Origin: an uncultured Bacteroidales bacterium
GTDB lineage: Bacteria > Bacteroidota > Bacteroidia > Bacteroidales > F082
Assembly: GCA_905234275.1 (NCBI GenBank)
Contig: CAJOHD010000005.1
Location: 62,001-126,000, forward strand
Length of the DNA stretch: 64,000 bases
Direction: 5' to 3'
The position numbers and the translations under genes were made by a program. This document shows positions 1 through 64,000 of this stretch, piece by piece. Within the stretch, counting starts at the first letter, position 1. Each line of letters starts with the position of its first letter. The notes beneath the pieces are model-generated. The model saw only the letters and a list, made by a program, of their open reading frames with translations, was not told the DNA's origin and searched no databases.

Positions 1-1385
1 GGAGTTGCAACTGGCAGCATCGGAGTCTCGTGAATTGTCACGTCGCTTGCCAATGCAACACGAAGCTGTGGGTTGTTGTAGCATCCGATGACACCGATAA
101 CGTCAACGGCGTCACCTGCTGATATGCTGTCCAATGCCGGCACCTTGTAGATGTTGATGCTGTTTTCACCTTGAGTGAGCGGGGTGTTGCTGCTGGTGTT
201 GATAGTTCCAATAGTGGCGTTCTCAATCTTGACGCGTGTTGACTGTAAAGCATTGCTGCCTGAATAGTCTGCCAAAATCTCAGCAATAGTTTTCACTGCC
301 AAAGGAAGTGTGTTGCCTGATGAAATCACACTGAATTGTGATGCATCACCGCCATTGATGCCCGAAAGTTCGATAAGACCGTTGTACAAGGCTTTCTTAC
401 CATATGCCTGAACCTTGTCGCCAAGGGCTAAGCCGCTCGGAACAGTGTTGTTGTTCAAAAAGAGATCGATACCTGCTGTCTCATCTTGGACGTAGATGTT
501 TCTTCCATCAATGAATGTCACAACTCCCTGTACCAAAGCATATTCGTTAACTGCCAATGCTCTTGCTGCTGCAATAGTAATTAGTGTCGGAGCATCTTCA
601 ATGGTGTATGTCGCTGAAGCAATACTGCTGTTGCTCATTCCAGACTTCGCTGCCATTGCCTTCACTGTTGTTGTCTGGCTGATAGCGATAGGAGTGGAGT
701 AGACCGCACTTGATGTTGTAGGGTCGTTGCCGTCCAATGTGTAGTAAATTGTAGCACCTTCAGTTGTGCAAGCAATAGTCACATTCTGTGCCTCATAGTA
801 AGTACCAGCTGCGGGTGAGAATGTTGGTGTTGCAACACTCTGTTGACCGCTTTCCTTGTAGAACTCAGCTTTTATAAATTGTAAAAATTTATTGCTTGTC
901 TGTGTTATAGTTATGTTGTATATGATTTTGAAATACTTGTTCGACCAGTCGGCAGAGGTAGGTCTGTTAAATGTGGTGGTCGAACTCGCTGCAAAATCTC
1001 CAGTCAATGTACTTGTAGGATTGCTGAAATCGGCATTTGCAGAAACAATCAATGTCATTGAATTGACAGTGACATTAGCCGCTGTTCCGTGTGTCACAAC
1101 AATCTTTGTGATGTTATCCGATATTGTACCCGTTGAATAAATAGGACGGTTCTCATTGGTAAGACTCTTACCGCCAATGCGCCAAGGATTCATAGTGGTG
1201 TTGCCCATTACCATCCAAGTGAGATTGTCCTGGGTAATTTCACTTTCAGTTGCATAACCAGATGAACCTCCTGTTATGGTTCCATCCAATGTGTACGCAA
1301 CAACTTCTTCTCTCGTCTGTCCCCAGGCGAAACTCGTTATCATCAGCATTAACGCCGTGATAATCAATGTAAATTTTCGTTTCAT
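1..1385 (-). CDS. Secreted multidomain protein with chitobiase-C-like and OB-fold domains (3' end outside window)
   Basis: An open frame runs without a stop from an ATG at 1385 to the window edge, about 461 codons, so the C-terminus is missing. Residues 1-22 are a signal peptide ending FAWG before QTREE. Residues about 183-250 (ATPTFSPAAGTYYEA, ATIYYTLDGNDPT) match the chitobiase/hexosaminidase C-terminal type of Ig-like domain. Residues about 263-345 (NEYALVQGVVTFIDGRNIYV, then QDETAGIDLF) and about 360-455 look like two OB-fold units of the kind seen in Bacteroidota secreted nuclease and lamin-tail proteins. The residues before 180 look like a beta-sandwich of unknown family. I infer a cell-surface or secreted protein, possibly with a T9SS signal in the missing part. 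The enzymatic activity, if any, cannot be seen. Confidence 0.75.
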   Translation of the reverse strand, partial: MKRKFTLIITALMLMITSFAWGQTREEVVAYTLDGTITGGSSGYATESEITQDNLTWMVMGNTTMNPWRIGGKSLTNENRPIYSTGTISDNITKIVVTHGTAANVTVNSMTLIVSANADFSNPTSTLTGDFAASSTTTFNRPTSADWSNKYFKIIYNITITQTSNKFLQFIKAEFYKESGQQSVATPTFSPAAGTYYEAQNVTIACTTEGATIYYTLDGNDPTTSSAVYSTPIAISQTTTVKAMAAKSGMSNSSIASATYTIEDAPTLITIAAARALAVNEYALVQGVVTFIDGRNIYVQDETAGIDLFLNNNTVPSGLALGDKVQAYGKKALYNGLIELSGINGGDASQFSVISSGNTLPLAVKTIAEILADYSGSNALQSTRVKIENATIGTINTSSNTPLTQGENSINIYKVPALDSISAGDAVDVIGVIGCYNNPQLRVALASDVTIHETPMLPVAT

Positions 1386-1450
1386 TTTTGTTGAATTTTT
1401 ATTGTTATTATACCTAATTTCTGATAAATCTTCTCATCCTAATAATCCTA

Positions 1451-1458
1451 CAAAATTA
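1451..1458 (-). promoter_or_regulatory. -7 promoter element for the 1-1385 gene
   Basis: On the minus strand this reads TAATTTTG, a match to the Bacteroidota -7 consensus TAnnTTTG. A TTG lies 20 bases upstream as a possible -33 element. It is about 65 bases before the ATG at 1385. Confidence 0.5.
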
Positions 1459-1555
1459 CAACAAAATAATCATTTGTCCAAACAAAAACACAAAAAAATG
1501 TTGATAACTCGCAAAAATCGCAAAGTTATCAACATTTTTCGTCCTATTCGTCCTA

Positions 1556-2332
1556 TTACTCCATCACTTCCACTCCAAACAACGCAAAGTCATACTTCAC
1601 TGGATCCTCCTTGTCAAACACTCTTAATCGTGAGGTCAACATCTCCACCGCCATCCTGTCATTGCTCTTTCTTTCAATCAATCCCAAATCTCTCGAAACC
1701 CTTGCCACATGTACATCCAATGGTATCATCAAGTCCTTGGAATTAAACTTTTTCCAGATTCCCAAATCGACGATGCCATCATTTCTGACGAGCCATCTCA
1801 ATGCCATGTGCAGTCTCTTGCACGCCGAGCCTTTCATCGGGGCTTCACAACAAGGATTCGATATATGTTTGCTTGTCTCGCCGTTCGCCTCCGCCATCAA
1901 ATCCCTGAAATTCTGTATTCCCCTCCACACATCATGCTCCTCATTATAAAAAATATCTTCTAATGATGATCTGTCATTTCGAGCTCCGTAGGAGCGAGGA
2001 ACCTCATAAATTGCTTTCAGTCCTTTACAATAATATTGTAAATCTCTTCCAAAAAACGTCCTATGCACACACTTGTCTGCATCTAATTTTTCCCATCCAC
2101 CCGACATCACATAATCATACGGCGACTTCCCCATAATCTCCAGCATCTTATTGGCATTATTCAAAATCATTTTCCTGTTGCCCCATGCTATCGTCGCCAC
2201 CAAAAACGACACAATCTCTATATCTCTTTTATCACTGTATCTGTGCGGAAACTGTACCGGGTCGTCTTTTATAAACGCCTCGGTATTATTCTTCGCCACC
2301 AGCTCCTCCAAATACTCTTTTAAATTATTCAT
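1556..2332 (-). CDS. TIGR02757/DUF2400 family protein
   Basis: The 258-residue protein matches the TIGR02757 (DUF2400) family, a Bacteroidota-rich family of helical, probably nucleic-acid-related proteins of unproven function. Recognisable segments are the N-terminal FLVATIAWGNRKMI, the central MALRWLVRNDGIVDLGIW and the C-terminal MIPLDVHVARVSRDLGL, with ATG at 2332. Residues 110-124 (EVPRSYGARNDRSSL) interrupt an otherwise ordinary helix (expected something like YEKYGSLEDIF). They are encoded by a hairpin-type repeat of 33 bases that keeps the frame (see the repeat at 1973). The stop codon is followed at once by two 9-base TAGGACGAA units. The gene lies between the T9SS protein upstream and the 1-1385 gene downstream, all on one strand. 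Confidence 0.8.
   Translation of the reverse strand: MNNLKEYLEELVAKNNTEAFIKDDPVQFPHRYSDKRDIEIVSFLVATIAWGNRKMILNNANKMLEIMGKSPYDYVMSGGWEKLDADKCVHRTFFGRDLQYYCKGLKAIYEVPRSYGARNDRSSLEDIFYNEEHDVWRGIQNFRDLMAEANGETSKHISNPCCEAPMKGSACKRLHMALRWLVRNDGIVDLGIWKKFNSKDLMIPLDVHVARVSRDLGLIERKSNDRMAVEMLTSRLRVFDKEDPVKYDFALFGVEVME
1973..2005 (+). repeat. Hairpin repeat copy 1, inside the DUF2400 gene
   Basis: The plus strand starts GTCATTTCGAGCTCCGTAGG and continues to a GAACCTC end. GCTCC and GGAGC form a stem around GTA. It shares both ends with the copy at 7148-7174. The length is 33 bases, so the host frame is kept; it encodes EVPRSYGARND on the minus strand. Confidence 0.75.
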
Positions 2333-2353
2333 CCTAATATTCTTATTAAAAAA

Positions 2354-2381
2354 GTAGAGACGTACGGCCGTACGTCTCTAC
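2354..2381 (-). terminator. Perfect 28-base palindrome, likely terminator of the T9SS-protein gene
   Basis: The two 14-base arms (GTAGAGACGTACGG and its complement) match perfectly with no spacer. On the minus strand the stem is followed by a run of six T, as expected for transcription leaving the 2409-4340 gene. The GAGACG-type palindrome resembles dispersed palindromic repeats of Bacteroidota genomes, so it may be both repeat and terminator. Confidence 0.6.
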
Positions 2382-2383
2382 AT

Positions 2384-2410
2384 TAAACCGTAAACTGTAA
2401 ACAGTAAACT
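2384..2410. repeat. TAAACTG-type 7-base array at a gene end
   Basis: Units TAAACCG, TAAACTG, TAAACAG and TAAACT follow each other here. The array runs into the stop codon of the 2409-4340 gene (TAG at 2409-2411, minus strand). Related arrays occur near 5.4, 20.3, 24.7 and 28.8 kb. Confidence 0.6.
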
Positions 2411-4340
2411 ACTTCACAACAACCTTAATTGTCTGGTTGTCAGCGTTCACAAAGTAAACACCTGACTCGAGGTTGACGTTAAGTTCTGAAACATTGTTGT
2501 AAGATTTAACTAACTGACCAACAGTGTTGAAGATCTTCACATCACTTGCGTTGTTGAGTTTTACGTTGAATGAACCCTGTGCTGGGTTAGGATAGACGTT
2601 GATTGTTTGAGCAACTTCCATGTAGCTTTCTTCTTCGCCAAGGACGTCATAGACATAAACCTTAACTCCTCTGTAGAAGTTGTTTTCCCAGTTTGTTTCG
2701 TCACCCTGTACGAATGTACCTGTCTCCTGGTCGTTCTGGTAGCAAATCATGATATAGTCACCACCTGCATCATTGTAAACGTAAGGAAGTACCTGTGGGT
2801 AAACCATCTCATCATAGATGTCCATAACATCTGTGAGGAGGTGTACTGGCATTTCCCATGTCTGACCACCGTCGTTTGACATAGCGCCGAACAGTCTGTA
2901 CTGGCTGTTTGTGCCATCATAGAACACTGATGAGCAGTCACCTGCAATCATTGACCATACTGCAAAGACCTTCTCGCCATCCATAACCATTGATGGGAAT
3001 GCTGCAATACCGCTGTTGTATGCACCGTGAGCTTTGTTGTTGAGGTCGATCCAGTAGTAAACTTCTGGCATCTCACCATTGTAATCAACAACATCGTAAT
3101 TTTCATCAAGAATCATGAGTTCTCCGAAGTACTCTGGAAGTGGGTCATGAATAGCGTCTGACCAGTACCACTCTGAATAGTAAAGGTCGGTGTTCATGTA
3201 GCATGAGTCCATGATGAATGGCTGACCGACTTCACCGATACCACCAACGCAAAGTTCGCTCTTTGGAAGTGTCTCGCTCCAGAAACCAACACCACCAACT
3301 GTTGGATAGTATGAACCTGAACCTGGCTCACCTGTTGAACCGTTCCATTCATAAACTAAGTTGATGTTGTCATTTGCATCGAAGTGAGCATCCACCCAAC
3401 GTGGGTAGTGGAATGTAATGTCTGTGAATGTTGTGTGGATACCTGGGTGCTGATAGAACACTCTGTCTGTCCATGTTGCACCATTGTCTTCTGAAACAAC
3501 AACTTTACCATCTGTCCAAGCGTCTGTCAAAACGAATGCAACGCGGTTTGGATGTTCTGGATCGTAGTTGAGGAAGTGGCAGATGTTTGAACCGCCGCCG
3601 CCCATGTTGTCAGCGTTGAAAGCGTCGAGAAGAACTGCATTAGCTGTCCACTGACCGTTTTCATAACGATAGTAACGAAGTGCATCATCAAATGGATCTG
3701 TTGATGTGTACTGAGTTGCAATGACATGGATGATGTCGAGGTTTTCACCTGAGCACTGAATTGATGGCCATGTTGGTTCCAAATCATTCGGAAGAGTTAC
3801 AACTGTGCTGAAATCACGGTCACCATTGCGGAAGTTTTCGCAGAAGAACAGGTGGCATTGATTTGCTGAGTGAGCAGCGATAACAAGACCGTTCTCTCCC
3901 CAACGTGAGATTGAACCGAAACCTGTCTTTTGTTCGCTAGTCGGCAATGATGAGAAATCTTCAGCATGAGTCTCTGTGAACTCCCATTCACCTGTTGCAG
4001 GGTCATAGACTGAGAGACCAGTACCACGGTCGCTGTAGTTTTGAGTTGTTGCCTGTGTGTAGCACATTACTGCAAAACCGTCAGGCCATACAGCTGTAAA
4101 GTTTCTTGCAGCTGCATTTGACTGCCAGTCATAAGCTGAGAAGCTCAATTCTGTCTCTTCTGGAGCTGTCATGATGCTTCTTGTTTGAGGTGCGAAGTTG
4201 TTGTTGTACTCCTCCATACCTGTCACTTTCACAGCCTGAGCAGGCTCTGCTTTAACAGACTTGCGTGAAATGCCCTTTACCTGAGCAAAACTTGTAATAG
4301 CCATTGCCATCACGAGTGCTAATGTAAATACTTTCTTCAT
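2409..4340 (-). CDS. T9SS-exported protein with sialidase/BNR-like repeats
   Basis: The 643-residue protein has a signal peptide (residues 1-20, ending TSFA before QVKG). Its C-terminal domain of about 75 residues is of the Por secretion type: VYPNPAQGSFNVKL, VKIFNTVGQLVKSY and a final IKVVVK. This marks it for export by the type IX secretion system and anchoring or release at the surface. The middle contains Asp-box-like motifs (SEDNGATW, SNDGGQTW) that suggest a beta-propeller of the sialidase/BNR fold. I do not see a full set of sialidase catalytic residues, so no enzyme activity is claimed. It is a single-gene unit with its own promoter at 4396-4403. Confidence 0.8.
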   Translation of the reverse strand: MKKVFTLALVMAMAITSFAQVKGISRKSVKAEPAQAVKVTGMEEYNNNFAPQTRSIMTAPEETELSFSAYDWQSNAAARNFTAVWPDGFAVMCYTQATTQNYSDRGTGLSVYDPATGEWEFTETHAEDFSSLPTSEQKTGFGSISRWGENGLVIAAHSANQCHLFFCENFRNGDRDFSTVVTLPNDLEPTWPSIQCSGENLDIIHVIATQYTSTDPFDDALRYYRYENGQWTANAVLLDAFNADNMGGGGSNICHFLNYDPEHPNRVAFVLTDAWTDGKVVVSEDNGATWTDRVFYQHPGIHTTFTDITFHYPRWVDAHFDANDNINLVYEWNGSTGEPGSGSYYPTVGGVGFWSETLPKSELCVGGIGEVGQPFIMDSCYMNTDLYYSEWYWSDAIHDPLPEYFGELMILDENYDVVDYNGEMPEVYYWIDLNNKAHGAYNSGIAAFPSMVMDGEKVFAVWSMIAGDCSSVFYDGTNSQYRLFGAMSNDGGQTWEMPVHLLTDVMDIYDEMVYPQVLPYVYNDAGGDYIMICYQNDQETGTFVQGDETNWENNFYRGVKVYVYDVLGEEESYMEVAQTINVYPNPAQGSFNVKLNNASDVKIFNTVGQLVKSYNNVSELNVNLESGVYFVNADNQTIKVVVK

Positions 4341-4395
4341 AAGAATAGAATTTAGTTATTAATTAAATTAAGTGTTTTCTGTACAAAGTACAACG

Positions 4396-4403
4396 CAAAA
4401 TTA
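4396..4403 (-). promoter_or_regulatory. -7 promoter element for the T9SS-protein gene
   Basis: TAATTTTG on the minus strand, about 55 bases before the ATG at 4340. Confidence 0.5.
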
Positions 4404-4520
4404 CACATTTTTTTTAACAAGCAACAAAAAAATCAAAAAAAAACAAAATTTTTTCCCACACCTTATTAATATTAATTCTCTTTCCTAACGCCCCTCTTGT
4501 CCATACATCCTCTAAATTTA

Positions 4521-4548
4521 AACTATTAAACTATTAAACTATTAAACT
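4521..4548. repeat. Tandem 8-base repeat AACTATTA
   Basis: Three exact units of AACTATTA and a partial fourth directly precede the kdsA -7 element. They occupy the place where a -33 box would lie. Confidence 0.7.
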
Positions 4549-4555
4549 AATTTTG

Positions 4556-4563
4556 TATATTTG
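4556..4563 (+). promoter_or_regulatory. -7 promoter element for kdsA
   Basis: TATATTTG is followed by the ATG at 4580, 16 bases later. The position excludes the TTG codon at 4553 as the start. Confidence 0.55.
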
Positions 4564-4579
4564 CAAAAATTTTCAAGCA

Positions 4580-5395
4580 ATGATAACTTTAAGCAACTAT
4601 CCGTTTCTGAAAAATCTCAAGCCTAATCGTTTCTTCCTTCTCGCAGGTCCTTGCGTCATAGAAGATGAGGAATCGCCTTTTAAAATTGCCGAGACACTTG
4701 TGAAAATTACAAAGAAACTCGACATTCCTTTTGTTTTCAAAGGTTCGTATCGTAAGGCAAACCGTTCGCGTCTGGATTCGTTTCAGGGGATAGGGGATGA
4801 GAAGGCTCTCAATGTCTTGAAAAACATATCGAAACAATATAATGTTCCTGTTGTAACTGATATCCATTCTTGCGAGGAAGCCGCTATGGCTGCAGAATAT
4901 GTCGATATCCTGCAAATCCCGGCATTCCTTTGCCGTCAAACCGACCTCCTTGTGGCAGCTGCGAAAACAGGTAAGATCGTGAATATTAAAAAAGGTCAGT
5001 TCCTTTCTGGAGATTCGATGCGTTTTGCTGTTGAAAAAGTGCAACAGTCAGGAAATCAGTCGGTTATGCTTACGGATAGAGGCAATTTCTTCGGTTATCA
5101 GGACCTTGTTGTCGATTATCGCAACATCTACGATATGCAGAAAAACAACGTGCCAGTCATCATGGATGTCACGCATTCGCTGCAGCAGCCGAACCAGACA
5201 GGTGGCGTCACTGGCGGCAAACCCGAGCTTATTGAATTGATTTCCAAGGCCGCCATCGCTGTGGGTGCCGACGGTCTCTTCATGGAAACACATCCAAATC
5301 CAGCCCTCGCCAAATCCGATGGCGCCAACATGCTCCGCCTCGAACTTGTCGAAGAATTGCTAACAAAACTCGTAAGAATTAAGGAATCTCTGTAA
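4580..5395 (+). CDS. kdsA: 3-deoxy-8-phosphooctulonate synthase (KDO-8-phosphate synthase)
   Basis: This enzyme condenses phosphoenolpyruvate with arabinose 5-phosphate to KDO-8-phosphate, the precursor of the lipopolysaccharide inner core. The 271-residue protein has the DAHP-synthase-like TIM barrel motifs FLLAGPCVIEDE, FKGSYRKANRS, TDIHSCEEA, LQIPAFLCRQTDLL, VMLTDRG and DVTHSLQQPN. Cysteine in GPCVIE, where the E. coli enzyme has asparagine, points to the metal-dependent class. The start is ATG 4580, because the frame's upstream TTG at 4553 overlaps the promoter. It is monocistronic and converges with aat. Confidence 0.95.
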   Translation: MITLSNYPFLKNLKPNRFFLLAGPCVIEDEESPFKIAETLVKITKKLDIPFVFKGSYRKANRSRLDSFQGIGDEKALNVLKNISKQYNVPVVTDIHSCEEAAMAAEYVDILQIPAFLCRQTDLLVAAAKTGKIVNIKKGQFLSGDSMRFAVEKVQQSGNQSVMLTDRGNFFGYQDLVVDYRNIYDMQKNNVPVIMDVTHSLQQPNQTGGVTGGKPELIELISKAAIAVGADGLFMETHPNPALAKSDGANMLRLELVEELLTKLVRIKESL

Positions 5396-5416
5396 TATTT
5401 ACCAGTTTTCAATAAC

Positions 5417-5455
5417 CTATAAACAGTAAACAATTAACTCTCAACTGTCAACTGC
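5417..5455. repeat. 7-base array spanning the end of aat
   Basis: TAAACAG, TAAACAA, TTAACTC, TCAACTG and TCAACTG units run from the kdsA-aat gap into the aat reading frame. They encode the last residues of Aat (QLTVES). Confidence 0.45.
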
Positions 5456-6183
5456 ATGAGTTCGGCGCTCCCGTCGCCCCAGTTCCCGACGAGACTCCGT
5501 TCTTTCACAAGTCCCTTCAGTATCTTCATAAACTCTTTCCTTGGGATAGGTGCAGCACCCATTCTTCGCATGTGTCCGGTTTCCTGCTGAGCGTCAATGA
5601 GTTCGAAGCCATTTCTGATTAAAAACTGGCATAAATTGTACAACGCCACTTTCGAAGCATCGGTTTTGGTGTGGAACATCGACTCAGCGCAGAAAACCTT
5701 GCCGATGGCAACGCCGTAAAGCCCTCCGACGAGCTCATTATCCTGATAAACCTCCACTGAATGAGCAAAACCTAACCTGTGAAGTTCACAATATGCCGCA
5801 ATCATGTCCTCACTCATCCACGAGCTGGGCTCGTCTTGGTCTTCTTCCTCCTCAGCCTGGTCGTCGGTGCGCGGTACAGAAGCACACGCATTTATAACTC
5901 CTTCAAAATCAGCGTCGAAGGAACAAGAGTATTTATTCGACTCGAGTGTCTTCCACAACGATTTCGTGACTTTCAAGTCTGTCGGTTTCAACACCATTCT
6001 TGGGTCTAAAGCCCACCATAATATTGGTTCTCCTTCCGAATAGAATGGAAATATTCCCGATGAGTAGGCGACGAGCAGCCTCTCGGGTGATAAATCTCCG
6101 CCAATTGCAAGTAATCCGTCATTCGTCGATTGGCTAACAGGCGGAAAATCATATACCTCGTCTTTGAGCATGTATACTGGCAT
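5434..6183 (-). CDS. aat: Leucyl/phenylalanyl-tRNA--protein transferase
   Basis: Aat adds Leu or Phe from aminoacyl-tRNA to N-terminal Arg or Lys of proteins, creating N-degrons for ClpS/ClpAP. The 249-residue protein carries the family blocks DGLLAIGGDLSPERLL, SGIFPFYSEGEPILWWALDP, HSVEVYQDNELVGGLYG, FCAESMFH and FELIDAQQETGHMRRMGA. An acidic insert at residues 106-119 (TDDQAEEEEDQDEP) lies in the loop where relatives have a short turn. The C-terminus is written by a 7-base repeat array. ATG 6183 lies 31 bases after a -7 element. It is convergent with kdsA and divergent from truA. Confidence 0.95.
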   Translation of the reverse strand: MPVYMLKDEVYDFPPVSQSTNDGLLAIGGDLSPERLLVAYSSGIFPFYSEGEPILWWALDPRMVLKPTDLKVTKSLWKTLESNKYSCSFDADFEGVINACASVPRTDDQAEEEEDQDEPSSWMSEDMIAAYCELHRLGFAHSVEVYQDNELVGGLYGVAIGKVFCAESMFHTKTDASKVALYNLCQFLIRNGFELIDAQQETGHMRRMGAAPIPRKEFMKILKGLVKERSLVGNWGDGSAELMQLTVES

Positions 6184-6214
6184 GGCTTTACGATTTTGAG
6201 GTTAAATTTCACCA

Positions 6215-6272
6215 CAAAGATAAAAATTATTTTTCAATTATGCAAGTCTTTTGCGCATTTTTTTTAATTTTG
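6215..6272. promoter_or_regulatory. Divergent promoters of aat and truA
   Basis: On the minus strand TATCTTTG (6222-6215) has a TTG 20 bases upstream and serves aat. On the plus strand TAATTTTG (6265-6272) lies 16 bases before the truA ATG. Both match TAnnTTTG. Confidence 0.55.
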
Positions 6273-6288
6273 CAAGGCGAAAATTTTT

Positions 6289-7017
6289 ATGAATAGGTAT
6301 TTCTTACATTTGGCATACAACGGAAAAGCTTATCACGGCTGGCAAATCCAACCGGGTGACATATCCGTGCAGGAGGTGCTTGAAAGATGTATCAGCCTCA
6401 AACTGAAACAGACCATCTCCGTTACCGGATGTGGGCGCACCGATACAGGTGTGAATGCCAGAAATTTCTATGCGCATTTCGAAAGTGAACCGATAGAAAA
6501 TCCGGAAGAATTTGTAAATCAATTGAATATGTTTCTTCCAGATGACATCGTCGTGTATCGCTGCTGGCAGGTCGACCCATATTTCCATGCCCGCTTCGAT
6601 GCGAAGTCGCGCACCTATCATTATTATGTCACTCGCACCAAGAATCCTTTCCACACCGACGACACCTTATATATATATGGTCCGCTCGATGTAGAAAAGA
6701 TGAACGAGGCCGCTAAGATTCTCTTTGAATATCAAGATTTTACAAGCTTTTCGAAGCTTCATACACAAGTAAAAACGAACAATTGCCGTATTATGGAAGC
6801 CTATTGGTTCGAACAGAATGGTCTGTTGGTTTTCAGCATCAAAGCCGATAGATTTCTGCGCAATATGGTTCGCGCCATAGTCGGCACCTTGCTCGAAGTG
6901 GGGAAGGGGAAACTCTCTCTTGATGGTTTCCGTAGAATCATCGAACAAAAAGACCGTTGCTCCGCCGGCACCTCAATGCCCGCCCACGCCCTCTTCCTCG
7001 AAGAAGTCACTTACTAA
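6289..7017 (+). CDS. truA: tRNA pseudouridine(38-40) synthase
   Basis: TruA isomerises uridines 38-40 of the tRNA anticodon arm to pseudouridine. The 242-residue protein has the N-terminal LAYNGKAYHGWQIQPG, the catalytic aspartate loop GCGRTDTGVNARNF, the RFDAKSRTYHYYV strand and the C-terminal FLRNMVRAIVGTLLEVG. Length is normal for the family. ATG 6289 lies just after the -7 element. The last 11 bases overlap the 3' end of the convergent GH97 gene. Confidence 0.96.
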   Translation: MNRYFLHLAYNGKAYHGWQIQPGDISVQEVLERCISLKLKQTISVTGCGRTDTGVNARNFYAHFESEPIENPEEFVNQLNMFLPDDIVVYRCWQVDPYFHARFDAKSRTYHYYVTRTKNPFHTDDTLYIYGPLDVEKMNEAAKILFEYQDFTSFSKLHTQVKTNNCRIMEAYWFEQNGLLVFSIKADRFLRNMVRAIVGTLLEVGKGKLSLDGFRRIIEQKDRCSAGTSMPAHALFLEEVTY

Positions 7018-9013
7018 TAATAACCGCTCCTCCGCCGCTCTTCATCTCAATCTTTATTCTGTTATCTGTTATCTTTTTCTCTGTTATCTTGTAATCCTCG
7101 GCATTTCGATTAGCATTAACCCCATCACAATAAATAATAACACTGCTGTCATTCCGAGCGAAGCGAGGAATCTCAATCTCCACCGTTCTCGCCTCCCAAT
7201 TCGTTATCGCTCCAATATACCACGTTTCTCCTGAACGTCTCGCAATCACTGCATATTCCCCGAGCTTGCCATCAAGCGCAATTGTCTCGTCCCACACCGT
7301 TGGCACGCTGGCGATGAAATCGACGCTCTCTTGGTTTTGCATGTACTTCGTCGGGCTGTCGCACAGCATGTTGAACGGCGACTCAAACAAAACATACTCA
7401 GCGAGTTGTCTGCATCGTGTGCCTTGGCTCATCGGGTTGGTGTAGATAGCTCTGAAGTGATATTTTGTGGCGTTGTCCATCGCGCCCTGAGTGTAATCCA
7501 AATTTCCCGCCACCATCCTGATGTACGGGATCATGCACTCGTAATTCACCTGGTTGAGGTCGTCGTCCCATTTCGACTGCTCCAAACCGTAAACACCCTC
7601 GAAATTCAGCACGTTAGGGTAGGTGCGGCTCAGTCCCGTAGGCTTGTAAGCACCATGAAAATCAACGAATAAGTGATATTTTGCCGCCATCGCCGCCATC
7701 CTGTAGTAGAAATCCACAACTTTCTGATCGTCACGGTCCATAAAATCGACTTTAAATCCCTTGATTCCCATCTCGCTGTAGTGTTTGCACACATGTTCCA
7801 TATCTCTGTCGATGGCAACATATCCTGCCCAAAGCACCAATCCGACATTGCGCTCGTTGGCGTATGAGACGAGTTCCTCAAGATTGATTTCAGGTACCAC
7901 TTGGAACAAATCTGCCTGCTTGTTCACCGCCCAGCCTTCGTCCAAAATCACATATTCTATGCCGTTTTTCGATGCGAAATCGATGTAATATTTATATGTG
8001 TCGTTGTTGATGCCTGCCTTGAAATCCACACCCCAGATGTTCCAGTTGTTCCACCAGTCCCAAGCCACCTTTCCAGGCTTGATCCAACTCACGTCTTCAA
8101 CTCTCGAAGGCGATGCGAGTTTGTAAACCATATCGCTGTTCATGAGCTCGGCATCGTTCTCTGAGATCACCATGGCTCTCCACGGGAAATCCCTTGTCCC
8201 GTTGACCTTTGCGACGAAATCTTCACGCTCTTTCACCACCATCTGCAGCATGTTATGTCCGCCTTGTTCCTCAACTTTCGGATATGTCGACTGCACCGCT
8301 TCCAGACTGTTTCCTTTGCCTTTTCTGAAGAAAGTGCCAGGATAATCTTCCAAATCAGACTCCACAATCACCGCTTTTTTGCCATTTTGCAAGCATATTA
8401 ATAAAGGTGTGAAAGCGATGCGTTCATTGTCCATTTTTGAAATCGAGTCAACGGTGTATTGGCTTTCGAAAGAAGTGAAAAACTGCTGAGTCAAGAAGTC
8501 TCCGTCGCCTTTGCGGGCGTTCACGTATGGAATATATGCCACATAATCGTCATCAAAACAATAATTTACATTTTCTTTCTTCACAATAATCGGCTTCTTG
8601 AAACTCGTCGAAAACCGATAAGCCACTCCGTCGTCAAAAGCTCTGAAAGTCAGTTTGTAATTTCCTTTGAAATTGATAATCAATTCGTTATAATTGTTTG
8701 TGACTTTTGCTTTTTTATAAAAATTGGCATCAATAATCTCATTAACTGAATTAGTTTTCACACTTTTTACTTGTCCTAATCGTCCTAAAACAGTCCCATC
8801 TCCCAGCTCCATCGATATCGGTGAATCCTCAATAATCACAGTGCTTTCATGCATCACCGAATACTTTACCTCATCTCCAATACTTATAGTCACTTCAATC
8901 TTCCCATTCGGCGACTTTAACTCGTATTCTTTACTATTGGACTTATTTGCCCCATAAATCATATTAATCCCGCTAATTACAAGGATTAACAATAAAAACA
9001 ATACTCTTTTCAT
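7007..9013 (-). CDS. Glycoside hydrolase family 97 enzyme
   Basis: The 668-residue protein has a signal peptide (about residues 1-21, ISGINMIYGA) and the GH97 layout: N-terminal beta-sandwich, TIM barrel and C-terminal beta domain. Seen motifs are WAMVISENDAELM, WIKPGKVAWDWWN, YVILDEGWA, GIKGFKVDFMDRDDQ and FEGVYGLEQ. The Asp of KVDFMD corresponds, from family knowledge, to the nucleophile of retaining (alpha-galactosidase-like) GH97 members rather than the inverting SusB type; that is inference. Near the C-terminus EIPRFARND is encoded by a 27-base hairpin repeat, and KITEKKITDNR by a GTTATCT-type array. No SusC/SusD pair lies nearby, so it is not in a polysaccharide-utilisation locus here. 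Confidence 0.9.
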   Translation of the reverse strand: MKRVLFLLLILVISGINMIYGANKSNSKEYELKSPNGKIEVTISIGDEVKYSVMHESTVIIEDSPISMELGDGTVLGRLGQVKSVKTNSVNEIIDANFYKKAKVTNNYNELIINFKGNYKLTFRAFDDGVAYRFSTSFKKPIIVKKENVNYCFDDDYVAYIPYVNARKGDGDFLTQQFFTSFESQYTVDSISKMDNERIAFTPLLICLQNGKKAVIVESDLEDYPGTFFRKGKGNSLEAVQSTYPKVEEQGGHNMLQMVVKEREDFVAKVNGTRDFPWRAMVISENDAELMNSDMVYKLASPSRVEDVSWIKPGKVAWDWWNNWNIWGVDFKAGINNDTYKYYIDFASKNGIEYVILDEGWAVNKQADLFQVVPEINLEELVSYANERNVGLVLWAGYVAIDRDMEHVCKHYSEMGIKGFKVDFMDRDDQKVVDFYYRMAAMAAKYHLFVDFHGAYKPTGLSRTYPNVLNFEGVYGLEQSKWDDDLNQVNYECMIPYIRMVAGNLDYTQGAMDNATKYHFRAIYTNPMSQGTRCRQLAEYVLFESPFNMLCDSPTKYMQNQESVDFIASVPTVWDETIALDGKLGEYAVIARRSGETWYIGAITNWEARTVEIEIPRFARNDSSVIIYCDGVNANRNAEDYKITEKKITDNRIKIEMKSGGGAVIISK
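7059..7091. repeat. GTTATCT-type 7-base array in the GH97 coding end
   Basis: CTGTTATCTGTTATC and CTGTTATCTTG units lie in the reading frame of the GH97 gene. A similar array lies just before that gene's start (9016-9046). Confidence 0.5.
7148..7174 (+). repeat. Hairpin repeat copy 2, inside the GH97 gene
   Basis: The plus strand starts GTCATTCCGAGCGAAGCGAG and ends GAATCTC. TTCC and GGAA at its sides pair, with inner GCG/CG pairing. It is 27 bases long and in frame; on the minus strand it encodes EIPRFARND. It shares its two ends with the copy at 1973-2005. Confidence 0.75.
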
Positions 9014-9015
9014 CT

Positions 9016-9046
9016 CTGTTATCTATTATCTTTTATCTGTTATCTA
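9016..9046. repeat. GTTATCT-type 7-base array before the GH97 gene
   Basis: CTGTTATCTATTATC, then TTTATCTGTTATCTA, lie in the leader between the -7 element (9055-9062) and the ATG at 9013. They would be transcribed as the mRNA leader. Confidence 0.5.
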
Positions 9047-9054
9047 ATTTTTCA

Positions 9055-9102
9055 CAAATTTATTACAAAAACTCTTTCATATCCAAAAAATCATTATTTT
9101 TG
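9055..9102. promoter_or_regulatory. Divergent promoters of the GH97 gene and pepE
   Basis: On the minus strand TAAATTTG (9062-9055) serves the GH97 gene. On the plus strand TATTTTTG (9095-9102) lies 24 bases before the pepE ATG. Both match TAnnTTTG; -33 elements are not clear. Confidence 0.5.
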
Positions 9103-9126
9103 TAGAAAATTTTAATCTTTATAAAT

Positions 9127-9891
9127 ATGAGAAACTTACTTTTAATCAGCAATTCAACAAACTTTGGTGAAACATATTTGGCTTGGGCAATGACTCAGCT
9201 CGAGCAGTTTTTTGACAAAAACAAACTCGGTGCCGACAGCAAGGTGGCGTTTGTGCCTTTCGCTGGTGTCTTCATCGGCTGCAACCCTTATCCGAAGAGC
9301 TATGACGCTTATACTGAGAAGGTTAAAAAGGTTTTTAACGAGAAACTCGGTGTGAAGAAATTCGTTTCAGTTCACGAAGTTGAAGATAAAGTCGGTCTTG
9401 TGAAAACTGCTGACTGCATTGTTGTTGGCGGCGGAAACACATTCCATCTCGTTGCTGAGCTTCATAAATACGGCTTGATGCAGGCTATCGCTGAATGCGC
9501 CAACGATGGCACACCTTACATCGGATGGAGCGCCGGATCAAACATCGCCTGCCCGACATTGTGCACCACAAACGACATGCCAATAGTACAACCAGCAAGC
9601 TTTAACACATTGAACCTCATTCCATTCCAAATCAATCCTCACTATCTCGATCCTCATCCGGAAATCGACAAGATGATTAAACACGGTGGCGAGACACGTC
9701 AGGACCGTATCAACGAATATCTTGCTGTCCGTCAGGAGATGAAGGTCGTGGGATTGCGTGAAGCAACGGCAATTTGGGTTATCGGCGACAAATATTACCT
9801 CAAAGGCGGCAAGAAAATGATGATTTTCCAATACGGCAAAGAGCCTGTCGAGCTTGAACCTAATCAGGAAATCACGAAGTTCGTTCTGTAG
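9127..9891 (+). CDS. pepE: Dipeptidase E (peptidase family S51)
   Basis: PepE hydrolyses dipeptides with an N-terminal aspartate. The 254-residue protein shows MRNLLLISNS at the start, the VVGGGNTFHLV strand and the nucleophile elbow GWSAGSNIACPTL, in which the serine is catalytic. NPHYLDPHPE further on probably contributes the His. There is no signal peptide, so it is cytoplasmic. Length is slightly above the E. coli enzyme. It is monocistronic with its own -7 element, and the large DUF6175 operon promoter follows directly. Confidence 0.9.
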   Translation: MRNLLLISNSTNFGETYLAWAMTQLEQFFDKNKLGADSKVAFVPFAGVFIGCNPYPKSYDAYTEKVKKVFNEKLGVKKFVSVHEVEDKVGLVKTADCIVVGGGNTFHLVAELHKYGLMQAIAECANDGTPYIGWSAGSNIACPTLCTTNDMPIVQPASFNTLNLIPFQINPHYLDPHPEIDKMIKHGGETRQDRINEYLAVRQEMKVVGLREATAIWVIGDKYYLKGGKKMMIFQYGKEPVELEPNQEITKFVL

Positions 9892-9907
9892 AAAATTGAG
9901 TTTTTTG

Positions 9908-9937
9908 TTGCACTATTAAAATTATTTTTTATATTTG
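9908..9937 (+). promoter_or_regulatory. Promoter of the DUF6175 operon
   Basis: TTG at 9908-9910, a 19-base spacer and TATATTTG at 9930-9937 form a full match to the Bacteroidota housekeeping promoter. The first ATG lies at 9967. No further promoter with this match is seen in the short gaps of the operon. Confidence 0.7.
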
Positions 9938-9966
9938 CAAGTTAAAATGTTGCTTGTTAAATTGGT

Positions 9967-11391
9967 ATGTTGAAAAAATTGTCATTCATATTATTGATAA
10001 TCACTGCGTTTCTGACTGGCGCATATGCTCAGAACAGGGATGCTAACAACATTCTCAATGCCCAATTTGACGTGCGTATCGGCGGCGTTGGACCGAAAGG
10101 TACCAAGATTATCGAGATGCGCATCATAGCCAACACTCTTGAAGAAGCCCATGAATACGCCCAGCGTGATGCTGTGGCTGTGTGTCTGCTGCGCGGACTG
10201 CCGGCATCGACGAAGACACGCCCGACACCTCCTATCGTGAAAGAAAGCGTTATCGAGGCAAACGAAGCGTATTTTATTGATTTTCTTAGTGTTCCGAAAT
10301 CAAAGAAAGTTGTCGGTAAATATGCCAGATATGTCCAAAAATCTTGGGAAGCCGACATAAAAGAACTCGATTATGGCGTTGATGTGATAATCGATGTGCA
10401 GGTTCTTTACGACAACCTTCTCCAGTATATGCAGGATAAAGGATTTGCCGAAAAACCTCAAGAAACGGTAACGAGCAAATATCTGAAACCTGTCATAATG
10501 GTAGTCCCGGCTGATGTTTACTGCACCGAGATGGACTTCGTTCAGAAGTGGAAAGACGAGAATGGCAAAGTGCAGACAATATCTGATTATAACATATTCG
10601 GAAGAGAAGACAGCCGCGACCTGCGTCTGGTGATATCATCACTAAACGATATTTTTGCTTCACGAGGATTTGAGACGATAAGCCTTGAATTCCTCCTCAA
10701 GAGTTTGAATAGCGAAAATGACGAAAACGCCTTTATTGGCGAGGATTACGGCTTGGCGGGCACTGTCAAGGAATCACCGCTCGACCGCATCAAACGTGCA
10801 TCAAACGTCGATTTTATCGTTGACCTCGACTTCGCACTTTATGAAATTGATGACTACAGATATGTCGCTTTCAATATGCGTGCCGTCGACCCTTGCTCAA
10901 ACGCGGTGGAGATAGCTCATGCCTATGGCGATGGACGCCCGTCAAGGGTTTCAACAGTCAACACACTGCTCGAAGAGGCGGTCATCAACTATGTCGACGA
11001 TTTCTGCGACGCTATTCAGCGCCAATATAAGAAAATGGAAACCGACGGTCATCGTGTAACCGTGAAAATCAAGAAAACCGACAACTCGGACTACGATTTC
11101 CAGCGTTCGAAATTCTTGTATGACGGCAAAATGGAGAAGCTTTGCGACATCATCTACTATTGGCTGCAGGACAACACCATCGACAATAACCCTACAAGAA
11201 ACATCACACCTAACGTGTTGACATTCAATCAGGTGATGATTCCGATGATAACGGTGAACAAAAAAGGTGCGGTACGCCGCCTCGATTCAAATGAATATGT
11301 GACACAGCTTCAGGAGTTCCTCCTCGATAATTATAATATTGAAAGCACTATTTATATGAGAGGTCCAGGCGAAGCTTGGTTGATAATTTAA
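9967..11391 (+). CDS. DUF6175 family exported protein, copy 1
   Basis: A 474-residue exported protein with a signal peptide at residues 1-21 (LTGAYA before QNRD). Residues about 33-160 hold an AxxxAxxDAVAVCLLRG helix followed by a VDVIIDVQVLYDNLLQYMQ strand-helix; this looks like the LPP20/FlgT-N type of fold. Residues about 174-355 (KPVIMVVPADVYC, VISSLNDIFASRGFE, ASNVDFIVDLDF, VAFNMRAVD, LLEEAVINYVDDF) match DUF6175 and resemble the TolB-N/CsgG fold in strand order. Residues 360-474 are a third alpha/beta domain. Fold comparisons are by eye. It is first in the operon; its close paralogue is at 12501-13934. The function is unknown. Confidence 0.85.
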   Translation: MLKKLSFILLIITAFLTGAYAQNRDANNILNAQFDVRIGGVGPKGTKIIEMRIIANTLEEAHEYAQRDAVAVCLLRGLPASTKTRPTPPIVKESVIEANEAYFIDFLSVPKSKKVVGKYARYVQKSWEADIKELDYGVDVIIDVQVLYDNLLQYMQDKGFAEKPQETVTSKYLKPVIMVVPADVYCTEMDFVQKWKDENGKVQTISDYNIFGREDSRDLRLVISSLNDIFASRGFETISLEFLLKSLNSENDENAFIGEDYGLAGTVKESPLDRIKRASNVDFIVDLDFALYEIDDYRYVAFNMRAVDPCSNAVEIAHAYGDGRPSRVSTVNTLLEEAVINYVDDFCDAIQRQYKKMETDGHRVTVKIKKTDNSDYDFQRSKFLYDGKMEKLCDIIYYWLQDNTIDNNPTRNITPNVLTFNQVMIPMITVNKKGAVRRLDSNEYVTQLQEFLLDNYNIESTIYMRGPGEAWLII

Positions 11392-11414
11392 TTGATTGAT
11401 ATTAAACGATTTAT

Positions 11415-11879
11415 ATGAGAAAAATATCTTTACTATTAAGTCTTGCGATGATTGTGACGCTGCTTTCTTCATGTGGCACAATATATCAGAAAATCAAATA
11501 TTCCAATAAAGATATTGAGATAAGCAACCCTTGTGAAGGTGAGGAAATTGATTTCAAGCTCATCTCGTTGATTGGCGATAAAGACGAGCAGACAATGGTG
11601 CTTAATTGCAGGTTCATCAACAGAAATGTAAACAAAGATATTCGTGTCAGAAACTTCATGGCTTATGATACAGAAGGAGTTGCACATAATACTTCAAGAA
11701 GTAATGAATATAAAGCTCTGACTGATAAAAAAGTCAATTTCTCGATCGATGTTCCAGGTAAAGTCGTGCCGAAAAAGGTGAAAAAAATGGCTGTGATAGC
11801 TTTTGATATCGACGACTGCCACATTGAGATGAGAAATGTCCCGATTATTTGGAAAAAAATAAAGAAAGAAGATAAGTAA
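11415..11879 (+). CDS. Small lipoprotein, beta-rich, paralogue of the next gene
   Basis: A 154-residue lipoprotein with lipobox LLSSC at residue 20. The mature part is one beta-sandwich-like domain running from ISNPCEGEEIDFKLISLIG through NFMAYDTEG, a LTDKKVNFSIDVPGKV stretch and a final CHIEMRNVPIIWK. The same pattern, residue for residue in many places, forms the C-terminal domain of the next gene. The family is not recognised. The position 23 bases after a DUF6175 gene and 20 before its paralogue suggests a partner of the DUF6175 proteins in the periplasm or at a membrane. Confidence 0.8.
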   Translation: MRKISLLLSLAMIVTLLSSCGTIYQKIKYSNKDIEISNPCEGEEIDFKLISLIGDKDEQTMVLNCRFINRNVNKDIRVRNFMAYDTEGVAHNTSRSNEYKALTDKKVNFSIDVPGKVVPKKVKKMAVIAFDIDDCHIEMRNVPIIWKKIKKEDK

Positions 11880-11899
11880 TCATTTAAAAATCATTGAAT

Positions 11900-12490
11900 A
11901 TGAAGAAATTAATCTACTTTTTAATCGCTTTTATGTTTATTTCGGTGATTCCGGAAATAGCTGTGGCTCAATCAAACGACCCGTTTGAGCAGCAAACTCT
12001 CAAAGCAAGAGACAATACTACAAAAAGAGAGAAGAAAATTAACCGTAAGAAGGACGCTGAGTCTGAGGTGAAAGAAGCTCCGGCAGAAGCTCCAAAACAG
12101 GAAGTTAAAAAGGAAAGCACCAAGCAGGTTAATGCAAGTGAGATGACAATTTCAAACCCTTGCGACGAATGGCTTGATGTGGAAATGGTGTCACTTATCG
12201 GCAGCAAAGCCAATCAGACGATTAAGCTTACAATGAAGATGACTAACCATGGATTGAACAAAGAAATCAGTGTCGGTGGTAATTTCCTCGCTTATGATTG
12301 CGAAGGTGAGGAGCACTCAAGAGGCTATTCCAGTGGATATTACAACACTTTGACAGATATTCCTGTGAAGTTCACGATCGAAGTGCCAGGTAAGATTAAC
12401 CCTTCGAAGACCAAAGTGATGCCGGTGATGAGCTTCAATCTTGGCGACTGCCGCATCGAAATGAGAAACGTGCCAATTAACTGGAAATAA
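11900..12490 (+). CDS. Exported beta-rich protein with charged linker
   Basis: A 196-residue protein with a signal peptide (SVIPEIAVA before QSNDP). A Lys/Glu/Ala-rich linker (residues about 30-75, with EVKEAPAEAPKQEVKKE) is followed by the same domain as in the preceding lipoprotein: ISNPCDEWLDVEMVSLIG, then NFLAYDCEG, FTIEVPGKI and CRIEMRNVPINWK. ATG 11900 is preferred over the in-frame TTG six bases earlier because it gives a normal signal peptide. The function is unknown; the linker could span the periplasm or peptidoglycan. Confidence 0.8.
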   Translation: MKKLIYFLIAFMFISVIPEIAVAQSNDPFEQQTLKARDNTTKREKKINRKKDAESEVKEAPAEAPKQEVKKESTKQVNASEMTISNPCDEWLDVEMVSLIGSKANQTIKLTMKMTNHGLNKEISVGGNFLAYDCEGEEHSRGYSSGYYNTLTDIPVKFTIEVPGKINPSKTKVMPVMSFNLGDCRIEMRNVPINWK

Positions 12491-12500
12491 AATTATCGTT

Positions 12501-13934
12501 ATGAAAAATATTATCAGATTCGGATTTTTAGCGTTTGCTCTGGTTCTTGTGGCCGGTAGCGCATTTGCCCAGAAACAGAACGAAAAACGCTCGGTCCTTG
12601 ACCAAAAGTATGAGGTTCAATACATTGGAGTAGGTCAGGACGGAACCAAAGTGTTCACTGTGACAACGACAGCCAAAGACCCTGCTGAAGGTGTTGAGAT
12701 GGCGAAACGCGACGCTGTGGCAGCTTGCCTTTTCCGCGGAATCACCGCATCAGGCAACACAAAAGCCACTCCAGCTATCGTGACATACGCAAAAGCAGAG
12801 GAAAATATTGAATTCTTCGAGAGTTTCTTGGCACTTCCAACCAAAAAGGCTCCAGGTGGACAGTATCATCGTTTCATCAACAAGACAGGCAATCCTCAAT
12901 CAGTGAAAAATGGTAAGGAATATACCGTTTCCGTTGATGTTCAAGTGCTTTACGATGAACTCGTGAAATACATGCAGGACAAAGGTTATGCTGAGAAAAT
13001 CAAAAACACCGACGCTGGCAAATATGCAAAGCCGATGCTGATGGTGGTGCCTTCTGACGTGTATTGCAACGAAATGGGCTATGTCCAGAAATGGAAAGAT
13101 GAGAATGGCCGTGAACAAACTATCGTTGACTATGATATCTTTGGCAGAGAAGACAGCCGTGACCTCCGTCTCGTGATAGCTTCATTGAACGAGATTTTCA
13201 AGAACAAAGGTTTTGAGACTCAGAGCCTTGAGTTCTTGCTGAAGAGTATGAAACAGGAAGATCAGGAGAATGCTTTGGTCGGCGACGACTACGGTCTCGA
13301 CGGCGCTATCGCTGAGTCTCCAATCGACCGCATCAAACGTACAGCTAATGTCGACTTCATCGTTGACCTTGACTTCGAAGTGATGGAGAAGGGCATGGGA
13401 CGCTATGTTTCATTCAATATGAGAGCTGTCGATGTGAGCGCAAATGCAAGAGAAATCGCACACGCTCATGGCGACGGAAAGCCATCAAATTCAGCGACAA
13501 TCAACACTTTGCTTGAAGAGGCAGTGCTCAACCACATGGATTCTTTCTGCAAGAAACTGCAGGATGAGTTCGTCGATATGTCAATCAACGGTCGTCAGAT
13601 CACTGTTAAAATCAAGAGAACTGACAACTCTGACTACGACTTCCTGAGAACAACATTCGCTTTCGAAGGCGAGCAGACAACTCTCGGCGACATCATCTAC
13701 TATTGGCTGCAAGACAACACCGTTGATAACAATCCGACAAGAGTTATCACACCTAACGTCTTGACTTTCAATCAGGTGATGATTCCTTTGACAAAAACTG
13801 GACGTCGTGGAGCTATCCAACGTGTTGATACTCAAGATTATTTACAAGGTTTGCAAACATATTTGAGAAACAACTATAATATCGACGGTACGATTTATAT
13901 GCGCGGTCCGAGCGAGGTTTGGTTGGTTCTGTAA
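12501..13934 (+). CDS. DUF6175 family exported protein, copy 2
   Basis: A 477-residue paralogue of the 9967-11391 protein with the same three-part layout and a signal peptide (VAGSAFA before QKQNE). The middle domain is nearly the same (MLMVVPSDVYC, QKWKDENG, IFGREDSRDLRLVIASLNEI), while the N-terminal domain differs more. DNSDYDF and IIYYWLQDNTVDNNPTR in the C-terminal domain are shared word for word or almost so. Keeping both copies in one operon suggests they form a mixed assembly or have different partners. The gap to the gene before is 10 bases. Confidence 0.85.
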   Translation: MKNIIRFGFLAFALVLVAGSAFAQKQNEKRSVLDQKYEVQYIGVGQDGTKVFTVTTTAKDPAEGVEMAKRDAVAACLFRGITASGNTKATPAIVTYAKAEENIEFFESFLALPTKKAPGGQYHRFINKTGNPQSVKNGKEYTVSVDVQVLYDELVKYMQDKGYAEKIKNTDAGKYAKPMLMVVPSDVYCNEMGYVQKWKDENGREQTIVDYDIFGREDSRDLRLVIASLNEIFKNKGFETQSLEFLLKSMKQEDQENALVGDDYGLDGAIAESPIDRIKRTANVDFIVDLDFEVMEKGMGRYVSFNMRAVDVSANAREIAHAHGDGKPSNSATINTLLEEAVLNHMDSFCKKLQDEFVDMSINGRQITVKIKRTDNSDYDFLRTTFAFEGEQTTLGDIIYYWLQDNTVDNNPTRVITPNVLTFNQVMIPLTKTGRRGAIQRVDTQDYLQGLQTYLRNNYNIDGTIYMRGPSEVWLVL

Positions 13935-13949
13935 TTAAAATTTATTGAT

Positions 13950-14498
13950 ATGAAAAAGATAAAATTCTTAATTCTGGCAGCAATTTGCGCAATATCCGGA
14001 ATACTCTGCGCCCAAGAGGAAATGAGCTTCGAGCAGATGATCCCTGTACGCGTGCTCATGCCGAAAAACGACCAGGTTAAAGGTGATGCTCTTACAGTAT
14101 TGTATAACAATGTAAATCAGGCAGTTACACTTAACGGACTCGGCTCATCAACAAATGAAAGCCGTTTCATTATCGTGACATCAGTCACAATTCTTTCAAA
14201 AAATGTAACAACTTCAATACCGCCTCAATATATGGCTGAGGTTGAAGTCGCTTTCTATTTCGTTGACAATATTAATAAGGTGATTCTCGCTCAGGAGATG
14301 ATTACCAAAAAAGCCATGGATGACAATGATAACAGAGCTGTCGCCAAAGCTATCAAATCAATCAAGGCTCGTGATCCTAAGTTGAAGAAACTCATCACAA
14401 TAGGTAAGAAAAGAGCTATTGAATATTATAAGGCAATTGACGAGACTGAGTCTTCAGAAGAGAACGCCGAACCTAATGTTTCATGGATTTTTGAATAA
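13950..14498 (+). CDS. Exported protein of unknown family
   Basis: A 182-residue protein with a signal peptide (SGILCA before QEEM). The mature part has LTVLYNNVNQAVTLNG, a strand set RFIIVTSVTILSKNV, MAEVEVAFYFVD and a C-terminal helix KKRAIEYYKAI, then an acidic tail SSEENAEP. The pattern of strands about one small metabolite-like or assembly domain recalls the CsgG/TolB-N group, but I do not recognise a family. It is fifth in the operon, 15 bases after copy 2 and 15 before the next gene. Confidence 0.75.
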   Translation: MKKIKFLILAAICAISGILCAQEEMSFEQMIPVRVLMPKNDQVKGDALTVLYNNVNQAVTLNGLGSSTNESRFIIVTSVTILSKNVTTSIPPQYMAEVEVAFYFVDNINKVILAQEMITKKAMDDNDNRAVAKAIKSIKARDPKLKKLITIGKKRAIEYYKAIDETESSEENAEPNVSWIFE

Positions 14499-14513
14499 TA
14501 AATATCTGTAAAA

Positions 14514-15446
14514 ATGAGAAAATTATTGATAATAGCTTTTGCGATGATGCTTCCTCTCTGTGCTTGCGCTCAGAAAAAAGGATTCAAACTTGTTGAAAAA
14601 AGCGGTCCTAAACCTGAATGGGTAGGGAAGGGTAGTGTGCAAGATTTTATTATTGTCCAGTCGGATAAGCCAACGCTTGAAGAGGTCAAGGCTGACGCTA
14701 TGCAGAAAGTTCGCACTGAAATAGCATCATCAGTGGCTACAAACGTGATGCGTACCGTTAATTCTTACACTCAGAAGACAGTTGAAGGCAACAATGCAAG
14801 CACAAACGCCACAATGTCGATAGAATCAACCTCAAAAATTGCTAAAATGCCTGCTATTCAAGGCGTTAGCATCACTAAGGCTGAGACTTATCAAGAGTTG
14901 TATCAGAATAAAAAAACCGGAGAAAAGTATTATAATCTGTATGTGAAATATCCATTTTCACGTTTCGATTTGGTCGAGCTTGTCACAGCTTATGAGAAAC
15001 ATGAGAAAGAACTTGACGATAAGATCGCAGGTTATGAAGATGGATTGGACAACATCGAAACTGTTGAGCAGGTTGATGATGCCATCACAGCTCTCGGCGC
15101 GCTCTCAAAAGAACTCGGAACTGATGATTCGAGATATTTTACCGTCGAAGGTCTTATCAACAGATATATCGGCGTTTATGACAACATAATCATTGATATT
15201 GTTGACAATACAACAGGAAAGCTTACCATTAAGCTGGTGTACAACGGCAAAACAATTATGACATCGCAAAAACCTCGTACATCATCGAATTGCGCCACAC
15301 AGTTTAATGTGAAATACATCGGTGACACTATCGTCATCAATTACAATTCCGACTATTGCTATAGCCAGGATGACAACTATGTGGAGGTGCGTTTCAGATT
15401 CGGCTCTAAATTTGTCAAAGAAAAAGCGTTTTTTAATGTGAAATAA
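14514..15446 (+). CDS. LPP20-like exported protein
   Basis: A 310-residue protein with an N-terminal export signal (MMLPLCACA; either signal peptidase I or a lipobox at the first or second Cys). Residues about 27-150 fit the LPP20 pattern: GPKPEWVGKG, then an Ala-spaced helix (EEVKADAMQKVRTEIASSVA), a Ser/Thr/Asn-rich loop and YYNLYVKYPFSRFDLVEL. Residues 160-220 are helical, and about 220-310 form a beta domain (IIIDIVDNTTGKLTIKLVYN). LPP20-like proteins include FlgP of the Vibrio and Campylobacter motor disk. Membership is inferred by pattern only. Confidence 0.7.
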   Translation: MRKLLIIAFAMMLPLCACAQKKGFKLVEKSGPKPEWVGKGSVQDFIIVQSDKPTLEEVKADAMQKVRTEIASSVATNVMRTVNSYTQKTVEGNNASTNATMSIESTSKIAKMPAIQGVSITKAETYQELYQNKKTGEKYYNLYVKYPFSRFDLVELVTAYEKHEKELDDKIAGYEDGLDNIETVEQVDDAITALGALSKELGTDDSRYFTVEGLINRYIGVYDNIIIDIVDNTTGKLTIKLVYNGKTIMTSQKPRTSSNCATQFNVKYIGDTIVINYNSDYCYSQDDNYVEVRFRFGSKFVKEKAFFNVK

Positions 15447-15479
15447 ATTAACTTAATTATTAACAAAAATCTTATTATC

Positions 15480-16055
15480 ATGAAAAAGATTAACTTACTT
15501 TTAGGAATCGCATTGATTTCTTTACTCGTTGCTTCTTGCGGCTCAAGCAAGGAAGTTGCTCAGAAACCACAGAATCAGCCGGCAGATTTGCCATGCCCAG
15601 ACTGCACAGCATCAAAGGGTAATTTCAAGTATCTGGCACAGACACTCGCTGAAAGCGAATACGACATCCAATCAGCACGTATTTTTGCAGAGCAGAATGC
15701 TCGTGACGGTATCCAGGCTATGATTGAGTCAGTTGTCCAAAGATCAGTTGACCAGTTCACACAGCAGCACCGTGATGGCGATAACGTGAAAAATATCGCT
15801 AAAGGTACAATCCAGTCAATCGGCGTTGTGAAGGGTAAACTTAAAAACACTCCTGTGACATGCTGGGATGCTCAGCCAAGCAAGCTCACCCCTGGTAAGA
15901 TCGCTGTTTATGTCTGCATCGAATATTCAGGCGAAGATGTTTTGAATACAGTCGTTGAGACAATGAGCGCTGACACAGAGTTGAAGATTGACTTCAAACA
16001 GGAGCAATACAAGAACGATTTCTACAAAGCCCTTGAAGAATACGGCAATAATTAA
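15480..16055 (+). CDS. LPP20-like lipoprotein
   Basis: A 191-residue lipoprotein with lipobox LVASC (Cys20). CPDCTASKG follows, then a long Ala-rich amphipathic helix (SARIFAEQNARDGIQAMIES) and strands IGVVKGKLKN and IAVYVCIEYSGEDVL, the same order of elements as the preceding protein's LPP20-like part. It is the last of the seven exported proteins. The Ca2+-ATPase gene starts two bases after its stop, which suggests translational coupling. Confidence 0.75.
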   Translation: MKKINLLLGIALISLLVASCGSSKEVAQKPQNQPADLPCPDCTASKGNFKYLAQTLAESEYDIQSARIFAEQNARDGIQAMIESVVQRSVDQFTQQHRDGDNVKNIAKGTIQSIGVVKGKLKNTPVTCWDAQPSKLTPGKIAVYVCIEYSGEDVLNTVVETMSADTELKIDFKQEQYKNDFYKALEEYGNN

Positions 16056-16057
16056 TA

Positions 16058-18784
16058 ATGAAGTATCAAGGACTTGATAAGAAACAAGTAGAACAAAGCC
16101 GTGCTTTGCACGGCTTTAATATTCTTACTCCTCCGCAAAAGGAGTCGATCTTTCATCAGTTTTTGGGCAAATTCAAGGATTCGATAATTCAGATCCTGCT
16201 GATAGCCCTTGCACTTTCCATCGGAGTAGCTGTGTATCAATATGTTACTACCGATGAAGGCTATAACGTTTTGTTTGAGCCACTGGGAATTTTTGTGGCT
16301 ATAATGTTGGCGACATGCGTTGGATTCATATTTGAGCTCAACGCCAATAAAAAATTCGATATCCTCAATCAGGTTAATGATGAGGAAACCGTGAAAGTTG
16401 TTCGCGACGGCAATGTCACACTCATCCAACGGCGCGAGATTGTCGTTGGCGACATCGTGATTATTGAAACAGGCGATGAGGTGCCGGCTGACGGTATCCT
16501 CCTTGACGCTTTTTCATTGCAGGTCAATGAATCAGACCTTACAGGAGAGCCGATGGCACGAAAAACCACTGACGAGAAAGACTTCAATAACGAGGCCACA
16601 TATCCTTCAAATTGGGTTATGAGAGGCAGCAAAGTTATTGATGGTCATGGAATTATGCAGGTTGAAAAAATCGGCGACGCCACCGAATGGGGCAAGGTTT
16701 ACAAAGGCTCCCAAATAGACAACAATGTCAAAACACCTTTGAATATCCAACTCGACAGACTTGGACAGCTGATTTGCTATGCGAGCTACATCATCGCGGC
16801 AGTGATTCTTGTGACTCGTTTCATAATGTATTTCGTTTATGCTGAAAACATTGGGACTGGCATCAATTGGATTCAGTTTGCACGATTCGCACTGAATACA
16901 TTGATGATTGCTGTCACAATTATCGTGGTAGCTGTTCCGGAAGGCCTCCCGATGAGTGTCACTTTAAGTCTTGCACTAAGCATGCGTAGAATGTTGATTA
17001 CCAACAACTTGGTTAGAAAACTACACGCATGCGAGACTATGGGTGCTGCAACGGTGATTTGCACCGACAAGACAGGCACTTTGACACAAAATCAGATGAG
17101 TGTCAATGATATTTTGTCATATAGCGGATGTAATGATGTTTTAAAAGAATGTATTTCTGTCAATACAACCGCTTTTCTCGATTTTACTGATAAAGAAAAA
17201 GTTAAGGCGATAGGCAATCCAACCGAGGGAGCGCTTCTGTTATGGCTTTATAATCAAGGAGTTAACTATCTTGACTATAGAGAGAATATGAAGCTGCTGT
17301 ATCAGGTGCCGTTCTCCACGAAATATAAGTTTATGGCTACGATCGTCGATTCCAAGACGTTCAAAAAGCCAATGTTTTATGTGAAAGGCGCTCCGGAAAT
17401 CATTCTTGCGCATTGTAACAAAATAGCCACAGAAGATGGCATCGTAGATATCGCGTCATATCGTGAAACCATTGTAAATCAATTAAGTGCATATAACGAT
17501 AAGGCGATGAGGACGCTTGCGTTGGCATATAAAGAAGCTGATGAGAATGAGCAGTCGTTTGATCCTAAAACTGATAATCTCGTCGCTGATAACCTCATCT
17601 TTGTCGCTGCTGTCGCCATCGCTGACCCTATTCGTCCTGATGTCGCTGATGCTGTGGCAAGCTGCATGAAAGCAGGCATTGACGTTAAAATCGTGACGGG
17701 CGACACTCCTGGAACGGCTATTGAGATAGGTCGTCAGCTGGGATTGTGGAAAGATACCGACCAAAAAGATTTCAACCATATCTCAGGCAAAGATTTTGAA
17801 GCTCTTTCCGATGAGGAGGCAAGACGTCGCATCCCGCTGATAAAGATTATGTCGCGTGCTCGACCGATGGATAAGGAACGCTTAGTGCGTCTGCAGCAGG
17901 CTTACGGCGAAGTTGTGGCAGTCACTGGCGACGGCACCAATGACGCTCCTGCACTGAAAGCCGCTCAAGTGGGACTCTCAATGGGTGATGGCACGACGGT
18001 GGCAAAAGAAGCCTCCGACATCACAATTCTCGATAATTCTTTCAGAAGCATCGTTCGCGCAGTGATGTGGGGACGCTCACTTTACTTGAATATACAACGT
18101 TTCGTGCTGTTCCAGATGACAATCAACGTGGCGGCATGTCTCGTGGTGATGTTCGGCGCTTTGCTCGGCACCGACCCGGTTCTCACTGTAACTCAGATGC
18201 TCTGGGTTAACCTGATCATGGATACCTTTGCGGCTCTCGCACTTGCGTCACTGCCACCGTCAGAAAGCGTGATGAATGAGAAACCTCGCTCAAAAGACGC
18301 GCACATACTGACAAAGCAAATGAAGCGCTCGATCCTCATCGTAGGAGTTCTGTTTGTGCTGATAATGCTTGGTTTTGTTCAGTATTTCAAACATGTTGAA
18401 GTCAACTCTCTGGCAGAATTCTCCATCATGGATTATCTTTCAAACTTCTTCAATTATAAGATCGTCGGAGCTAAAGCATATACAACATACGAGCATTCGT
18501 TGACATTCACTATATTCGTGTTTTTGCAGTTCTGGAATCTCTTCAATGCAAAAGCATATCATACGGGAGCATCAGCATTTCGTAGTCGTTCGTGGTCTTT
18601 TGGTGGCTTTGAGCTGGCGTTGCTGATAATTCTCATCGGACAGTTTGTCATAGTCACATTCGGTGGCGAGATGTTCAACGTTGAGCCTCTGAAATGGCAA
18701 GATTGGCTGATTTGTTTAATCGGGACAAGCCCGGTTATCATAATTGGTGAACTTATTCGACTTTTTAAAAAAGATAGTTTTTGA
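16058..18784 (+). CDS. Calcium-translocating P-type ATPase (PMCA type)
   Basis: A 908-residue P2B-like ATPase that exports Ca2+ from the cytoplasm at the expense of ATP. Visible are the actuator loop LTGEPM (161-166), the M4 Ca2+ site VAVPEGLPM (291-299), the phosphorylated Asp337 in DKTGTLT, the hinge VTGDGTNDAPALK and the M6 site NLIMDTFAALALA. About ten membrane segments are present, and no N-terminal metal-binding domain is seen. It is co-transcribed with the exported-protein operon. It could serve calcium homeostasis for an envelope assembly, or the link may be only positional. Confidence 0.9.
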   Translation: MKYQGLDKKQVEQSRALHGFNILTPPQKESIFHQFLGKFKDSIIQILLIALALSIGVAVYQYVTTDEGYNVLFEPLGIFVAIMLATCVGFIFELNANKKFDILNQVNDEETVKVVRDGNVTLIQRREIVVGDIVIIETGDEVPADGILLDAFSLQVNESDLTGEPMARKTTDEKDFNNEATYPSNWVMRGSKVIDGHGIMQVEKIGDATEWGKVYKGSQIDNNVKTPLNIQLDRLGQLICYASYIIAAVILVTRFIMYFVYAENIGTGINWIQFARFALNTLMIAVTIIVVAVPEGLPMSVTLSLALSMRRMLITNNLVRKLHACETMGAATVICTDKTGTLTQNQMSVNDILSYSGCNDVLKECISVNTTAFLDFTDKEKVKAIGNPTEGALLLWLYNQGVNYLDYRENMKLLYQVPFSTKYKFMATIVDSKTFKKPMFYVKGAPEIILAHCNKIATEDGIVDIASYRETIVNQLSAYNDKAMRTLALAYKEADENEQSFDPKTDNLVADNLIFVAAVAIADPIRPDVADAVASCMKAGIDVKIVTGDTPGTAIEIGRQLGLWKDTDQKDFNHISGKDFEALSDEEARRRIPLIKIMSRARPMDKERLVRLQQAYGEVVAVTGDGTNDAPALKAAQVGLSMGDGTTVAKEASDITILDNSFRSIVRAVMWGRSLYLNIQRFVLFQMTINVAACLVVMFGALLGTDPVLTVTQMLWVNLIMDTFAALALASLPPSESVMNEKPRSKDAHILTKQMKRSILIVGVLFVLIMLGFVQYFKHVEVNSLAEFSIMDYLSNFFNYKIVGAKAYTTYEHSLTFTIFVFLQFWNLFNAKAYHTGASAFRSRSWSFGGFELALLIILIGQFVIVTFGGEMFNVEPLKWQDWLICLIGTSPVIIIGELIRLFKKDSF

Positions 18785-18786
18785 TT

Positions 18787-19206
18787 ATGAAGATTTTGAT
18801 TTTAAACGGACCTAATCTTAACCTTATCGGCAAGCGAGAGCCTGAAATATATGGCAATCAATCACTTGACGAATATTTTGAAGTTGTCAAAAAACGTTTT
18901 CAAGATTGTAAGATAGATACTTTCCAGTCGAATCACGAGGGCGTTTTGATTGATAAGTTACATGAGGCGATGGGTAAATACGACGGCATTGTCATGAATC
19001 CGGGCGGTTATGCTCACACTTCAATAGCACTCGCTGATGCTATCAGAGCGATAGGGATTCCTGTCGTGGAGGTCCATATCTCGAATATATACGAAAGGGA
19101 AGAGTACCGGCATCATTCTTACACCGCCGAAGCAGCAGTAAAATCTATTGTTGGTAAAGGTTTGGAAGGATATTCTGAAGCAATTTTATACCTCATTAAA
19201 AAATAA
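18787..19206 (+). CDS. aroQ: 3-dehydroquinate dehydratase, type II
   Basis: It converts 3-dehydroquinate to 3-dehydroshikimate in the shikimate pathway. The 139-residue protein has all type II blocks: the N-terminal ILNGPNLNLIGKREPEIYG with the lid tyrosine, FQSNHEG, NPGGYAHTSIALADAI and VEVHISNIYEREEYRHHS, with catalytic His in the last. ATG 18787 is chosen over the TTG at 18781, which lies inside the ATPase stop region. It is last in the operon; a large hairpin follows. Confidence 0.95.
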   Translation: MKILILNGPNLNLIGKREPEIYGNQSLDEYFEVVKKRFQDCKIDTFQSNHEGVLIDKLHEAMGKYDGIVMNPGGYAHTSIALADAIRAIGIPVVEVHISNIYEREEYRHHSYTAEAAVKSIVGKGLEGYSEAILYLIKK

Positions 19207-19207
19207 A

Positions 19208-19278
19208 ATTATAGTCATCAATTTTGAAGGCCTTCAGCTTTCGAAGGAAGGTGGCAGCTGAAAAATGATGACTATAAT
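19208..19278. terminator. Large nested hairpin between aroQ and the glycosyltransferase gene
   Basis: Outer arms ATTATAGTCATCA (19208-19220) and its exact complement (19266-19278) enclose inner arms TTCAGCT (19233-19239) and AGCTGAA (19256-19262) and a 10-base palindrome GAAGGCCTTC. T-rich stretches follow on both strands, so a bidirectional terminator is likely. It is long for a plain terminator and could be a stable small RNA. Confidence 0.6.
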
Positions 19279-19287
19279 CTTTTAATT

Positions 19288-20307
19288 TCAAGAGAAGTCC
19301 TTCTCATCCAGCTCTGTATAAAGCTTCTTTTTCTCCAAGAAGTGCTTAAACACTATATTTTTCTGGTAAACCATCGACACCTTCTTGTGAGGTAGTTCTC
19401 TTCTCTTTTTTCTCAGAATTGGCAGATGTCTGTAGAAGCTTAGATGCGCTCTCGTCACCGCCCATACGTCAGCGAAACAACCGTCGAATAAGAACTTCAA
19501 TCCTGCTATCCAGTCGAGGAGTATTCTGTAGGAAATAGTAGGAAATACTGAGCCTTCAGGAAGGTTTTTCATTAGCAGTGACAGGTTGTTGCGGAAGTTG
19601 AGATATGTCTTTCTTGCTGAGCTTTTAGGCAATGTGCCACCTCCGATGTGATAGACTTTGGATTGTGGGCAATACATCACCTTGTAGTCCATGTTTTTCA
19701 TGCGCCAGCAGAAATCTATCTCCTCCATGTGCGCAAAGAAACTGTCGTCCAAGCCACCGAATCTATGATAAACATCGGACCTTACGAACATACATGCTCC
19801 TGTTGCCCAGAAAACCTCTTTAGTGTCATCATATTGTCCGTTATCTGCTTCCAGATGCTGAAAAACTCTGCCGCGGCAGAAAGGATAGCCGTATTTGTCA
19901 ATGAAACCGCCGCCTGCGCCGGCATATTCGAACTTCTCTTTGTCGTAATACGATAGAATCTTTGGCTGGCAAGCTGCAATGCTGTCATCGCTGTCCATGA
20001 GTTCAATTATAGGCTCAATCCAATGTGGCGTGACTTCGATGTCGGAGTTGAGTAAACAATAATATTTCGCCTCAACCTGACGTAATGCGATGTTGTATCC
20101 AGTCGAAAATCCTCCGTTGAACTCGTTGATTATCAATCTGATATCTGGGAATGCGGACTTCATAAAAGCCACGGAGTCATCGGTAGAGGCGTTGTCGGCA
20201 ACGATGATGTCGGCCACCTCAGAACTGTGTTCGATGACTGTTGGAAGGAACTTCTCAAGGAACTTCTTTCCATTGTAATTCAATATGACTACCGCGACTT
20301 TTTTCAT
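19288..20307 (-). CDS. Family 2 glycosyltransferase
   Basis: The 339-residue protein transfers a sugar from a nucleotide donor, probably to a surface glycan. The GT-A fold is shown by VAVVILNYNGKKFLEKFLP, IIVADNASTDDSV, FNGGFSTGYNIALRQ, the DxD-like LLNSDIEVTP and the ATGACMFVRSDVYHRFGG / EEIDFCWRMK blocks. This resembles rhamnosyltransferase-type WbbL relatives. No neighbouring glycan genes are present, so the acceptor is unknown. The ATG lies only five bases after a -7 element, so the mRNA is probably leaderless. Confidence 0.9.
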   Translation of the reverse strand: MKKVAVVILNYNGKKFLEKFLPTVIEHSSEVADIIVADNASTDDSVAFMKSAFPDIRLIINEFNGGFSTGYNIALRQVEAKYYCLLNSDIEVTPHWIEPIIELMDSDDSIAACQPKILSYYDKEKFEYAGAGGGFIDKYGYPFCRGRVFQHLEADNGQYDDTKEVFWATGACMFVRSDVYHRFGGLDDSFFAHMEEIDFCWRMKNMDYKVMYCPQSKVYHIGGGTLPKSSARKTYLNFRNNLSLLMKNLPEGSVFPTISYRILLDWIAGLKFLFDGCFADVWAVTRAHLSFYRHLPILRKKRRELPHKKVSMVYQKNIVFKHFLEKKKLYTELDEKDFS

Positions 20308-20312
20308 GACGG

Positions 20313-20320
20313 CAAAGATA
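20313..20320 (-). promoter_or_regulatory. -7 element directly before the glycosyltransferase ATG
   Basis: TATCTTTG on the minus strand, five bases from the ATG at 20307. Transcription should begin at or near the start codon. Confidence 0.5.
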
Positions 20321-20331
20321 CAAAATTTTTT

Positions 20332-20400
20332 GTAAACTTATAAACTTTAAACTATAAACTTTAAAACTACTCTAAACTCTACACTCTCAACTCTCCACTC
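20332..20400. repeat. Degenerate TAAACTT/CAACTCT 7-base array
   Basis: Successive units such as TAAACTT, TAAACTA, TAAACTT, then TAAACTC, TACACTC, TCAACTC and TCCACTC fill the gap between the GWxTD gene and the glycosyltransferase promoter. Confidence 0.6.
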
Positions 20401-20472
20401 TAAAAAGATAAGGAGCTCGATTTTCATCAAGCCCCATTATCGAAACAAAGTATGTGTGGTATGTTAGGTATG

Positions 20473-21960
20473 TTATCGTGGGTTTTCGTAGTAATCAACG
20501 GCCTTGTCACCGTATGAGTCTGGTTTGGCTGATCCATCTACACCATAATCATAATATGAGCCGTATGTTCCGGAATAAACCTCATTAGGCCATCTGTAGT
20601 TGCTGATTTCACCTGTAGCATCGGAGTGGATCAGTTTGAAATCATTTGTTACGAGATCCTGAGTCATGAACACGAATTTCTTGTTACGCTGGTTATCGCC
20701 GAGGACATAATAATGCCAGATTTCGTATGGATAGGCACCAGGTTCGAAATAACTCTCCACAATTCTGTCTGGAACACCATATTTCAAGAACACTATGCCT
20801 CGATCGGAGTCATATCCTTTGCCGTTGACGGTGTTGAAGGATGCGTTAACTCTCTGAACCTGAGCATAATAGTCGAGCCAAGCCTGTTTAGGCTCAAGCT
20901 TATTTCTGCTTGACCAGAATGTGTAGAAATATTGCTGCATCGTTCTGAGGTCATCAGTTTTTATAAGCTCAGCGGCATAATCTTTCTCAACCAGAGTCGA
21001 GATTGGATTAATCATCCTGATGTACTCGCGAATCGTGTCAAGATTGTTGATTTTGCCAGAGAAGACATGGTCTATATCGATAGAAGCAAGCAGAGTGTTG
21101 TCAACTTGATAATATGGATTGCTTCTTTGGAAGAAATAGCGGTTCAAACCGATAAGCTCATTGTTTCTGTCGCGCGCTTCGAGTACTAAATAATAGTTGC
21201 CAGAAGGAAGATTGGTGATGTCCATGTTGTTGATGATGACATCTATGTCCTTGGCAGTCATTCGTTTAGTGAAATAGAAGTTGTTCAACACTGTTCCGTT
21301 TTCAAAAGCGCAGATGTATGTGTTGAGCAGATATTTTTCTCCATCTCCGAGTTGTTTTTTTGCATTGTAAATCTCAGCGTAGAAAGTAAGTTTGTTCAGC
21401 GTTTCCGGGTAATACGGCATAATCATTGGAATGATATCGTAACCGTTTTTTGTTGTATTACTTTCAGTAGCTGCTTTTGAGTAGCTCTCAAGGCCGATAA
21501 TGCTTGACATACAAATTGTTTCCGGGAAATCGATAAGCAATTGGTCAATAGCCTTAAATGGCTTGTCGCTCTTGTTGTTGGCATCCTCAAGAATCACTTC
21601 TAAATTATATGTGCCGTTGTCAAGAGAATAGCGCTGCATATCCATGAAAAAGCCGCTGATTCCTGTAGTGTCAGAAACCATTGGGCTTGTCAGTGAATAC
21701 TTGCCGAAGTTTTGCACCGATTCCCATTGTTTGAACATGACGGTGACATTTATTGTGGCAGTGTACTGTCCTTTTTCATCTTTTACATATACGAGGCTGC
21801 CTTTATCAAAGGTAATATATGTCTCAACGTATGGTGTTGAATTATCGCCAGGAGTGTTAAAAACCGCATACGATATATAAGCGTTCAATGATTTTTTCTG
21901 CTGGGCACATACTGTAACGCCAAGCATTACCATTAAGCTGATTAAGAAAAATTTCTTCAT
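20473..21960 (-). CDS. GWxTD domain exported protein
   Basis: A 495-residue protein with a signal peptide (VMLGVTVCA before QQKKS). The C-terminal 150 residues carry the GWxTD-domain features: a helix with FWSSRNKLEPKQAW, YDSDRGIVFLKYGVPDRI, YEIWHYYVLG and FVFMTQDLV. Residues before about 330 are beta-rich. GWxTD proteins are common in Bacteroidota and Acidobacteriota, and their role is not established. ATG 21960 is chosen rather than an upstream codon, as it yields a normal signal peptide and lies 24 bases after the -7 element. Confidence 0.8.
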   Translation of the reverse strand: MKKFFLISLMVMLGVTVCAQQKKSLNAYISYAVFNTPGDNSTPYVETYITFDKGSLVYVKDEKGQYTATINVTVMFKQWESVQNFGKYSLTSPMVSDTTGISGFFMDMQRYSLDNGTYNLEVILEDANNKSDKPFKAIDQLLIDFPETICMSSIIGLESYSKAATESNTTKNGYDIIPMIMPYYPETLNKLTFYAEIYNAKKQLGDGEKYLLNTYICAFENGTVLNNFYFTKRMTAKDIDVIINNMDITNLPSGNYYLVLEARDRNNELIGLNRYFFQRSNPYYQVDNTLLASIDIDHVFSGKINNLDTIREYIRMINPISTLVEKDYAAELIKTDDLRTMQQYFYTFWSSRNKLEPKQAWLDYYAQVQRVNASFNTVNGKGYDSDRGIVFLKYGVPDRIVESYFEPGAYPYEIWHYYVLGDNQRNKKFVFMTQDLVTNDFKLIHSDATGEISNYRWPNEVYSGTYGSYYDYGVDGSAKPDSYGDKAVDYYENPR

Positions 21961-21984
21961 GATGCACATTATTTTGTTCGAGTG

Positions 21985-21992
21985 CAAAATTA
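21985..21992 (-). promoter_or_regulatory. -7 promoter element for the GWxTD gene
   Basis: TAATTTTG on the minus strand, 24 bases before the ATG at 21960. Confidence 0.5.
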
Positions 21993-22099
21993 CTACCATG
22001 AAAAAATTTTGTCAAGGTTTTTGACCGTGTTTTTTGTGGAAATATATGGAAAAAATCTTTGTAATTAAATGATTTACATATAATTACGATATGCTGGTT

Positions 22100-23629
22100 T
22101 TAGTATTTGAAAGTGCTTAAAAAGCCCGGAATAAAGTGATTAAGCTCTTGTTGGGTGTTTAAAATACTCTCAATACGGTTGCCGCGTTTGTTGGCTGAGC
22201 TGTATGTCTGCTTTAGTAAAACTGCAATTTCCAGATTTGAGAAGCCCATGAGGCTTAATATGATAAACCTGAGGTCGGCTGGCGTTAATGCTGGGTAAGC
22301 CTCTAATAATGAATGCGTTAGGTTAGGGAACGACTCGTTGAAAGTGGTCGTGAGCGTCACCAATTTGACTTTTGTCAATGCAAGTCGAGGATAGTCGCCA
22401 ACGGTTTTTATCAGAATTTCCTTGCCTTCAAGCGATTCTTTGATTTCATTGTAAATCTTGGAGTTTACAAATAGCTTATAATCCTCTTCATAAGAACGTT
22501 TTGGTGTTGGTTCGACGTTCTCGGTGGCTGTCGCTTGGTCTAATGCATTTCTTTTTGTGTGCTGATAAAATGCTATGACACCTATTATTAATATTATGAT
22601 GACAGCAATGAGAATCCAAATTAAACCATTGAAACTGTGTGATTTATCTGATTTTTGGGGATTGTTGTCAGCAACAAATTGCTCATATATGCTTTCAAGT
22701 TCCATCTTTACAGGAGTGAGACGTGCCTCTGCCGATTGAGCCTTTGCTTGATATTGTGCATAAAACAGTTCTTTGTCGTGTTGATTAAGGGAAAAGTAAA
22801 TACTGGCAAGCATTTCCGCGGCTTCCACCTTTATTTTTGCGTCGCCTTCTTCAAAACATTTCAGCAAATAGGGTAGTGCGGCGTCAAATTTGTTGTTGTA
22901 ATAAAAATGGCAACCTGTAAAATATTGAAACTCAATTAAATGCGGCGATTTTGTCCACATTCTTCCATATATGGAATCGGCGGAATTTACATCAAAAATG
23001 TCGTATAAAGCTATGCCTTTCTTAATCTGGATAAGGTTGTACTGATCTTCTGTAAGGTTTTTCTTGTCTTCAGCTGTCTCATAATTGAGAAGTGCGATAT
23101 TTGAAATATGGTTGTGTTGGTATAGATCTCCTATTTTTAAAAGCATATCAATGACCTCATGCTGGCGGCTGGCGTTTTCAAACTGAATAAGCGCCTGGTC
23201 ATAGAAATAGGAAGCTGGTTTTAAACTGTTGACATCGGCATAGACATCGCCAATGTTATCGAGAATCTGACCGAGATAGTGAACATCATCGTTGTCCGAT
23301 TCTTTTTTCAGAGATATCAGTGTTTTCTGGGCATTGTAAGATTCTATAAATGCTTTGGCTGCTTCCAGATATTCTGATTTTTTATGATCTTTTCTTCCTT
23401 TTTGAAAGAAGATTTGTGACTTTTTTTCAAGAAAAATAGGGTCGTTGGCGTAAAATTTGGAACAACTGTCGGCTGTTTTTGCCAATTTATCGAGCTGTTC
23501 GTCGGTGTTTTCGTAATTGTTTTTAAAGTCCATTATCTCTGTCGGAATGGATTTGTTGTTACAAGCAGTGAAACATAATGCTGTGATTAACAACGATATA
23601 AAAACAATATGTCGATAAAATAACTTCAT
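22100..23629 (-). CDS. Membrane-tethered TPR regulator with C-terminal HTH
   Basis: A 509-residue protein with an export signal or lipobox near Cys23 (ITALCFTAC). About 300 residues of TPR-like helical pairs follow (YAKDKKNLT-type, FTGCHFYYNNKFDAALPYLLK), then a membrane segment near 335-355 (WILIAVIIILIIGVIAFY) and a cytoplasmic tail. The tail ends in a LuxR-like helix-turn-helix: TPADLRFIILSLMGFSNLEIA, with the recognition helix around TYSSANKRGNRIES. Bacteroidota have many such one-component regulators that sense from the periplasm and bind DNA at the membrane. The target is unknown. ATG 23629 gives the better signal. Confidence 0.75.
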   Translation of the reverse strand: MKLFYRHIVFISLLITALCFTACNNKSIPTEIMDFKNNYENTDEQLDKLAKTADSCSKFYANDPIFLEKKSQIFFQKGRKDHKKSEYLEAAKAFIESYNAQKTLISLKKESDNDDVHYLGQILDNIGDVYADVNSLKPASYFYDQALIQFENASRQHEVIDMLLKIGDLYQHNHISNIALLNYETAEDKKNLTEDQYNLIQIKKGIALYDIFDVNSADSIYGRMWTKSPHLIEFQYFTGCHFYYNNKFDAALPYLLKCFEEGDAKIKVEAAEMLASIYFSLNQHDKELFYAQYQAKAQSAEARLTPVKMELESIYEQFVADNNPQKSDKSHSFNGLIWILIAVIIILIIGVIAFYQHTKRNALDQATATENVEPTPKRSYEEDYKLFVNSKIYNEIKESLEGKEILIKTVGDYPRLALTKVKLVTLTTTFNESFPNLTHSLLEAYPALTPADLRFIILSLMGFSNLEIAVLLKQTYSSANKRGNRIESILNTQQELNHFIPGFLSTFKY

Positions 23630-23638
23630 AATCGGGAA

Positions 23639-23646
23639 CAAAGATA
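23639..23646 (-). promoter_or_regulatory. -7 promoter element for the TPR-HTH gene
   Basis: TATCTTTG on the minus strand, nine bases from the ATG at 23629, so the leader is very short. Confidence 0.5.
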
Positions 23647-23709
23647 GTGGATTTTTCCGAGAAAATTAAAAAATTTTTCAAAAAAATGTTGTGACATTGA
23701 AAACTTTTG

Positions 23710-23717
23710 TATTTTTG
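23710..23717 (+). promoter_or_regulatory. -7 promoter element of the tRNA-Ser pair
   Basis: TATTTTTG lies four bases before the first tRNA, with TTG at 23689-23691 as a possible -33 element (18-base spacer). Confidence 0.55.
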
Positions 23718-23721
23718 CAGC

Positions 23722-23806
23722 GGAGATATGGCAGAGCGGTCGATCGCGGCGGTCTTGAAAACCGTTATACAGAAATGTATCGGGGGTTCGAATCCCTCTG
23801 TCTCCG
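23722..23806 (+). tRNA. tRNA-Ser (anticodon TGA)
   Basis: An 85-base class II tRNA. The acceptor arm GGAGATA pairs with TGTCTCC, with discriminator G. The anticodon stem GCGGT/ACCGT has loop CTTGAAA, giving anticodon TGA. It has a variable arm with TATACAG...TGTAT and the T arm GGGGGTTCGAATCCCTC. CCA is not encoded. Confidence 0.93.
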
Positions 23807-23852
23807 CTGAGAGCAACTCAAAAGGGTTGCTTTTATTTTATAAAAAGGTTGG

Positions 23853-23939
23853 GGAGAGATGCCAGAGTGGTCGAATGGGGCGGTCTCGAAAACCGTTGAA
23901 CGCTTTTGCGTTCCAAGGGTTCGAATCCCTTTCTCTCCG
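23853..23939 (+). tRNA. tRNA-Ser (anticodon CGA)
   Basis: An 87-base class II tRNA with acceptor GGAGAGA/TCTCTCC, anticodon loop CTCGAAA (anticodon CGA) and a long variable arm (GAACGC...GCGTTC). T arm AAGGGTTCGAATCCCTT. CCA follows the discriminator, perhaps by chance. It lies 46 bases after the TGA gene and is probably co-transcribed. Confidence 0.93.
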
Positions 23940-23946
23940 CCAAGTG

Positions 23947-23991
23947 CCGATGTAAAATGATGAATATCATAAAGTTACATCGGTTTTTTTT
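23947..23991 (+). terminator. Intrinsic terminator of the tRNA-Ser pair
   Basis: CCGATGTAA and TTACATCGG form a 9-base stem with a long loop, followed by eight T. Confidence 0.8.
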
Positions 23992-24054
23992 GTTTCGTTT
24001 TACCCAAAAATTTACCCAAAAATCTTAATAATCATGTCTAATTAACACTAAAAA

Positions 24055-24088
24055 GTGTCAATTTGTCATTTGTTGTGTCATTTTGTCC
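24055..24088 (+). promoter_or_regulatory. Repeated TGTCA motifs upstream of hsp20
   Basis: TGTCAATTTGTCA, TGTCATTTTGTC and related words occur three to four times within 34 bases, just upstream of the sigma-54-like site. The place and spacing fit binding sites of an activator protein. Confidence 0.45.
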
Positions 24089-24100
24089 AAAATAACCCTC

Positions 24101-24115
24101 TGGCACATAATTTGG
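24101..24115 (+). promoter_or_regulatory. Sigma-54-like promoter of hsp20
   Basis: TGGCAC-ATAAT-TTGG gives GG, ten bases, then GG. The sigma-54 consensus is GG, ten bases, GC, so one -12 base differs. No TAnnTTTG is seen in the gap. Confidence 0.5.
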
Positions 24116-24171
24116 TATTATTTCTGTCGAAAGCTGAAGCGAAAGCGGAGGCAAAAAAAACAATTAAAGAT

Positions 24172-24216
24172 ATGAGAATTAAAAAAGTAATGTTTAACAA
24201 ATTTATGGAGGTATGA
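24172..24216 (+). CDS. 14-codon leader ORF before hsp20
   Basis: ATG at 24172 reads MRIKKVMFNKFMEV and stops at TGA 24214-24216, three bases before the hsp20 ATG. The Shine-Dalgarno-like GGAGG of hsp20 (24207-24211) lies inside its last codons. The small frame could couple or regulate hsp20 translation. Being so short, it is a prediction only; no independent coding signal can be shown. Confidence 0.35.
   Translation: MRIKKVMFNKFMEV
24207..24211 (+). promoter_or_regulatory. Shine-Dalgarno site of hsp20
   Basis: GGAGG, eight bases before ATG 24220. Such sites are rare in this window, which supports this start and suggests strong or regulated translation. Confidence 0.6.
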
Positions 24217-24219
24217 ATT

Positions 24220-24642
24220 ATGTTACCAGTATTTAAAAACAGTTGGTTCCCAACAGTATTTGATGAATTCTTTGACAGTGATTTAATGCCTCGTGCCAAC
24301 ACAACAGCACCGGCAGTGAACGTGAAAGAGGACGAAAAGGCCTACACAATGGAGCTTGCGGCTCCTGGCATCAGAAAAGAGTTTTGCCGCGTGAACATTA
24401 ACGAAGACGGTAATTTGAACATCGCCATCGAAAACAAGACAGAACATAAGGATGAAGACCGCAAACATCACTATCTGCGCCGCGAGTTCTCATACGCAAA
24501 CTACGAACAGAACTACACGTTGCCAGAGGATGTTGACAAAGACAACATCTCCGCAAAGGTCGAACATGGTATCCTGACCGTTGTTTTGCCAAAGAAAACA
24601 AAGAAAGATGTGAAAGTTTCAAAGAACATTGATGTTCTCTAG
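24220..24642 (+). CDS. Hsp20/alpha-crystallin small heat-shock protein
   Basis: The 140-residue protein is an ATP-independent holdase that binds unfolding proteins in the cytoplasm. It has the alpha-crystallin domain at residues about 35-130: AYTMELAAPGI, VNINEDGNLNIAIENK, REFSYANYEQNYTLPEDVD and the closing VEHGILTVVLPKK. The oligomer-forming I-x-V tail is not obvious; the protein ends VSKNIDVL. The control region is unusual: a sigma-54-like site, TGTCA repeats, a leader ORF and a true Shine-Dalgarno sequence. A terminator follows at 24675. Confidence 0.93.
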   Translation: MLPVFKNSWFPTVFDEFFDSDLMPRANTTAPAVNVKEDEKAYTMELAAPGIRKEFCRVNINEDGNLNIAIENKTEHKDEDRKHHYLRREFSYANYEQNYTLPEDVDKDNISAKVEHGILTVVLPKKTKKDVKVSKNIDVL

Positions 24643-24644
24643 TA

Positions 24645-24734
24645 GTTTACAGTTTAAATGTTTACTGTTTAAAGAACGCGAAACGGCTGTATAGCCGCTT
24701 CGCGTTTTCTTTAATTAAACTTTAAACTGTAAAC
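24645..24734. repeat. 7-base arrays in inverted order around the hsp20 terminator
   Basis: GTTTACAGTTTAAA (left arm, from 24645) is the exact reverse complement of TTTAAACTGTAAAC (right arm, ending 24734). The terminator hairpin 24675-24706 lies between them. Confidence 0.65.
24675..24711 (+). terminator. Intrinsic terminator after hsp20
   Basis: AACGCGAA pairs with TTCGCGTT and CGGCT with AGCCG (one mismatch between, loop GTAT), followed by TTCTTT. Confidence 0.8.
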
Positions 24735-24743
24735 TATTTTTAT

Positions 24744-24751
24744 TATCTTTG
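24744..24751 (+). promoter_or_regulatory. -7 promoter element for the metal-exporter operon
   Basis: TATCTTTG lies 17 bases before the ATG at 24769, just after the inverted 7-base array. Confidence 0.5.
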
Positions 24752-24768
24752 CACAAAATTTGAAAACG

Positions 24769-25824
24769 ATGTTAGAACAGTTGTACAGCATTCTGCAACA
24801 AACACTTACGATCACGGCATTCGTCATCGGAATGATGATGATTATTGAATTTATCAATGTGAAAACCGACGGCTTGTGGTCGAAAAAGCTGCAGGCATCG
24901 CCGTGGATGCAGATATTAATAGGTGCTCTGATGGGCGTGATACCAGGATGCCTCGGGACCTATACCATTGTCTCGCTTTACATCCACCGGGTTGTGAATT
25001 TCCCGGCTCTGATGGCTGCTTTGATAGCCACAGCAGGTGATGAGGCATTTTTCATGTTCTCAATGTTTCCTGGCGACGCGCTGAAAATCACTTTGATAAT
25101 GTTTGTCGCTGCTATAGTGGTTGGCGCAGTGCTTCAACTCACGATGAAAAACAAGTTTATCGGACTGTCGGAGAAATCGTTTCCGCTTCACGACGAGCCG
25201 GAATGCCATCACCATCATCATGAACACACGGTTAAGAACAATTTCAAAAACATAACTTTTGTAAGAGCGTTGCTTATTGCGATGTGTATCTTGGTTTTAG
25301 GCTTGATTCTTGGTGGTGTCATCGATGAAGGCCATGAACACGGGCACGAGCATGGAGGCGATGAGGAATGGATTCGCTACTCGCTGATGGCAATGTTTGC
25401 AGTGATTCTCGTGATTGTTGTGGTGGCGAAAGAGCATTTTTTGCAGGAACATCTTTGGGAACACGTCATCAAAGTGCATCTGCCTAAGATTTTCTTGTGG
25501 AGCTTCGGAGTGATTTTGGTTATCACAATTCTTGAAAACTATATTGATATTCAAGGACTTGTAAATGAAAATCCATATATTGTACTGCTAATCGCGATTC
25601 TTATTGGCATCATTCCACAGTCGGGTCCACACTTGGTCTTTGTGCTTTTGTTTGCAAATGGTACGCTTCCGTTCAGCATTTTGCTTGCAAATTCGATAGT
25701 CCAGGACGGACATGGCGCTTTGCCGTTGCTTGCCGAGTCGCGAAGGGTGTTTCTGCTTTCAAAAGGAATAAAAATCGGGTTGGGAATAGCTGTTGGAGTT
25801 GTTGGACTTTTAATGGGATTTTAA
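24769..25824 (+). CDS. Putative multi-span metal or arsenic exporter (ArsP_2-like)
   Basis: A 351-residue inner-membrane protein with about ten hydrophobic segments in two halves. Each half has a GxxPGCxGTY- or GIIPQSGPH-type motif (GVIPGCLGTYTIVSLY near 60; IGIIPQSGPHLVFVLLF near 285). These fit the putative 10TM heavy-metal exporter family. Two His-rich cytoplasmic or periplasmic loops, ECHHHHHEH near 145 and EGHEHGHEHGG near 190, could bind metal ions. ATG 24769 is used because the TTG nine bases earlier overlaps the promoter leader. It appears to lead an operon with rimM one base downstream. The substrate is not known. Confidence 0.75.
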   Translation: MLEQLYSILQQTLTITAFVIGMMMIIEFINVKTDGLWSKKLQASPWMQILIGALMGVIPGCLGTYTIVSLYIHRVVNFPALMAALIATAGDEAFFMFSMFPGDALKITLIMFVAAIVVGAVLQLTMKNKFIGLSEKSFPLHDEPECHHHHHEHTVKNNFKNITFVRALLIAMCILVLGLILGGVIDEGHEHGHEHGGDEEWIRYSLMAMFAVILVIVVVAKEHFLQEHLWEHVIKVHLPKIFLWSFGVILVITILENYIDIQGLVNENPYIVLLIAILIGIIPQSGPHLVFVLLFANGTLPFSILLANSIVQDGHGALPLLAESRRVFLLSKGIKIGLGIAVGVVGLLMGF

Positions 25825-25825
25825 T

Positions 25826-26353
25826 ATGACAAAAAACGACTGCTTTTTTTTCGGAAAGATCACGAAAACCCACGGTTTGAAAGGTGAAATAACCGTCAAA
25901 CTCGACGTGGCGAATCCTGAAGATTTCAAAGATCTGCGATATCTTTTGATTGAAGATAGAGGTAATCTTATTCCATATTTTATTGAAAATCAGAAGATTA
26001 ACGGCGATAAGATGATTGTGCAGCTTCAAGATGTGAAAAAGGTGGAGCAGGCGGTTACTTTCATGGGTAAGGCTGTTTTTTTGCCAAATGAGTTTATGCC
26101 CGAGCTTGATGAGGATGATTTTTATTACAAGGAAATCATCGGTTTTAAGATGATTGACGTGCTGAAAGGTGAGATAGGGGAGATTTCTGACGTTTTGGAG
26201 TACCCGACGCAAGCAGTGATCCAGGTGATGAAGGATGGGAAAGAGATTCTGATCCCAATTCACGACGATATCATCCAAAAGGTGAATAAAAAAGCTAAAA
26301 CATTGACTGTCAAGGCTCCTGAAGGCTTGATCGATATGTATCTCAATATGTAA
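25826..26353 (+). CDS. rimM: Ribosome maturation factor RimM
   Basis: RimM binds ribosomal protein S19 and assists maturation of the 30S head. The 175-residue protein has the N-terminal barrel (FFGKITKTHGLKGEITVKLD) and the C-terminal PRC-barrel (DDFYYKEIIGFKMIDV, then EIGEISDVLEYPTQAVIQV and ILIPIHDDIIQKVN). Length is normal. It starts one base after the exporter stop. In Bacteroidota rimM is often next to other ribosome genes, but here it pairs with a tRNA methyltransferase. Confidence 0.95.
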   Translation: MTKNDCFFFGKITKTHGLKGEITVKLDVANPEDFKDLRYLLIEDRGNLIPYFIENQKINGDKMIVQLQDVKKVEQAVTFMGKAVFLPNEFMPELDEDDFYYKEIIGFKMIDVLKGEIGEISDVLEYPTQAVIQVMKDGKEILIPIHDDIIQKVNKKAKTLTVKAPEGLIDMYLNM

Positions 26354-26355
26354 TT

Positions 26356-27066
26356 ATGGATTGCCGTCCGTTTTTCTTCAAGAAGTTCGGTCTTTTTCAC
26401 CATCGCTCGACCATGAAAATCGGGACGGATGCCATCTTGCTAGGCCGTTGGACGGAGGTATCGGAAAACGATGATGTTCTCGATATCGGCACAGGTTGCG
26501 GTCTGATTCCGCTGATGCTTGCTCAAAAAGGCATAAAAAGTGCCGACGCCGTTGAATTGGATAACGACTCTTATGAAGAAGCGGCGCAAAATTTCAGCAA
26601 TTCGGCGTGGAATTCTCGACTTTCCGCCATTCATGACGACATAAAACATTATTCGGAGATTTGCGAGAAAAAGTACGATTTGGTAGTGTCGAATCCGCCT
26701 TTTTATTTCGGCGACAACATCCCTGAAAAAGCTAAAAAAGGCTTGGCACGTCATACTAATACATTGAGCTACAATGATTTACTTTCGTCAGTTAAAAGGG
26801 TGATAAAACCTGATGGACGATTTTCTTTGGTTTTGCCAGCCATAGAATCTAAGATATTTCTGAAAGATGCTGAAAATCAAGGATTTTTTCTTAAAAAAGA
26901 ATTGTTGATAGTTCCAATTGAAGGAAAAGAACCAAACAGAATAAATATGCAACTTGTTGTTAATCAAGTTGATAAGACAGAATCAGAGACTTTTGTCTTA
27001 AGAAACCCCGATCATTCTTTCACAAAAGAATACAAAGACTTTTTAAAAGATTACTATTTGCATTGA
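26356..27066 (+). CDS. tRNA1(Val) (adenine37-N6)-methyltransferase-like protein
   Basis: The 236-residue class I methyltransferase has an SAM-binding motif VLDIGTGCGLIPLMLAQ, the acidic VELDNDSY and the catalytic NPPF in LVVSNPPFYFGDN, which marks N6-adenine methylation. The N-terminal FFKKFGLFHHRSTMKIGTDA is typical of YfiC/TrmN6, which modifies A37 of tRNA1-Val. It is two bases after rimM. Other substrates cannot be excluded. Confidence 0.88.
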   Translation: MDCRPFFFKKFGLFHHRSTMKIGTDAILLGRWTEVSENDDVLDIGTGCGLIPLMLAQKGIKSADAVELDNDSYEEAAQNFSNSAWNSRLSAIHDDIKHYSEICEKKYDLVVSNPPFYFGDNIPEKAKKGLARHTNTLSYNDLLSSVKRVIKPDGRFSLVLPAIESKIFLKDAENQGFFLKKELLIVPIEGKEPNRINMQLVVNQVDKTESETFVLRNPDHSFTKEYKDFLKDYYLH

Positions 27067-27075
27067 AAAAAGTCG

Positions 27076-27083
27076 TAATTTTG
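27076..27083 (+). promoter_or_regulatory. -7 promoter element for the small transporter gene
   Basis: TAATTTTG lies 13 bases before the ATG at 27097. Confidence 0.45.
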
Positions 27084-27096
27084 CAAAAAATTTAGT

Positions 27097-27447
27097 ATGT
27101 TTAAACTGATAATCACAGCGATAATACAATCGGCATTCCTTGCTATCGCCCAATATTTCATGAAGGTGGGCATGGATAGGGTGATTGATTACAGTATGTC
27201 GTGGGCGTTTTTCAGAAGTTTTATGAACTGGCAACTCGGTTTGTCGCTGCTTCTGTATATCGTCGCGATGGTGATTTACATGTTTATGCTGAAAAGTTAT
27301 TCATTATCATTAGTTTACCCACTTACAAGTATTAGCTATATCTTTACTATTTTATTGGCAATGTTTCTTCTTGGGGAAACGGTTCCGGTCGTCAGATGGG
27401 TCGGTGTCCTGTTTGTGATGCTTGGTGTGGGATTGATAGCAAGATAG
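27097..27447 (+). CDS. Small EamA/SMR-type membrane transporter
   Basis: A 116-residue, four-segment inner-membrane protein: one EamA/DMT half, like SMR and ArnE/ArnF proteins. Seen are FLAIAQYFMKVGM in segment 1, LYIVAMVIYMFML in segment 2, SLSLVYPLTSISYIFTILLA in segment 3 and WVGVLFVMLGVGLIAR in segment 4. It probably works as a dimer. The substrate is unknown; no arn genes lie nearby. It heads a short unit with the lipoprotein and carbamate kinase genes. Confidence 0.75.
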   Translation: MFKLIITAIIQSAFLAIAQYFMKVGMDRVIDYSMSWAFFRSFMNWQLGLSLLLYIVAMVIYMFMLKSYSLSLVYPLTSISYIFTILLAMFLLGETVPVVRWVGVLFVMLGVGLIAR

Positions 27448-27457
27448 TTTATTTGAT

Positions 27458-27793
27458 ATGAAAAAAGTATTGTTATTCAGTGCTTTGGCACTTTCTTTTA
27501 TGATGATTTCATGCACAAGTCCACTTGTTGGAACATGGGTGCAGCCGAGTACGAGTTATACTCAGGAGCAAGGTTTCGTTTTGTATAAAGATGGCACTGC
27601 ATCTGATATAAACATTGATTTTGTGACTTTCAATTCATGGGAGAAAAAAGGCAATTTGCTGATTTTAAAAGGTGAGAATACAGGTTCGGTGAAAGGACAG
27701 TTTACCGACACACTTATTATTGAAAATGTGACAGATAACGAGTTAACTCTCTCACAATCAGGATATTCAGTAAAATATAAGAAGAAAAATTAA
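27458..27793 (+). CDS. Lipocalin-like lipoprotein
   Basis: A 111-residue lipoprotein with lipobox MMISC (Cys19). The mature part starts with the lipocalin-like LVGTWVQPS, followed by alternating strands (GFVLYKDGTASD, SWEKKGNLLILKGENTG, DTLIIENVTDNELTLSQ). This is the common small Bacteroidota lipocalin-like (META/DUF-type) fold. The ligand is unknown. It is 10 bases after the transporter gene and 14 before the kinase gene. Confidence 0.7.
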   Translation: MKKVLLFSALALSFMMISCTSPLVGTWVQPSTSYTQEQGFVLYKDGTASDINIDFVTFNSWEKKGNLLILKGENTGSVKGQFTDTLIIENVTDNELTLSQSGYSVKYKKKN

Positions 27794-27807
27794 TAATAGA
27801 TACAGAC

Positions 27808-28746
27808 ATGAGTAAATTAGTTGTTGTGGCTCTCGGCGGAAACGCTTTGTTGAGAAGCAATCAAAAAGGAACTTACACAGAACAGATTGAGAATGTTACC
27901 GACACTTGCGAGGCTTTGATGAGCTTCATCAAGAACGGTGATGGTTTGATTATCGGACACGGCAATGGTCCACAGGTTGGCAATGTGATGCTTCAGCACG
28001 AGGCAGGTGCCAAGATGTTTGAGGTTCAGCCGATGCCGATGGATTTCTGTGTTTCTGAGACCCAGGGATCAATCGGTTATCTTATCGAGACAGGATTCCG
28101 CAAAGTCCTTTCACAGCATGGATATAAGAATAATATCGTCACTTTGGTGACACGCGTGTTGGTTGACGGCAATGACCCGATGTTCAAGAATCCTACAAAG
28201 CCTGTCGGTCCTTATTATGAGAAGGAAGAGGCTGAGGAATATGCCGCCGCCACCGGTTCAGTTTTTAAAGAAGATCCTAAGGGTAGAGGCTGGCGTAAGG
28301 TCGTGGCTTCACCTAAGCCGTTGGAAATCAATAATATCGAGCTCGTTGAGTTGCTTGCAAGACAAGGTAATATCGTTGTCACAGTGGGTGGCGGCGGCAT
28401 TCCGGTCGTTGAGAAAGACGGATACTACGTTGGTGTTGAGGCAGTTATCGACAAAGACCTCGCTTCATCATTGGCTGCAGTGCAGGTGAAAGCTGATGAG
28501 TTCTATATCTTGACTGACGTTCCGCAGGCTTATATCAACTTCCGCAAGGAAAACGAGAAGGCTCTCGGTAGAATCACAGTGGCTGAAGCCAAGAAATATC
28601 TTGAAGAAGGTCAGTTCACTGAAGGCTCTATGGCACCTAAGATGCGCGCAGCTATCAAGTTCGTCGAGGAAACAGGTCATGAAGCTGTCATCACTGACGC
28701 TACAAGCCTTGGAAATCCTAACGCGGGAACGAGAATCACGAAATAG
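27808..28746 (+). CDS. arcC: Carbamate kinase
   Basis: It interconverts carbamoyl phosphate + ADP and carbamate + ATP, the ATP-yielding step of arginine or agmatine fermentation. The 312-residue protein shows VALGGNALLRSNQKGTY, IGHGNGPQVGNV, the VTVGGGGIPVVE block, EAVIDKDLASSLAA and LTDVPQAYINF, then GSMAPKMRAAIKF. It is full length. No arginine deiminase or ornithine carbamoyltransferase gene is nearby, so the pathway link is not shown in the window. A 34-base palindrome terminates it. Confidence 0.96.
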   Translation: MSKLVVVALGGNALLRSNQKGTYTEQIENVTDTCEALMSFIKNGDGLIIGHGNGPQVGNVMLQHEAGAKMFEVQPMPMDFCVSETQGSIGYLIETGFRKVLSQHGYKNNIVTLVTRVLVDGNDPMFKNPTKPVGPYYEKEEAEEYAAATGSVFKEDPKGRGWRKVVASPKPLEINNIELVELLARQGNIVVTVGGGGIPVVEKDGYYVGVEAVIDKDLASSLAAVQVKADEFYILTDVPQAYINFRKENEKALGRITVAEAKKYLEEGQFTEGSMAPKMRAAIKFVEETGHEAVITDATSLGNPNAGTRITK

Positions 28747-28754
28747 TTTGCTGT

Positions 28755-28861
28755 TGACTGTTTACCGTTTACCGTTTAAATGGATTAAAAAAAATAGACA
28801 AGATCTTGTCTATTTTTTTTGTAAACCGTAAACTGTAAACTGTAAACGGTAAACGGTAAAC
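28755..28861. repeat. 7-base arrays in inverted order around the arcC-dnaB terminator
   Basis: TGTTTACCGTTTACCGTTTA units (left) face GTAAACCGTAAACTGTAAAC units (right) across the palindrome at 28787-28820. The right array ends in the dnaB stop codon. Confidence 0.65.
28787..28820. terminator. Perfect 34-base palindrome, bidirectional terminator
   Basis: Eight A, TAGACAAG and its exact complement, then eight T. Both strands show stem plus T run, so it should stop transcription of arcC (plus) and dnaB (minus). Confidence 0.85.
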
Positions 28862-30414
28862 TAAAACGGAACGTCTTCGTTCATTCTGGATCCGATGCGT
28901 CGTTCATTCGGGGCGTTGAAGTTAGCGTTTGGAGCAAATTGTGCCGGTTGGTCATTACTGCCGGCATTATTATTTTCATTGCCACCAAAGCTCTTTGTGT
29001 AATCCTGTTCGAGGTCCTCGAAACGCGCATATTGTCCTACAAAACGCAATTCCACGTCGCCAAGCTTGCCGTTACGGTGTTTTGCAATGTTGATGACGGC
29101 TTTTCCTTTAGTTGATGAATGGTCTTCATCTTCGCTAAGTCCATAATATTCAGGACGATAGATGAAGATAACCATATCAGCGTCCTGCTCGATAGCACCA
29201 GATTCACGAAGGTCGGAAAGTATAGGTTTTTTGGAGCCCGGACGCGATTCAACGCTACGTGACAACTGAGAAAGTGCGAGAACAGGGACGTTCAACTCCT
29301 TTGCCAGACTCTTCAACGAACGTGAAATATTACTGATCTCCTGCTCGCGATTGCCGTTTTTCTCGGTTTTGGCAGTCATAAGTTGCAGATAATCAATGAA
29401 AATCATCTGAATGTCATGCTGCTGCTTGAGTCGGCGGCATTTTGCACGAAGGTCGAAAACCGAAAGCTGAGGCGTGTCGTCAATGAAAAGTTTCGCATTG
29501 ATGAGAGGTGAGACCTTTGTGTTGAGTTGTTGCCATTCATATTCGGCGAGCTGTCCAGAACGCAGTTTGTCGGCAGTTAGTGATGTTTCCGAAGAAATCA
29601 GACGTGTGACGAGCTGTACTGACGACATCTCAAGTGAGAAGAAAGCAATAGGTTTGTTGAAGTCGACAGCAGCGTTGCGTGCCATGTTGAGTGCGAAAGC
29701 CGTTTTACCCATACTTGGACGCGCAGCAAGGATGATAAGGTCGGATTTCTGCCAACCTTGAGTGATGCGGTCGAGCTCGGTATAGCCAGAAGGCACTCCA
29801 CGAAGCGCGGAACCGGCGTTTTTCGCCTTCTCGATATCATCAATAGCGAGTTTCACAAGGTCAGGCATCTGGTCGTAGTTGCGGCGCAGGTTGTTCTCAC
29901 TGATCTGGAACAGCTTATTCTCAGCTGTATCAAGCAAATCGAACACATCGGCAGAGTCCTCGTAAGCATCTTTAATTGTCTCAGAAGAGATCTGAATCAG
30001 CTGACGCTGGATATATTTCTGCAATATAATTCTTGAGTGATACTCAATATTTGCTGATGATACGACGCGGTTGGTCAACTGTGAGATGTAATATGGTCCG
30101 CCAACAGCTTCAAGGTCGCCAGTCGATTTCAAATGGTTGGTAACCGTAAGAATATCAACAGGTTCAGATTTGGTGAACAAATCCTTGATTGCTGCGAAAA
30201 TTATCTGATGTGCTTCCTTGTAAAACACCTCTGGCGACAAGATGTCGATCACGGCATTCACAGCCTCTTTTTCGAGCATGAGCGCACCTAAAACGACCTC
30301 CTCCAAGTCGACGGCTTGAGGTGGTATTCTCCCTTGACTATTAAGCACATCCACGTTTGGAACAGCGGCTTGTGACCTAACAAAACCCGATTTTTTTATA
30401 CTTTCATTATTCAT
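28861..30414 (-). CDS. dnaB: Replicative DNA helicase
   Basis: DnaB is the hexameric 5'-3' helicase at the replication fork. The 517-residue protein has the N-terminal helical domain starting near PPQAVDLEEVVLGALMLE, the P-loop AARPSMGKTAFALNMARN, the DnaB B motif IQMIFIDYLQLM and the ALSQLSRSVESR / LRESGAIEQDADMV blocks. The Asn/Gln/Ala-rich tail after FEDLEQDY is typical of Bacteroidota. The ATG lies four bases after TAATTTTG, so its mRNA is probably leaderless. It is convergent with arcC. Confidence 0.96.
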   Translation of the reverse strand: MNNESIKKSGFVRSQAAVPNVDVLNSQGRIPPQAVDLEEVVLGALMLEKEAVNAVIDILSPEVFYKEAHQIIFAAIKDLFTKSEPVDILTVTNHLKSTGDLEAVGGPYYISQLTNRVVSSANIEYHSRIILQKYIQRQLIQISSETIKDAYEDSADVFDLLDTAENKLFQISENNLRRNYDQMPDLVKLAIDDIEKAKNAGSALRGVPSGYTELDRITQGWQKSDLIILAARPSMGKTAFALNMARNAAVDFNKPIAFFSLEMSSVQLVTRLISSETSLTADKLRSGQLAEYEWQQLNTKVSPLINAKLFIDDTPQLSVFDLRAKCRRLKQQHDIQMIFIDYLQLMTAKTEKNGNREQEISNISRSLKSLAKELNVPVLALSQLSRSVESRPGSKKPILSDLRESGAIEQDADMVIFIYRPEYYGLSEDEDHSSTKGKAVINIAKHRNGKLGDVELRFVGQYARFEDLEQDYTKSFGGNENNNAGSNDQPAQFAPNANFNAPNERRIGSRMNEDVPF

Positions 30415-30418
30415 ACCA

Positions 30419-30426
30419 CAAAATTA
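30419..30426 (-). promoter_or_regulatory. -7 element directly before the dnaB ATG
   Basis: TAATTTTG on the minus strand with only four bases to the ATG at 30414. Confidence 0.5.
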
Positions 30427-30444
30427 TGAATAATGATAGTTTGT

Positions 30445-31725
30445 TTATAAGATGTTGATAACTTTTTTGTAGATTTCACGTAGCGCTTTCGCTTCTTGTT
30501 CCAAGTCGTTGGTAATCATACTTCTTTCAAGAATATTGTCGCTTAAGGCGTTTAATATTATCCTGCTATGCTCGAAAAGATGCTTGTCGGGGAAGACACT
30601 TTCGTAAACGTTTTTCAGGGAGAAGTCGGTTTTCACGTTTTCATGATGAAAATCGGATTGCAGAAGCACTTCTCTTAAATTTAAGATTTTATAATTTAAC
30701 TCTTTGGATTCCAATAAGTTATACTTTTGCAACGAAGCTGTGATGTTTTGTGAGGCGAAGCAAACGACGCGTTCGAAACCTGAGAGTTTTTCGGATAAAA
30801 TAGGAAGACATTCTTTCCATTTTGACATGTCTTCGAGGCAGTTCCAGTTGTATATTTTGTCGAATTCTCCGTTGTTTGAAAGGATAGAAAACCCGATGAA
30901 GAACTCCGTGTAAGGTTTATCGCCATCGAAGAGAGGCACAGCTGGTCGATAAAACAGCAGATTCAGGAAGGCTGTAGACTTGTTTCTGTCGCCCAAAATC
31001 TCGTAAAGTATCTTATAATCAATGGTATAAGGCTTGTCGGCTTCGTTGGGGACATCTTTCCAACAGTGACCGTGAAATTCGCATCGATAAGGTGTATCGC
31101 ATTGATCGCCAATAGGAATCTTTGGCGAATGGGGCTGCTTGATGATGTCTTTGAAATGTGCGATATTTTTTGCAATCACATCCTGATATTGCTTTGCATA
31201 ATCTTTAACAGATTGAAACACAAATAGTTGCGATAAGTCCAAATCGCCATTTTTGACATAATCAGCGTTGATGTACATCAGCTGGATGTCGGATAGAGGC
31301 ACGTCGCAGCCTTTGAGGACATAATACTGCAAAGCTGCGTCCTTCATATATGTTTGACTGATGCTGAGTGAGCTTTTCACCTCGATGGCACGCCATTTGT
31401 CGCCGTCGCGAATAATGATGTCAAGCATGATAAGAGTGTCGTCGTATTGAAAGACGGCTTCGTACATCACGTTAACGGCTGGATTTGTCAGGTTTTTAAG
31501 TGTTTCTACAGCTTTTTTGCCGAATTGCGACGGTGAGCTTGGAGTCATGTTGATGCCACCTGGAAACAGTTGTTGGGCAAGTAAGCCAACATCGGTACCG
31601 CGTTTGAACTTGGCACGCTGCTCCATGCTTAATTTATCCCGCAAAAACGGTCTGTTTTTGAATAGAAACAGCGCTTTCTCACATTGCTCGCCTTTGATAT
31701 ATGTCGATTTTGATAAAATATGCAT
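30445..31725 (-). CDS. DUF2779 protein with RecB-like nuclease part
   Basis: A 426-residue protein. Residues about 1-200 fit a PD-(D/E)XK nuclease of the Cas4/RecB type: GTDVGLLAQQLFPGG, LIMLDIIIRD (Asp), RAIEVKSS (Glu, Lys) and the AALQYYVLKG helix. A Cys set (CEKALFLF near the start; DTPYRCEFHGHC later) could hold an Fe-S cluster. Residues about 250-426 align with DUF2779, an RNase H-like exonuclease-type domain, but the usual FLDFET-like Asp-Glu motif reads AFLNLLFY, so this half appears inactive. ATG 31725 is one base from the MATE stop; the two form an operon. Confidence 0.7.
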   Translation of the reverse strand: MHILSKSTYIKGEQCEKALFLFKNRPFLRDKLSMEQRAKFKRGTDVGLLAQQLFPGGINMTPSSPSQFGKKAVETLKNLTNPAVNVMYEAVFQYDDTLIMLDIIIRDGDKWRAIEVKSSLSISQTYMKDAALQYYVLKGCDVPLSDIQLMYINADYVKNGDLDLSQLFVFQSVKDYAKQYQDVIAKNIAHFKDIIKQPHSPKIPIGDQCDTPYRCEFHGHCWKDVPNEADKPYTIDYKILYEILGDRNKSTAFLNLLFYRPAVPLFDGDKPYTEFFIGFSILSNNGEFDKIYNWNCLEDMSKWKECLPILSEKLSGFERVVCFASQNITASLQKYNLLESKELNYKILNLREVLLQSDFHHENVKTDFSLKNVYESVFPDKHLFEHSRIILNALSDNILERSMITNDLEQEAKALREIYKKVINIL

Positions 31726-31726
31726 C

Positions 31727-33034
31727 TTATTGATTATTAGGGAGTTGTAAAATGTTTTTCTTCGCAAATAAGGTCATTGTGATACCTCTTGCGAACATGA
31801 AGCCGAGGAAAGCGATCCAAAGTCCGTGGTTGCCGTAAATAGGGACTAAAAAATACCAAAGTGGCATAAAAATCAGGATAGACGAGATAATCATGGTGTT
31901 GCGGATGGCTTTGGAGGCTGTTGCGCCGATATAGATGCCGTCCCAAAGGAATGCCGCGAAAGTGATTATCGGGATAAGCACCATATAAATATAATAAGGT
32001 GGAATCTGTTCGAGGATCAGAGGGCTGTCGGAAATCATTTTCACGAATGGGGTAGGAAAGAGAGCGTAAAGAATGGCAAACGGAACGCATATATAGCATC
32101 CCCACTTGAAAAGATGTGTGACAACGCTCTGCAGCTTTGCTTCGTCGCGGGCACCGATGAATTTTCCTACTAGAGCTTCACCAGCGTATGCGAAACCATC
32201 GGTGAAATATGAAAAAATATAGAAGAATTGCAGAAGTATCATGTTGATACTCAGTATATTATCTCCAAGTTTCGCTGATTGGTTCGTGAAGAACGCTATT
32301 GTGAAAACCAGAAGGATGCTTCTGATCATCAAGTCGGTGTTGACTTTGAAAAATCTCTTTAATTTATTGATATCCAATAAGATATGTAAATCAATCTTTG
32401 TGAGATAGCTGCGATATTTTACGATGATGAAGACCAAGGCGGTGATGAGACCACAATATTGTGCGATGACGGTGCCGAGAGCAACGCCAACTACGTCTTG
32501 TTTCATCACTACTACAAAAAATATGCTGAATATTATATTTAACACATTGATTATGATAGCGATAGCCATTGGAATTTTAGTGTTCTGCATCCCAATGAAC
32601 CAACCGTTGAGGCAATAAAGCAACATATTTGCCGGTGCTGCCCAAATTCTTACGAAGAAATATGTTATCGCCAGATTTTTCACATCATCGCTGCCGTCGA
32701 GTAGAGCCAGACTGAGTTTGGCGATAGGTCCTTGGATGCATAATATTAATAGGAATGCCAGAATCGCGATTGTTATGGATCTGTAAAGAGAGTAACTTAC
32801 CTCTAAAAAATTTTTTGCGCCGTATGATTGTGCGGTGAAACCGGTGGTTCCGGCGCGCAGAAAGCTGAAAAAAGAATAAAGCACGCTGAATATAGTTCCT
32901 CCGAGGGCGATAGCACCTATATAAATAGGTGAGCTGAGGTGCCCCATCAGAATCATATCCACCAAACCGAGCAACGGAATAGTTATGTTGCTGATTATGT
33001 TTGGGATGGCTAATTTTAAAATTGAACGGTTCAC
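31727..33034 (-). CDS. MATE family efflux transporter
   Basis: A 435-residue, 12-segment inner-membrane antiporter of the DinF branch. The N-terminal ILKLAIPNIISNITIPLLGL, VDMILMGHL, RAGTTGFTAQSYGAK and the second-half FTNQSAKLGDNIL / YAGEALVGKFIGA repeats are typical. It exports cationic compounds or metabolites using Na+ or H+; the substrate is unknown. GTG 33034 gives the family-typical N-terminus (MNRSILKLA). A TTG at 33052 is an alternative but overlaps the TAATTTTG promoter-like element. Confidence 0.88.
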   Translation of the reverse strand: MNRSILKLAIPNIISNITIPLLGLVDMILMGHLSSPIYIGAIALGGTIFSVLYSFFSFLRAGTTGFTAQSYGAKNFLEVSYSLYRSITIAILAFLLILCIQGPIAKLSLALLDGSDDVKNLAITYFFVRIWAAPANMLLYCLNGWFIGMQNTKIPMAIAIIINVLNIIFSIFFVVVMKQDVVGVALGTVIAQYCGLITALVFIIVKYRSYLTKIDLHILLDINKLKRFFKVNTDLMIRSILLVFTIAFFTNQSAKLGDNILSINMILLQFFYIFSYFTDGFAYAGEALVGKFIGARDEAKLQSVVTHLFKWGCYICVPFAILYALFPTPFVKMISDSPLILEQIPPYYIYMVLIPIITFAAFLWDGIYIGATASKAIRNTMIISSILIFMPLWYFLVPIYGNHGLWIAFLGFMFARGITMTLFAKKNILQLPNNQ

Positions 33035-33115
33035 GAAAAAATTTTTATGCAAAATTAAAAAATAATGCGTTATGTATCAAATATTTTCGTAAATTTGCCG
33101 TGTTGAAACGAGATG

Positions 33116-33169
33116 GTGTGGAAAAGTGTGAAACAATTCCACAATTTTCCACAATGAAATGTGTGGAAG
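33116..33169 (+). promoter_or_regulatory. Upstream dyads TGTGGAA/TTCCACA (likely activator sites)
   Basis: GTGTGGAAAA, TTCCACAATTTTCCACA and TGTGTGGAAG give four half-sites in alternate directions within 54 bases. They lie about 75-125 bases before the sigma-54 promoter, the usual range for an enhancer-binding protein. Confidence 0.55.
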
Positions 33170-33240
33170 ACAAAAGCAGAAGATTTTTATAAAGCATTGA
33201 TTATCAGGTGGAAAGATAAAATTTCAACAAATTTTACAGT

Positions 33241-33257
33241 TTGGCACGATTTTGGCA
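33241..33257 (+). promoter_or_regulatory. Sigma-54 promoter of the coiled-coil lipoprotein gene
   Basis: TTGGCACG-ATTTTG-GCA has GG (33243-33244), ten bases and GC (33255-33256), the invariant sigma-54 spacing, with a perfect -24 half TTGGCACG. The start codon is at 33303, so the leader is about 35 bases. No TAnnTTTG is present in the gap. Confidence 0.75.
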
Positions 33258-33302
33258 CAAACTTATGACGTTAGCATCGACTAATCTAAAATTATAACAA
33301 AA

Positions 33303-34163
33303 ATGAAAAAGACATTAACAATTTTATCTGTCGCATTAGTAGCTCTTTTATTAAGCTCATGCGTTGAGAGTTCAAAGAAGTACAAAGCATTAGTTGCTGA
33401 AAAAGAATCTCTTGTTGTTGAAAACCAGAAGATGGAAAACGAATTCAATGCCACAATGGGTATCCTCAATGAAGTTGAGAACAACCTCCAGGCAATTCGT
33501 GACGCAGAAGGTATCCTTTTAGTTAAACAGGAAGGTAGCGAAAGAGATCAGGTCGTTGCAGAGCTTCTTCAGATCAAGGAAGTTATGGCAGCAAATCACG
33601 CACGTTTGGACTCATTGAACGAAGTTCTTGCTAAATCTAACAGAAACAATGCAAATTTGCGCGCTCAGATTAAGAAGTTACAGGCTCAGATCACAGAGAA
33701 GGAAGAGATGATTTCAACTCTCCAGGCACAGATTGCAGAGAAAGATGGTCAGATTGCTAACTTGAACACACAGGTTGATAACCTCAACACAAACCTGAAC
33801 AATGCAAACAACCAGATTGCTAATCTGAATGAGAACATTGAAAATCAGACAAATGAGATGAACGCTGTTTATTACATCAACGGAACAGTGAAAGAATTGA
33901 AAGAGAAGGGCGTTATCCTCAGCACAAAGAAGATCTTGAAGAGTGATGTTCCTACACAGGAATTCACAAAGGCTGACATGCGCAACCTCAATACAATTAC
34001 ATTCAACTCAAAGAAGGCTGTCGTTCTTTCAACACACCCAGTTGATTCTTACACACTCGTCAAAGGTACTGACGCTGACGGTAAGAAGATCATGACACTT
34101 GAAATTACAAATCCAGAGATGTTCTGGAAAGTAACAAGATATTTGGTTGTTCTAACCAAGTAA
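33303..34163 (+). CDS. Coiled-coil lipoprotein
   Basis: A 286-residue lipoprotein with lipobox LLSSC (Cys20). Residues about 25-190 form an almost unbroken coiled coil with heptads (LRAQIKKLQAQITEKEE, LQAQIAEKDGQIANL, then Asn-rich LNTNLNNANNQIANLNENI). Residues 195-286 are a beta-rich globular domain (AVYYINGTVKELKEKGVI, KAVVLSTHPVDSYTLV). The layout suggests an outer-membrane lipoprotein that projects through the periplasm. Its sigma-54 promoter and the NtrC-type gene after it suggest envelope or starvation control. The family is not named by me. Confidence 0.8.
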   Translation: MKKTLTILSVALVALLLSSCVESSKKYKALVAEKESLVVENQKMENEFNATMGILNEVENNLQAIRDAEGILLVKQEGSERDQVVAELLQIKEVMAANHARLDSLNEVLAKSNRNNANLRAQIKKLQAQITEKEEMISTLQAQIAEKDGQIANLNTQVDNLNTNLNNANNQIANLNENIENQTNEMNAVYYINGTVKELKEKGVILSTKKILKSDVPTQEFTKADMRNLNTITFNSKKAVVLSTHPVDSYTLVKGTDADGKKIMTLEITNPEMFWKVTRYLVVLTK

Positions 34164-34190
34164 TTTTTCTGCTCGTTTTCAATATTTACG

Positions 34191-34229
34191 GAAATCCGGC
34201 GCCGCCTGGCGCCGGATTTCTATTTTTTT
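34191..34229 (+). terminator. Strong intrinsic terminator
   Basis: GAAATCCGGCGCC and its exact complement form a 13-base stem with loop GCCT, followed by TATTTTTTT. Confidence 0.9.
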
Positions 34230-34275
34230 ATAGTATTTTTATAGTATTTTTTGTCGCCAATAAAAAGAAAATATT

Positions 34276-34283
34276 TATTTTTG
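34276..34283 (+). promoter_or_regulatory. -7 promoter element for the sigma-54 activator gene
   Basis: TATTTTTG lies 22 bases before the ATG at 34306; TTG at 34251-34253 is a possible -33 element with a 22-base spacer. Confidence 0.45.
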
Positions 34284-34305
34284 CACACGAGCAGAAAATA
34301 TTTAT

Positions 34306-35652
34306 ATGTCAAGAAGGATTCTTATAGTAGATGATGATGTCGCTTTTGGAGTCATGCTTAGAACATGGTTCCAGAAGAACAGCTGGGAAGCGGTGTTGAT
34401 TTCGAGTTTGGAGCAGGCACTCCAAGTGTCGACATCGTCGCAATTCGATTTGATACTGAGTGACTTGCGTCTTCCAGATGGCGACGGAATCATGTTCCTC
34501 ACGTATCTGCGTGAGAAGAAAATCATGACACCTTTTATTATTATGACAGGATACGCCGATGTTCAGACGGCTGTGAACGCGATAAAACTCGGAGCCTTTG
34601 ACTACCTTAAGAAACCTATTATTCCTGAGGTTTTACAGCAGAAAATAGAATTAGCTTTAACTCAGGATAAAGCAGATAAAAAGGATAAGGAGGATAAGAG
34701 AGATAAGAAGGATAAAGAGGTGGCGATGATGGTGAGAGGTAAGAGTCCGGTGATTCAAAGAGTTTACACTCATATTTCGCTTGTGGCTCCGACTAAGATG
34801 TCGGTGCTCGTGCTTGGAGAGAGCGGCACTGGTAAAGAATACATCGCAAGGATGATTCATGAGCAAAGCGGTCGCAAAGACAAGCCGTTTATCGCCGTTG
34901 ATTGCGGCAGTCTCTCAATGGAGCTGGCGCCTTCTGAACTTTTCGGACATAAAAAAGGCTCGTTTACATCGGCAATTGCTGATAAGAGAGGCGTTTTTGA
35001 GGAGGCGAAGGGTGGAACAGTGTTTCTCGATGAAGTCGGTAATCTGCCTTATGAGGTGCAGAAACAGCTTCTGAGAGCGCTGCAGGAGCAGAAGGTGAGA
35101 CCTGTGGGTTCTGCTCAAGACATAGATGTGGATGTCAGAATCGTTGCAGCTACCAATGAAGACTTGGAAAAAGCCATTGAAGAAGGACGTTTCCGTCAGG
35201 ATTTGTACCATAGAATAAATGAATTCTCGATAGAAGTGCCGCCGCTGCGCGACAGAATTGATGATCTTGAGGAGTTCGCATATCATTTTCTGGAACAAGC
35301 TAATGCCGAGTTGGGCAAAGATGTGAAGCATATCAGTGCAGAGGCGTTGGATGTCATGAAACAATACGAGTGGGACGGTAACCTTCGTGAGTTGAGAAAC
35401 GTGATTCGCAGAGCTACTTTATTTGCTGAAAATCAAGAGATTAGCGCTGATAATCTGCCTGTCTTGAAAAACAAGGCACAAAAGGCGCAGGTGGTTGAAG
35501 ATATGGCATTGCAGCCTGGCGACGAGAAGGAGCAGATTCTTGCGGCATTAAAAAAGGCGCGCGGAAACAAGACTGTCGCCGCCAAACTGCTGCAGATCGA
35601 CCGTAAAACGCTGTATAACAAGATGCATCTGTACGGAATGGATCTTACTTAA
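34306..35652 (+). CDS. Sigma-54-dependent response regulator (NtrC family)
   Basis: A 448-residue activator with a receiver domain at 1-118 (acidic pocket DDD, phosphorylatable Asp53, Lys103), an AAA+ domain from about 142 to 375 and a Fis-type HTH at about 405-447 (RGNKTVAAKLLQIDRKTLY). The AAA+ part has Walker A GESGTGKE (171-178) and Walker B TVFLDEVG. The sigma-54-contact loop reads GSFTSA (218-223) in place of the consensus GAFTGA. The linker (121-138) is a tract of Asp-Lys-X made by a 9-base DNA repeat. No kinase gene is adjacent; the nearest is at 42445-44904. It probably drives the sigma-54 promoters in this window; that is inference. The last 8 bases overlap trmH. Confidence 0.9.
   Translation: MSRRILIVDDDVAFGVMLRTWFQKNSWEAVLISSLEQALQVSTSSQFDLILSDLRLPDGDGIMFLTYLREKKIMTPFIIMTGYADVQTAVNAIKLGAFDYLKKPIIPEVLQQKIELALTQDKADKKDKEDKRDKKDKEVAMMVRGKSPVIQRVYTHISLVAPTKMSVLVLGESGTGKEYIARMIHEQSGRKDKPFIAVDCGSLSMELAPSELFGHKKGSFTSAIADKRGVFEEAKGGTVFLDEVGNLPYEVQKQLLRALQEQKVRPVGSAQDIDVDVRIVAATNEDLEKAIEEGRFRQDLYHRINEFSIEVPPLRDRIDDLEEFAYHFLEQANAELGKDVKHISAEALDVMKQYEWDGNLRELRNVIRRATLFAENQEISADNLPVLKNKAQKAQVVEDMALQPGDEKEQILAALKKARGNKTVAAKLLQIDRKTLYNKMHLYGMDLT
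34666..34719. repeat. Six 9-base units GATAAGGAG-type, in frame
   Basis: GATAAAGCA, GATAAAAAG, GATAAGGAG, GATAAGAGA, GATAAGAAG and GATAAAGAG follow without a break (54 bases). They encode six Asp-Lys-X triplets in the receiver-AAA+ linker. The same unit occurs inside the gene at 61405-64000. Confidence 0.8.
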
Positions 35653-36331
35653 ATTCCGGGTATAATTCGTAAAACTTATTTTCGAAAGTGCGGACGCGAT
35701 TGAGTGATTTGCGTGTCCAATCGAGGCGTATCTCCTGTTTCTCCTCTTCAGAGAGATGCCAGTCGATGTCGCTTTTATGCAGTCGTTGTGTGAGGGTGTA
35801 CATCAGCAATGCCGCGGAAACACTGATGTTGAAGCTCTCTGTGAAGCCGTGCATCGGAATCTGGACGTACATGTCGGCATGTTCCAGGGCATAGTCGGTC
35901 AGACCTGTCTTCTCGGTGCCGAAAACCACGGCGATAGGCTGATCGAGTGGGAGTGTGTCAAGGCTGTAATCATTCTGATGAGGACAAGTGGCTACGATTT
36001 TATAACCTTTGCTGTGAAGATAATCGAAAGCTTCCGGAGTGTTGAACTCGTTCACGTTGTATTTGTGAAGGTCGAGCCATTTGCTTGAGCCGACGACAAT
36101 ATCAGGATTTATGTCATAGACCCATTTGTTCTCGATAATGTGAATATCTTGAACGCCAGTGAGGTCGCAGCTTCTGAGCACGGCGCTTGCATTATGCGAC
36201 TGATAGATGTCTTCAAGCATTATTGTGAGGTGACGTGTGCGATAATTCAGCACCTGTTCGAATCGCTGTTTTCTCTCATCGGTGATATATTCCGAAAGAA
36301 ATTCGTATAATTTTTTTTCTTTTGCGTTCAA
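35645..36331 (-). CDS. TrmH-family RNA 2'-O-methyltransferase
   Basis: The protein (228 residues from TTG 36331) is a SpoU/TrmH knotted methyltransferase, most like tRNA (Gm18) 2'-O-methyltransferase. Motif 1 is VLEDIY-like (IMLEDIYQSHNASAVLRSCD), motif 2 is IAVVFGTEKTGLTD and motif 3 is IPMHGFTESFNISVSAALL. The reading frame stays open to 36400 without ATG. The -7 element TATATTTG (36383-36376) lies inside that extension, so the start must be after it, and TTG 36331 is the likely codon. Confidence 0.85.
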   Translation of the reverse strand: MNAKEKKLYEFLSEYITDERKQRFEQVLNYRTRHLTIMLEDIYQSHNASAVLRSCDLTGVQDIHIIENKWVYDINPDIVVGSSKWLDLHKYNVNEFNTPEAFDYLHSKGYKIVATCPHQNDYSLDTLPLDQPIAVVFGTEKTGLTDYALEHADMYVQIPMHGFTESFNISVSAALLMYTLTQRLHKSDIDWHLSEEEKQEIRLDWTRKSLNRVRTFENKFYELYPEFK

Positions 36332-36375
36332 AATGAATGACTTAAGATGATTAAACCTTTGACTTAAAATTTTTA

Positions 36376-36426
36376 CAAATATATTAAAAAATTTGTTCAA
36401 ACATAAATAAAAAAACCGTAAATTTG
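36376..36426. promoter_or_regulatory. Divergent promoters of trmH and the TPR gene
   Basis: Minus strand TATATTTG (36383-36376) serves the methyltransferase. Plus strand TAAATTTG (36419-36426) lies 22 bases before ATG 36449. Confidence 0.5.
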
Positions 36427-36448
36427 CAGTCCGAAAAAATGTATTGAT

Positions 36449-37141
36449 ATGGCAAAAGAAAACGTACAGAAAGACGAAGAACGTCTTGAACAGATTGAAA
36501 CTACATTAGGTAAAACAGAAATGTTCATTGAGAACCATCGCAAGCCTATTATTATAGTTGTAGCGATCCTCATCGTGGCTATTTTGGCTATTTTTGGTGT
36601 GAAGAAGTTCATCATGGAACCTCGTGAGACAGAGGCAGCCAACGCTATTTTCCACGCAGAGCAGCTCTTCGAAAAAGATGACTATGCTACAGCTCTCAAC
36701 GGTGATGGCAATATTGATGGTTTCCTTAGTGTTATCAACGAATACGGTGGAACAAAATCAGGAAATCTTGCAAGATATTATGCTGGTGTTTGCTATCTTA
36801 ACCTTGGTGACTTCAATAACGCTATCAAGTATCTTGGCGAATACAAAGGCAAGGATTTGTTCGTGAAGCCATTGGCTATGGCTGCTATGGGCGATGCATA
36901 TATGGAGCTCGGCAATGCAGGCGAGGCAGCAAAATGCTATGAGAGAGCTGGAAAAGATACAGACAACGTGCTCACAAGCCCAATGTTCCTTATGAAAGCC
37001 GGCTATGCTTACGAGATGGTTGAAAATTACAAGAAAGCTTTGGAAGTTTACAATATCATCAAGAACGATTATCCAACAAGCAATGAAGGATTCTACGTAT
37101 TGAAGAATATTGCTTACGTCGAGGCAAAGATGGCAGAATAA
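36449..37141 (+). CDS. Membrane-anchored TPR protein
   Basis: A 230-residue protein with a cytoplasmic N-terminus, one membrane segment at about 34-52 (IIIVVAILIVAILAIFGV) and a periplasmic part made of TPR pairs: ARYYAGVCYLNLGDFNNAIK, AAMGDAYMELGNAGEAAK and KAGYAYEMVENYKKALEVY. It resembles YfgM/BamD-like helper proteins of the envelope. The partner is unknown. It is followed by a terminator and then fmt. Confidence 0.75.
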   Translation: MAKENVQKDEERLEQIETTLGKTEMFIENHRKPIIIVVAILIVAILAIFGVKKFIMEPRETEAANAIFHAEQLFEKDDYATALNGDGNIDGFLSVINEYGGTKSGNLARYYAGVCYLNLGDFNNAIKYLGEYKGKDLFVKPLAMAAMGDAYMELGNAGEAAKCYERAGKDTDNVLTSPMFLMKAGYAYEMVENYKKALEVYNIIKNDYPTSNEGFYVLKNIAYVEAKMAE

Positions 37142-37166
37142 GATATAAGCTTAGATAAAAGTGAAG

Positions 37167-37196
37167 ATGCCTGATTCTGAGGAGTCAGGCATTTTT
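37167..37196 (+). terminator. Intrinsic terminator between the TPR gene and fmt
   Basis: ATGCCTGA and TCAGGCAT form the stem, followed by TTTTT. Confidence 0.75.
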
Positions 37197-37213
37197 AATA
37201 AATAATAAAGACT

Positions 37214-38179
37214 ATGAGAATCATATATTTCGGAACTCCGGAGATAGCGGCATCACAGCTTGAGGCAATATTGGCGGCAGGTTATGATGTTCCGGTTGTT
37301 GTGACCACGCCCGATCGTCCGGCAGGACGCGGAAAGCAGATGCATGCTTCCGAGGTTAAAGAATGTGCCTTGAAGCATGGCTTGACAGTTCTGCAGCCTG
37401 AGAAACTAAAAGACGAGGCTTTTGTTGAGCAGCTGCGTTCGTACAATGCCGATTTATTTGTCGTGGTGGCTTTCAGGATGCTTCCGGAAGTGATTTGGAG
37501 TATGCCACCGAAAGGTACCATTAACCTGCACGCGTCGCTTTTGCCGCAATACAGAGGCGCTGCGCCTATCAACCATGCGATTATCAATGGAGAGAAAGAA
37601 ACAGGCCTGACGACGTTTATTCTCGACAAAGAAATCGATACCGGAGCAATGATAATGCAGGAAAAGATCGCTATTGGGGATAAGATGAACGCTGGCGAGC
37701 TTCATGATGCGATGATGCACCTCGGCAACGATGTCATTGTCAAGACGATAAAAATGATTGAAGAAGGGAAGGTGCAGGCACAAAGCCAGAACTCAGTCAT
37801 CGAGAAAGATAATCTTGTTTTGAAGCCTGCTCCGAAAATCTTCAAGGAGGATTGCTACATCGACTGGAGCAAATCAGGGAAGGATATTTACAATTTTGTG
37901 AGAGGGCTTTCGCCATACCCAGCAGCACATGCAAAGATTCAGAATCCGAAAGGCGAGATTTTAGATCTAAAGGTCTATGAGGTGGATTTGGCGTTAAAAT
38001 CTTGTGAAAAAGACACTGTAAACAGCCTTAAAACCGACGGAAAATCATATTTGGAAGTGGTTTTGAAGGATTCGCGCATAAGATTTTTGGAAATTCAGCA
38101 ACCAGGAAAGAAAGCGATGCCAATTGCAGAATTCCTAAGAGGGACAAGGGTTTCCGAAGATTGGAAACTTATTTTGTAA
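37214..38179 (+). CDS. fmt: Methionyl-tRNA formyltransferase
   Basis: Fmt formylates initiator Met-tRNA with 10-formyl-THF. The 321-residue protein shows MRIIYFGTPEIAASQLEAIL, VTTPDRPAGRGKQ, the folate-site NLHASLLPQYRGAAPINHAI with catalytic Asn and His, TTFILDKEIDTGAMI and the C-terminal OB-like GLSPYPAAHAKI. Length is normal. It has no obvious -7 element of its own; deformylase, its usual partner, is not present here. Confidence 0.96.
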   Translation: MRIIYFGTPEIAASQLEAILAAGYDVPVVVTTPDRPAGRGKQMHASEVKECALKHGLTVLQPEKLKDEAFVEQLRSYNADLFVVVAFRMLPEVIWSMPPKGTINLHASLLPQYRGAAPINHAIINGEKETGLTTFILDKEIDTGAMIMQEKIAIGDKMNAGELHDAMMHLGNDVIVKTIKMIEEGKVQAQSQNSVIEKDNLVLKPAPKIFKEDCYIDWSKSGKDIYNFVRGLSPYPAAHAKIQNPKGEILDLKVYEVDLALKSCEKDTVNSLKTDGKSYLEVVLKDSRIRFLEIQQPGKKAMPIAEFLRGTRVSEDWKLIL

Positions 38180-38229
38180 GTTGTCATTGAAATTTTTTTC
38201 AAAAAAATTAAAAAAAATGAAAAAAAAAG

Positions 38230-38259
38230 TTGTAAGTGACTGATTTTATGTTATATTTG
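38230..38259 (+). promoter_or_regulatory. Promoter of the HU gene
   Basis: TTG (38230-38232), a 19-base spacer and TATATTTG (38252-38259): a complete match to the Bacteroidota consensus. ATG follows at 38297. Confidence 0.7.
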
Positions 38260-38296
38260 CATTGTCAAAAATTACAAACTTATTAAAACTTACAAA

Positions 38297-38560
38297 ATGA
38301 ATAAAGCAGAATTAGTAAATGTGATGGCTGAAAAAGCTGGCCTCACAAAGGTTGACGCTAAAAAGGCATTGGACGCTTTCATTTGCGCAGCAACAGGTGC
38401 AATCCGTAAAGGTGAACGTATTTCATTAGTCGGCTTCGGCACATTGTCAACAACAAAACGTCCAGCACGTAAAGGTCGTAACCCACAAACTGGCAAAGAA
38501 ATCACAATTGCAGCTAAGACAGTTGTGAAATTCAAAGCTAGCGCTGATTTAGTAAAATAA
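38297..38560 (+). CDS. HU family DNA-binding protein
   Basis: An 87-residue histone-like protein that bends DNA in the nucleoid. It starts MNKAELVNVMAEKAGLTK. The signature GFGTLSTTKRPARKGRNPQT and the arm residues RKGRNPQTGKEI with the intercalating Pro are intact. It forms dimers. Strong promoter and terminator suggest high expression. Confidence 0.95.
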   Translation: MNKAELVNVMAEKAGLTKVDAKKALDAFICAATGAIRKGERISLVGFGTLSTTKRPARKGRNPQTGKEITIAAKTVVKFKASADLVK

Positions 38561-38582
38561 TAGGTTTTACTATTGACAACTT

Positions 38583-38610
38583 AGGTCGCTCTTACGAGCG
38601 ACCTTTTTTT
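38583..38610 (+). terminator. Intrinsic terminator of the HU gene
   Basis: AGGTCGCTC and GAGCGACCT with loop TTAC, followed by seven T. It also lies just after the recQ stop on the other strand. Confidence 0.88.
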
Positions 38611-38612
38611 GT

Positions 38613-40544
38613 TTAGAATAACGTCTGTTGTTTGCCTTTTTCCTTCAGGTTTCCGTTTTCGTCCTGCTCGATTGTACCGTTGTCGAGCATCCAACGCACG
38701 GTCTCAAGCACTTTTTCCTCGAAATAATTCTTCGCCAGTGAGGGGGTCTCATACAATGGGATGACGCGTTTTTTCAGCTCCTGAAGTATCAACTCGCTAA
38801 TGTTTCTATATTCTTCGTCGTTGATATTCATCTGGTTACGAATATTGCACACATCGCATTTGCCGCATCGTGTGTTGATTTTCTCGCCAAAATATCTTAG
38901 GAGCTGGACGCTTCGGCATTCGGTGTCGTTATTTACAAAATCAATGACGGCTTGAACACGCTTCGTGGCGTCATCCTTGCGGTTTTTATAAACCTCATCA
39001 GAGAGGATGAAATGCTTTGTGTCCTGACGCTCGGTGAGATATAGAATCTGCGGCTTGTCGCTGCGTTGGATATATGTTAGGAAGTTGAATTTCTCCAGTT
39101 GTTTCAGTGTTTGCTCGACTTTCTCCACATCGATGCCGAGCTTGTGGCTGATTTGCTCTTCTCGTATCTTGACGAAATCTGATAAGATGCCGGGATAGTT
39201 TCTGAGCAGATATTTTATCATGACATCGAAGTCAGGGTATTCAACCTGGAAGCGGTAGAGATCCTCGCGACTTGCTTTGATGAACAGCTGAGAAGGAGTG
39301 TCGAGTGCTTCCGACAGGGCAAAAAAACCTTCTCGTTCCATGAGTTTCAAGGAGTTAAACACCTCGAGAAGCGAAAAGCCATAGTTTGTCGCGAATTCGT
39401 TCATGTCGAACGGATAACTTTGCCCGTTGCCTGCGCCGACAGGTATCTGAAGATAGTTTCCGAGTGCATCGTAAATCGTTTTTATGCGATCCAGCTCAGG
39501 ATACGACTGTTGGAGGTTCTCTTTGAGTTGTTTGATGTCGCTGTCGGCTACGAGTAGGAATGCCTCAGAAGGCTTAAGGTCGCGGCCTGCGCGTCCGGCT
39601 TCCTGGAAATAAGCCTCGAGGCTGTCGGGAAGGTCCATGTGAACGACGAGGCGCACGTCGGGCTTGTCGATGCCCATCCCAAAAGCGTTGGTGGCGACGA
39701 TAACCTTTATCCTGCCGTCCATCCATAGCTTCTGGCGCTCGTCACGGGTCTTGGCGTCGATGCCTGCATGATAGAAAGTGGAGCTGATGCCGGCTGACTG
39801 TAGCCAGTCGGCGATGACCTTGGTGCGTTTGCGGCTGCGCACATAAACGATGCCGCTTCCCGATTGCATCCTCATGAAGAGTCGGTACATAAGTCCGTAT
39901 TTATCAGCGACTTTCATGACGTTGTATGTGACGTTTTTGCGCTCGTAGCTGGTCTGGAAAACATTCTGCTCCTTGAAGCCGAGCCTGTATTGGATGTCTT
40001 CCACGACTTTCGGCGTTGCGGTAGCAGTGAGGGCTAACACAGGAGTGCTAGGTATGTAAGGACGTATCTCCGCTATCTTTAAATAAGGTGGACGGAAATC
40101 GTAGCCCCATTGTGAGATGCAGTGTGACTCGTCGATGGCGAGCAGGCACACTTTCATTTTTTTTATTGCCTCGACAAAAGCGTCGGTCATCAGGCGTTCC
40201 GGTGAGACGTATAAGAACTTGAGGCCGCCGAAAACAGCTTTGTTGTATGCTATCTCCACCTCGCTGGGATGCATCCCTGAATAGATGGCAGCGGCAGGAA
40301 TGTTTATGTTTTTCAGGTGTTGCACCTGATCTTTCATGAGTGAGATGAGAGGCGTGACGACAATGCAGACGCCATCCATCGCGAGGGCGGGGACCTGAAA
40401 ACAGATCGATTTTCCTCCGCCTGTCGGCAACAATGCAAGGGTGTCGTGACCCGCGATGACAGAATCGACGATGTCTTCCTGCATAGGGCGGAACGACGGG
40501 TAACCCCAGTATTTTACCAAAACAGCGCGCGTCAGTTCACTCAT
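38613..40544 (-). CDS. recQ: ATP-dependent DNA helicase RecQ
   Basis: A 643-residue 3'-5' helicase of recombination and repair. Seen: FRPMQEDIVDSV, Walker A LLPTGGGKSICFQVP, DEAH-box-like AIDESHCISQWGYDFRPPY, LTATATPKV, AFGMGIDKPDVR, EAGRAGRD and the zinc cluster around CRSVQLLRYFGEKINTRCGKC. An RQC winged helix follows; no clear HRDC domain is seen at the C-terminus. ATG 40544 (MSELTRAVL) is preferred, as upstream codons overlap the promoter. Confidence 0.95.
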   Translation of the reverse strand: MSELTRAVLVKYWGYPSFRPMQEDIVDSVIAGHDTLALLPTGGGKSICFQVPALAMDGVCIVVTPLISLMKDQVQHLKNINIPAAAIYSGMHPSEVEIAYNKAVFGGLKFLYVSPERLMTDAFVEAIKKMKVCLLAIDESHCISQWGYDFRPPYLKIAEIRPYIPSTPVLALTATATPKVVEDIQYRLGFKEQNVFQTSYERKNVTYNVMKVADKYGLMYRLFMRMQSGSGIVYVRSRKRTKVIADWLQSAGISSTFYHAGIDAKTRDERQKLWMDGRIKVIVATNAFGMGIDKPDVRLVVHMDLPDSLEAYFQEAGRAGRDLKPSEAFLLVADSDIKQLKENLQQSYPELDRIKTIYDALGNYLQIPVGAGNGQSYPFDMNEFATNYGFSLLEVFNSLKLMEREGFFALSEALDTPSQLFIKASREDLYRFQVEYPDFDVMIKYLLRNYPGILSDFVKIREEQISHKLGIDVEKVEQTLKQLEKFNFLTYIQRSDKPQILYLTERQDTKHFILSDEVYKNRKDDATKRVQAVIDFVNNDTECRSVQLLRYFGEKINTRCGKCDVCNIRNQMNINDEEYRNISELILQELKKRVIPLYETPSLAKNYFEEKVLETVRWMLDNGTIEQDENGNLKEKGKQQTLF

Positions 40545-40559
40545 CTGAATATTTTTTTG

Positions 40560-40597
40560 CAAAGATAAAAATAATTCGCAAATTTTTAGTAATTTTG
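40560..40597. promoter_or_regulatory. Divergent promoters of recQ and typA
   Basis: Minus strand TATCTTTG (40567-40560), 15 bases from the recQ ATG; plus strand TAATTTTG (40590-40597), 27 bases before the typA ATG. Confidence 0.5.
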
Positions 40598-40624
40598 CGC
40601 CCGATTTTTTCAAAATTTAAGCAA

Positions 40625-42448
40625 ATGACAAGTATTCGTAATGTTGCGATAATCGCTCACGTTGACCACGGAAAGACAACTTTGGTGGACAGAATCCTGT
40701 ATCAGTCAAAACTTTTCAGGGAAGATAAGGATAATGGAGGAGATTTGATTCTGGATAACAACGACCTTGAGCGTGAACGAGGTATCACCATCTTGTCGAA
40801 GAACGTCTCAGTGCGTTACAAAGATGTGAAAATCAACATTATAGATACTCCTGGACACAGCGATTTCGGTGGTGAGGTGGAGCGTGTTTTGAATATGGCT
40901 GACGGCGTATTGCTTCTCGTTGATGCTTTCGAGGGTCCGATGCCGCAGACTCGTTTCGTGCTTGAGAAAGCTATCCAGCTCGGACTGAAACCAATCGTGG
41001 TGGTTAATAAAGTCGATAAGCCAAACTGCACTCCTGAAGAGACTCAAGAGGCAGTGTTCGACCTCATGTACAACCTCGGCGCAACTGATGACCAGCTCGA
41101 CTTCCCGACAGTGTTCGGTTCATCGAAACAAGGCTGGATGTCAGACCATTGGACACATGTCACAAACGACGTTTCTTACCTTTTGGATGTGATCATCAAC
41201 ACTATTCCGGAAGCAAAATATGAAGAAGGAACACCACAGATGCTTATCACTTCATTGGATTACAGTTCATACGTGGGCCGTATCGCGGTGGGTCGTCTGA
41301 AACGCGGTATCCTTCAGGCTGGAATGAATGTTTCGTTGGTGAAACGCGACGGCTCAATTGAAAAGAACCAAATCAAGGAATTATATACTTTCGAAGGTCT
41401 CGGCAAGGAAAGAACGAAAAAGCCTGTGATGGCTGGCGATATCGTCGCTGTGATGGGTCTTGAGAACTTCGAAATCGGTGACACTATTGCTGACTTTGAG
41501 AATCCTGAGGCATTGCCTCCAATCCATGTCGATGAGCCAACAATGAGTATGCTGTTCACCATCAACAACTCACCATTCTTCGGCAGAGAAGGCAAATTCG
41601 TGACATCACGCCACCTGCGCGAACGTCTTTACAGAGAGACTGAGAAGAACCTTGCTTTGAAGGTTGAAGACACCGATTCGCCTGATTCATTGATGGTTTA
41701 CGGTCGTGGTATCCTTCACCTCAGTATCTTGGTTGAGACGATGCGCCGTGAAGGTTATGAGTTCCAGATCGGTCAGCCAAAGGTTTTGTTGAAAGAAATA
41801 GACGGCAAGAAATGCGAGCCTATCGAGGTGATGAACGTGCAGGTTCCTGAAAACTTCGCAGGTCGCGTCATCGAGCTGGCATCACAGCATAAAGGCGAGA
41901 TGACCAACATGTCACCAAAGGGCGACCGTATGAACCTCGACTTTGATATCCCGGCACGTGGCTTGATCGGCTTACGTTCAGCAATGCTTACCGCAACAGA
42001 AGGCGAGGCGGTGATGTCGCATCGTTTCAAAGATTACGAGCCTTGGAAAGGCGATATGGACACACACGAGGTGGGCGCTCTCATCGCAATGGAAACTGGA
42101 ACAGCCGTTCCGTATGCTTTGTGGAAGCTTCAGGACCGTGGTAAATTCTTCGTGCAGCCTAATGAAGATGTCTACATGGGCGAGGTCATCGGTGAGAACA
42201 CCCGTGCAAACGATATCGTGTTGAACATCAACAAGACCAAGCATTTGACCAACGTGCGTGCTTCGGGTTCAGACGATAAAATAGTTCTTATCCCGCCAGT
42301 AAGGATGTCGCTTGAAGAATACATGGAATATATCCGTGATGACGAATATCTTGAAGTCACTCCGAAGAGCTTGCGTTTGCGTAAGATTATCCTTGATGAG
42401 ATTGAGCGCAAGAGAAGCGGCAGACACAGCGAAGAGATCAGCGACTAA
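40625..42448 (+). CDS. typA: Ribosome-binding GTPase TypA/BipA
   Basis: A 607-residue translational GTPase related to EF-G that acts in 50S assembly under stress. G1 is [16 protein letters not shown]2 [11 protein letters not shown]3 [16 protein letters not shown] and G4 VVNKVDKP. Domains II, III and V follow, with the BipA-specific [23 protein letters not shown] 40625 ([13 protein letters not shown]) is used rather than a start ten codons earlier. The last four bases overlap the end of the sensor-kinase gene. Confidence 0.96.
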
Positions 42449-44904
42449 TCGGAAATATCATATTTTTCGGCTAACATAGCCAAGAGGGCATCGGATTGAT
42501 TCATGAATTCGATGCCTTTTTCTTCCCAGTCGGGAAGGGTGGAGGCGTCTTGACCACGGCGGTTGTCCATGTCGATGAGATATTCCGCCGATTTCTGCTC
42601 CAGCTGAATGAACATCGGGCGCATCTTGTGGCAAATGGACTGTGCTTTCGCAAAGTCGTGCTCGGTGATGGCATCGTTGAGGATGACGAGGTTGTCGGAT
42701 GTTGAGTTCACGAAAGTCTGCAGAATCTCGCGAATGGCGTTGCTGTCGTTGTCGAACATGCTGCAAAGTTGCGGAAAATCGTCAGAGAATTCGCATTTTT
42801 GGCGATCCTCATCAGGTATGCTTACATTTAATAATAATGCCAAGTCCTTGATGCTGAATGGCTTCTTGATATATCCATCAAAACCTTCATTGTGTGCGAA
42901 TTTTTCGGAATACTCGTCGCTGGCGGTCATGAGGATGACTTTTTTCTCTTTGTTGACGGCTTTTATCATCTTCATGACATCATTGCCGGAGAATGTGCCC
43001 ATCTCGCGATCGGTGAGGACAATATCATAGTTGTCAAGCTCATTGATGTATTTGTTAAACTCGATGTATGAGCGGCAGATGTCGGAGCTATGACCTAATT
43101 TGTTGAGCATTGCGCCAATGACTGCGAGTAGGCTGTTGTCGTCGTCAACGAGAAGGATGTGAAGCTTTTTATTTTGCGCAATAAGTTGAGTGTCAGGCGT
43201 TTCGGCTTGTTCTTCCTCTTTTTTATCCACCAGTTTGACAGGTATTGAAATCTCGATGTGACTGCCTTTTTCAAGTTCAGACATCACCTTGATATTGCCG
43301 CCGAGGATTTCGAGAAGTCCTTTCACGACGAAGAGACCGAAGCCATTGCCTTCCGCGAGACCTGTATTATTGTCGGCTTTGCTAAAAGGTTTGAATAGCT
43401 CCTCAATCTTTTCGGTTGGCATGCCGATACCTTGATCTATCACATTGAAAATCAATTTGTTGTTTACAAGATAAACACCAAAATGAACTTCACCTTCGAT
43501 AGTGTATTTTATAGCATTTGATATGATGTTGCTAACTACTTGCTTGATTTTCAACGCATCAGAGTTGATAAACAGGTTGTCGGCGATGTTTTTGTGATAG
43601 AAGAATCTCAGCTGTTTGTTCTCGGCTATCGGTTTGAACATGGTGACGAGCTGGTCGCATAGCTCCGACACGTTGAAATCGGCGCGACGGATAAACTGCT
43701 TACCTTGTTCGAGACTCGAAAACTCCAGCAAATTCGAGAGAAGCGAGAGGATGTGCTGTGACGAATACTTCATGGAATTGAGTCGCAGCCTGTCCTGTTC
43801 GTTATGTTGCTCCATCTGCATCAACTCGATGTATCCGATGACCGACGACAGCGGCGCTTTGATGTCGTGTGACACCGTAAGCAGCAGTTTGTGACGGCTT
43901 TCCATGATTTCCTCTGTGCGTTGCTGGGCTTCTTCCATAGCTCGACGAGCACGCGAGACACGCTTTATGTCTCTGGAAATCAAGAAGATAAACAATAAGA
44001 TGCAAATAAGGGCAACAGTACCTCCATACATCGTGTAATCCAAGCTGCGTTGAATCATCAACTCGCTCTTTTGAATCGCGATCATCACAGAAGTAAGGGT
44101 CTGCTTGTGAAGGATGATGAGCAGTCCTGAAATCTCTTCGGAAATCTCTTGATCAGATTTAATGAAACTTTGATATTGATTCTCAATGGTTTGCAACCTT
44201 TGAAGATATTCTTGTTTGCCTTTGTCGGTATAGATTTTTATACCTTCCATGAGGTCGATTCGGCTTCCTGGAGTTTCTTCAGTGATGGTGTCGTAAGTTG
44301 TCGTAGTGACCAAAATGACGCTGTCACGAGGTGTTTCGGATGAGAAGACACGATGGAAAAAGCCTTGTTTGTCAGCTTTTTTCACGATGGTGTCAACTTT
44401 GGTGGTAGCTACAATTCGCGTGGTTTTTTCTTTCGGCTTGTAGTCTGATAAAAGTTTATAAATCTCATCATACGGGTTAAAAATATCGTATTGATGAGTT
44501 AACTCTTTGATAATGTTTTCTTTACGATCAAGTAAATCAACAATGTCATTGAGAATTTTCGTGTTGTTGATGTCGTCTTCCGAATAAAAAATGATGGAAT
44601 CTTTGATGGCTGCAGTCTGTTGCAGATTCTGGTTAAAACTTATCAGATGCTCAGGATTTCCTGATATTGTGTAAAGCTGTGCATGCGACTGCGCCGCGTT
44701 GACATTTTGGATGAGCTCGTTGGTGAAATTCAACACTTTCTCGTTTCGGTCAATCGCAACTCTTTGATCAAGAATCGATTTCTTGAGATTTGAGATGTAA
44801 TATATAACGGCTGAGCAGACGATTATAGCCAAAATGTAAATGATCAAGGCCTCCCATCTGACTCGACTTTCGTAGTGTTTTCGTATGAATTTCGCTTCTC
44901 TCAT
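42445..44904 (-). CDS. Hybrid sensor histidine kinase with receiver and Hpt domains
   Basis: An 819-residue membrane kinase. Two membrane segments (about 19-38 and 293-310) enclose a helical periplasmic sensor of about 250 residues. Then follow HisKA with His346 in TVSHDIKAPLSS, HATPase_c (NAIKYT, DQGIGMP, GNGFGLFVVKGLLE), a receiver domain with Asp632 (IVLTDREM) and a C-terminal Hpt domain with His759 (SICHKMRP). This is a full phosphorelay (His, Asp, His) in one chain, with no output domain, so a separate response regulator must receive the phosphate. The NtrC-type regulator at 34306 is one possible partner. The ATG lies five bases after a -7 element. Confidence 0.92.
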   Translation of the reverse strand: MREAKFIRKHYESRVRWEALIIYILAIIVCSAVIYYISNLKKSILDQRVAIDRNEKVLNFTNELIQNVNAAQSHAQLYTISGNPEHLISFNQNLQQTAAIKDSIIFYSEDDINNTKILNDIVDLLDRKENIIKELTHQYDIFNPYDEIYKLLSDYKPKEKTTRIVATTKVDTIVKKADKQGFFHRVFSSETPRDSVILVTTTTYDTITEETPGSRIDLMEGIKIYTDKGKQEYLQRLQTIENQYQSFIKSDQEISEEISGLLIILHKQTLTSVMIAIQKSELMIQRSLDYTMYGGTVALICILLFIFLISRDIKRVSRARRAMEEAQQRTEEIMESRHKLLLTVSHDIKAPLSSVIGYIELMQMEQHNEQDRLRLNSMKYSSQHILSLLSNLLEFSSLEQGKQFIRRADFNVSELCDQLVTMFKPIAENKQLRFFYHKNIADNLFINSDALKIKQVVSNIISNAIKYTIEGEVHFGVYLVNNKLIFNVIDQGIGMPTEKIEELFKPFSKADNNTGLAEGNGFGLFVVKGLLEILGGNIKVMSELEKGSHIEISIPVKLVDKKEEEQAETPDTQLIAQNKKLHILLVDDDNSLLAVIGAMLNKLGHSSDICRSYIEFNKYINELDNYDIVLTDREMGTFSGNDVMKMIKAVNKEKKVILMTASDEYSEKFAHNEGFDGYIKKPFSIKDLALLLNVSIPDEDRQKCEFSDDFPQLCSMFDNDSNAIREILQTFVNSTSDNLVILNDAITEHDFAKAQSICHKMRPMFIQLEQKSAEYLIDMDNRRGQDASTLPDWEEKGIEFMNQSDALLAMLAEKYDISD

Positions 44905-44909
44905 CGTGA

Positions 44910-44957
44910 CAAAATTACTAAAAAAATGGTTTATGTCAGAAATATTTTATAATTTTG
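44910..44957. promoter_or_regulatory. Divergent promoters of the sensor kinase gene and galM
   Basis: Minus strand TAATTTTG (44917-44910), five bases from the kinase ATG; plus strand TAATTTTG (44950-44957), 19 bases before the galM ATG. Confidence 0.5.
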
Positions 44958-44976
44958 CGCAAATAATTTTGGAAAA

Positions 44977-46113
44977 ATGAGAAAGTTTTTTGTTTTGGCG
45001 CTTTGCGCGATGATTTTAATTGGTTGTACAAAGAAAAACAAGGTTAATCTTATGAATGTCAATGATTTCAACACCGAAGTGGATGGAAAGAAAGTTTCGC
45101 TTTACACTTTGAAAAATGGTTTTCTGACAATGCAGGTTACAAATTACGGCGGACGTGTTGTATCGCTGTGGATGCCTGATTACAGAGGAAGTTTTGAAGA
45201 TATAGTTCTCGGTTATGACAATATTGACCGTTATATTAATTGTACTGGCGAGAGATACCTTGGCGCAGTTGTCGGACGTTGCGCAAACCGCATCGCACAT
45301 GGTGAATTTACGCTTGATGGCAAGAAATATGAGCTTTATAAAAATAACGACGGCAACACCCTTCACGGTGGTGAGTTTGGCGTTGACCGCGTCGTTTGGG
45401 ATGTTAAGTCAGTGAATGACACTGCGATAGTGTTGCATGTGGTGTTGCCTGACGGATTGGACGGTTTTCCGGGCAACCTCGACATCACCATGACATACGC
45501 TTTGACTGCTGATAACGAGTTCCATGTCGATTATCTTGCAACTACTGATGCTCCGACGGTGTGCAACCTCTCGCATCATTCGTTTTTCAACTTGAAAGGC
45601 GAGGGTAACGGCACTATCCTCGACCATGAGCTGATGATTAACGGAAAGCTTATCACTGTTATTGACAAAAATCTTATTCCAACCGGTAATTTCATTCCTG
45701 TAAAAGGCACTCCGATGGATTTCATGCAAGCCAAACCAATAGGACGTGATATCGAGGCATATCATCCGCAGATGGTTAATGGCGGCGGCTATGATTTCAA
45801 CTGGGTTTTGAACAAACCTATCGGACAGATGGGCTTGGCTGCCTCTGTCTTTGAGCCGGAGTCGGGTAGGGCGATGGAGGTGTACACCGACCAGCCTGGA
45901 ATGCAGTTCTACAGCGGCAATTTCTTTGATGGCAAGACGACAGGTAAATATGGCAAGCCATTATGCAACCGTGCTTCGTTTGCCCTTGAGACACAGCAAT
46001 TCCCTGATGCTATAAATCAGCCTAACTTCCCAAGCGTGGTGTTGAGACCAGGCGAGGAGTATCATCACACCTGTATCTACAAGTTCGATGTGAAGAAGCC
46101 TACTAAGAAATAA
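44977..46113 (+). CDS. galM: Aldose 1-epimerase (mutarotase), lipoprotein
   Basis: It interconverts alpha and beta anomers of aldoses. The 378-residue protein has an export signal with lipobox ILIGC (Cys17), so it acts outside the cytoplasm, as is common in Bacteroidota. Catalytic blocks are LGAVVGRCANRIAHGEF, NTLHGG, VCNLSHHSFFNLKGEG and a C-terminal glutamate region RASFALETQQFPDAIN. It is convergent with the PII-like gene, only three bases apart. Confidence 0.93.
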   Translation: MRKFFVLALCAMILIGCTKKNKVNLMNVNDFNTEVDGKKVSLYTLKNGFLTMQVTNYGGRVVSLWMPDYRGSFEDIVLGYDNIDRYINCTGERYLGAVVGRCANRIAHGEFTLDGKKYELYKNNDGNTLHGGEFGVDRVVWDVKSVNDTAIVLHVVLPDGLDGFPGNLDITMTYALTADNEFHVDYLATTDAPTVCNLSHHSFFNLKGEGNGTILDHELMINGKLITVIDKNLIPTGNFIPVKGTPMDFMQAKPIGRDIEAYHPQMVNGGGYDFNWVLNKPIGQMGLAASVFEPESGRAMEVYTDQPGMQFYSGNFFDGKTTGKYGKPLCNRASFALETQQFPDAINQPNFPSVVLRPGEEYHHTCIYKFDVKKPTKK

Positions 46114-46116
46114 TTC

Positions 46117-46410
46117 TTAAACAGTCTTATCGATTTTCCAAGAGAACGCTCTCAGACCCAATTCCGGTGTCTGAAGGTCGTGCTCGTGCAGCATGTTCAT
46201 GATGCTGTCCACTTTCTCGTCGTCGACGAAGGTGAGCATGGCGTCGTTGAATGTAGGCCAGGTGTGGGTGCCATAATGGGCTTCGCCTGTTGCTGAGCCT
46301 CTGCCTGTGATTTCGTTCCACTTGGTGAATCCACGAACTCCTTGTTTTTCAAGGAGTTCGGAGATCTCTTCGTAATAAGCTTGATTATATGCTATGAAAA
46401 TTGCTGTCAT
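46117..46410 (-). CDS. PII-like small protein of the efflux operon
   Basis: A 97-residue protein with the ferredoxin-like beta-alpha-beta pattern of the PII superfamily: TAIFIAYNQAYYEEISELLE, GFTKWNEITGRG, a Gly/Thr-rich T-loop-like stretch (SATGEAHYGTHTW) and AMLTFVDDEKVDSIMNML. It lacks the exact PII signature (no typical uridylylation Tyr motif). It is last in the TolC-MFP-RND operon, 12 bases after the pump gene. A role as a sensor that adjusts the pump is inferred from position only. Confidence 0.75.
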   Translation of the reverse strand: MTAIFIAYNQAYYEEISELLEKQGVRGFTKWNEITGRGSATGEAHYGTHTWPTFNDAMLTFVDDEKVDSIMNMLHEHDLQTPELGLRAFSWKIDKTV

Positions 46411-46422
46411 TGTTATTCGATA

Positions 46423-49400
46423 TTAGTTAGCCATTGCAAGTCTTGCTGCTTTTCTTTCCTGACGTTTAATTCTTCTTGAGATGAATATTGCGTACAATGT
46501 CGGGATGAGCACGAGGGTGATGAGTGTTGAGATCGAGAGTCCCCACGACACTACCACGCCGAGTCCGTTCCACATCTCTGCGCCTTCGCCTGTTCCGAGA
46601 GCCATTGGCACCATACCGAGCACGGTGGTGAGAGTGGTCATGAGGATAGGACGCAGACGCTGACGTGATGCTGTGACGACAGATTCGTTGACACCCATGC
46701 CGCGTTCGAGACAAAGTCTGGTGTAGTCGATGAGCACGATACCGTTTTTCACCACGATACCCATCAAAATCATCACGCCGATGAGTGCCATGACACCCAA
46801 TGCCATGCCGTTGACTCTCAATCCGATCAAAACGCCAGTAATTGCGAATGGCACTGAGAACATGATGACGAACGGGTCGAGCAATGACTCAAACTGTGAT
46901 GCCATCACGACGTAGACCAAGATGATGATGAGGACGATGAGTGTGAACATGTCTTTGAAAGCATCTTGCTGATCCTCGTAGTCACCTGCGATTTTCACCA
47001 TGAATTCGGCTGGAATCTCAACATCGTCGATGCATCTCTCTGAAGCAGCCACGCCGTCGCTCAAGGCATAACCTTTCGACACTATGCCTGTGATGGTGAC
47101 GATACGCTCACGGTCTTTACGCTCGATAGTAGGAGGTGTGCGTCCTTCCACAATCTTAGCCACCTCGCTAAGTCTCACGGCATTACCTGATGAGCCGTAA
47201 AGCACAATGTTTTCAATGTTCTCGACACCTGTTCTGAATTCCGGGGCGTAACGTACACGGATGTTGTATTCGTCACCGTCTTCGCGGAAATACGACATCA
47301 CTGAGCCGTTGATGCGGTTTCTGACATATTGTGATGCCGTAGTGATATTGATGCCGTTGAGCATCAGCTTCTCACGGTCGAAATCGACGTGCATCTCAGG
47401 GGTGTATTCATCACGGCTGATGAGCACCTGCGAAATCTCAGGACATTCCTTCATCTCTGCTGCCAATTCGTTGGCGATGCGGTCGGAAACATTGAAGTCG
47501 TAGCCGTAAATCTCGACTTTCACGCTGGCTGTCGAGCCCATGCCCATACCTTCTGAAACGTTGTATTTCTTGATGACTGCATTGTTTCTAAGGTCTTTAC
47601 GGATATATTCCGCAATCTCCTGAGTGCTTCTCTTACGTGTGTCCTTGCTGCCAAGGTTGAGGTTCATCGCAAGGATGTGAGTGCCGTTGCTCTGCATTGA
47701 TGCGAAGGCGTTTTCTTCGTCAGCGACACCGTAACGATAGTTCATCACCTTGATCTCTGGAATTGCTTCCATGTATTTCTCAGCCAATTCAGCGCCCAGC
47801 TGACCGGTGATATCTTCTTGAGTACCAACAGGCAACTCAATGTTGACAGTCAGACGTCCCTGGTCCATGCTCGGCAGATATTCGGTCTTCATTCCAGGCA
47901 GGGTGGTGACAAGTGTCACTGCAAATATCACAATGGCGATGATGACCGTCAATGCTCTGTGTGTCACAGCCCAGTTGATGAGTCGTCCGTAGCCGCGGCT
48001 CAGCGCATCGAGACCTTTATTAATAGGTGTGAACAAAATCTTATGCCATGCATGGCTTCTTGGGTTGCGTTTCAAGAGTCTTGAGCACATCATTGGCACT
48101 AAAGTCAATGCGGCTGATGTTGATACTATCATGATGATACTGACGATCCAGCCAAGCTGATGGAAGAACACTCCGACGGCGCCGTTCACCATGGTGAGAG
48201 GCAGGAACACCGCCAACATGGTGAGGGTAGAGGCGATAACAGAAATTGACACCTCCTGCGTTGCGTGCACAGCGGCTTCTTTCGGCTTCGCACCTCGGTC
48301 GATATGCGAGGTGATGTTCTCCAAGACCACGATAGCGTCGTCCACCACCATACCGATGGCGATGGTCAAAGCACTCATTGAGATGATATTCAAGGTGTTA
48401 CCTGTCGCAAAGAGGTACACAACTGATGCGACCAACGAAATAGGGATAGACAACACGATGATGATTGTCGCTCTCCATCTTCCGAGGAAGATAAACACCA
48501 CCAGCATAACCACGATGAATGTGATGAAGATGGTCTCTTTCAATGAGTCGATGGTGTTGACGATGCTCTCGCTCGTATCGTTAATCAGGTTGATTTGAAT
48601 GTCGGAAGGAAGCGTTTTCTTAATCTTCGCCAGCTCTTTGTTGATGCCTTTACAAACCTGCACTGAGTTGGCGTCGGTCTGTTTCTGGATGGTCACCATG
48701 GCACCCTGAATCTTGTTTGAGAACACTTTCTGCAGACGTTCCTGTTCGCCGTCGTTCACTCTCGCGACGTCTTTCAAATAAATAGGTGTGCCTTGGAAGG
48801 TGCCGACGACCACGTCGAGCATCTCTTTTGCCGACTTGAACTCTTTCTCCACGCGCACGGCGTAAGTGTTTGAGCCGATGTCGATATTTCCGGCAGGAGT
48901 GTTACGGTTTTCGTAAGCCAAAGCCTGTGAAATCTGCTCGACAGTGAGATTATATGCCTCGAGTTTGTTAGGGTCGACATACACCTGAATCTCACGTTTC
49001 GGTGCGCCTGACACTGAGACGGTACCCACTCCAGCGACACGTGCCAAAGGCGTTGTGAGCTTGTCGTCAAGGATTTTGTCAAGACCCGAAAGACTCTCTT
49101 CGGCTGTCACGGAAAGGAACATCACAGGGATGTCTTCCATGCTGAACTTGAAGATGGTAGGGTTGCCTGCTCCGTCTGGCAGGTATTGCCGCACCATGTC
49201 TAATTTGTCTCGCACGTTGTTTGTCGCGTCCTCAATATCAATGCCGTATTCAAACTGCAGTGTGATGACTGACACGTTTTCTTTTGATGACGACGAGAGG
49301 TGTTTCAAGTCGCTCACGCCGTTGAGGGTGTTTTCCAAAGTCTTGGTGATATTCGTCTCGATATCTTCCGCGCTGGCGCCTGAATATGACGTCATCACCA

Positions 49401-49536
49401 TGATGGCGTTCGTTCCCATGTCAGGGAAGAGGTTGATCGACAGCTTGGTCAGAGCGAAAATACCCATAATGGCCACCGTGATGAAGACCAGGGAAACCGT
49501 TACCGGATGATTTACTGATGATCTATATAAACTCAT
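46423..49536 (-). CDS. RND efflux transporter, permease subunit
   Basis: A 1037-residue AcrB-type pump. Seen: N-terminal helix RSSVNHPVTVSLVFITVAIM, two large periplasmic loops, TM4 with VVDDAIVVLENITSHIDRG (the proton-relay Asp pair) and the C-terminal half MGIVVKNGIVLIDYTR. It has about twelve membrane segments. The hydrophobic-amphiphilic exporter (HAE) type is likely; no heavy-metal site was recognised. It works with the MFP at 49558 and TolC at 50596. Confidence 0.95.
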   Translation of the reverse strand: MSLYRSSVNHPVTVSLVFITVAIMGIFALTKLSINLFPDMGTNAIMVMTSYSGASAEDIETNITKTLENTLNGVSDLKHLSSSSKENVSVITLQFEYGIDIEDATNNVRDKLDMVRQYLPDGAGNPTIFKFSMEDIPVMFLSVTAEESLSGLDKILDDKLTTPLARVAGVGTVSVSGAPKREIQVYVDPNKLEAYNLTVEQISQALAYENRNTPAGNIDIGSNTYAVRVEKEFKSAKEMLDVVVGTFQGTPIYLKDVARVNDGEQERLQKVFSNKIQGAMVTIQKQTDANSVQVCKGINKELAKIKKTLPSDIQINLINDTSESIVNTIDSLKETIFITFIVVMLVVFIFLGRWRATIIIVLSIPISLVASVVYLFATGNTLNIISMSALTIAIGMVVDDAIVVLENITSHIDRGAKPKEAAVHATQEVSISVIASTLTMLAVFLPLTMVNGAVGVFFHQLGWIVSIIMIVSTSAALTLVPMMCSRLLKRNPRSHAWHKILFTPINKGLDALSRGYGRLINWAVTHRALTVIIAIVIFAVTLVTTLPGMKTEYLPSMDQGRLTVNIELPVGTQEDITGQLGAELAEKYMEAIPEIKVMNYRYGVADEENAFASMQSNGTHILAMNLNLGSKDTRKRSTQEIAEYIRKDLRNNAVIKKYNVSEGMGMGSTASVKVEIYGYDFNVSDRIANELAAEMKECPEISQVLISRDEYTPEMHVDFDREKLMLNGINITTASQYVRNRINGSVMSYFREDGDEYNIRVRYAPEFRTGVENIENIVLYGSSGNAVRLSEVAKIVEGRTPPTIERKDRERIVTITGIVSKGYALSDGVAASERCIDDVEIPAEFMVKIAGDYEDQQDAFKDMFTLIVLIIILVYVVMASQFESLLDPFVIMFSVPFAITGVLIGLRVNGMALGVMALIGVMILMGIVVKNGIVLIDYTRLCLERGMGVNESVVTASRQRLRPILMTTLTTVLGMVPMALGTGEGAEMWNGLGVVVSWGLSISTLITLVLIPTLYAIFISRRIKRQERKAARLAMAN

Positions 49537-49557
49537 GATTTTCTTCGATTTACAAGA

Positions 49558-50571
49558 TTATTTTACTACATCGACGGCGATACCGTTCTTCAATTTTGTC
49601 TGTCCTGTCATTACAACGGTGGCGTTGTCGTCCAAGCCGCTGATGACCTCGTATCTGTTGCCCATTCTGCGGCCGAGTTCGACGACGCTGTAAGTCACTG
49701 TGCCATCAGCATTTAAGACGTAGACATACTGCTCACCAGAACCGACTTGTTTCATGACGGCTCGGTCAGGCACCACAACACGATAGTTGTCGCCGTAGTT
49801 GACAGTGACGCGTGCGAACATACCCGGACGCAAAGCCAAATCTTTGTTTGCATACTTCACCTCAACGGCGAAAGTGTGTGTCATAGCGTTGATAGTAGGA
49901 TGGATGAGGTCGACAACACCTTTGAACACCTGGTCGCCATAAGCCTCGGTGGTGATATCCACTTCCATGCCTTTCTTAATCTGTGAATACTGGCTTTCCG
50001 AGATGTTGATGAGCATCTTCACAGGATTGATTTTCTGTATCACGAAAAGTGGCTGCGTCATAGCATACATGTCGCCGACGTCATAGTTGCGGGCTGTCAC
50101 GATACCTGAGATAGGGCTCTTCAAAACAGTGTTTTCCAAAAGGTTTTTGTATGTTTTTTTCGACACGTCGTATTTCAGCGTCATCGCCTCATAATCTGAC
50201 TGTGAGGTGGCTCCAATATCATGGAGCTGCTTGATTCTGCCATATTCGATGGAGTCGTTGATAAGCTGAAGTCTTGCCTTGTCGAGATTCACCTCGTCCA
50301 TGATGGCGAGTGTTTTTCCTGCTTCGACTTTGTCGCCAATCTCCACAAAAATCTTGCTGATACGTGCTGCTGACTGCGGCGCGATGTTATTCACGATGTC
50401 GGCCTCGATGGTCGTCGGATAGACCGAAAGCTGCGAGACGTATTCGGCATTAACTGTTGTGACTGTCACTTTAGGGTTTTCCATAACCTGCTGAGTGTTC
50501 TGATCCTGCTGTCCGCATGACATCAAAACGACGGCGGCTGTTGCGATTAATAATGTGCTTAACTTTTTCAT
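49558..50571 (-). CDS. RND efflux periplasmic adaptor (membrane fusion protein)
   Basis: A 337-residue lipoprotein with lipobox VLMSC (Cys19). It has a split lipoyl domain (ISKIFVEIGDKVEAGKTLAIMD and LKSPISGIVTARNYDVGD) around a short coiled coil, then beta-barrel and membrane-proximal parts. It bridges pump and TolC. It is 21 bases upstream of the permease gene in the operon order. Confidence 0.93.
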   Translation of the reverse strand: MKKLSTLLIATAAVVLMSCGQQDQNTQQVMENPKVTVTTVNAEYVSQLSVYPTTIEADIVNNIAPQSAARISKIFVEIGDKVEAGKTLAIMDEVNLDKARLQLINDSIEYGRIKQLHDIGATSQSDYEAMTLKYDVSKKTYKNLLENTVLKSPISGIVTARNYDVGDMYAMTQPLFVIQKINPVKMLINISESQYSQIKKGMEVDITTEAYGDQVFKGVVDLIHPTINAMTHTFAVEVKYANKDLALRPGMFARVTVNYGDNYRVVVPDRAVMKQVGSGEQYVYVLNADGTVTYSVVELGRRMGNRYEVISGLDDNATVVMTGQTKLKNGIAVDVVK

Positions 50572-50595
50572 ATTGCGTTTATTTTTATTTTCTTT

Positions 50596-51930
50596 TTATT
50601 TGAATTCGTCACCGATAAGTTCTTCGATTGATGCCTTGGTAACCATGAAGTTATAGACTGTACGGCTCATGGTGAGCTGCGCTTGCACCAATGCGAGCTG
50701 GGCGTCGTTGAGCTCAGTGAGTGTGGTCTTGCCAAGTTCATACATTCTCTCAGCTATGTCGTAGCTTCGTTGTGCCATCTCCACTGTCGACTCAGCAGCA
50801 GAGTAGTTTTTCATGTATGTTGTGATTTCATTCTCATAGTTTTTGAACGCCACTCTCAGGTTTCTTTCCGTATCTTCGATGCTCAGCTCCAACATGTTCT
50901 GCGAAGCCTGGTACTGCTTGATGGTGTTGCGTTTATAAAATCCTTCGAAAATCGGGATGTTGAGGCTTAATCCTGCCACTGAATAAGGATTCCATTTAAA
51001 CTTGAAATCATCGCCCATCGCAATGTAATTATATGCGAATGAAGCAGATAGGGTAGGAATGTATTGAGCTTTGGTCATCTTGATTGTGCGCTCCAACTGT
51101 TGGTTCTGAATCGCCATCTGGACCAAAGTGCTGTTGTTTTCAAGGTTCACGTCGTCGCTAGTAATGGTGTATGACAGCATATCGTCTTTATATTGGTCGA
51201 TGTTGCCTTGCACGCCGATTTTGGTCTCAAGGTCGATGCCCATCACGGCTTTGAGCTGCCAAACTGCGAGTTCGATTGCGGTCAAGGAACTATAGACGTT
51301 CGGCTCGGCGTTTTTGACGTTCACCGAAGCTCTAAGGTATTCATATTCAGAAGTTTTACCTGCGTTGTAGAGTTGCTCAGTACTCTCATAGTTTTTGACA
51401 GCATTGTCATAAACTTCTGTGTAAACCTCATGAACCTGCTGTGCCAGCAACACTGCGTAATAAGCTTTTTTCACCTGAGCCACCATCGAAATCTTCGAAG
51501 AACGAGCCTGTTCAACAGCGAGTTCCACATCCAATGCCGACAGTTTCAGAGTCTGCCACAGCTGTGCGTTGATGAGAGGCATGGCAGCACTTACTCCTGC
51601 GTTCACGTTGTTCCACTTACCGACTTCAATTTCCATAGCCTGACCACCGAAATCCATAGCCATCACTTGCTTTTTGATAGTGCGCTGGTAGCTTCCGCTG
51701 GCGTTGATATTAGGATACAAAGCGGCATAAGTGCCTTTTTTCGCATATCCTGATTTTTCAATGCTCTTGTCAGCAATCTTGATGGTCCTGCTTTCATCGA
51801 GGGCGATTTCTATTGCCTGGTCGAGGCTGATGATCAGCGAGTCCTGCGCCTGCTGGGCTTTTGCAAGGCTGCTTCCCATTACCATCGAGAGGCAAAAAAC
51901 CGTCATTAAAACACTTTTCAATCTTAACAT
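50596..51930 (-). CDS. TolC family outer-membrane efflux protein
   Basis: A 444-residue protein with a signal peptide (GSSLAKA before QQAQD). Two tandem outer-membrane efflux repeats are visible: LDQAIEIALDESRTI to ARSSKISMVAQVKKAYYAVL, and LSLNIPIFEGFYKRNTIK to TTLTELNDAQLALVQAQL. It is the first gene of the TolC-MFP-RND-PII operon, with the promoter and an operator-like palindrome upstream. Confidence 0.93.
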   Translation of the reverse strand: MLRLKSVLMTVFCLSMVMGSSLAKAQQAQDSLIISLDQAIEIALDESRTIKIADKSIEKSGYAKKGTYAALYPNINASGSYQRTIKKQVMAMDFGGQAMEIEVGKWNNVNAGVSAAMPLINAQLWQTLKLSALDVELAVEQARSSKISMVAQVKKAYYAVLLAQQVHEVYTEVYDNAVKNYESTEQLYNAGKTSEYEYLRASVNVKNAEPNVYSSLTAIELAVWQLKAVMGIDLETKIGVQGNIDQYKDDMLSYTITSDDVNLENNSTLVQMAIQNQQLERTIKMTKAQYIPTLSASFAYNYIAMGDDFKFKWNPYSVAGLSLNIPIFEGFYKRNTIKQYQASQNMLELSIEDTERNLRVAFKNYENEITTYMKNYSAAESTVEMAQRSYDIAERMYELGKTTLTELNDAQLALVQAQLTMSRTVYNFMVTKASIEELIGDEFK

Positions 51931-51957
51931 TTTATTCTAATTTTATTATTTTTCTAT

Positions 51958-51974
51958 ACCTATTATTAATAGGT
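51958..51974. promoter_or_regulatory. Perfect 17-base palindrome in the efflux operon leader
   Basis: ACCTATTATTAATAGGT has eight-base arms around one T. It lies just downstream of the -7 element of the efflux operon, a place where a repressor would block transcription. No repressor gene is nearby. Confidence 0.5.
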
Positions 51975-51976
51975 TG

Positions 51977-52120
51977 CAAAGATAGCGGTTTTATGCAAAC
52001 ATTTCGAACTTTTCAGCGTCGATTTTTGTCGGTTCAGATGGGGTCTCCGTCATTTCGACTGAAGTGAATATTTCTGCCACAAAACTTTTTTTGTTTGTAT
52101 TTAAAAAATATATATTTTTG
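51977..52120. promoter_or_regulatory. Divergent promoters of the efflux operon and trkH
   Basis: Minus strand TATCTTTG (51984-51977) for the TolC gene. Plus strand TTG (52091-52093), 19 bases and TATTTTTG (52113-52120) for trkH, which is a full consensus match. Confidence 0.6.
52049..52076 (+). repeat. Hairpin repeat copy 3, degenerate, intergenic
   Basis: Starts GTCATTTCGACTGAAGTGAA and ends ATTTCTG. It shares the GTCATTTCGA head with the copies inside genes at 1973 and 7148, but the right end has drifted. It lies between the two divergent promoters. Confidence 0.55.
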
Positions 52121-52140
52121 CAATCGTACAATTTTAAGAA

Positions 52141-53670
52141 ATGAAAGCGAAGATTTACGGTGTCTTTATTCTCGTTGAGGCGTTCTTCATGCTGGTCGCC
52201 TCGATGGTGGCGCTTTACTACAACGTGCACTGTGGCGAGAAAGACGTGGTGTCGCTGCTTGCTGCCACCATGATTACCGGTATCTTCGGCTTTATCCTGT
52301 TGTCGGCTGGTCGCGAGAGAGCCAGAAGAGGCGATGAAAGAGTGAAGAAAATCGACAACCTCACGATGAAAGACTCCTTCGTGCTCGTTACCGTGGCGTG
52401 GGTGCTATTCGCTGTGTTCGGAATGCTGCCGTTTATCTTCACTGGCGCCATCGACAACGTCACCGATGCCTTCTTCGAGTCGATGTCTGGATTCACTACC
52501 ACTGGTGCTACCATCATGAACAACATCGATTCACAGCCACATGGAATTCTGTTTTGGCGTAGCATGACCCAATGGCTCGGCGGTTTGGGCATCATCGTGT
52601 TATTCCTCGCTATCATCCCTGCTTTGAATAAAAATTCAAATAAAACCACACTTTATGCGGCGGAGATGTCGGGATTGAGTGTCAAGAAGTTACATCCTAA
52701 GATGGCTGTCACAGCACGTCATCTGTGGATTATTTATATGTTCTTGACGGTCGTCTGCGCTTTGGTGTATTGGGCAGGTCCAATGAACCTGTATGATGCT
52801 GTTTGTCATGCGCTTACAACAATGTCGAGCGGCGGTTTCAGCACACACCAGGCGAGCATAGGATATTTCAATTCGAGTTATATCGAGTATTTCTGCGTCT
52901 TGTTTATGATAATGTCGGGAGTTAATTTCTCCTTATATTATTTCCTTTCGCGAGGCGATGTGAAATATTTCTTAAAAAACGAGGAATTGCGTTGGTTCTT
53001 TGGTGTTATAGTCATTATGGTGGCTGTCATGACGGCTTTGTTCTATTATGCTCCAAACGTTAATACAATCGTCACTGACACTTCAGCATATCCAGAGCCG
53101 ACATTTGAGTCGAGGTTCCGCGCCGCCTTGTTCCATGTCGTGACAATCGTCTCTTCGACAGGATATCAAGGCTCATATTACGATTACACTCTTTGGGGCG
53201 GATTGTTCCTTTTCCCGACGTTGCTGCTCATGCTCAGCGGTTCATGTGCGGGATCAACATCAGGAGGTATTAAAATTATACGTTGGATGGTGTGCCTGAA
53301 GTCAATCCGCATAACCATTAAACAGTTCCTGCATCCAAGCGCAGTGTTTACAGTGAAAGTGTCGAGAGAGGTGGTGTCTAACGAGATTCTTCTCAGGACA
53401 CTGAATTTTCTGTTCTTCTACGTCATAATATGTATTGTGAGCGTCATCGTGCTTGCTATCACCGGATGCGATTTTGAGGAGAGTGTGTTTAACACTGTCA
53501 CTGCATTAAGTAATATGGGACCTGGCTACAAATCAACAGGTCCGGCTACGACATTCTCTGACCTGACAGTCACAGCGAAATGGGTGATGTCGTTCCTGAT
53601 GCTTATCGGACGTCTTGAGATTTATACCGTCCTGTTGATTTTCACACCAACATTCTGGAACAAAAAATAA
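52141..53670 (+). CDS. trkH: Potassium uptake protein TrkH
   Basis: A 509-residue K+ channel-like transporter of the inner membrane. Four pore repeats with selectivity-filter-like Thr/Gly are present: MSGFTTTGATIMNN, LTTMSSGGFSTHQ, VSSTGYQGSYY and TALSNMGPGYKSTGP. Its regulatory partner TrkA is not found next to it. It is convergent with EF-G, and a shared hairpin spans both stop codons. Confidence 0.93.
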   Translation: MKAKIYGVFILVEAFFMLVASMVALYYNVHCGEKDVVSLLAATMITGIFGFILLSAGRERARRGDERVKKIDNLTMKDSFVLVTVAWVLFAVFGMLPFIFTGAIDNVTDAFFESMSGFTTTGATIMNNIDSQPHGILFWRSMTQWLGGLGIIVLFLAIIPALNKNSNKTTLYAAEMSGLSVKKLHPKMAVTARHLWIIYMFLTVVCALVYWAGPMNLYDAVCHALTTMSSGGFSTHQASIGYFNSSYIEYFCVLFMIMSGVNFSLYYFLSRGDVKYFLKNEELRWFFGVIVIMVAVMTALFYYAPNVNTIVTDTSAYPEPTFESRFRAALFHVVTIVSSTGYQGSYYDYTLWGGLFLFPTLLLMLSGSCAGSTSGGIKIIRWMVCLKSIRITIKQFLHPSAVFTVKVSREVVSNEILLRTLNFLFFYVIICIVSVIVLAITGCDFEESVFNTVTALSNMGPGYKSTGPATTFSDLTVTAKWVMSFLMLIGRLEIYTVLLIFTPTFWNKK

Positions 53671-53690
53671 GGCTTTTGCAAGCCTTATTT
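53665..53690. terminator. Bidirectional hairpin that includes both stop codons
   Basis: AAATAAGGCTT and its exact complement enclose TTGC. The trkH stop (53668-53670) lies in the left arm and the EF-G stop (53685-53687, minus strand) in the right arm. Confidence 0.8.
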
Positions 53691-55754
53691 CTCTTGATTT
53701 CTTTCTTTCACTATCTCATCCTGCTTGTCGCGAGGCATCGGTACGTATTGATGGAATTCCATGGAGTAATTAGCTCTTCCGGAAGTGATGTTACGCAATG
53801 CTGTAGCGTAGCCGAACATCTCCATCAAAGGCACGAAGGCGTCGAGTTTCTGCGAACCTTTACGGAAACGGCGCATCGCCTCGATACGTCCGCGGCGTTT
53901 GTTGAGGTCGCCTGTCACGTTGCCGATGTAGTCGTCAGGGGTGTTAACCTCGACCTTCATCGTAGGCTCGAGCAACACTGGACTTGCTTTCATGAAAGCC
54001 TGTTTGAAACACATCTGGGCGCATAGCTGGAACGCCATGTCGGAAGAGTCGACAGGGTGGGAGCTACCGTCCACGAGCACGCATTTCACGTCAACGACAG
54101 GATAGCCTGCAAACGGGCCTTTGTTCATGGCAGCCTGCAGACCTTTCTCCACTGATGGGATGAACTCCTTAGGAATCACGCCGCCTTTGGTGATATCGAC
54201 GAACTCGAAGCCCTTGCCCGGGTTAGGCTCGAAGCGGATGACGGTATGTGCGAACTGACCCTTGCCGCCAGTCTGTTTCACAAATCTATAGTTGCATTCG
54301 AACTGTGAAGTGATTGTCTCTCTGAATGATACCGATGGCGCGCCAACGCTTACCGGCACCTTGAACTCGTCTTTCAGACGGTCGACGATAATCTCGAGAT
54401 GCAGCTCGCCCATGCCGGCGATGATGGTCTCTTCGGTCTCCTCGTCGAAATGTGCGCGGAATGACGGGTCTTCGTTGCAAAGCTTAGCCAACGCCTCGCC
54501 GAGTTTGTTGCGGTTTTTCTTGTCTTCGAGGTTCACCTTCATCTCGATGACCGCTGGAGGGATATGGATGTTTTCAAGCAGCAACGGTGAGTTTTCGTCG
54601 CACAAGGTGTCGCCGGTACGGGTGATCTTCATGCCCACGAGAGCCACGATCTCGCCAGCGCCAGCCTCTTGAATCTCTTCACGTTCCTTCGCCTTGATGC
54701 GGAAGATACGTCCGATGCGTTCGTTTTTGCCTTTGTTGGTGTTATACACGCTCATACCATTGGTAATCTTACCGCTGAACACACGTATGAACGTCTGCTG
54801 TCCGACATACGGGTCGTTGATGAGCTTGAATGCGAGGGCTGCCAAAGGCTCGCTCTCGACAGGGTTACGCTGACATGTTTTCTCCTCATCGTAAGGGTCG
54901 TGCGCTATGATGGCGCCGAGGTCCTTCGGTGATGGCAGATAATCGACGATGGCGTCGAGTAAGAGCTGGATACCTTTGTTTTTATATGCCGAGCCGCACA
55001 AAACAGGCACCATCATGAGTTTAATGGTTGCCTTACGGATAGCAGCTTTCAGCATATCTAATGGAATCTCTTCCTCAGCGAGATAAAGCTCAGCTATGTC
55101 GTCGTCAAAGTCGGCAACATGCTCGATGAGGTTCTGACGTGCTGCCTGAGCCTGTTCCATCAGATTCTCCGGAATCGGACCTACGATACGTTCTTTTTCT
55201 TTGAAGATCACTGAATTCATGTTCACGAGGTCGATCATGCCTTCGAAGTCGTTTTCCACGCCGATAGGCAGATGCAGTGGCACTGCGTTGGCTCCGAGGT
55301 ATTTGTTCATCTGGTTGACGACTTCGTTGAAATCGGCACCCGTGCGGTCCATCTTGTTGACGAATGCGATACGTGGAACGCGGTATTTGTCAGCTTGATT
55401 CCACACCGTCTCACTTTGTGGCTGTACGCCTCCAACAGCGCAGAACACTGCCACCATACCATCGATGACTCTCAACGAACGTTCCACTTCCACAGTAAAA
55501 TCGACGTGGCCGGGAGTATCGATCAAGTTGATCTGATAGTCGTTCCAATGTGCTGTGATAGCTGCTGAAGCGATGGTGATGCCGCGCTCCTGCTCCTGTT
55601 TCATAAAGTCCATGGTGGCCTGACCGTCATGTGTCTCACCGAGTTTGCGGTTTACGCCAGTGAAGAACAAAATGCGTTCGGAAACAGTTGTCTTTCCTGC
55701 ATCGATATGCGCAGCGATACCGATATTTCTAAGCTTTGAAATATTTTGACTCAT
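53685..55754 (-). CDS. fusA: Elongation factor G
   Basis: A 689-residue translational GTPase that drives translocation and ribosome recycling. G1 is [17 protein letters not shown]2 [14 protein letters not shown]3 [16 protein letters not shown] and G4 [11 protein letters not shown]. Domains II-V follow, with domain [14 protein letters not shown] and a C-terminal RRGRIEAM loop. GTPase residues are intact. It stands alone, not in a str operon, and differs from the common bacterial G2 text ([11 protein letters not shown] for MDWMEQEQERG), so it may be the second EF-G of the genome. Confidence 0.92.
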
Positions 55755-55813
55755 TGTAAAATATTGATTTTCAATAAAATGAAAGTAGTTAGCTACTATT
55801 GCTTTTCAGTTTG

Positions 55814-55862
55814 CAAAATTAGGAAAAATAGATGAAAGATTAAAGAAAATTTTCTATTTTTG
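55814..55862. promoter_or_regulatory. Divergent promoters of EF-G and the POT gene
   Basis: Minus strand TAATTTTG (55821-55814), 59 bases before the EF-G ATG; plus strand TATTTTTG (55855-55862), 22 bases before ATG 55885. Confidence 0.5.
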
Positions 55863-55884
55863 CACTATAATTAATTAAGGTATT

Positions 55885-57564
55885 ATGTTTAAAGGTCATC
55901 CTAAAGGTTTGTACGCTCTCGCTTTGGCTAATACTGGAGAGCGTTTTGGCTATTACACTATGCTTGCAATCTTCGTGTTGTTTTTGCAGGCGAAATTTGG
56001 TCTGTCGGCTAAGGCTGCAGGACAGTTTTATGGTGTGTTTCTTGCCACGGTTTATTTCATGCCGATACTCGGAGGTTTCATCGCTGATAAGTTCTGGGGT
56101 TACGGCAAGACCGTTGTCACCGGAATCCTGGTGATGTTTACGGGTTATCTGTTGCTTTTCACCCAAAAGGACGCTGCGGGCAGCATGGCATTCACCATGA
56201 TGATTATCGCTTTGTTCTGCATTGCAGTGGGAACAGGCTTGTTCAAAGGTAACCTTCAGGTGATGGTCGGCAACCTCTACGACGACGCCAAATATGCAGC
56301 AAAACGTGATGGCGGCTTCAGCCTTTTCTACATGGCAATCAACATCGGCTCTATGTTCGCTCCGACAACAGCTACTGCAGTCACTAATCTTTTCCTCGGA
56401 AAGAACGGCTACACCTACGATGCCAATATCCCGTCGTTAGCACATCAATTCCTTGACGGAACGATAACCGCTGACGGCATGACGCGTCTCGAGACTTTAG
56501 CAGGCTATCAGAGCAATTTTAATGGCGACATGACAGCCTTCTGTACTAACTATATCGATTCATTATCAGTGGCTTACAGCTATGGTTTCGGAATAGCTTG
56601 CCTCTCTTTGATACTCTCAATAGCCATCTATTTCGGCTTTAGAAGACTGTTCAAACATGTCGATGTTCGCAAGGGCGAGAAGTCTGTGGCTGAAGAAACA
56701 GTGGTGGAACTGACACCAAAGCAGACAAAGGACCGTGTTTTGGCGTTGTTCCTCGTGTTTGCTGTGGTTATCTTCTTCTGGATGGCATTCCAGCAGGCTG
56801 GTCTGACATTGACATATTTTGCCCGCGACTACACAGCGTCGGTGGCTACAGGCTGGACCCGCATCGGATTCGATGTGTTCACGTTGGCGATGATAGCTGT
56901 TGGCGTTTATGCTTTGTTTGGAGTGTTCCAAAGTGATACAAAAAAAGGAAAGCTTCTTTCTGCCTTGTTGTTGGCGGCATGTGTGGCAGGTGTGTGGTAT
57001 AAAGCCATCACCGTTGACGACAGGGTGGAGCTGCTTCCTCAGATTTTCCAGCATTTCAACCCGTTCTTTGTGGTCGCGCTGACACCTGTTTCAATAGCGT
57101 TGTTTGGCGCATTGGCTAAGAAAGGCAAGGAGCCTTCAGCACCGCGTAAAATTGCATTGGGAATGTTGGTGGCTGCATTGGGTTACTGCGTGATGGCAGC
57201 AGCGTCAATCGGACTTCCGTCACCAAAGGAACTCGCCGAGACGGGCGGTGTGAGTAGTGTTCTCGTATCACCTAACTGGCTGATTTCCACCTATTTGGTG
57301 CTGACTTTTGGAGAGTTGCTGCTCAGCCCGATGGGTATCTCATTCGTTTCGAAGGTGGCGCCTCCAAAACTCAAAGGCCTTATGATGGGACTTTGGTTCG
57401 GCGCGACTGCAATAGGCAACTATCTGACTTCAGTCATCAGTAATATCTGGAACACCGGACTGTCGTTGGTGATGATTTGGGGTGTCTTGATAGTGCTTTG
57501 CGTGATATCCGCAATCTTTATGTTTTCAATGATGAAGCGTTTGGAAAAAGCTACGTCAGAATAG
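55885..57564 (+). CDS. POT/PTR family peptide transporter
   Basis: A 559-residue proton-coupled di-/tripeptide importer of the MFS. N-terminal LALANTGERFGYYTML carries the ExxERFxYY-type motif (only ER-F-YY visible). GGFIADKFWGYGKTV is the TM2-3 loop, and GTGLFKGNLQVMVGNLY and FSLFYMAINIGSMFAP are the PTR signatures. It has 14 segments. A cytoplasmic loop near 270 is charged. It imports peptides as food. The gene ends three bases from mnmE on the other strand. Confidence 0.93.
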   Translation: MFKGHPKGLYALALANTGERFGYYTMLAIFVLFLQAKFGLSAKAAGQFYGVFLATVYFMPILGGFIADKFWGYGKTVVTGILVMFTGYLLLFTQKDAAGSMAFTMMIIALFCIAVGTGLFKGNLQVMVGNLYDDAKYAAKRDGGFSLFYMAINIGSMFAPTTATAVTNLFLGKNGYTYDANIPSLAHQFLDGTITADGMTRLETLAGYQSNFNGDMTAFCTNYIDSLSVAYSYGFGIACLSLILSIAIYFGFRRLFKHVDVRKGEKSVAEETVVELTPKQTKDRVLALFLVFAVVIFFWMAFQQAGLTLTYFARDYTASVATGWTRIGFDVFTLAMIAVGVYALFGVFQSDTKKGKLLSALLLAACVAGVWYKAITVDDRVELLPQIFQHFNPFFVVALTPVSIALFGALAKKGKEPSAPRKIALGMLVAALGYCVMAAASIGLPSPKELAETGGVSSVLVSPNWLISTYLVLTFGELLLSPMGISFVSKVAPPKLKGLMMGLWFGATAIGNYLTSVISNIWNTGLSLVMIWGVLIVLCVISAIFMFSMMKRLEKATSE

Positions 57565-57567
57565 GTT

Positions 57568-59085
57568 TTATTTTCCGATGCAGAAACGGCTGAAGATGTT
57601 GTTTAAAACCTCGCCGTTTGTGACCTCTCCGGTGATACTTCCGATGTGATATAGCGCCTGTCGCAAGTCCTCGGCAAGCAAATCAGCGGAGAGTTTGTTT
57701 TCCAACCCTTTTTTCACTTGCTCAAGGCTTTCTTTAGCATGGGTAAGTGCCTCAAAATGCCTGATATTGCTGACCAAAGTGGTGTTTCTGTCAATATCTG
57801 GCATATCGGTATAACGATGGCGTATGCTGCTTTTCAAGTTCTCAATATCTTCCGGATTCTTTGCCGACATATACGAGAATGTGAGCAGAGCGTGGATGTC
57901 GTACAAATCCATTCCTGTAATGCTGTAGCAATACTCGTCAGTCATGTAGCCGCCATGATTTTCGATGTTTTTTTCGTATGTCGACTTCATGTAATCGAGA
58001 TAATCGTCGTTCAGGGTGAACATTTTCGTTGCATCCATGATGTCGCTTTTGTTCACCATGATGATGAGATTCTGTTTCAACAAATTAACACGGTTTACAA
58101 TGTCTTTCCATGCTTTGATGATGCCTTTCACAGACTTGCTGCCGTCGAGTAAACCAATCACGATATCGGCTTCAGAAATCTTCTTGAAAGTGCGCTCGAT
58201 GCCAATTTTTTCTATGGTTTCCGATGTCTCGCGGATGCCGGCTGTGTCGATGAAACGATACATCATGCCTTCAATGGTGAAAGTCTCTTCAATGGTATCG
58301 CGTGTTGTTCCTTCGATATCGCTAACGATGGCGCGATCTTCGCCGAGAATGGCGTTCAGAAGTGTGCTTTTGCCTGTGTTGGTCTCGCCGACGATAGCTA
58401 CAGGGATGCCGTGTTTTATAGCGTTACCCACTCTGAATGAATCGGTTAGCTTCACGATATGTTTCAAAGCTTTGTTTAGTAAATCGTTGAGCTTCGTGCG
58501 ATCGGCAAACTCCACATCTTCCTCTGAAAAGTCGAGTTCCAGTTCCAAAAGTGAGGTCAAATCGACCAATTTTGAACGCAAGTCACGCAATTCATTTGAG
58601 AAACCGCCTTTGAGCTGGTTGACTGCAATCCTGTGCTCTGCCTCGTTTTGTGCCGCTATCAAGTCTGCCACTGCTTCAGCTTGTGCCAGGTCGAGTTTCC
58701 CGTTGATGTAAGCACGTTTTGAGAATTCGCCTGGTTCAGCAAGACGACAGCCTCTGACACAAAGCAGCTCTAAAATCATCTGTTGCACGAATTCTGAGCC
58801 GTGACAGCTTATCTCAACAGAATCTTCACCGGTGTAGGAGTGAGGTGCCTTGAAAAAAGTCACTAGCACGTCGTCAATCATCGGTTTGTCATCCGGCACA
58901 GGGTCAAAGATCTCGCCATAATACACTTTGTAAGGCTCAATCTCATTGACGTCCAATGTATTGCCGTTCTTTCTGAAAATATAATGTACTATATCATGGC
59001 TGTCAATGCCCGAAAGTCTGATTACAGCAATGGCTCCTGTTCCCGAAGCTGTTGAAACAGCGCAAATTGTGTCGTACTTGCTCAT
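57568..59085 (-). CDS. mnmE: tRNA modification GTPase MnmE
   Basis: MnmE with MnmG makes the cmnm5 modification at wobble U34. The 505-residue protein has the N-terminal folate-binding domain (ICAVSTASGTGAIAVIRLSG), helical parts and an inserted G domain: GETNTGKSTLLNAILG, DIEGTTRDTIEE, DTAGIRET and NKSD. It ends in the catalytic CIGK. Its ATG is one base after the stop of the thioredoxin-like gene, so the two are co-transcribed. Confidence 0.96.
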   Translation of the reverse strand: MSKYDTICAVSTASGTGAIAVIRLSGIDSHDIVHYIFRKNGNTLDVNEIEPYKVYYGEIFDPVPDDKPMIDDVLVTFFKAPHSYTGEDSVEISCHGSEFVQQMILELLCVRGCRLAEPGEFSKRAYINGKLDLAQAEAVADLIAAQNEAEHRIAVNQLKGGFSNELRDLRSKLVDLTSLLELELDFSEEDVEFADRTKLNDLLNKALKHIVKLTDSFRVGNAIKHGIPVAIVGETNTGKSTLLNAILGEDRAIVSDIEGTTRDTIEETFTIEGMMYRFIDTAGIRETSETIEKIGIERTFKKISEADIVIGLLDGSKSVKGIIKAWKDIVNRVNLLKQNLIIMVNKSDIMDATKMFTLNDDYLDYMKSTYEKNIENHGGYMTDEYCYSITGMDLYDIHALLTFSYMSAKNPEDIENLKSSIRHRYTDMPDIDRNTTLVSNIRHFEALTHAKESLEQVKKGLENKLSADLLAEDLRQALYHIGSITGEVTNGEVLNNIFSRFCIGK

Positions 59086-59086
59086 C

Positions 59087-60283
59087 TTAATCCATGTTTA
59101 AAATCAGTTCAACTTGTTCCGCCTTGATGCGTTTTGCGATGATATGTTTGTCTTTATCAAGGATATAGATCATTGGCGTGTTCTGGATGTCGTATTTCGA
59201 AAGCAGATTGTTTATGTCTGTCGAGTTGATTTCCACAGGGAAAATCACCATCTCAGGATGACGTTCATGAGTCTCTTCCAAGATACGGCCTTCCTTTGCG
59301 CATTTTTGGCATGACTTATCGTAGAAAACCACAGCAATATATGAGGCTTCGATGGAATACATATCTCCAATTTCAGGCAATTTTGCACCTATTTTTAGGT
59401 TTTCAAGATAGCTGGCTCGGTCTGCCATTATGTTCAGCATGCTACTTGTCACATTTGGCAAATCCAGTTGCATGAAATAGTCGTCAACGATATGGATGTA
59501 AACGTCGTCAAGATTCATGTATTTCGGGTTGAAATATTTTATGTAGAAAAACCAAAGAAGATAGTCGCGCACAGCTACGCAATCGCCAGCTTTTGCTATA
59601 AGTGTGTCAATTTCAGCATTGATTTGTTTGGCGTCGTCGTAGAGATTGTCGAAATATGTTTCCAACTTATTCTCTATCAACGGATAGGTGATGACTCTTG
59701 CGTCATTCAATGGGAAATCGTCCCAATAATCATGCATGCCATGTCGTTTCAGCGAACTTATCACTGTATTGATAAATGCGTCTTTCTTATTGATTCTCAA
59801 TGATTCTTCAAAATTATCCAAGTCTTTTTTCAGCGAGTCGACTTTCTTCCAATTCTCCGGATGATAACCTTCTTCACTTTCCAAAGCTGCAATATTTGCT
59901 TCAGTTTCATGCACTTTTGCCATCAGTTGGTAATAAATCTTGGTCTCTTTGGCGCATCCTTTCACCTTATAAGTGCTCCAGTTATCTATGTCGTTGATTT
60001 TCACCGTGAAACGTTGCTTTTTTGCCACTAAAACCTCGGTCACAGGATAGTTTTTGTCATTTTTTATAAGATAAATTCCTTCTGGCAATTTTGTCTTGCT
60101 TTTGTATTGGATCATGCCGTTTTTCGACATTAAAGTATCCAAAACAAAAGTCTTTGCTCCGATATATTTACAAAAGTAAAACGTGCCATCCTCTTGATTA
60201 TCAATGGAAATACGGATGTTTGCCTGTGAAAATCCGATTGCAGGAAGAAGGAAGCAGAAAACAAATAACAGTTTTTTCATCAT
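59087..60283 (-). CDS. Exported thioredoxin-like protein (DUF5106/DUF4369 type)
   Basis: A 398-residue protein with a signal peptide (LLPAIGFS before QANIR). The N-terminal beta domain (about 21-115; ISIDNQEDGTFYFCKYIGAK) is of DUF4369 type, a helical middle follows, and the C-terminal TlpA-like thioredoxin fold (about 290-398) has the redox pair CQKC in FYDKSCQKCAKEG and the cis-Pro in IQNTPMIYILD. It probably handles disulfides or carries a bound metabolite in the periplasm. It is co-transcribed with mnmE. Confidence 0.82.
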   Translation of the reverse strand: MMKKLLFVFCFLLPAIGFSQANIRISIDNQEDGTFYFCKYIGAKTFVLDTLMSKNGMIQYKSKTKLPEGIYLIKNDKNYPVTEVLVAKKQRFTVKINDIDNWSTYKVKGCAKETKIYYQLMAKVHETEANIAALESEEGYHPENWKKVDSLKKDLDNFEESLRINKKDAFINTVISSLKRHGMHDYWDDFPLNDARVITYPLIENKLETYFDNLYDDAKQINAEIDTLIAKAGDCVAVRDYLLWFFYIKYFNPKYMNLDDVYIHIVDDYFMQLDLPNVTSSMLNIMADRASYLENLKIGAKLPEIGDMYSIEASYIAVVFYDKSCQKCAKEGRILEETHERHPEMVIFPVEINSTDINNLLSKYDIQNTPMIYILDKDKHIIAKRIKAEQVELILNMD

Positions 60284-60298
60284 GACTTAAAATTTTTG

Positions 60299-60348
60299 CA
60301 AAAATAATGAAAAATACGAGTCACGCCTCAAAATATTTTGTATCTTTG
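60299..60348. promoter_or_regulatory. Divergent promoters of the thioredoxin-like and EEP genes
   Basis: Minus strand TATTTTTG (60306-60299), 15 bases from ATG 60283; plus strand TATCTTTG (60341-60348), 21 bases before ATG 60370. Confidence 0.5.
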
Positions 60349-60369
60349 CATGTCTGAAAACTTCAAAAC

Positions 60370-61404
60370 ATGAGGCCTTTATCTTTTTTAAAAGTCCCTT
60401 TGCTATTCTGTTTAATCATTGAGATTCAGGTAGTTAGCTCTTTTGTCGCATTAGGACAGGAGAGAGAGTGGATGCGTGTGGCATTTTGGAACTTCGAAAA
60501 CTTTTTCGATCCGTTTGTCGATTCAACACGAGTGTATAACGAATTTACTGAAAACGGCGGTCAGCACTGGACAAAATCGCGGTTTTACAAGAAGCGAAAT
60601 AACTTGTATAAAGCGATTCTTGCCATTTCCGAAAATGAACCATTGGCAATTCTCGGCATTGCTGAGATTGAAAATGAATATGTGCTGAAAATGCTGTTCA
60701 ACCAGACGCCTTTGAAGACGCATAATTATCGTATCGTTCATTATGAAGGTGATGACAAGCGTGGCATTGATGTTGCAATGGTTTATTGCATTGATAAACT
60801 GCAACTCGTTTATACTGAGCCTGTTAAGGTACGAAATCCGAAGAACCCGAATTATAAGACACGCGACATTTTGTACGCCAAGTTTTTCGACAGGCGAGGA
60901 GATACATTACAAGTTTTTGTTAATCACTGGCCATCGCGTTATGGTGGGGAAAAAGAGACTATCAAACTACGTGCATTGGCAGCCAACACATTGAGGCACA
61001 AGGTTGATTCGTTGTTTGCACTACCACAATCCATACCTAAAATCATCATCATGGGTGATTTCAACGACACCCCTGAAGATCCGAGCATCAAAGATATTCT
61101 GTGTAAGGATAAGTCGTTGGTCAATTTGTTTGCCGAAAGCAAAAAACTTGGTTTCGATGGCACTTTAAAACATCAGTATAATTGGCAAATCTTCGATCAA
61201 ATCATTGTTAGTAAAGCATTGATTGACAATGATATAGGATTACTATATAAGACAAATAGCGCCACTATATTTCATGGTGATTTTCTGTTTGAAGAAGACA
61301 AATCATACGGTGGTGTGAAACTGTTTAGAACATACGTCGGACCTAAATATTTTGGTGGCTACAGCGATCATTTGCCGGTTTATATCGACTTGATATTCAA
61401 GTGA
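60370..61404 (+). CDS. Exported endonuclease/exonuclease/phosphatase family protein
   Basis: A 344-residue protein of the EEP (DNase I-like) superfamily, with an N-terminal export segment (residues about 8-30). Catalytic blocks are VAFWNFENFFDP, ILGIAEIENE, VNHWPSRYGG, IIMGDFNDTPEDPS and GYSDHLPVYIDL with the final His. It hydrolyses phosphodiester or phosphomonoester bonds in nucleic acids or lipids; the substrate is not known. Its TGA is adjacent to the convergent gene's stop. Confidence 0.9.
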   Translation: MRPLSFLKVPLLFCLIIEIQVVSSFVALGQEREWMRVAFWNFENFFDPFVDSTRVYNEFTENGGQHWTKSRFYKKRNNLYKAILAISENEPLAILGIAEIENEYVLKMLFNQTPLKTHNYRIVHYEGDDKRGIDVAMVYCIDKLQLVYTEPVKVRNPKNPNYKTRDILYAKFFDRRGDTLQVFVNHWPSRYGGEKETIKLRALAANTLRHKVDSLFALPQSIPKIIIMGDFNDTPEDPSIKDILCKDKSLVNLFAESKKLGFDGTLKHQYNWQIFDQIIVSKALIDNDIGLLYKTNSATIFHGDFLFEEDKSYGGVKLFRTYVGPKYFGGYSDHLPVYIDLIFK

Positions 61405-64000
61405 TTAACCACGTTTGCAAATGTTTTTGAAATCGCAGAAACTGCAGTTCTTTGTGTCTTCAGTTTGTGTGAACGGGATATCTTTGTTGAAAAGCTCCTC
61501 TAAAAACTCGTTAAAGTACTTGTCACAAGTCTCTTTAAACGATTGGCTCAATTCATGTGCCTCGCTGATTTCGAGATTGTAAATCCCGTGACTGAGCTTC
61601 TGGAAACCGACAATGCCAGGTTTTATTAGCTGTTCAGAGATTTCTGGATGCTCTGAGTTCTCCGACAAGTACAAGTATTTATACATCAACAATTGTATCG
61701 ATTTCTCAGCCATTCCCGTAATTCCTTCAACCTTATCATTGATTTTCACGTCATAAGGATTCACCTTACCCGTTTTATAATCAATAATTCTAATCTCGTC
61801 GCCAACCTTGTCGATTCGGTCTGCAAAACCGTGCAATCTCACTTTATGTCCTTGAATATCAATATATTTCTCAAGTTCTTTTTCCGTATCAATAATCGAT
61901 AATTGCTTGTTTTCTTCCAAGAATTTCCGCTCATACTTGATGAAATTCTCAAGCATGTTATCGATCACTGTCTTGTTCAGATAATTGAATCCTGTATCAG
62001 GTAATCCATTAGCAAAACCATTGTAAATCAATGATTTATGATAGCAATCCTTGAAATGTTTTTTGTACATCTCATCGAAAAGCGGAAGGGAAATCACTTC
62101 GTGATCAAACAATTTGTAGAAATTGTCAAGTGTTGCATGGATAATGCTTCCAACAACGTTTACCTGAATCTCTTCGTCTGGCGATTTGTCCTCGATTTGC
62201 TCTACATTTTTCCAATAATACTGCAGCGGACATCTCACATAACAGCCAATAGAAGTGGGCGAGAGACTGTGAATTTTGGCAAGTATTTCGTCTGTTTTAA
62301 CTATCTCTATTTCACTCTGTTTCTCATTGATTGAAGGTGATTTATATTGCCAATATTCAAGTGTTACTTTAGGATTATTTTTTGCATATTCAAATTCCAA
62401 CTGTCTGATAAACCTACTCGGTTCACCCATGCCCGACAAGTCCGCGATATTGTTGTAATAAAGGTTGATTTCCTTGGCATTTTGCAACAAACGATAGAAG
62501 TGATATGCGTAAACCGCTTGCTGCTGGTCATAGGTCGGCAATCCGTAAGCTTTGCGTAAGTCAAACGGAATCAAGCTGTTATTGTTTTTATTTTGTGGTA
62601 AAATGCCTTCGTTTACGCTCAAAAAATGAATCACATCGAAGTCAAGGTTGCGAGTTTCGAGCAATCCCATGATTTGCAAACCTTCTTTATCGCCCTGCAA
62701 GTTGATCGACATCTGACCCGCCACTTGTGCGTAAAGCATTTGTAAATCAATGATTTTAATGTAATCTGAATATTTTTTTAGCAGCAATTCAAGTCTGTTT
62801 GCGATTCTTCCGGCCACACTGATCTGATTCTTGACAAAGTTGTCGTTTTTGCCAAGTTTTGCCATAGATACCAATAAAACTTCCTTCAAAGAATCGACAC
62901 AATCTTTTGCGTTTTGCCATTTTTTAGTCGTAATGTTAAGAAAATCATAAAGTTGTGTGTATTCTTCAAACTGTTTTAAGTCCGATTTCTTGAAATAATA
63001 AACCGAATCCTTTGCCATCTTCAAGAGCCAGGTATTCAGCTTTTCATATTCCAAACCATTGAAAATCAGTTTGATAAAGTCGGAATTACAGTAACGCAAA
63101 AACGTCCAAAGATATAGCTTGTTCTCGTCGTCAGAAAGCGTGCTCTGATATCTAAACCATTGATCCACAAAGTGATAGACTATCGTTTTGTCGAAAGGAT
63201 AGCCCATTGTCACCTGGATGTTACCGCACGACTCCGGAATGGAGTTCAAAACCGGTATCAACAGCGACTCATCCGCCAAAACAATCACCCTTTTCTTATC
63301 CTTTTTATCCTCCTTATCCACCTTATCCTGCAATGCCAATTGCAAAGCATTAGTCTGCACTGCATTTCCCGAAACACTTATGACATTGATTTCCTTTTTC
63401 TGCGTTAAAAAGCTGTCGCCAATGAAGTTTTTCTCGATATCCGGGTGTTTTTGGAAGAATTTCCTTGCAAAATAACCTGCTTCCTGTTTTTCGTCTTTAA
63501 AATAATAGCTGTCTAAGTCCCAGAGCATCACCGCGTTACCGTTTTCAACCATACGAACGATGATGTTTTCCTCAGTTCTGGTTAAAGCATTGAAACCAGC
63601 GAAAATGATTTTGCGACATTGAGTGCATTTTTGCAAAGTGGCGTCGTCATACGAGGCTATCTTCTTGGTTATCAAGCCATAATAGCCTTGTCCGTTCTTT
63701 TGAAGCGTATTGCGAAGATTATTATAATAGGATAGGAGTGAACCGAAAAACTTCAGATAATTCGATTCCACCCCGTTTTCCAGATTCAGGTTCCATTCTT
63801 CAATCTCTTTCGCGTCTTTCAAATGCGCAAAAAGCTTCTCGGCATCAACACCATACTGATCAATCTCGTCAAAATCCTTAGCCATCTGAGCGGCATATGG
63901 GAAAAATTCTTGGTTCATCTTGATAATCTCGAAGATAACTTCAATATTATCAATAAGTTGCAAGTTACTCCATTCTTCCATTGCCTGCTGGATAGACAAA
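61405..64000 (-). CDS. AddB-like PD-(D/E)XK nuclease (5' end outside window)
   Basis: An open frame of 865 codons reaches the window edge, so the N-terminus is missing. The upstream part is helicase-like (FAGFNALTRTEENIIVR, FLSVNEGILPQ). The C-terminal nuclease has GSIIHATLDNFY, GFADRIDKV, IDYKTG and QLLMYKYLYL, with Fe-S cysteines in YVRCPLQYYW and in CSFCDFKNICKRG. This is the AddB/RexB layout of double-strand break repair; the AddA-like partner would be expected beyond the edge. In the middle, KDKVDKEDKKDKK-type residues come from a GATAAGGAG repeat (63295-63328). Confidence 0.85.
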   Translation of the reverse strand, partial: LSIQQAMEEWSNLQLIDNIEVIFEIIKMNQEFFPYAAQMAKDFDEIDQYGVDAEKLFAHLKDAKEIEEWNLNLENGVESNYLKFFGSLLSYYNNLRNTLQKNGQGYYGLITKKIASYDDATLQKCTQCRKIIFAGFNALTRTEENIIVRMVENGNAVMLWDLDSYYFKDEKQEAGYFARKFFQKHPDIEKNFIGDSFLTQKKEINVISVSGNAVQTNALQLALQDKVDKEDKKDKKRVIVLADESLLIPVLNSIPESCGNIQVTMGYPFDKTIVYHFVDQWFRYQSTLSDDENKLYLWTFLRYCNSDFIKLIFNGLEYEKLNTWLLKMAKDSVYYFKKSDLKQFEEYTQLYDFLNITTKKWQNAKDCVDSLKEVLLVSMAKLGKNDNFVKNQISVAGRIANRLELLLKKYSDYIKIIDLQMLYAQVAGQMSINLQGDKEGLQIMGLLETRNLDFDVIHFLSVNEGILPQNKNNNSLIPFDLRKAYGLPTYDQQQAVYAYHFYRLLQNAKEINLYYNNIADLSGMGEPSRFIRQLEFEYAKNNPKVTLEYWQYKSPSINEKQSEIEIVKTDEILAKIHSLSPTSIGCYVRCPLQYYWKNVEQIEDKSPDEEIQVNVVGSIIHATLDNFYKLFDHEVISLPLFDEMYKKHFKDCYHKSLIYNGFANGLPDTGFNYLNKTVIDNMLENFIKYERKFLEENKQLSIIDTEKELEKYIDIQGHKVRLHGFADRIDKVGDEIRIIDYKTGKVNPYDVKINDKVEGITGMAEKSIQLLMYKYLYLSENSEHPEISEQLIKPGIVGFQKLSHGIYNLEISEAHELSQSFKETCDKYFNEFLEELFNKDIPFTQTEDTKNCSFCDFKNICKRG
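63295..63328. repeat. GATAAGGAG-type 9-base repeat inside the AddB-like gene
   Basis: On the minus strand GATAAGGTG, GATAAGGAG, GATAAAAAG and GATAAG follow each other and encode Asp-Lys-X triplets. It is the same unit as in the sigma-54 activator gene at 34666-34719. Confidence 0.8.

Follow-up and report, generated by a model that had tools for sequence, protein, structure and literature searches.

Flagella, curli, and Pel export all involve rings assembled from exported proteins. CsgG (PF03783) is the curli secretion channel. FlgT (PDB 3W1E) is the Vibrio flagellar H/T-ring protein and is accompanied by FlgO and FlgP. The same fold also occurs in proteins that form no ring, namely LptE, TolB, and DUF330/PqiC. 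To our knowledge, no function has been assigned to the DUF6175 (PF19672) family. In the Pel exporter, twelve PelC lipoproteins form a ring on the barrel PelB (PMC12141448). FlgP likewise forms rings, and the SHS2 fold is common to Lpp20 and FlgT (PMC12222027). Our literature searches found no paper naming DUF6175 and no paper containing both LPP20 and CsgG.

Here, we focus on a cassette of seven genes from a gut Bacteroidales bacterium, within a 64-kb window, by which we mean the whole stretch of DNA analyzed. The features of the locus are as follows.

9908..9937, + strand: Bacteroidota-type promoter, TTG-N19-TATATTTG, read from the sequence, preceding gene 1
9967..11391, + strand: gene 1 (gA), exported N-domain plus DUF6175 protein (PF19672, E 2.9e-63)
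11415..11879, + strand: gene 2 (gB), lipoprotein with a beta-rich domain (lipobox by eye; alignment with gene 3)
11894..12490, + strand: gene 3 (gC), exported protein with a low-complexity linker followed by the gene 2 domain (alignment with gene 2)
12501..13934, + strand: gene 4 (gD), core protein with N-domain, middle domain, and C-domain (PF19672, E 2.5e-70)
13950..14498, + strand: gene 5 (gE), core protein with a single CsgG/PelC/FlgT-like domain (predicted model and Foldseek)
14514..15446, + strand: gene 6 (gF), exported protein with an N-terminal LPP20-like domain and a C-terminal region (hhalign)
15480..16055, + strand: gene 7 (gG), LPP20-like lipoprotein (lipobox by eye and hhalign)
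16058..18784, + strand: PMCA-type calcium P-type ATPase (NCBIfam TIGR01517, E 8e-192)
18781..19206, + strand: aroQ-like gene (type II 3-dehydroquinate dehydratase, identity by eye), overlapping the end of the ATPase gene

The seven open reading frames occupy 9967-16055 on the + strand with intergenic gaps of 10-33 nt, and a signal peptide is discernible by eye on all seven proteins. Lipoboxes, also recognized by eye, are LLSSC in gene 2 and LVASC in gene 7; the signal peptides of genes 1, 4, and 5, as read from the sequence, contain none. The promoter pattern occurs at a single place in the transcription unit (16 times in the 64-kb window, both strands) and lies upstream of the first cassette gene in 14 of the 14 closest relatives. 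The initial annotation described an operon of seven tightly spaced genes with export signals and a single promoter, and all of these elements are present at 9908-16055. The end that it placed at 16055 is what we revise. Because the Ca-ATPase gene starts 2 nt past the gene 7 stop and is itself overlapped by the aroQ-like gene, the transcript probably continues through both to 19206, the aroQ-like gene being its likely end. The Ca-ATPase gene follows the cassette in close relatives too. A hairpin at 16095-16117 was rejected as the operon terminator because it sits within the ATPase coding sequence. Further on, a glycosyltransferase-like gene (19288-20307) lies in convergent orientation.

DUF6175 is the sole named family returned by Pfam and NCBIfam scans of the seven proteins. 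Genes 1 and 4 are clear PF19672 members, as had been noted at the outset, with scores of 214 and 237 bits against a curated Pfam cut-off of 23, and they are paralogs with ~55% identity. The gene 4 protein comprises an N-domain (residues about 25-170), a CsgG/PelC/FlgT-M-like middle domain (176-363), and a C-domain (364-477). PelC is the best fold match of its predicted model (mean pLDDT 72.6): the middle domain aligns with PelC at Z 10.3 over 117 residues at 2.7 A. CsgG (10.3), FlgT (9.3), DUF330 (9.3), HpaA (9.1), and TolB (8.0) follow, and many of the Z values obtained with our models sit near the level that the comparison tool calls common. Foldseek with the DUF6175 model gives no match at E <= 0.001; LpoB is among its matches, at probability 0.94. 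The view that the DUF6175 middle domain is TolB-N/CsgG-like gains support from these comparisons (Z 9-10 on the predicted model), and the initial fold reading of DUF6175 is largely right, the predicted structure grouping this domain with PelC, CsgG, FlgT, LpoB, and TolB-N.

The N-terminal domain of the DUF6175 proteins is LPP20/FlgT-N-like only suggestively. Specifically, the alignment of gene 4 with FlgT 3W1E begins at residue 47, in the N-domain, but with an rmsd of 13.6. Profile-profile comparison of the N-domain with LPP20 gives 6%, and a distant fused form of the N-domain gives 57%. DUF6175 has no Pfam match to FlgT_C, and its C-domain was not matched. Weak FlgT_C matches occur elsewhere, in LpoB-like proteins neighboring DUF6175.

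Gene 5, initially labeled an orphan, instead specifies a CsgG/PelC/FlgT-like domain according to its predicted model (mean pLDDT 78.1). The best Foldseek match has an E of 2.5e-6 at probability 1.00, and the PelC match has an E of 3.5e-5. FlgT and CsgG reach Z 8.9, with the values for FlgT, CsgG, PelC, and the LPHT ring spanning 8.7-8.9, and the fold match is clearer than that of the DUF6175 middle domain. Structure prediction and fold comparison, as proposed in the initial annotation and run here on genes 4 and 5, relate both proteins to CsgG/FlgT folds. Outside the genus, 39 of 45 loci have gene 5 directly behind DUF6175; of the 36 matches to the gene 5 profile, 34 lie directly behind a DUF6175 gene. 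Modeling shows this family, an orphan by sequence, to be a predicted CsgG/FlgT-fold protein tied to DUF6175.

The LPP20-like character ascribed to genes 6 and 7 is borne out by profile-profile comparison. Against 25 LPP20-family proteins, hhalign gives 96.8% (E 3e-10) for gene 6 and 96.0% (E 4e-9) for gene 7, with four unrelated control profiles all under 1%. Analogous to Lpp20 and FlgP, gene 7 is a lipoprotein; unlike them, the two proteins are not flagellar and fall below the Pfam threshold in an ordinary search, with no match to LPP20 (PF02169) at E up to 1. One gene 7 relative reaches E 0.063 against PF02169. Profile searches of solved-structure sequences with DUF6175, genes 6 and 7, gene 5, and the barrel-type protein described below returned nothing meaningful.

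Genes 2 and 3 are paralogs that align over a common domain with 45% identity, in keeping with the beta-rich domain first ascribed to both, and neither has a convincing family match. Genes 1 and 2 are jointly missing in five close relatives, and the presence of gene 3 varies inside the genus. Because their presence fluctuates among genus members, genes 1-3 constitute an accessory module, and the conserved unit is genes 4-7. The idea of seven genes as one fixed unit was dropped, given that genes 1-3 are gained and lost within the genus.

Homology profiles, trimmed in the later searches to start behind the signal peptide, trace the cassette beyond the genus. Among the 45 loci found there, the N-domain is present in 39, a barrel-type protein in 26, and an LPP20-like gene in 18. 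The cassette often opens with this predicted outer-membrane barrel protein, whose barrel portion spans only about 150-200 residues. The window operon contains no barrel gene; two relatives of the barrel-type protein exist in this genome, both apparently barrel-less. In distant families of the phylum, the cassette is reduced to two fused genes, one joining the N-domain to DUF6175 and the other joining LPP20 to the gene 5 domain. Of the gene order originally put forward for comparison across relatives, the core is kept into distant families and the full seven-gene order is not. The distribution is patchy, also inside the genus and family, so the cassette is dispensable.

FlgT offers a close parallel in domain content: a TolB-N/CsgG-like middle (Z 9.3 for DUF6175, whose alignment extends into the N-domain, and 8.9 for gene 5), LPP20/SHS2-type partner proteins as with FlgO and FlgP, and export of the parts. 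In contrast to FlgT, the cassette parts reside in separate genes in most families, the DUF6175 C-domain is unmatched, and the genome lacks a flagellum. Specifically, genome searches found no FlgI, which control genomes did yield, and no CsgG-family (PF03783) match at E <= 0.001, in agreement with the earlier remark that no flagellar or curli genes are seen here. Ring parts without a flagellum or curli, together with a core order kept into distant families, suggest an undescribed outer-membrane ring or scaffold.

We hold, with middling confidence, that core genes 4-7 encode a lipoprotein-anchored periplasmic ring or scaffold beneath the outer membrane, made of FlgT-like parts and operating without flagella. 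Its location, its oligomerization, and its scaffold role are what we infer. The reading draws on the fold and profile matches, the linkage and fusions of the core genes, the rings of PelC and FlgP, and loci in which a true CsgG replaces DUF6175 (L124) or an LpoB/CsgG protein precedes it (L187 and L210). Non-ring relatives of the fold, the missing barrel gene, and the patchy distribution speak against it. The lipoproteins from genes 7 and 2 would be tethered to the outer membrane's inner leaflet. LPP20-like domains (genes 6 and 7) and CsgG/PelC-fold domains (DUF6175 and gene 5) would pack side by side, as in PelC, FlgP, and FlgT, to yield a ring or curved scaffold beneath the membrane. In related families, this scaffold may hold the outer-membrane barrel protein whose gene opens the operon. 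The scaffold would make no pore of its own, and genes 1-3 would serve as an optional module contributing a further DUF6175 subunit along with a lipoprotein of its own.

A possible, though on balance unlikely, alternative is that the fold is shared without any ring: the proteins would be small auxiliary subunits in the periplasm, comparable to LptE, TolB-N, or PqiC/DUF330, and would assist some other envelope machine, for example the barrel protein that neighbors them in other families. LptE, TolB, DUF330, and PqiC do score as fold matches of the cassette models, and the barrel-type gene lies upstream in the 26 loci mentioned above. However, PelC, CsgG, and FlgT are among the closest by Z, ring-related domains of several types are encoded together (two of the CsgG/PelC fold, two of the LPP20 type) and in places fused, and the window operon manages without a barrel gene.

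We consider it improbable that the cassette is an LpoB-type activator of peptidoglycan synthesis, in which CsgG-fold domains would bridge the gap between the outer membrane and a penicillin-binding protein, activating the latter. The LpoB match of the DUF6175 model fits this idea, as do two loci (L187 and L210) in which an LpoB/CsgG protein (PF13036, E 2e-8 to 3e-9) adjoins DUF6175 or its N-domain on the upstream side. Yet PF13036 and PF03783 hit one and the same region, which means that the LpoB label may mark no more than the fold, and no cell-wall synthesis gene was recognized among the partly annotated neighbors in the linked loci.

Still harder to credit is a role in polysaccharide export, with the cassette forming a PelC-like funnel and the barrel protein serving as the exit pore. 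On predicted models, PelC tops the fold matches of the DUF6175 middle domain and also matches gene 5 strongly, and a barrel partner reminiscent of PelB accompanies many cassette relatives outside the genus. However, the operon contains no polysaccharide-synthesis genes, the glycosyltransferase-like gene at 19288-20307 being convergent; the barrel part is short and missing from the window operon; and, unlike PelC, gA, gD, and gE lack a lipobox, and the DUF6175 proteins carry two extra domains.

The initial annotation also entertained a pore, which the models make unlikely. In gene 4, predicted strands 286-297, 300-311, and 318-325 are linked by short turns, as are strands 73-87, 93-106, and 111-124 in gene 5, and neither model contains CsgG-type membrane-spanning hairpin inserts. 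A pore is disfavored because of this lack and because no lipid-anchor cysteine follows the ordinary signal peptides of the DUF6175 proteins and gene 5. None of the seven proteins matches PF03783 in Pfam at E up to 1, and direct profile-profile comparison gives DUF6175 and gene 5 no link to CsgG (under 9%); adding LpoB-like neighbors lifts the DUF6175 comparison only to 49%. A CsgG-like secretion pore with its own transmembrane barrel is therefore very improbable, even though CsgG is among the best matches of the gene 4 and gene 5 models, and true CsgG genes are found in comparable LPP20 cassettes of other members of the phylum (L124, where CsgG occupies the DUF6175 position beside LPP20 and gene-7-like genes, and L127).

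Returning to the ring or scaffold, a wider proposal, which we regard as doubtful, is that Bacteroidota keep FlgT-type ring parts as separate genes and that many families thereby possess a non-flagellar ring machine, so far undescribed, beneath the outer membrane. DUF6175 would play the CsgG role in it, and outside the genus the machine would have a barrel protein of its own. On this view, the H/T-rings and basal disks of flagella represent one specialized use of a much wider kit.

DUF6175, an unnamed family, gains a testable role from these analyses, which place it and the gene 5 family in a single conserved cassette alongside LPP20 proteins and a predicted barrel protein. If a stand-alone ring does exist in bacteria that have no flagellum, it would be informative about the purpose of such rings and the origin of flagellar ones.

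The seven open reading frames for exported proteins lie in the order and with the spacing given in the initial annotation. As read from the sequence, all seven products begin with a signal peptide, and those of genes 2 and 7 carry lipoboxes. Genes 1 and 4 belong to DUF6175, and alignment identifies genes 2 and 3 as paralogues.

9908-9937: promoter TTG-N19-TATATTTG, the sole site of such pattern inside the unit
9967-16055, + strand: genes 1-7
16058-18784, + strand: calcium ATPase gene
18781-19206, + strand: aroQ-like gene

The same promoter also precedes the first gene in 14/14 closest loci. The claim of seven genes behind one promoter stands at the 5' side, but the end at 16055 is doubtful. 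Because just 2 nt separate gene 7 from the calcium ATPase gene, whose end overlaps the aroQ-like gene, a single transcript could reach 19206. A perfect 10-pair hairpin (16095-16117) lies inside the first codons of the ATPase coding sequence. Further along the window, at 23722-23942, is a tandem pair of tRNA-Ser genes with anticodons TGA and CGA.

DUF6175 is patchily distributed: it turned up in 67 of the 295 Bacteroidales genomes and in 19 of the 395 sampled phylum-wide. Of 45 loci with a DUF6175 gene outside the genus, 39 have a member of the gene-5 family among the next two genes, and in 39 the N-domain (the first domain of gene 4) is fused to DUF6175 or at most two genes away. A predicted outer-membrane protein is encoded no more than four genes off in 26/45, and an LPP20-like protein no more than five genes off in 18/45. 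In a reverse search of 149 genomes, 34 of 36 gene-5 matches sit immediately behind DUF6175. Most families encode the N-domain and DUF6175 separately, each with a signal peptide. The most distant relatives (L181-L185) have only two genes, one joining the N-domain to DUF6175 and the other joining LPP20 to the gene-5 domain; profile-profile comparison matches gene 5 to the C-terminal part of the latter at 96.5%. These fusions argue that the N-domain, DUF6175, LPP20, and gene-5 domains work together. Gene order is conserved for the core (genes 4-7), with gene 5 behind DUF6175, but not for genes 1-3, which are lost or separated in relatives.

Close relatives reveal the same division. Among 18 loci in related Bacteroidales genomes, including those from rumen and horse, 17 keep genes 4-6, and gene 7 is recognized in 16 of those 17. 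The exception, L051, carries genes 1-3 only; the same horse-faeces genome has genes 4-7 on a different contig (L052). Genes 1 and 2 are jointly absent, with gene 3 kept, in five loci, and genes 1-3 are absent in three. Given these joint losses and the stand-alone L051, genes 1-3 are a separable module. In the horse-faeces genome, identity to the window is 88% for gene 1 and 71% for gene 4, a hint of gene transfer. Six of the 18 loci (L038, L039, L041, L043, L044, L050) have an additional exported gene of no assigned family directly after gene 7, encoding about 420-440 residues where complete and preceding the ATPase gene where the contig extends that far.

Predicted folds connect genes 4 and 5. 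The middle of gene 4 (residues 176-363 of a model with mean pLDDT 72.6) resembles PelC (Z 10.3), CsgG (10.3), and FlgT (9.3), with further matches to DUF330, HpaA, and TolB, in line with the CsgG-like middle initially proposed. Since plain Foldseek on the gene-4 model gave no match at E <= 0.001, membership in the PelC/CsgG/FlgT class is credible, short of certain. Gene 5, initially called an orphan, loses that label: its model (mean pLDDT 78.1) clearly matches this class by Foldseek (E 2.5e-6, probability 1.00), with Z 8.7-9.3 for HpaA, FlgT, CsgG, PelC, and the LPHT ring. Both predicted models lack CsgG-type membrane-spanning inserted hairpins. Genes 6 and 7 are LPP20-like, as suspected: profile-profile comparison with 25 LPP20-family proteins gives 96-97%, and with four unrelated families less than 1%. 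For the N-domain, the same comparison gives 6% directly and 57% via the distant fused form, so its assignment is uncertain. Genes 2 and 3 and the DUF6175 C-domain yielded no convincing match.

Related barrel-type proteins lie before or near DUF6175 in eight loci of the first set. Most have 540-600 residues, and their C-terminal stretch, missing from some copies, weakly matches outer-membrane beta-barrel families; these matches and our reading of the sequence are the basis for predicting a barrel. The window operon contains no gene for this partner. The window's genome has two relatives, a short one (C2) and a 564-residue one (C9). At 4569-8948 in L061 (G000:C2:272000-288000), a third DUF6175 copy with a separate N-domain gene accompanies a WG-repeat protein and a barrel-less relative of this partner. 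At 6370-8064 in L230 (G000:C9:46000-60000), the 564-residue protein resembles the partner's N-terminal part, has an end that is not barrel-like, and is encoded beside genes resembling, by eye, an ssb-gldE-gldD cluster.

Several loci encode, near DUF6175 or the N-domain, a protein that hits LpoB (E down to 3e-9) as well as CsgG (down to 2e-8) and gives weak hints of FlgT_C. L124 has a true CsgG gene, behind which come an LPP20 gene and one resembling gene 7. Given these neighbors and this layout, the window cassette looks like a diverged CsgG-LPP20 cassette with DUF6175 at the CsgG place. The likeness is one of arrangement: profile-profile comparison did not join DUF6175 to CsgG directly. Elsewhere in the window's genome (L129, G000:C1:211000-225000, at 6818-13740), five genes in tandem come one gene on after an LPP20-domain protein; their N-terminal domains are weakly CsgG-like (home-made profile, E 2e-4 to 2e-6) and their C-terminal parts vary.

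The fold classes are already known. The cassette is undescribed in the literature searched, most subscription journals lying outside its coverage: no paper there names DUF6175 or treats LPP20 and CsgG together. LptE and TolB have a CsgG-type fold and are not known to form a ring, which calls for caution in proposing one here. Similarly, the Helicobacter pylori disk does not require Lpp20 itself (PMC11756786). Precedents for a ring are PelC, twelve lipoproteins of which form a ring on the barrel PelB (PMC12141448), and FlgP, which forms concentric rings and shares an SHS2 fold with Lpp20 and FlgT (PMC12222027). Computation shows the export signals, domain classes, conserved linkage, and fusions. 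The notion is that the lipoproteins would anchor an assembly beneath the outer membrane, in which the CsgG/PelC-fold and LPP20 domains would form a ring or scaffold.
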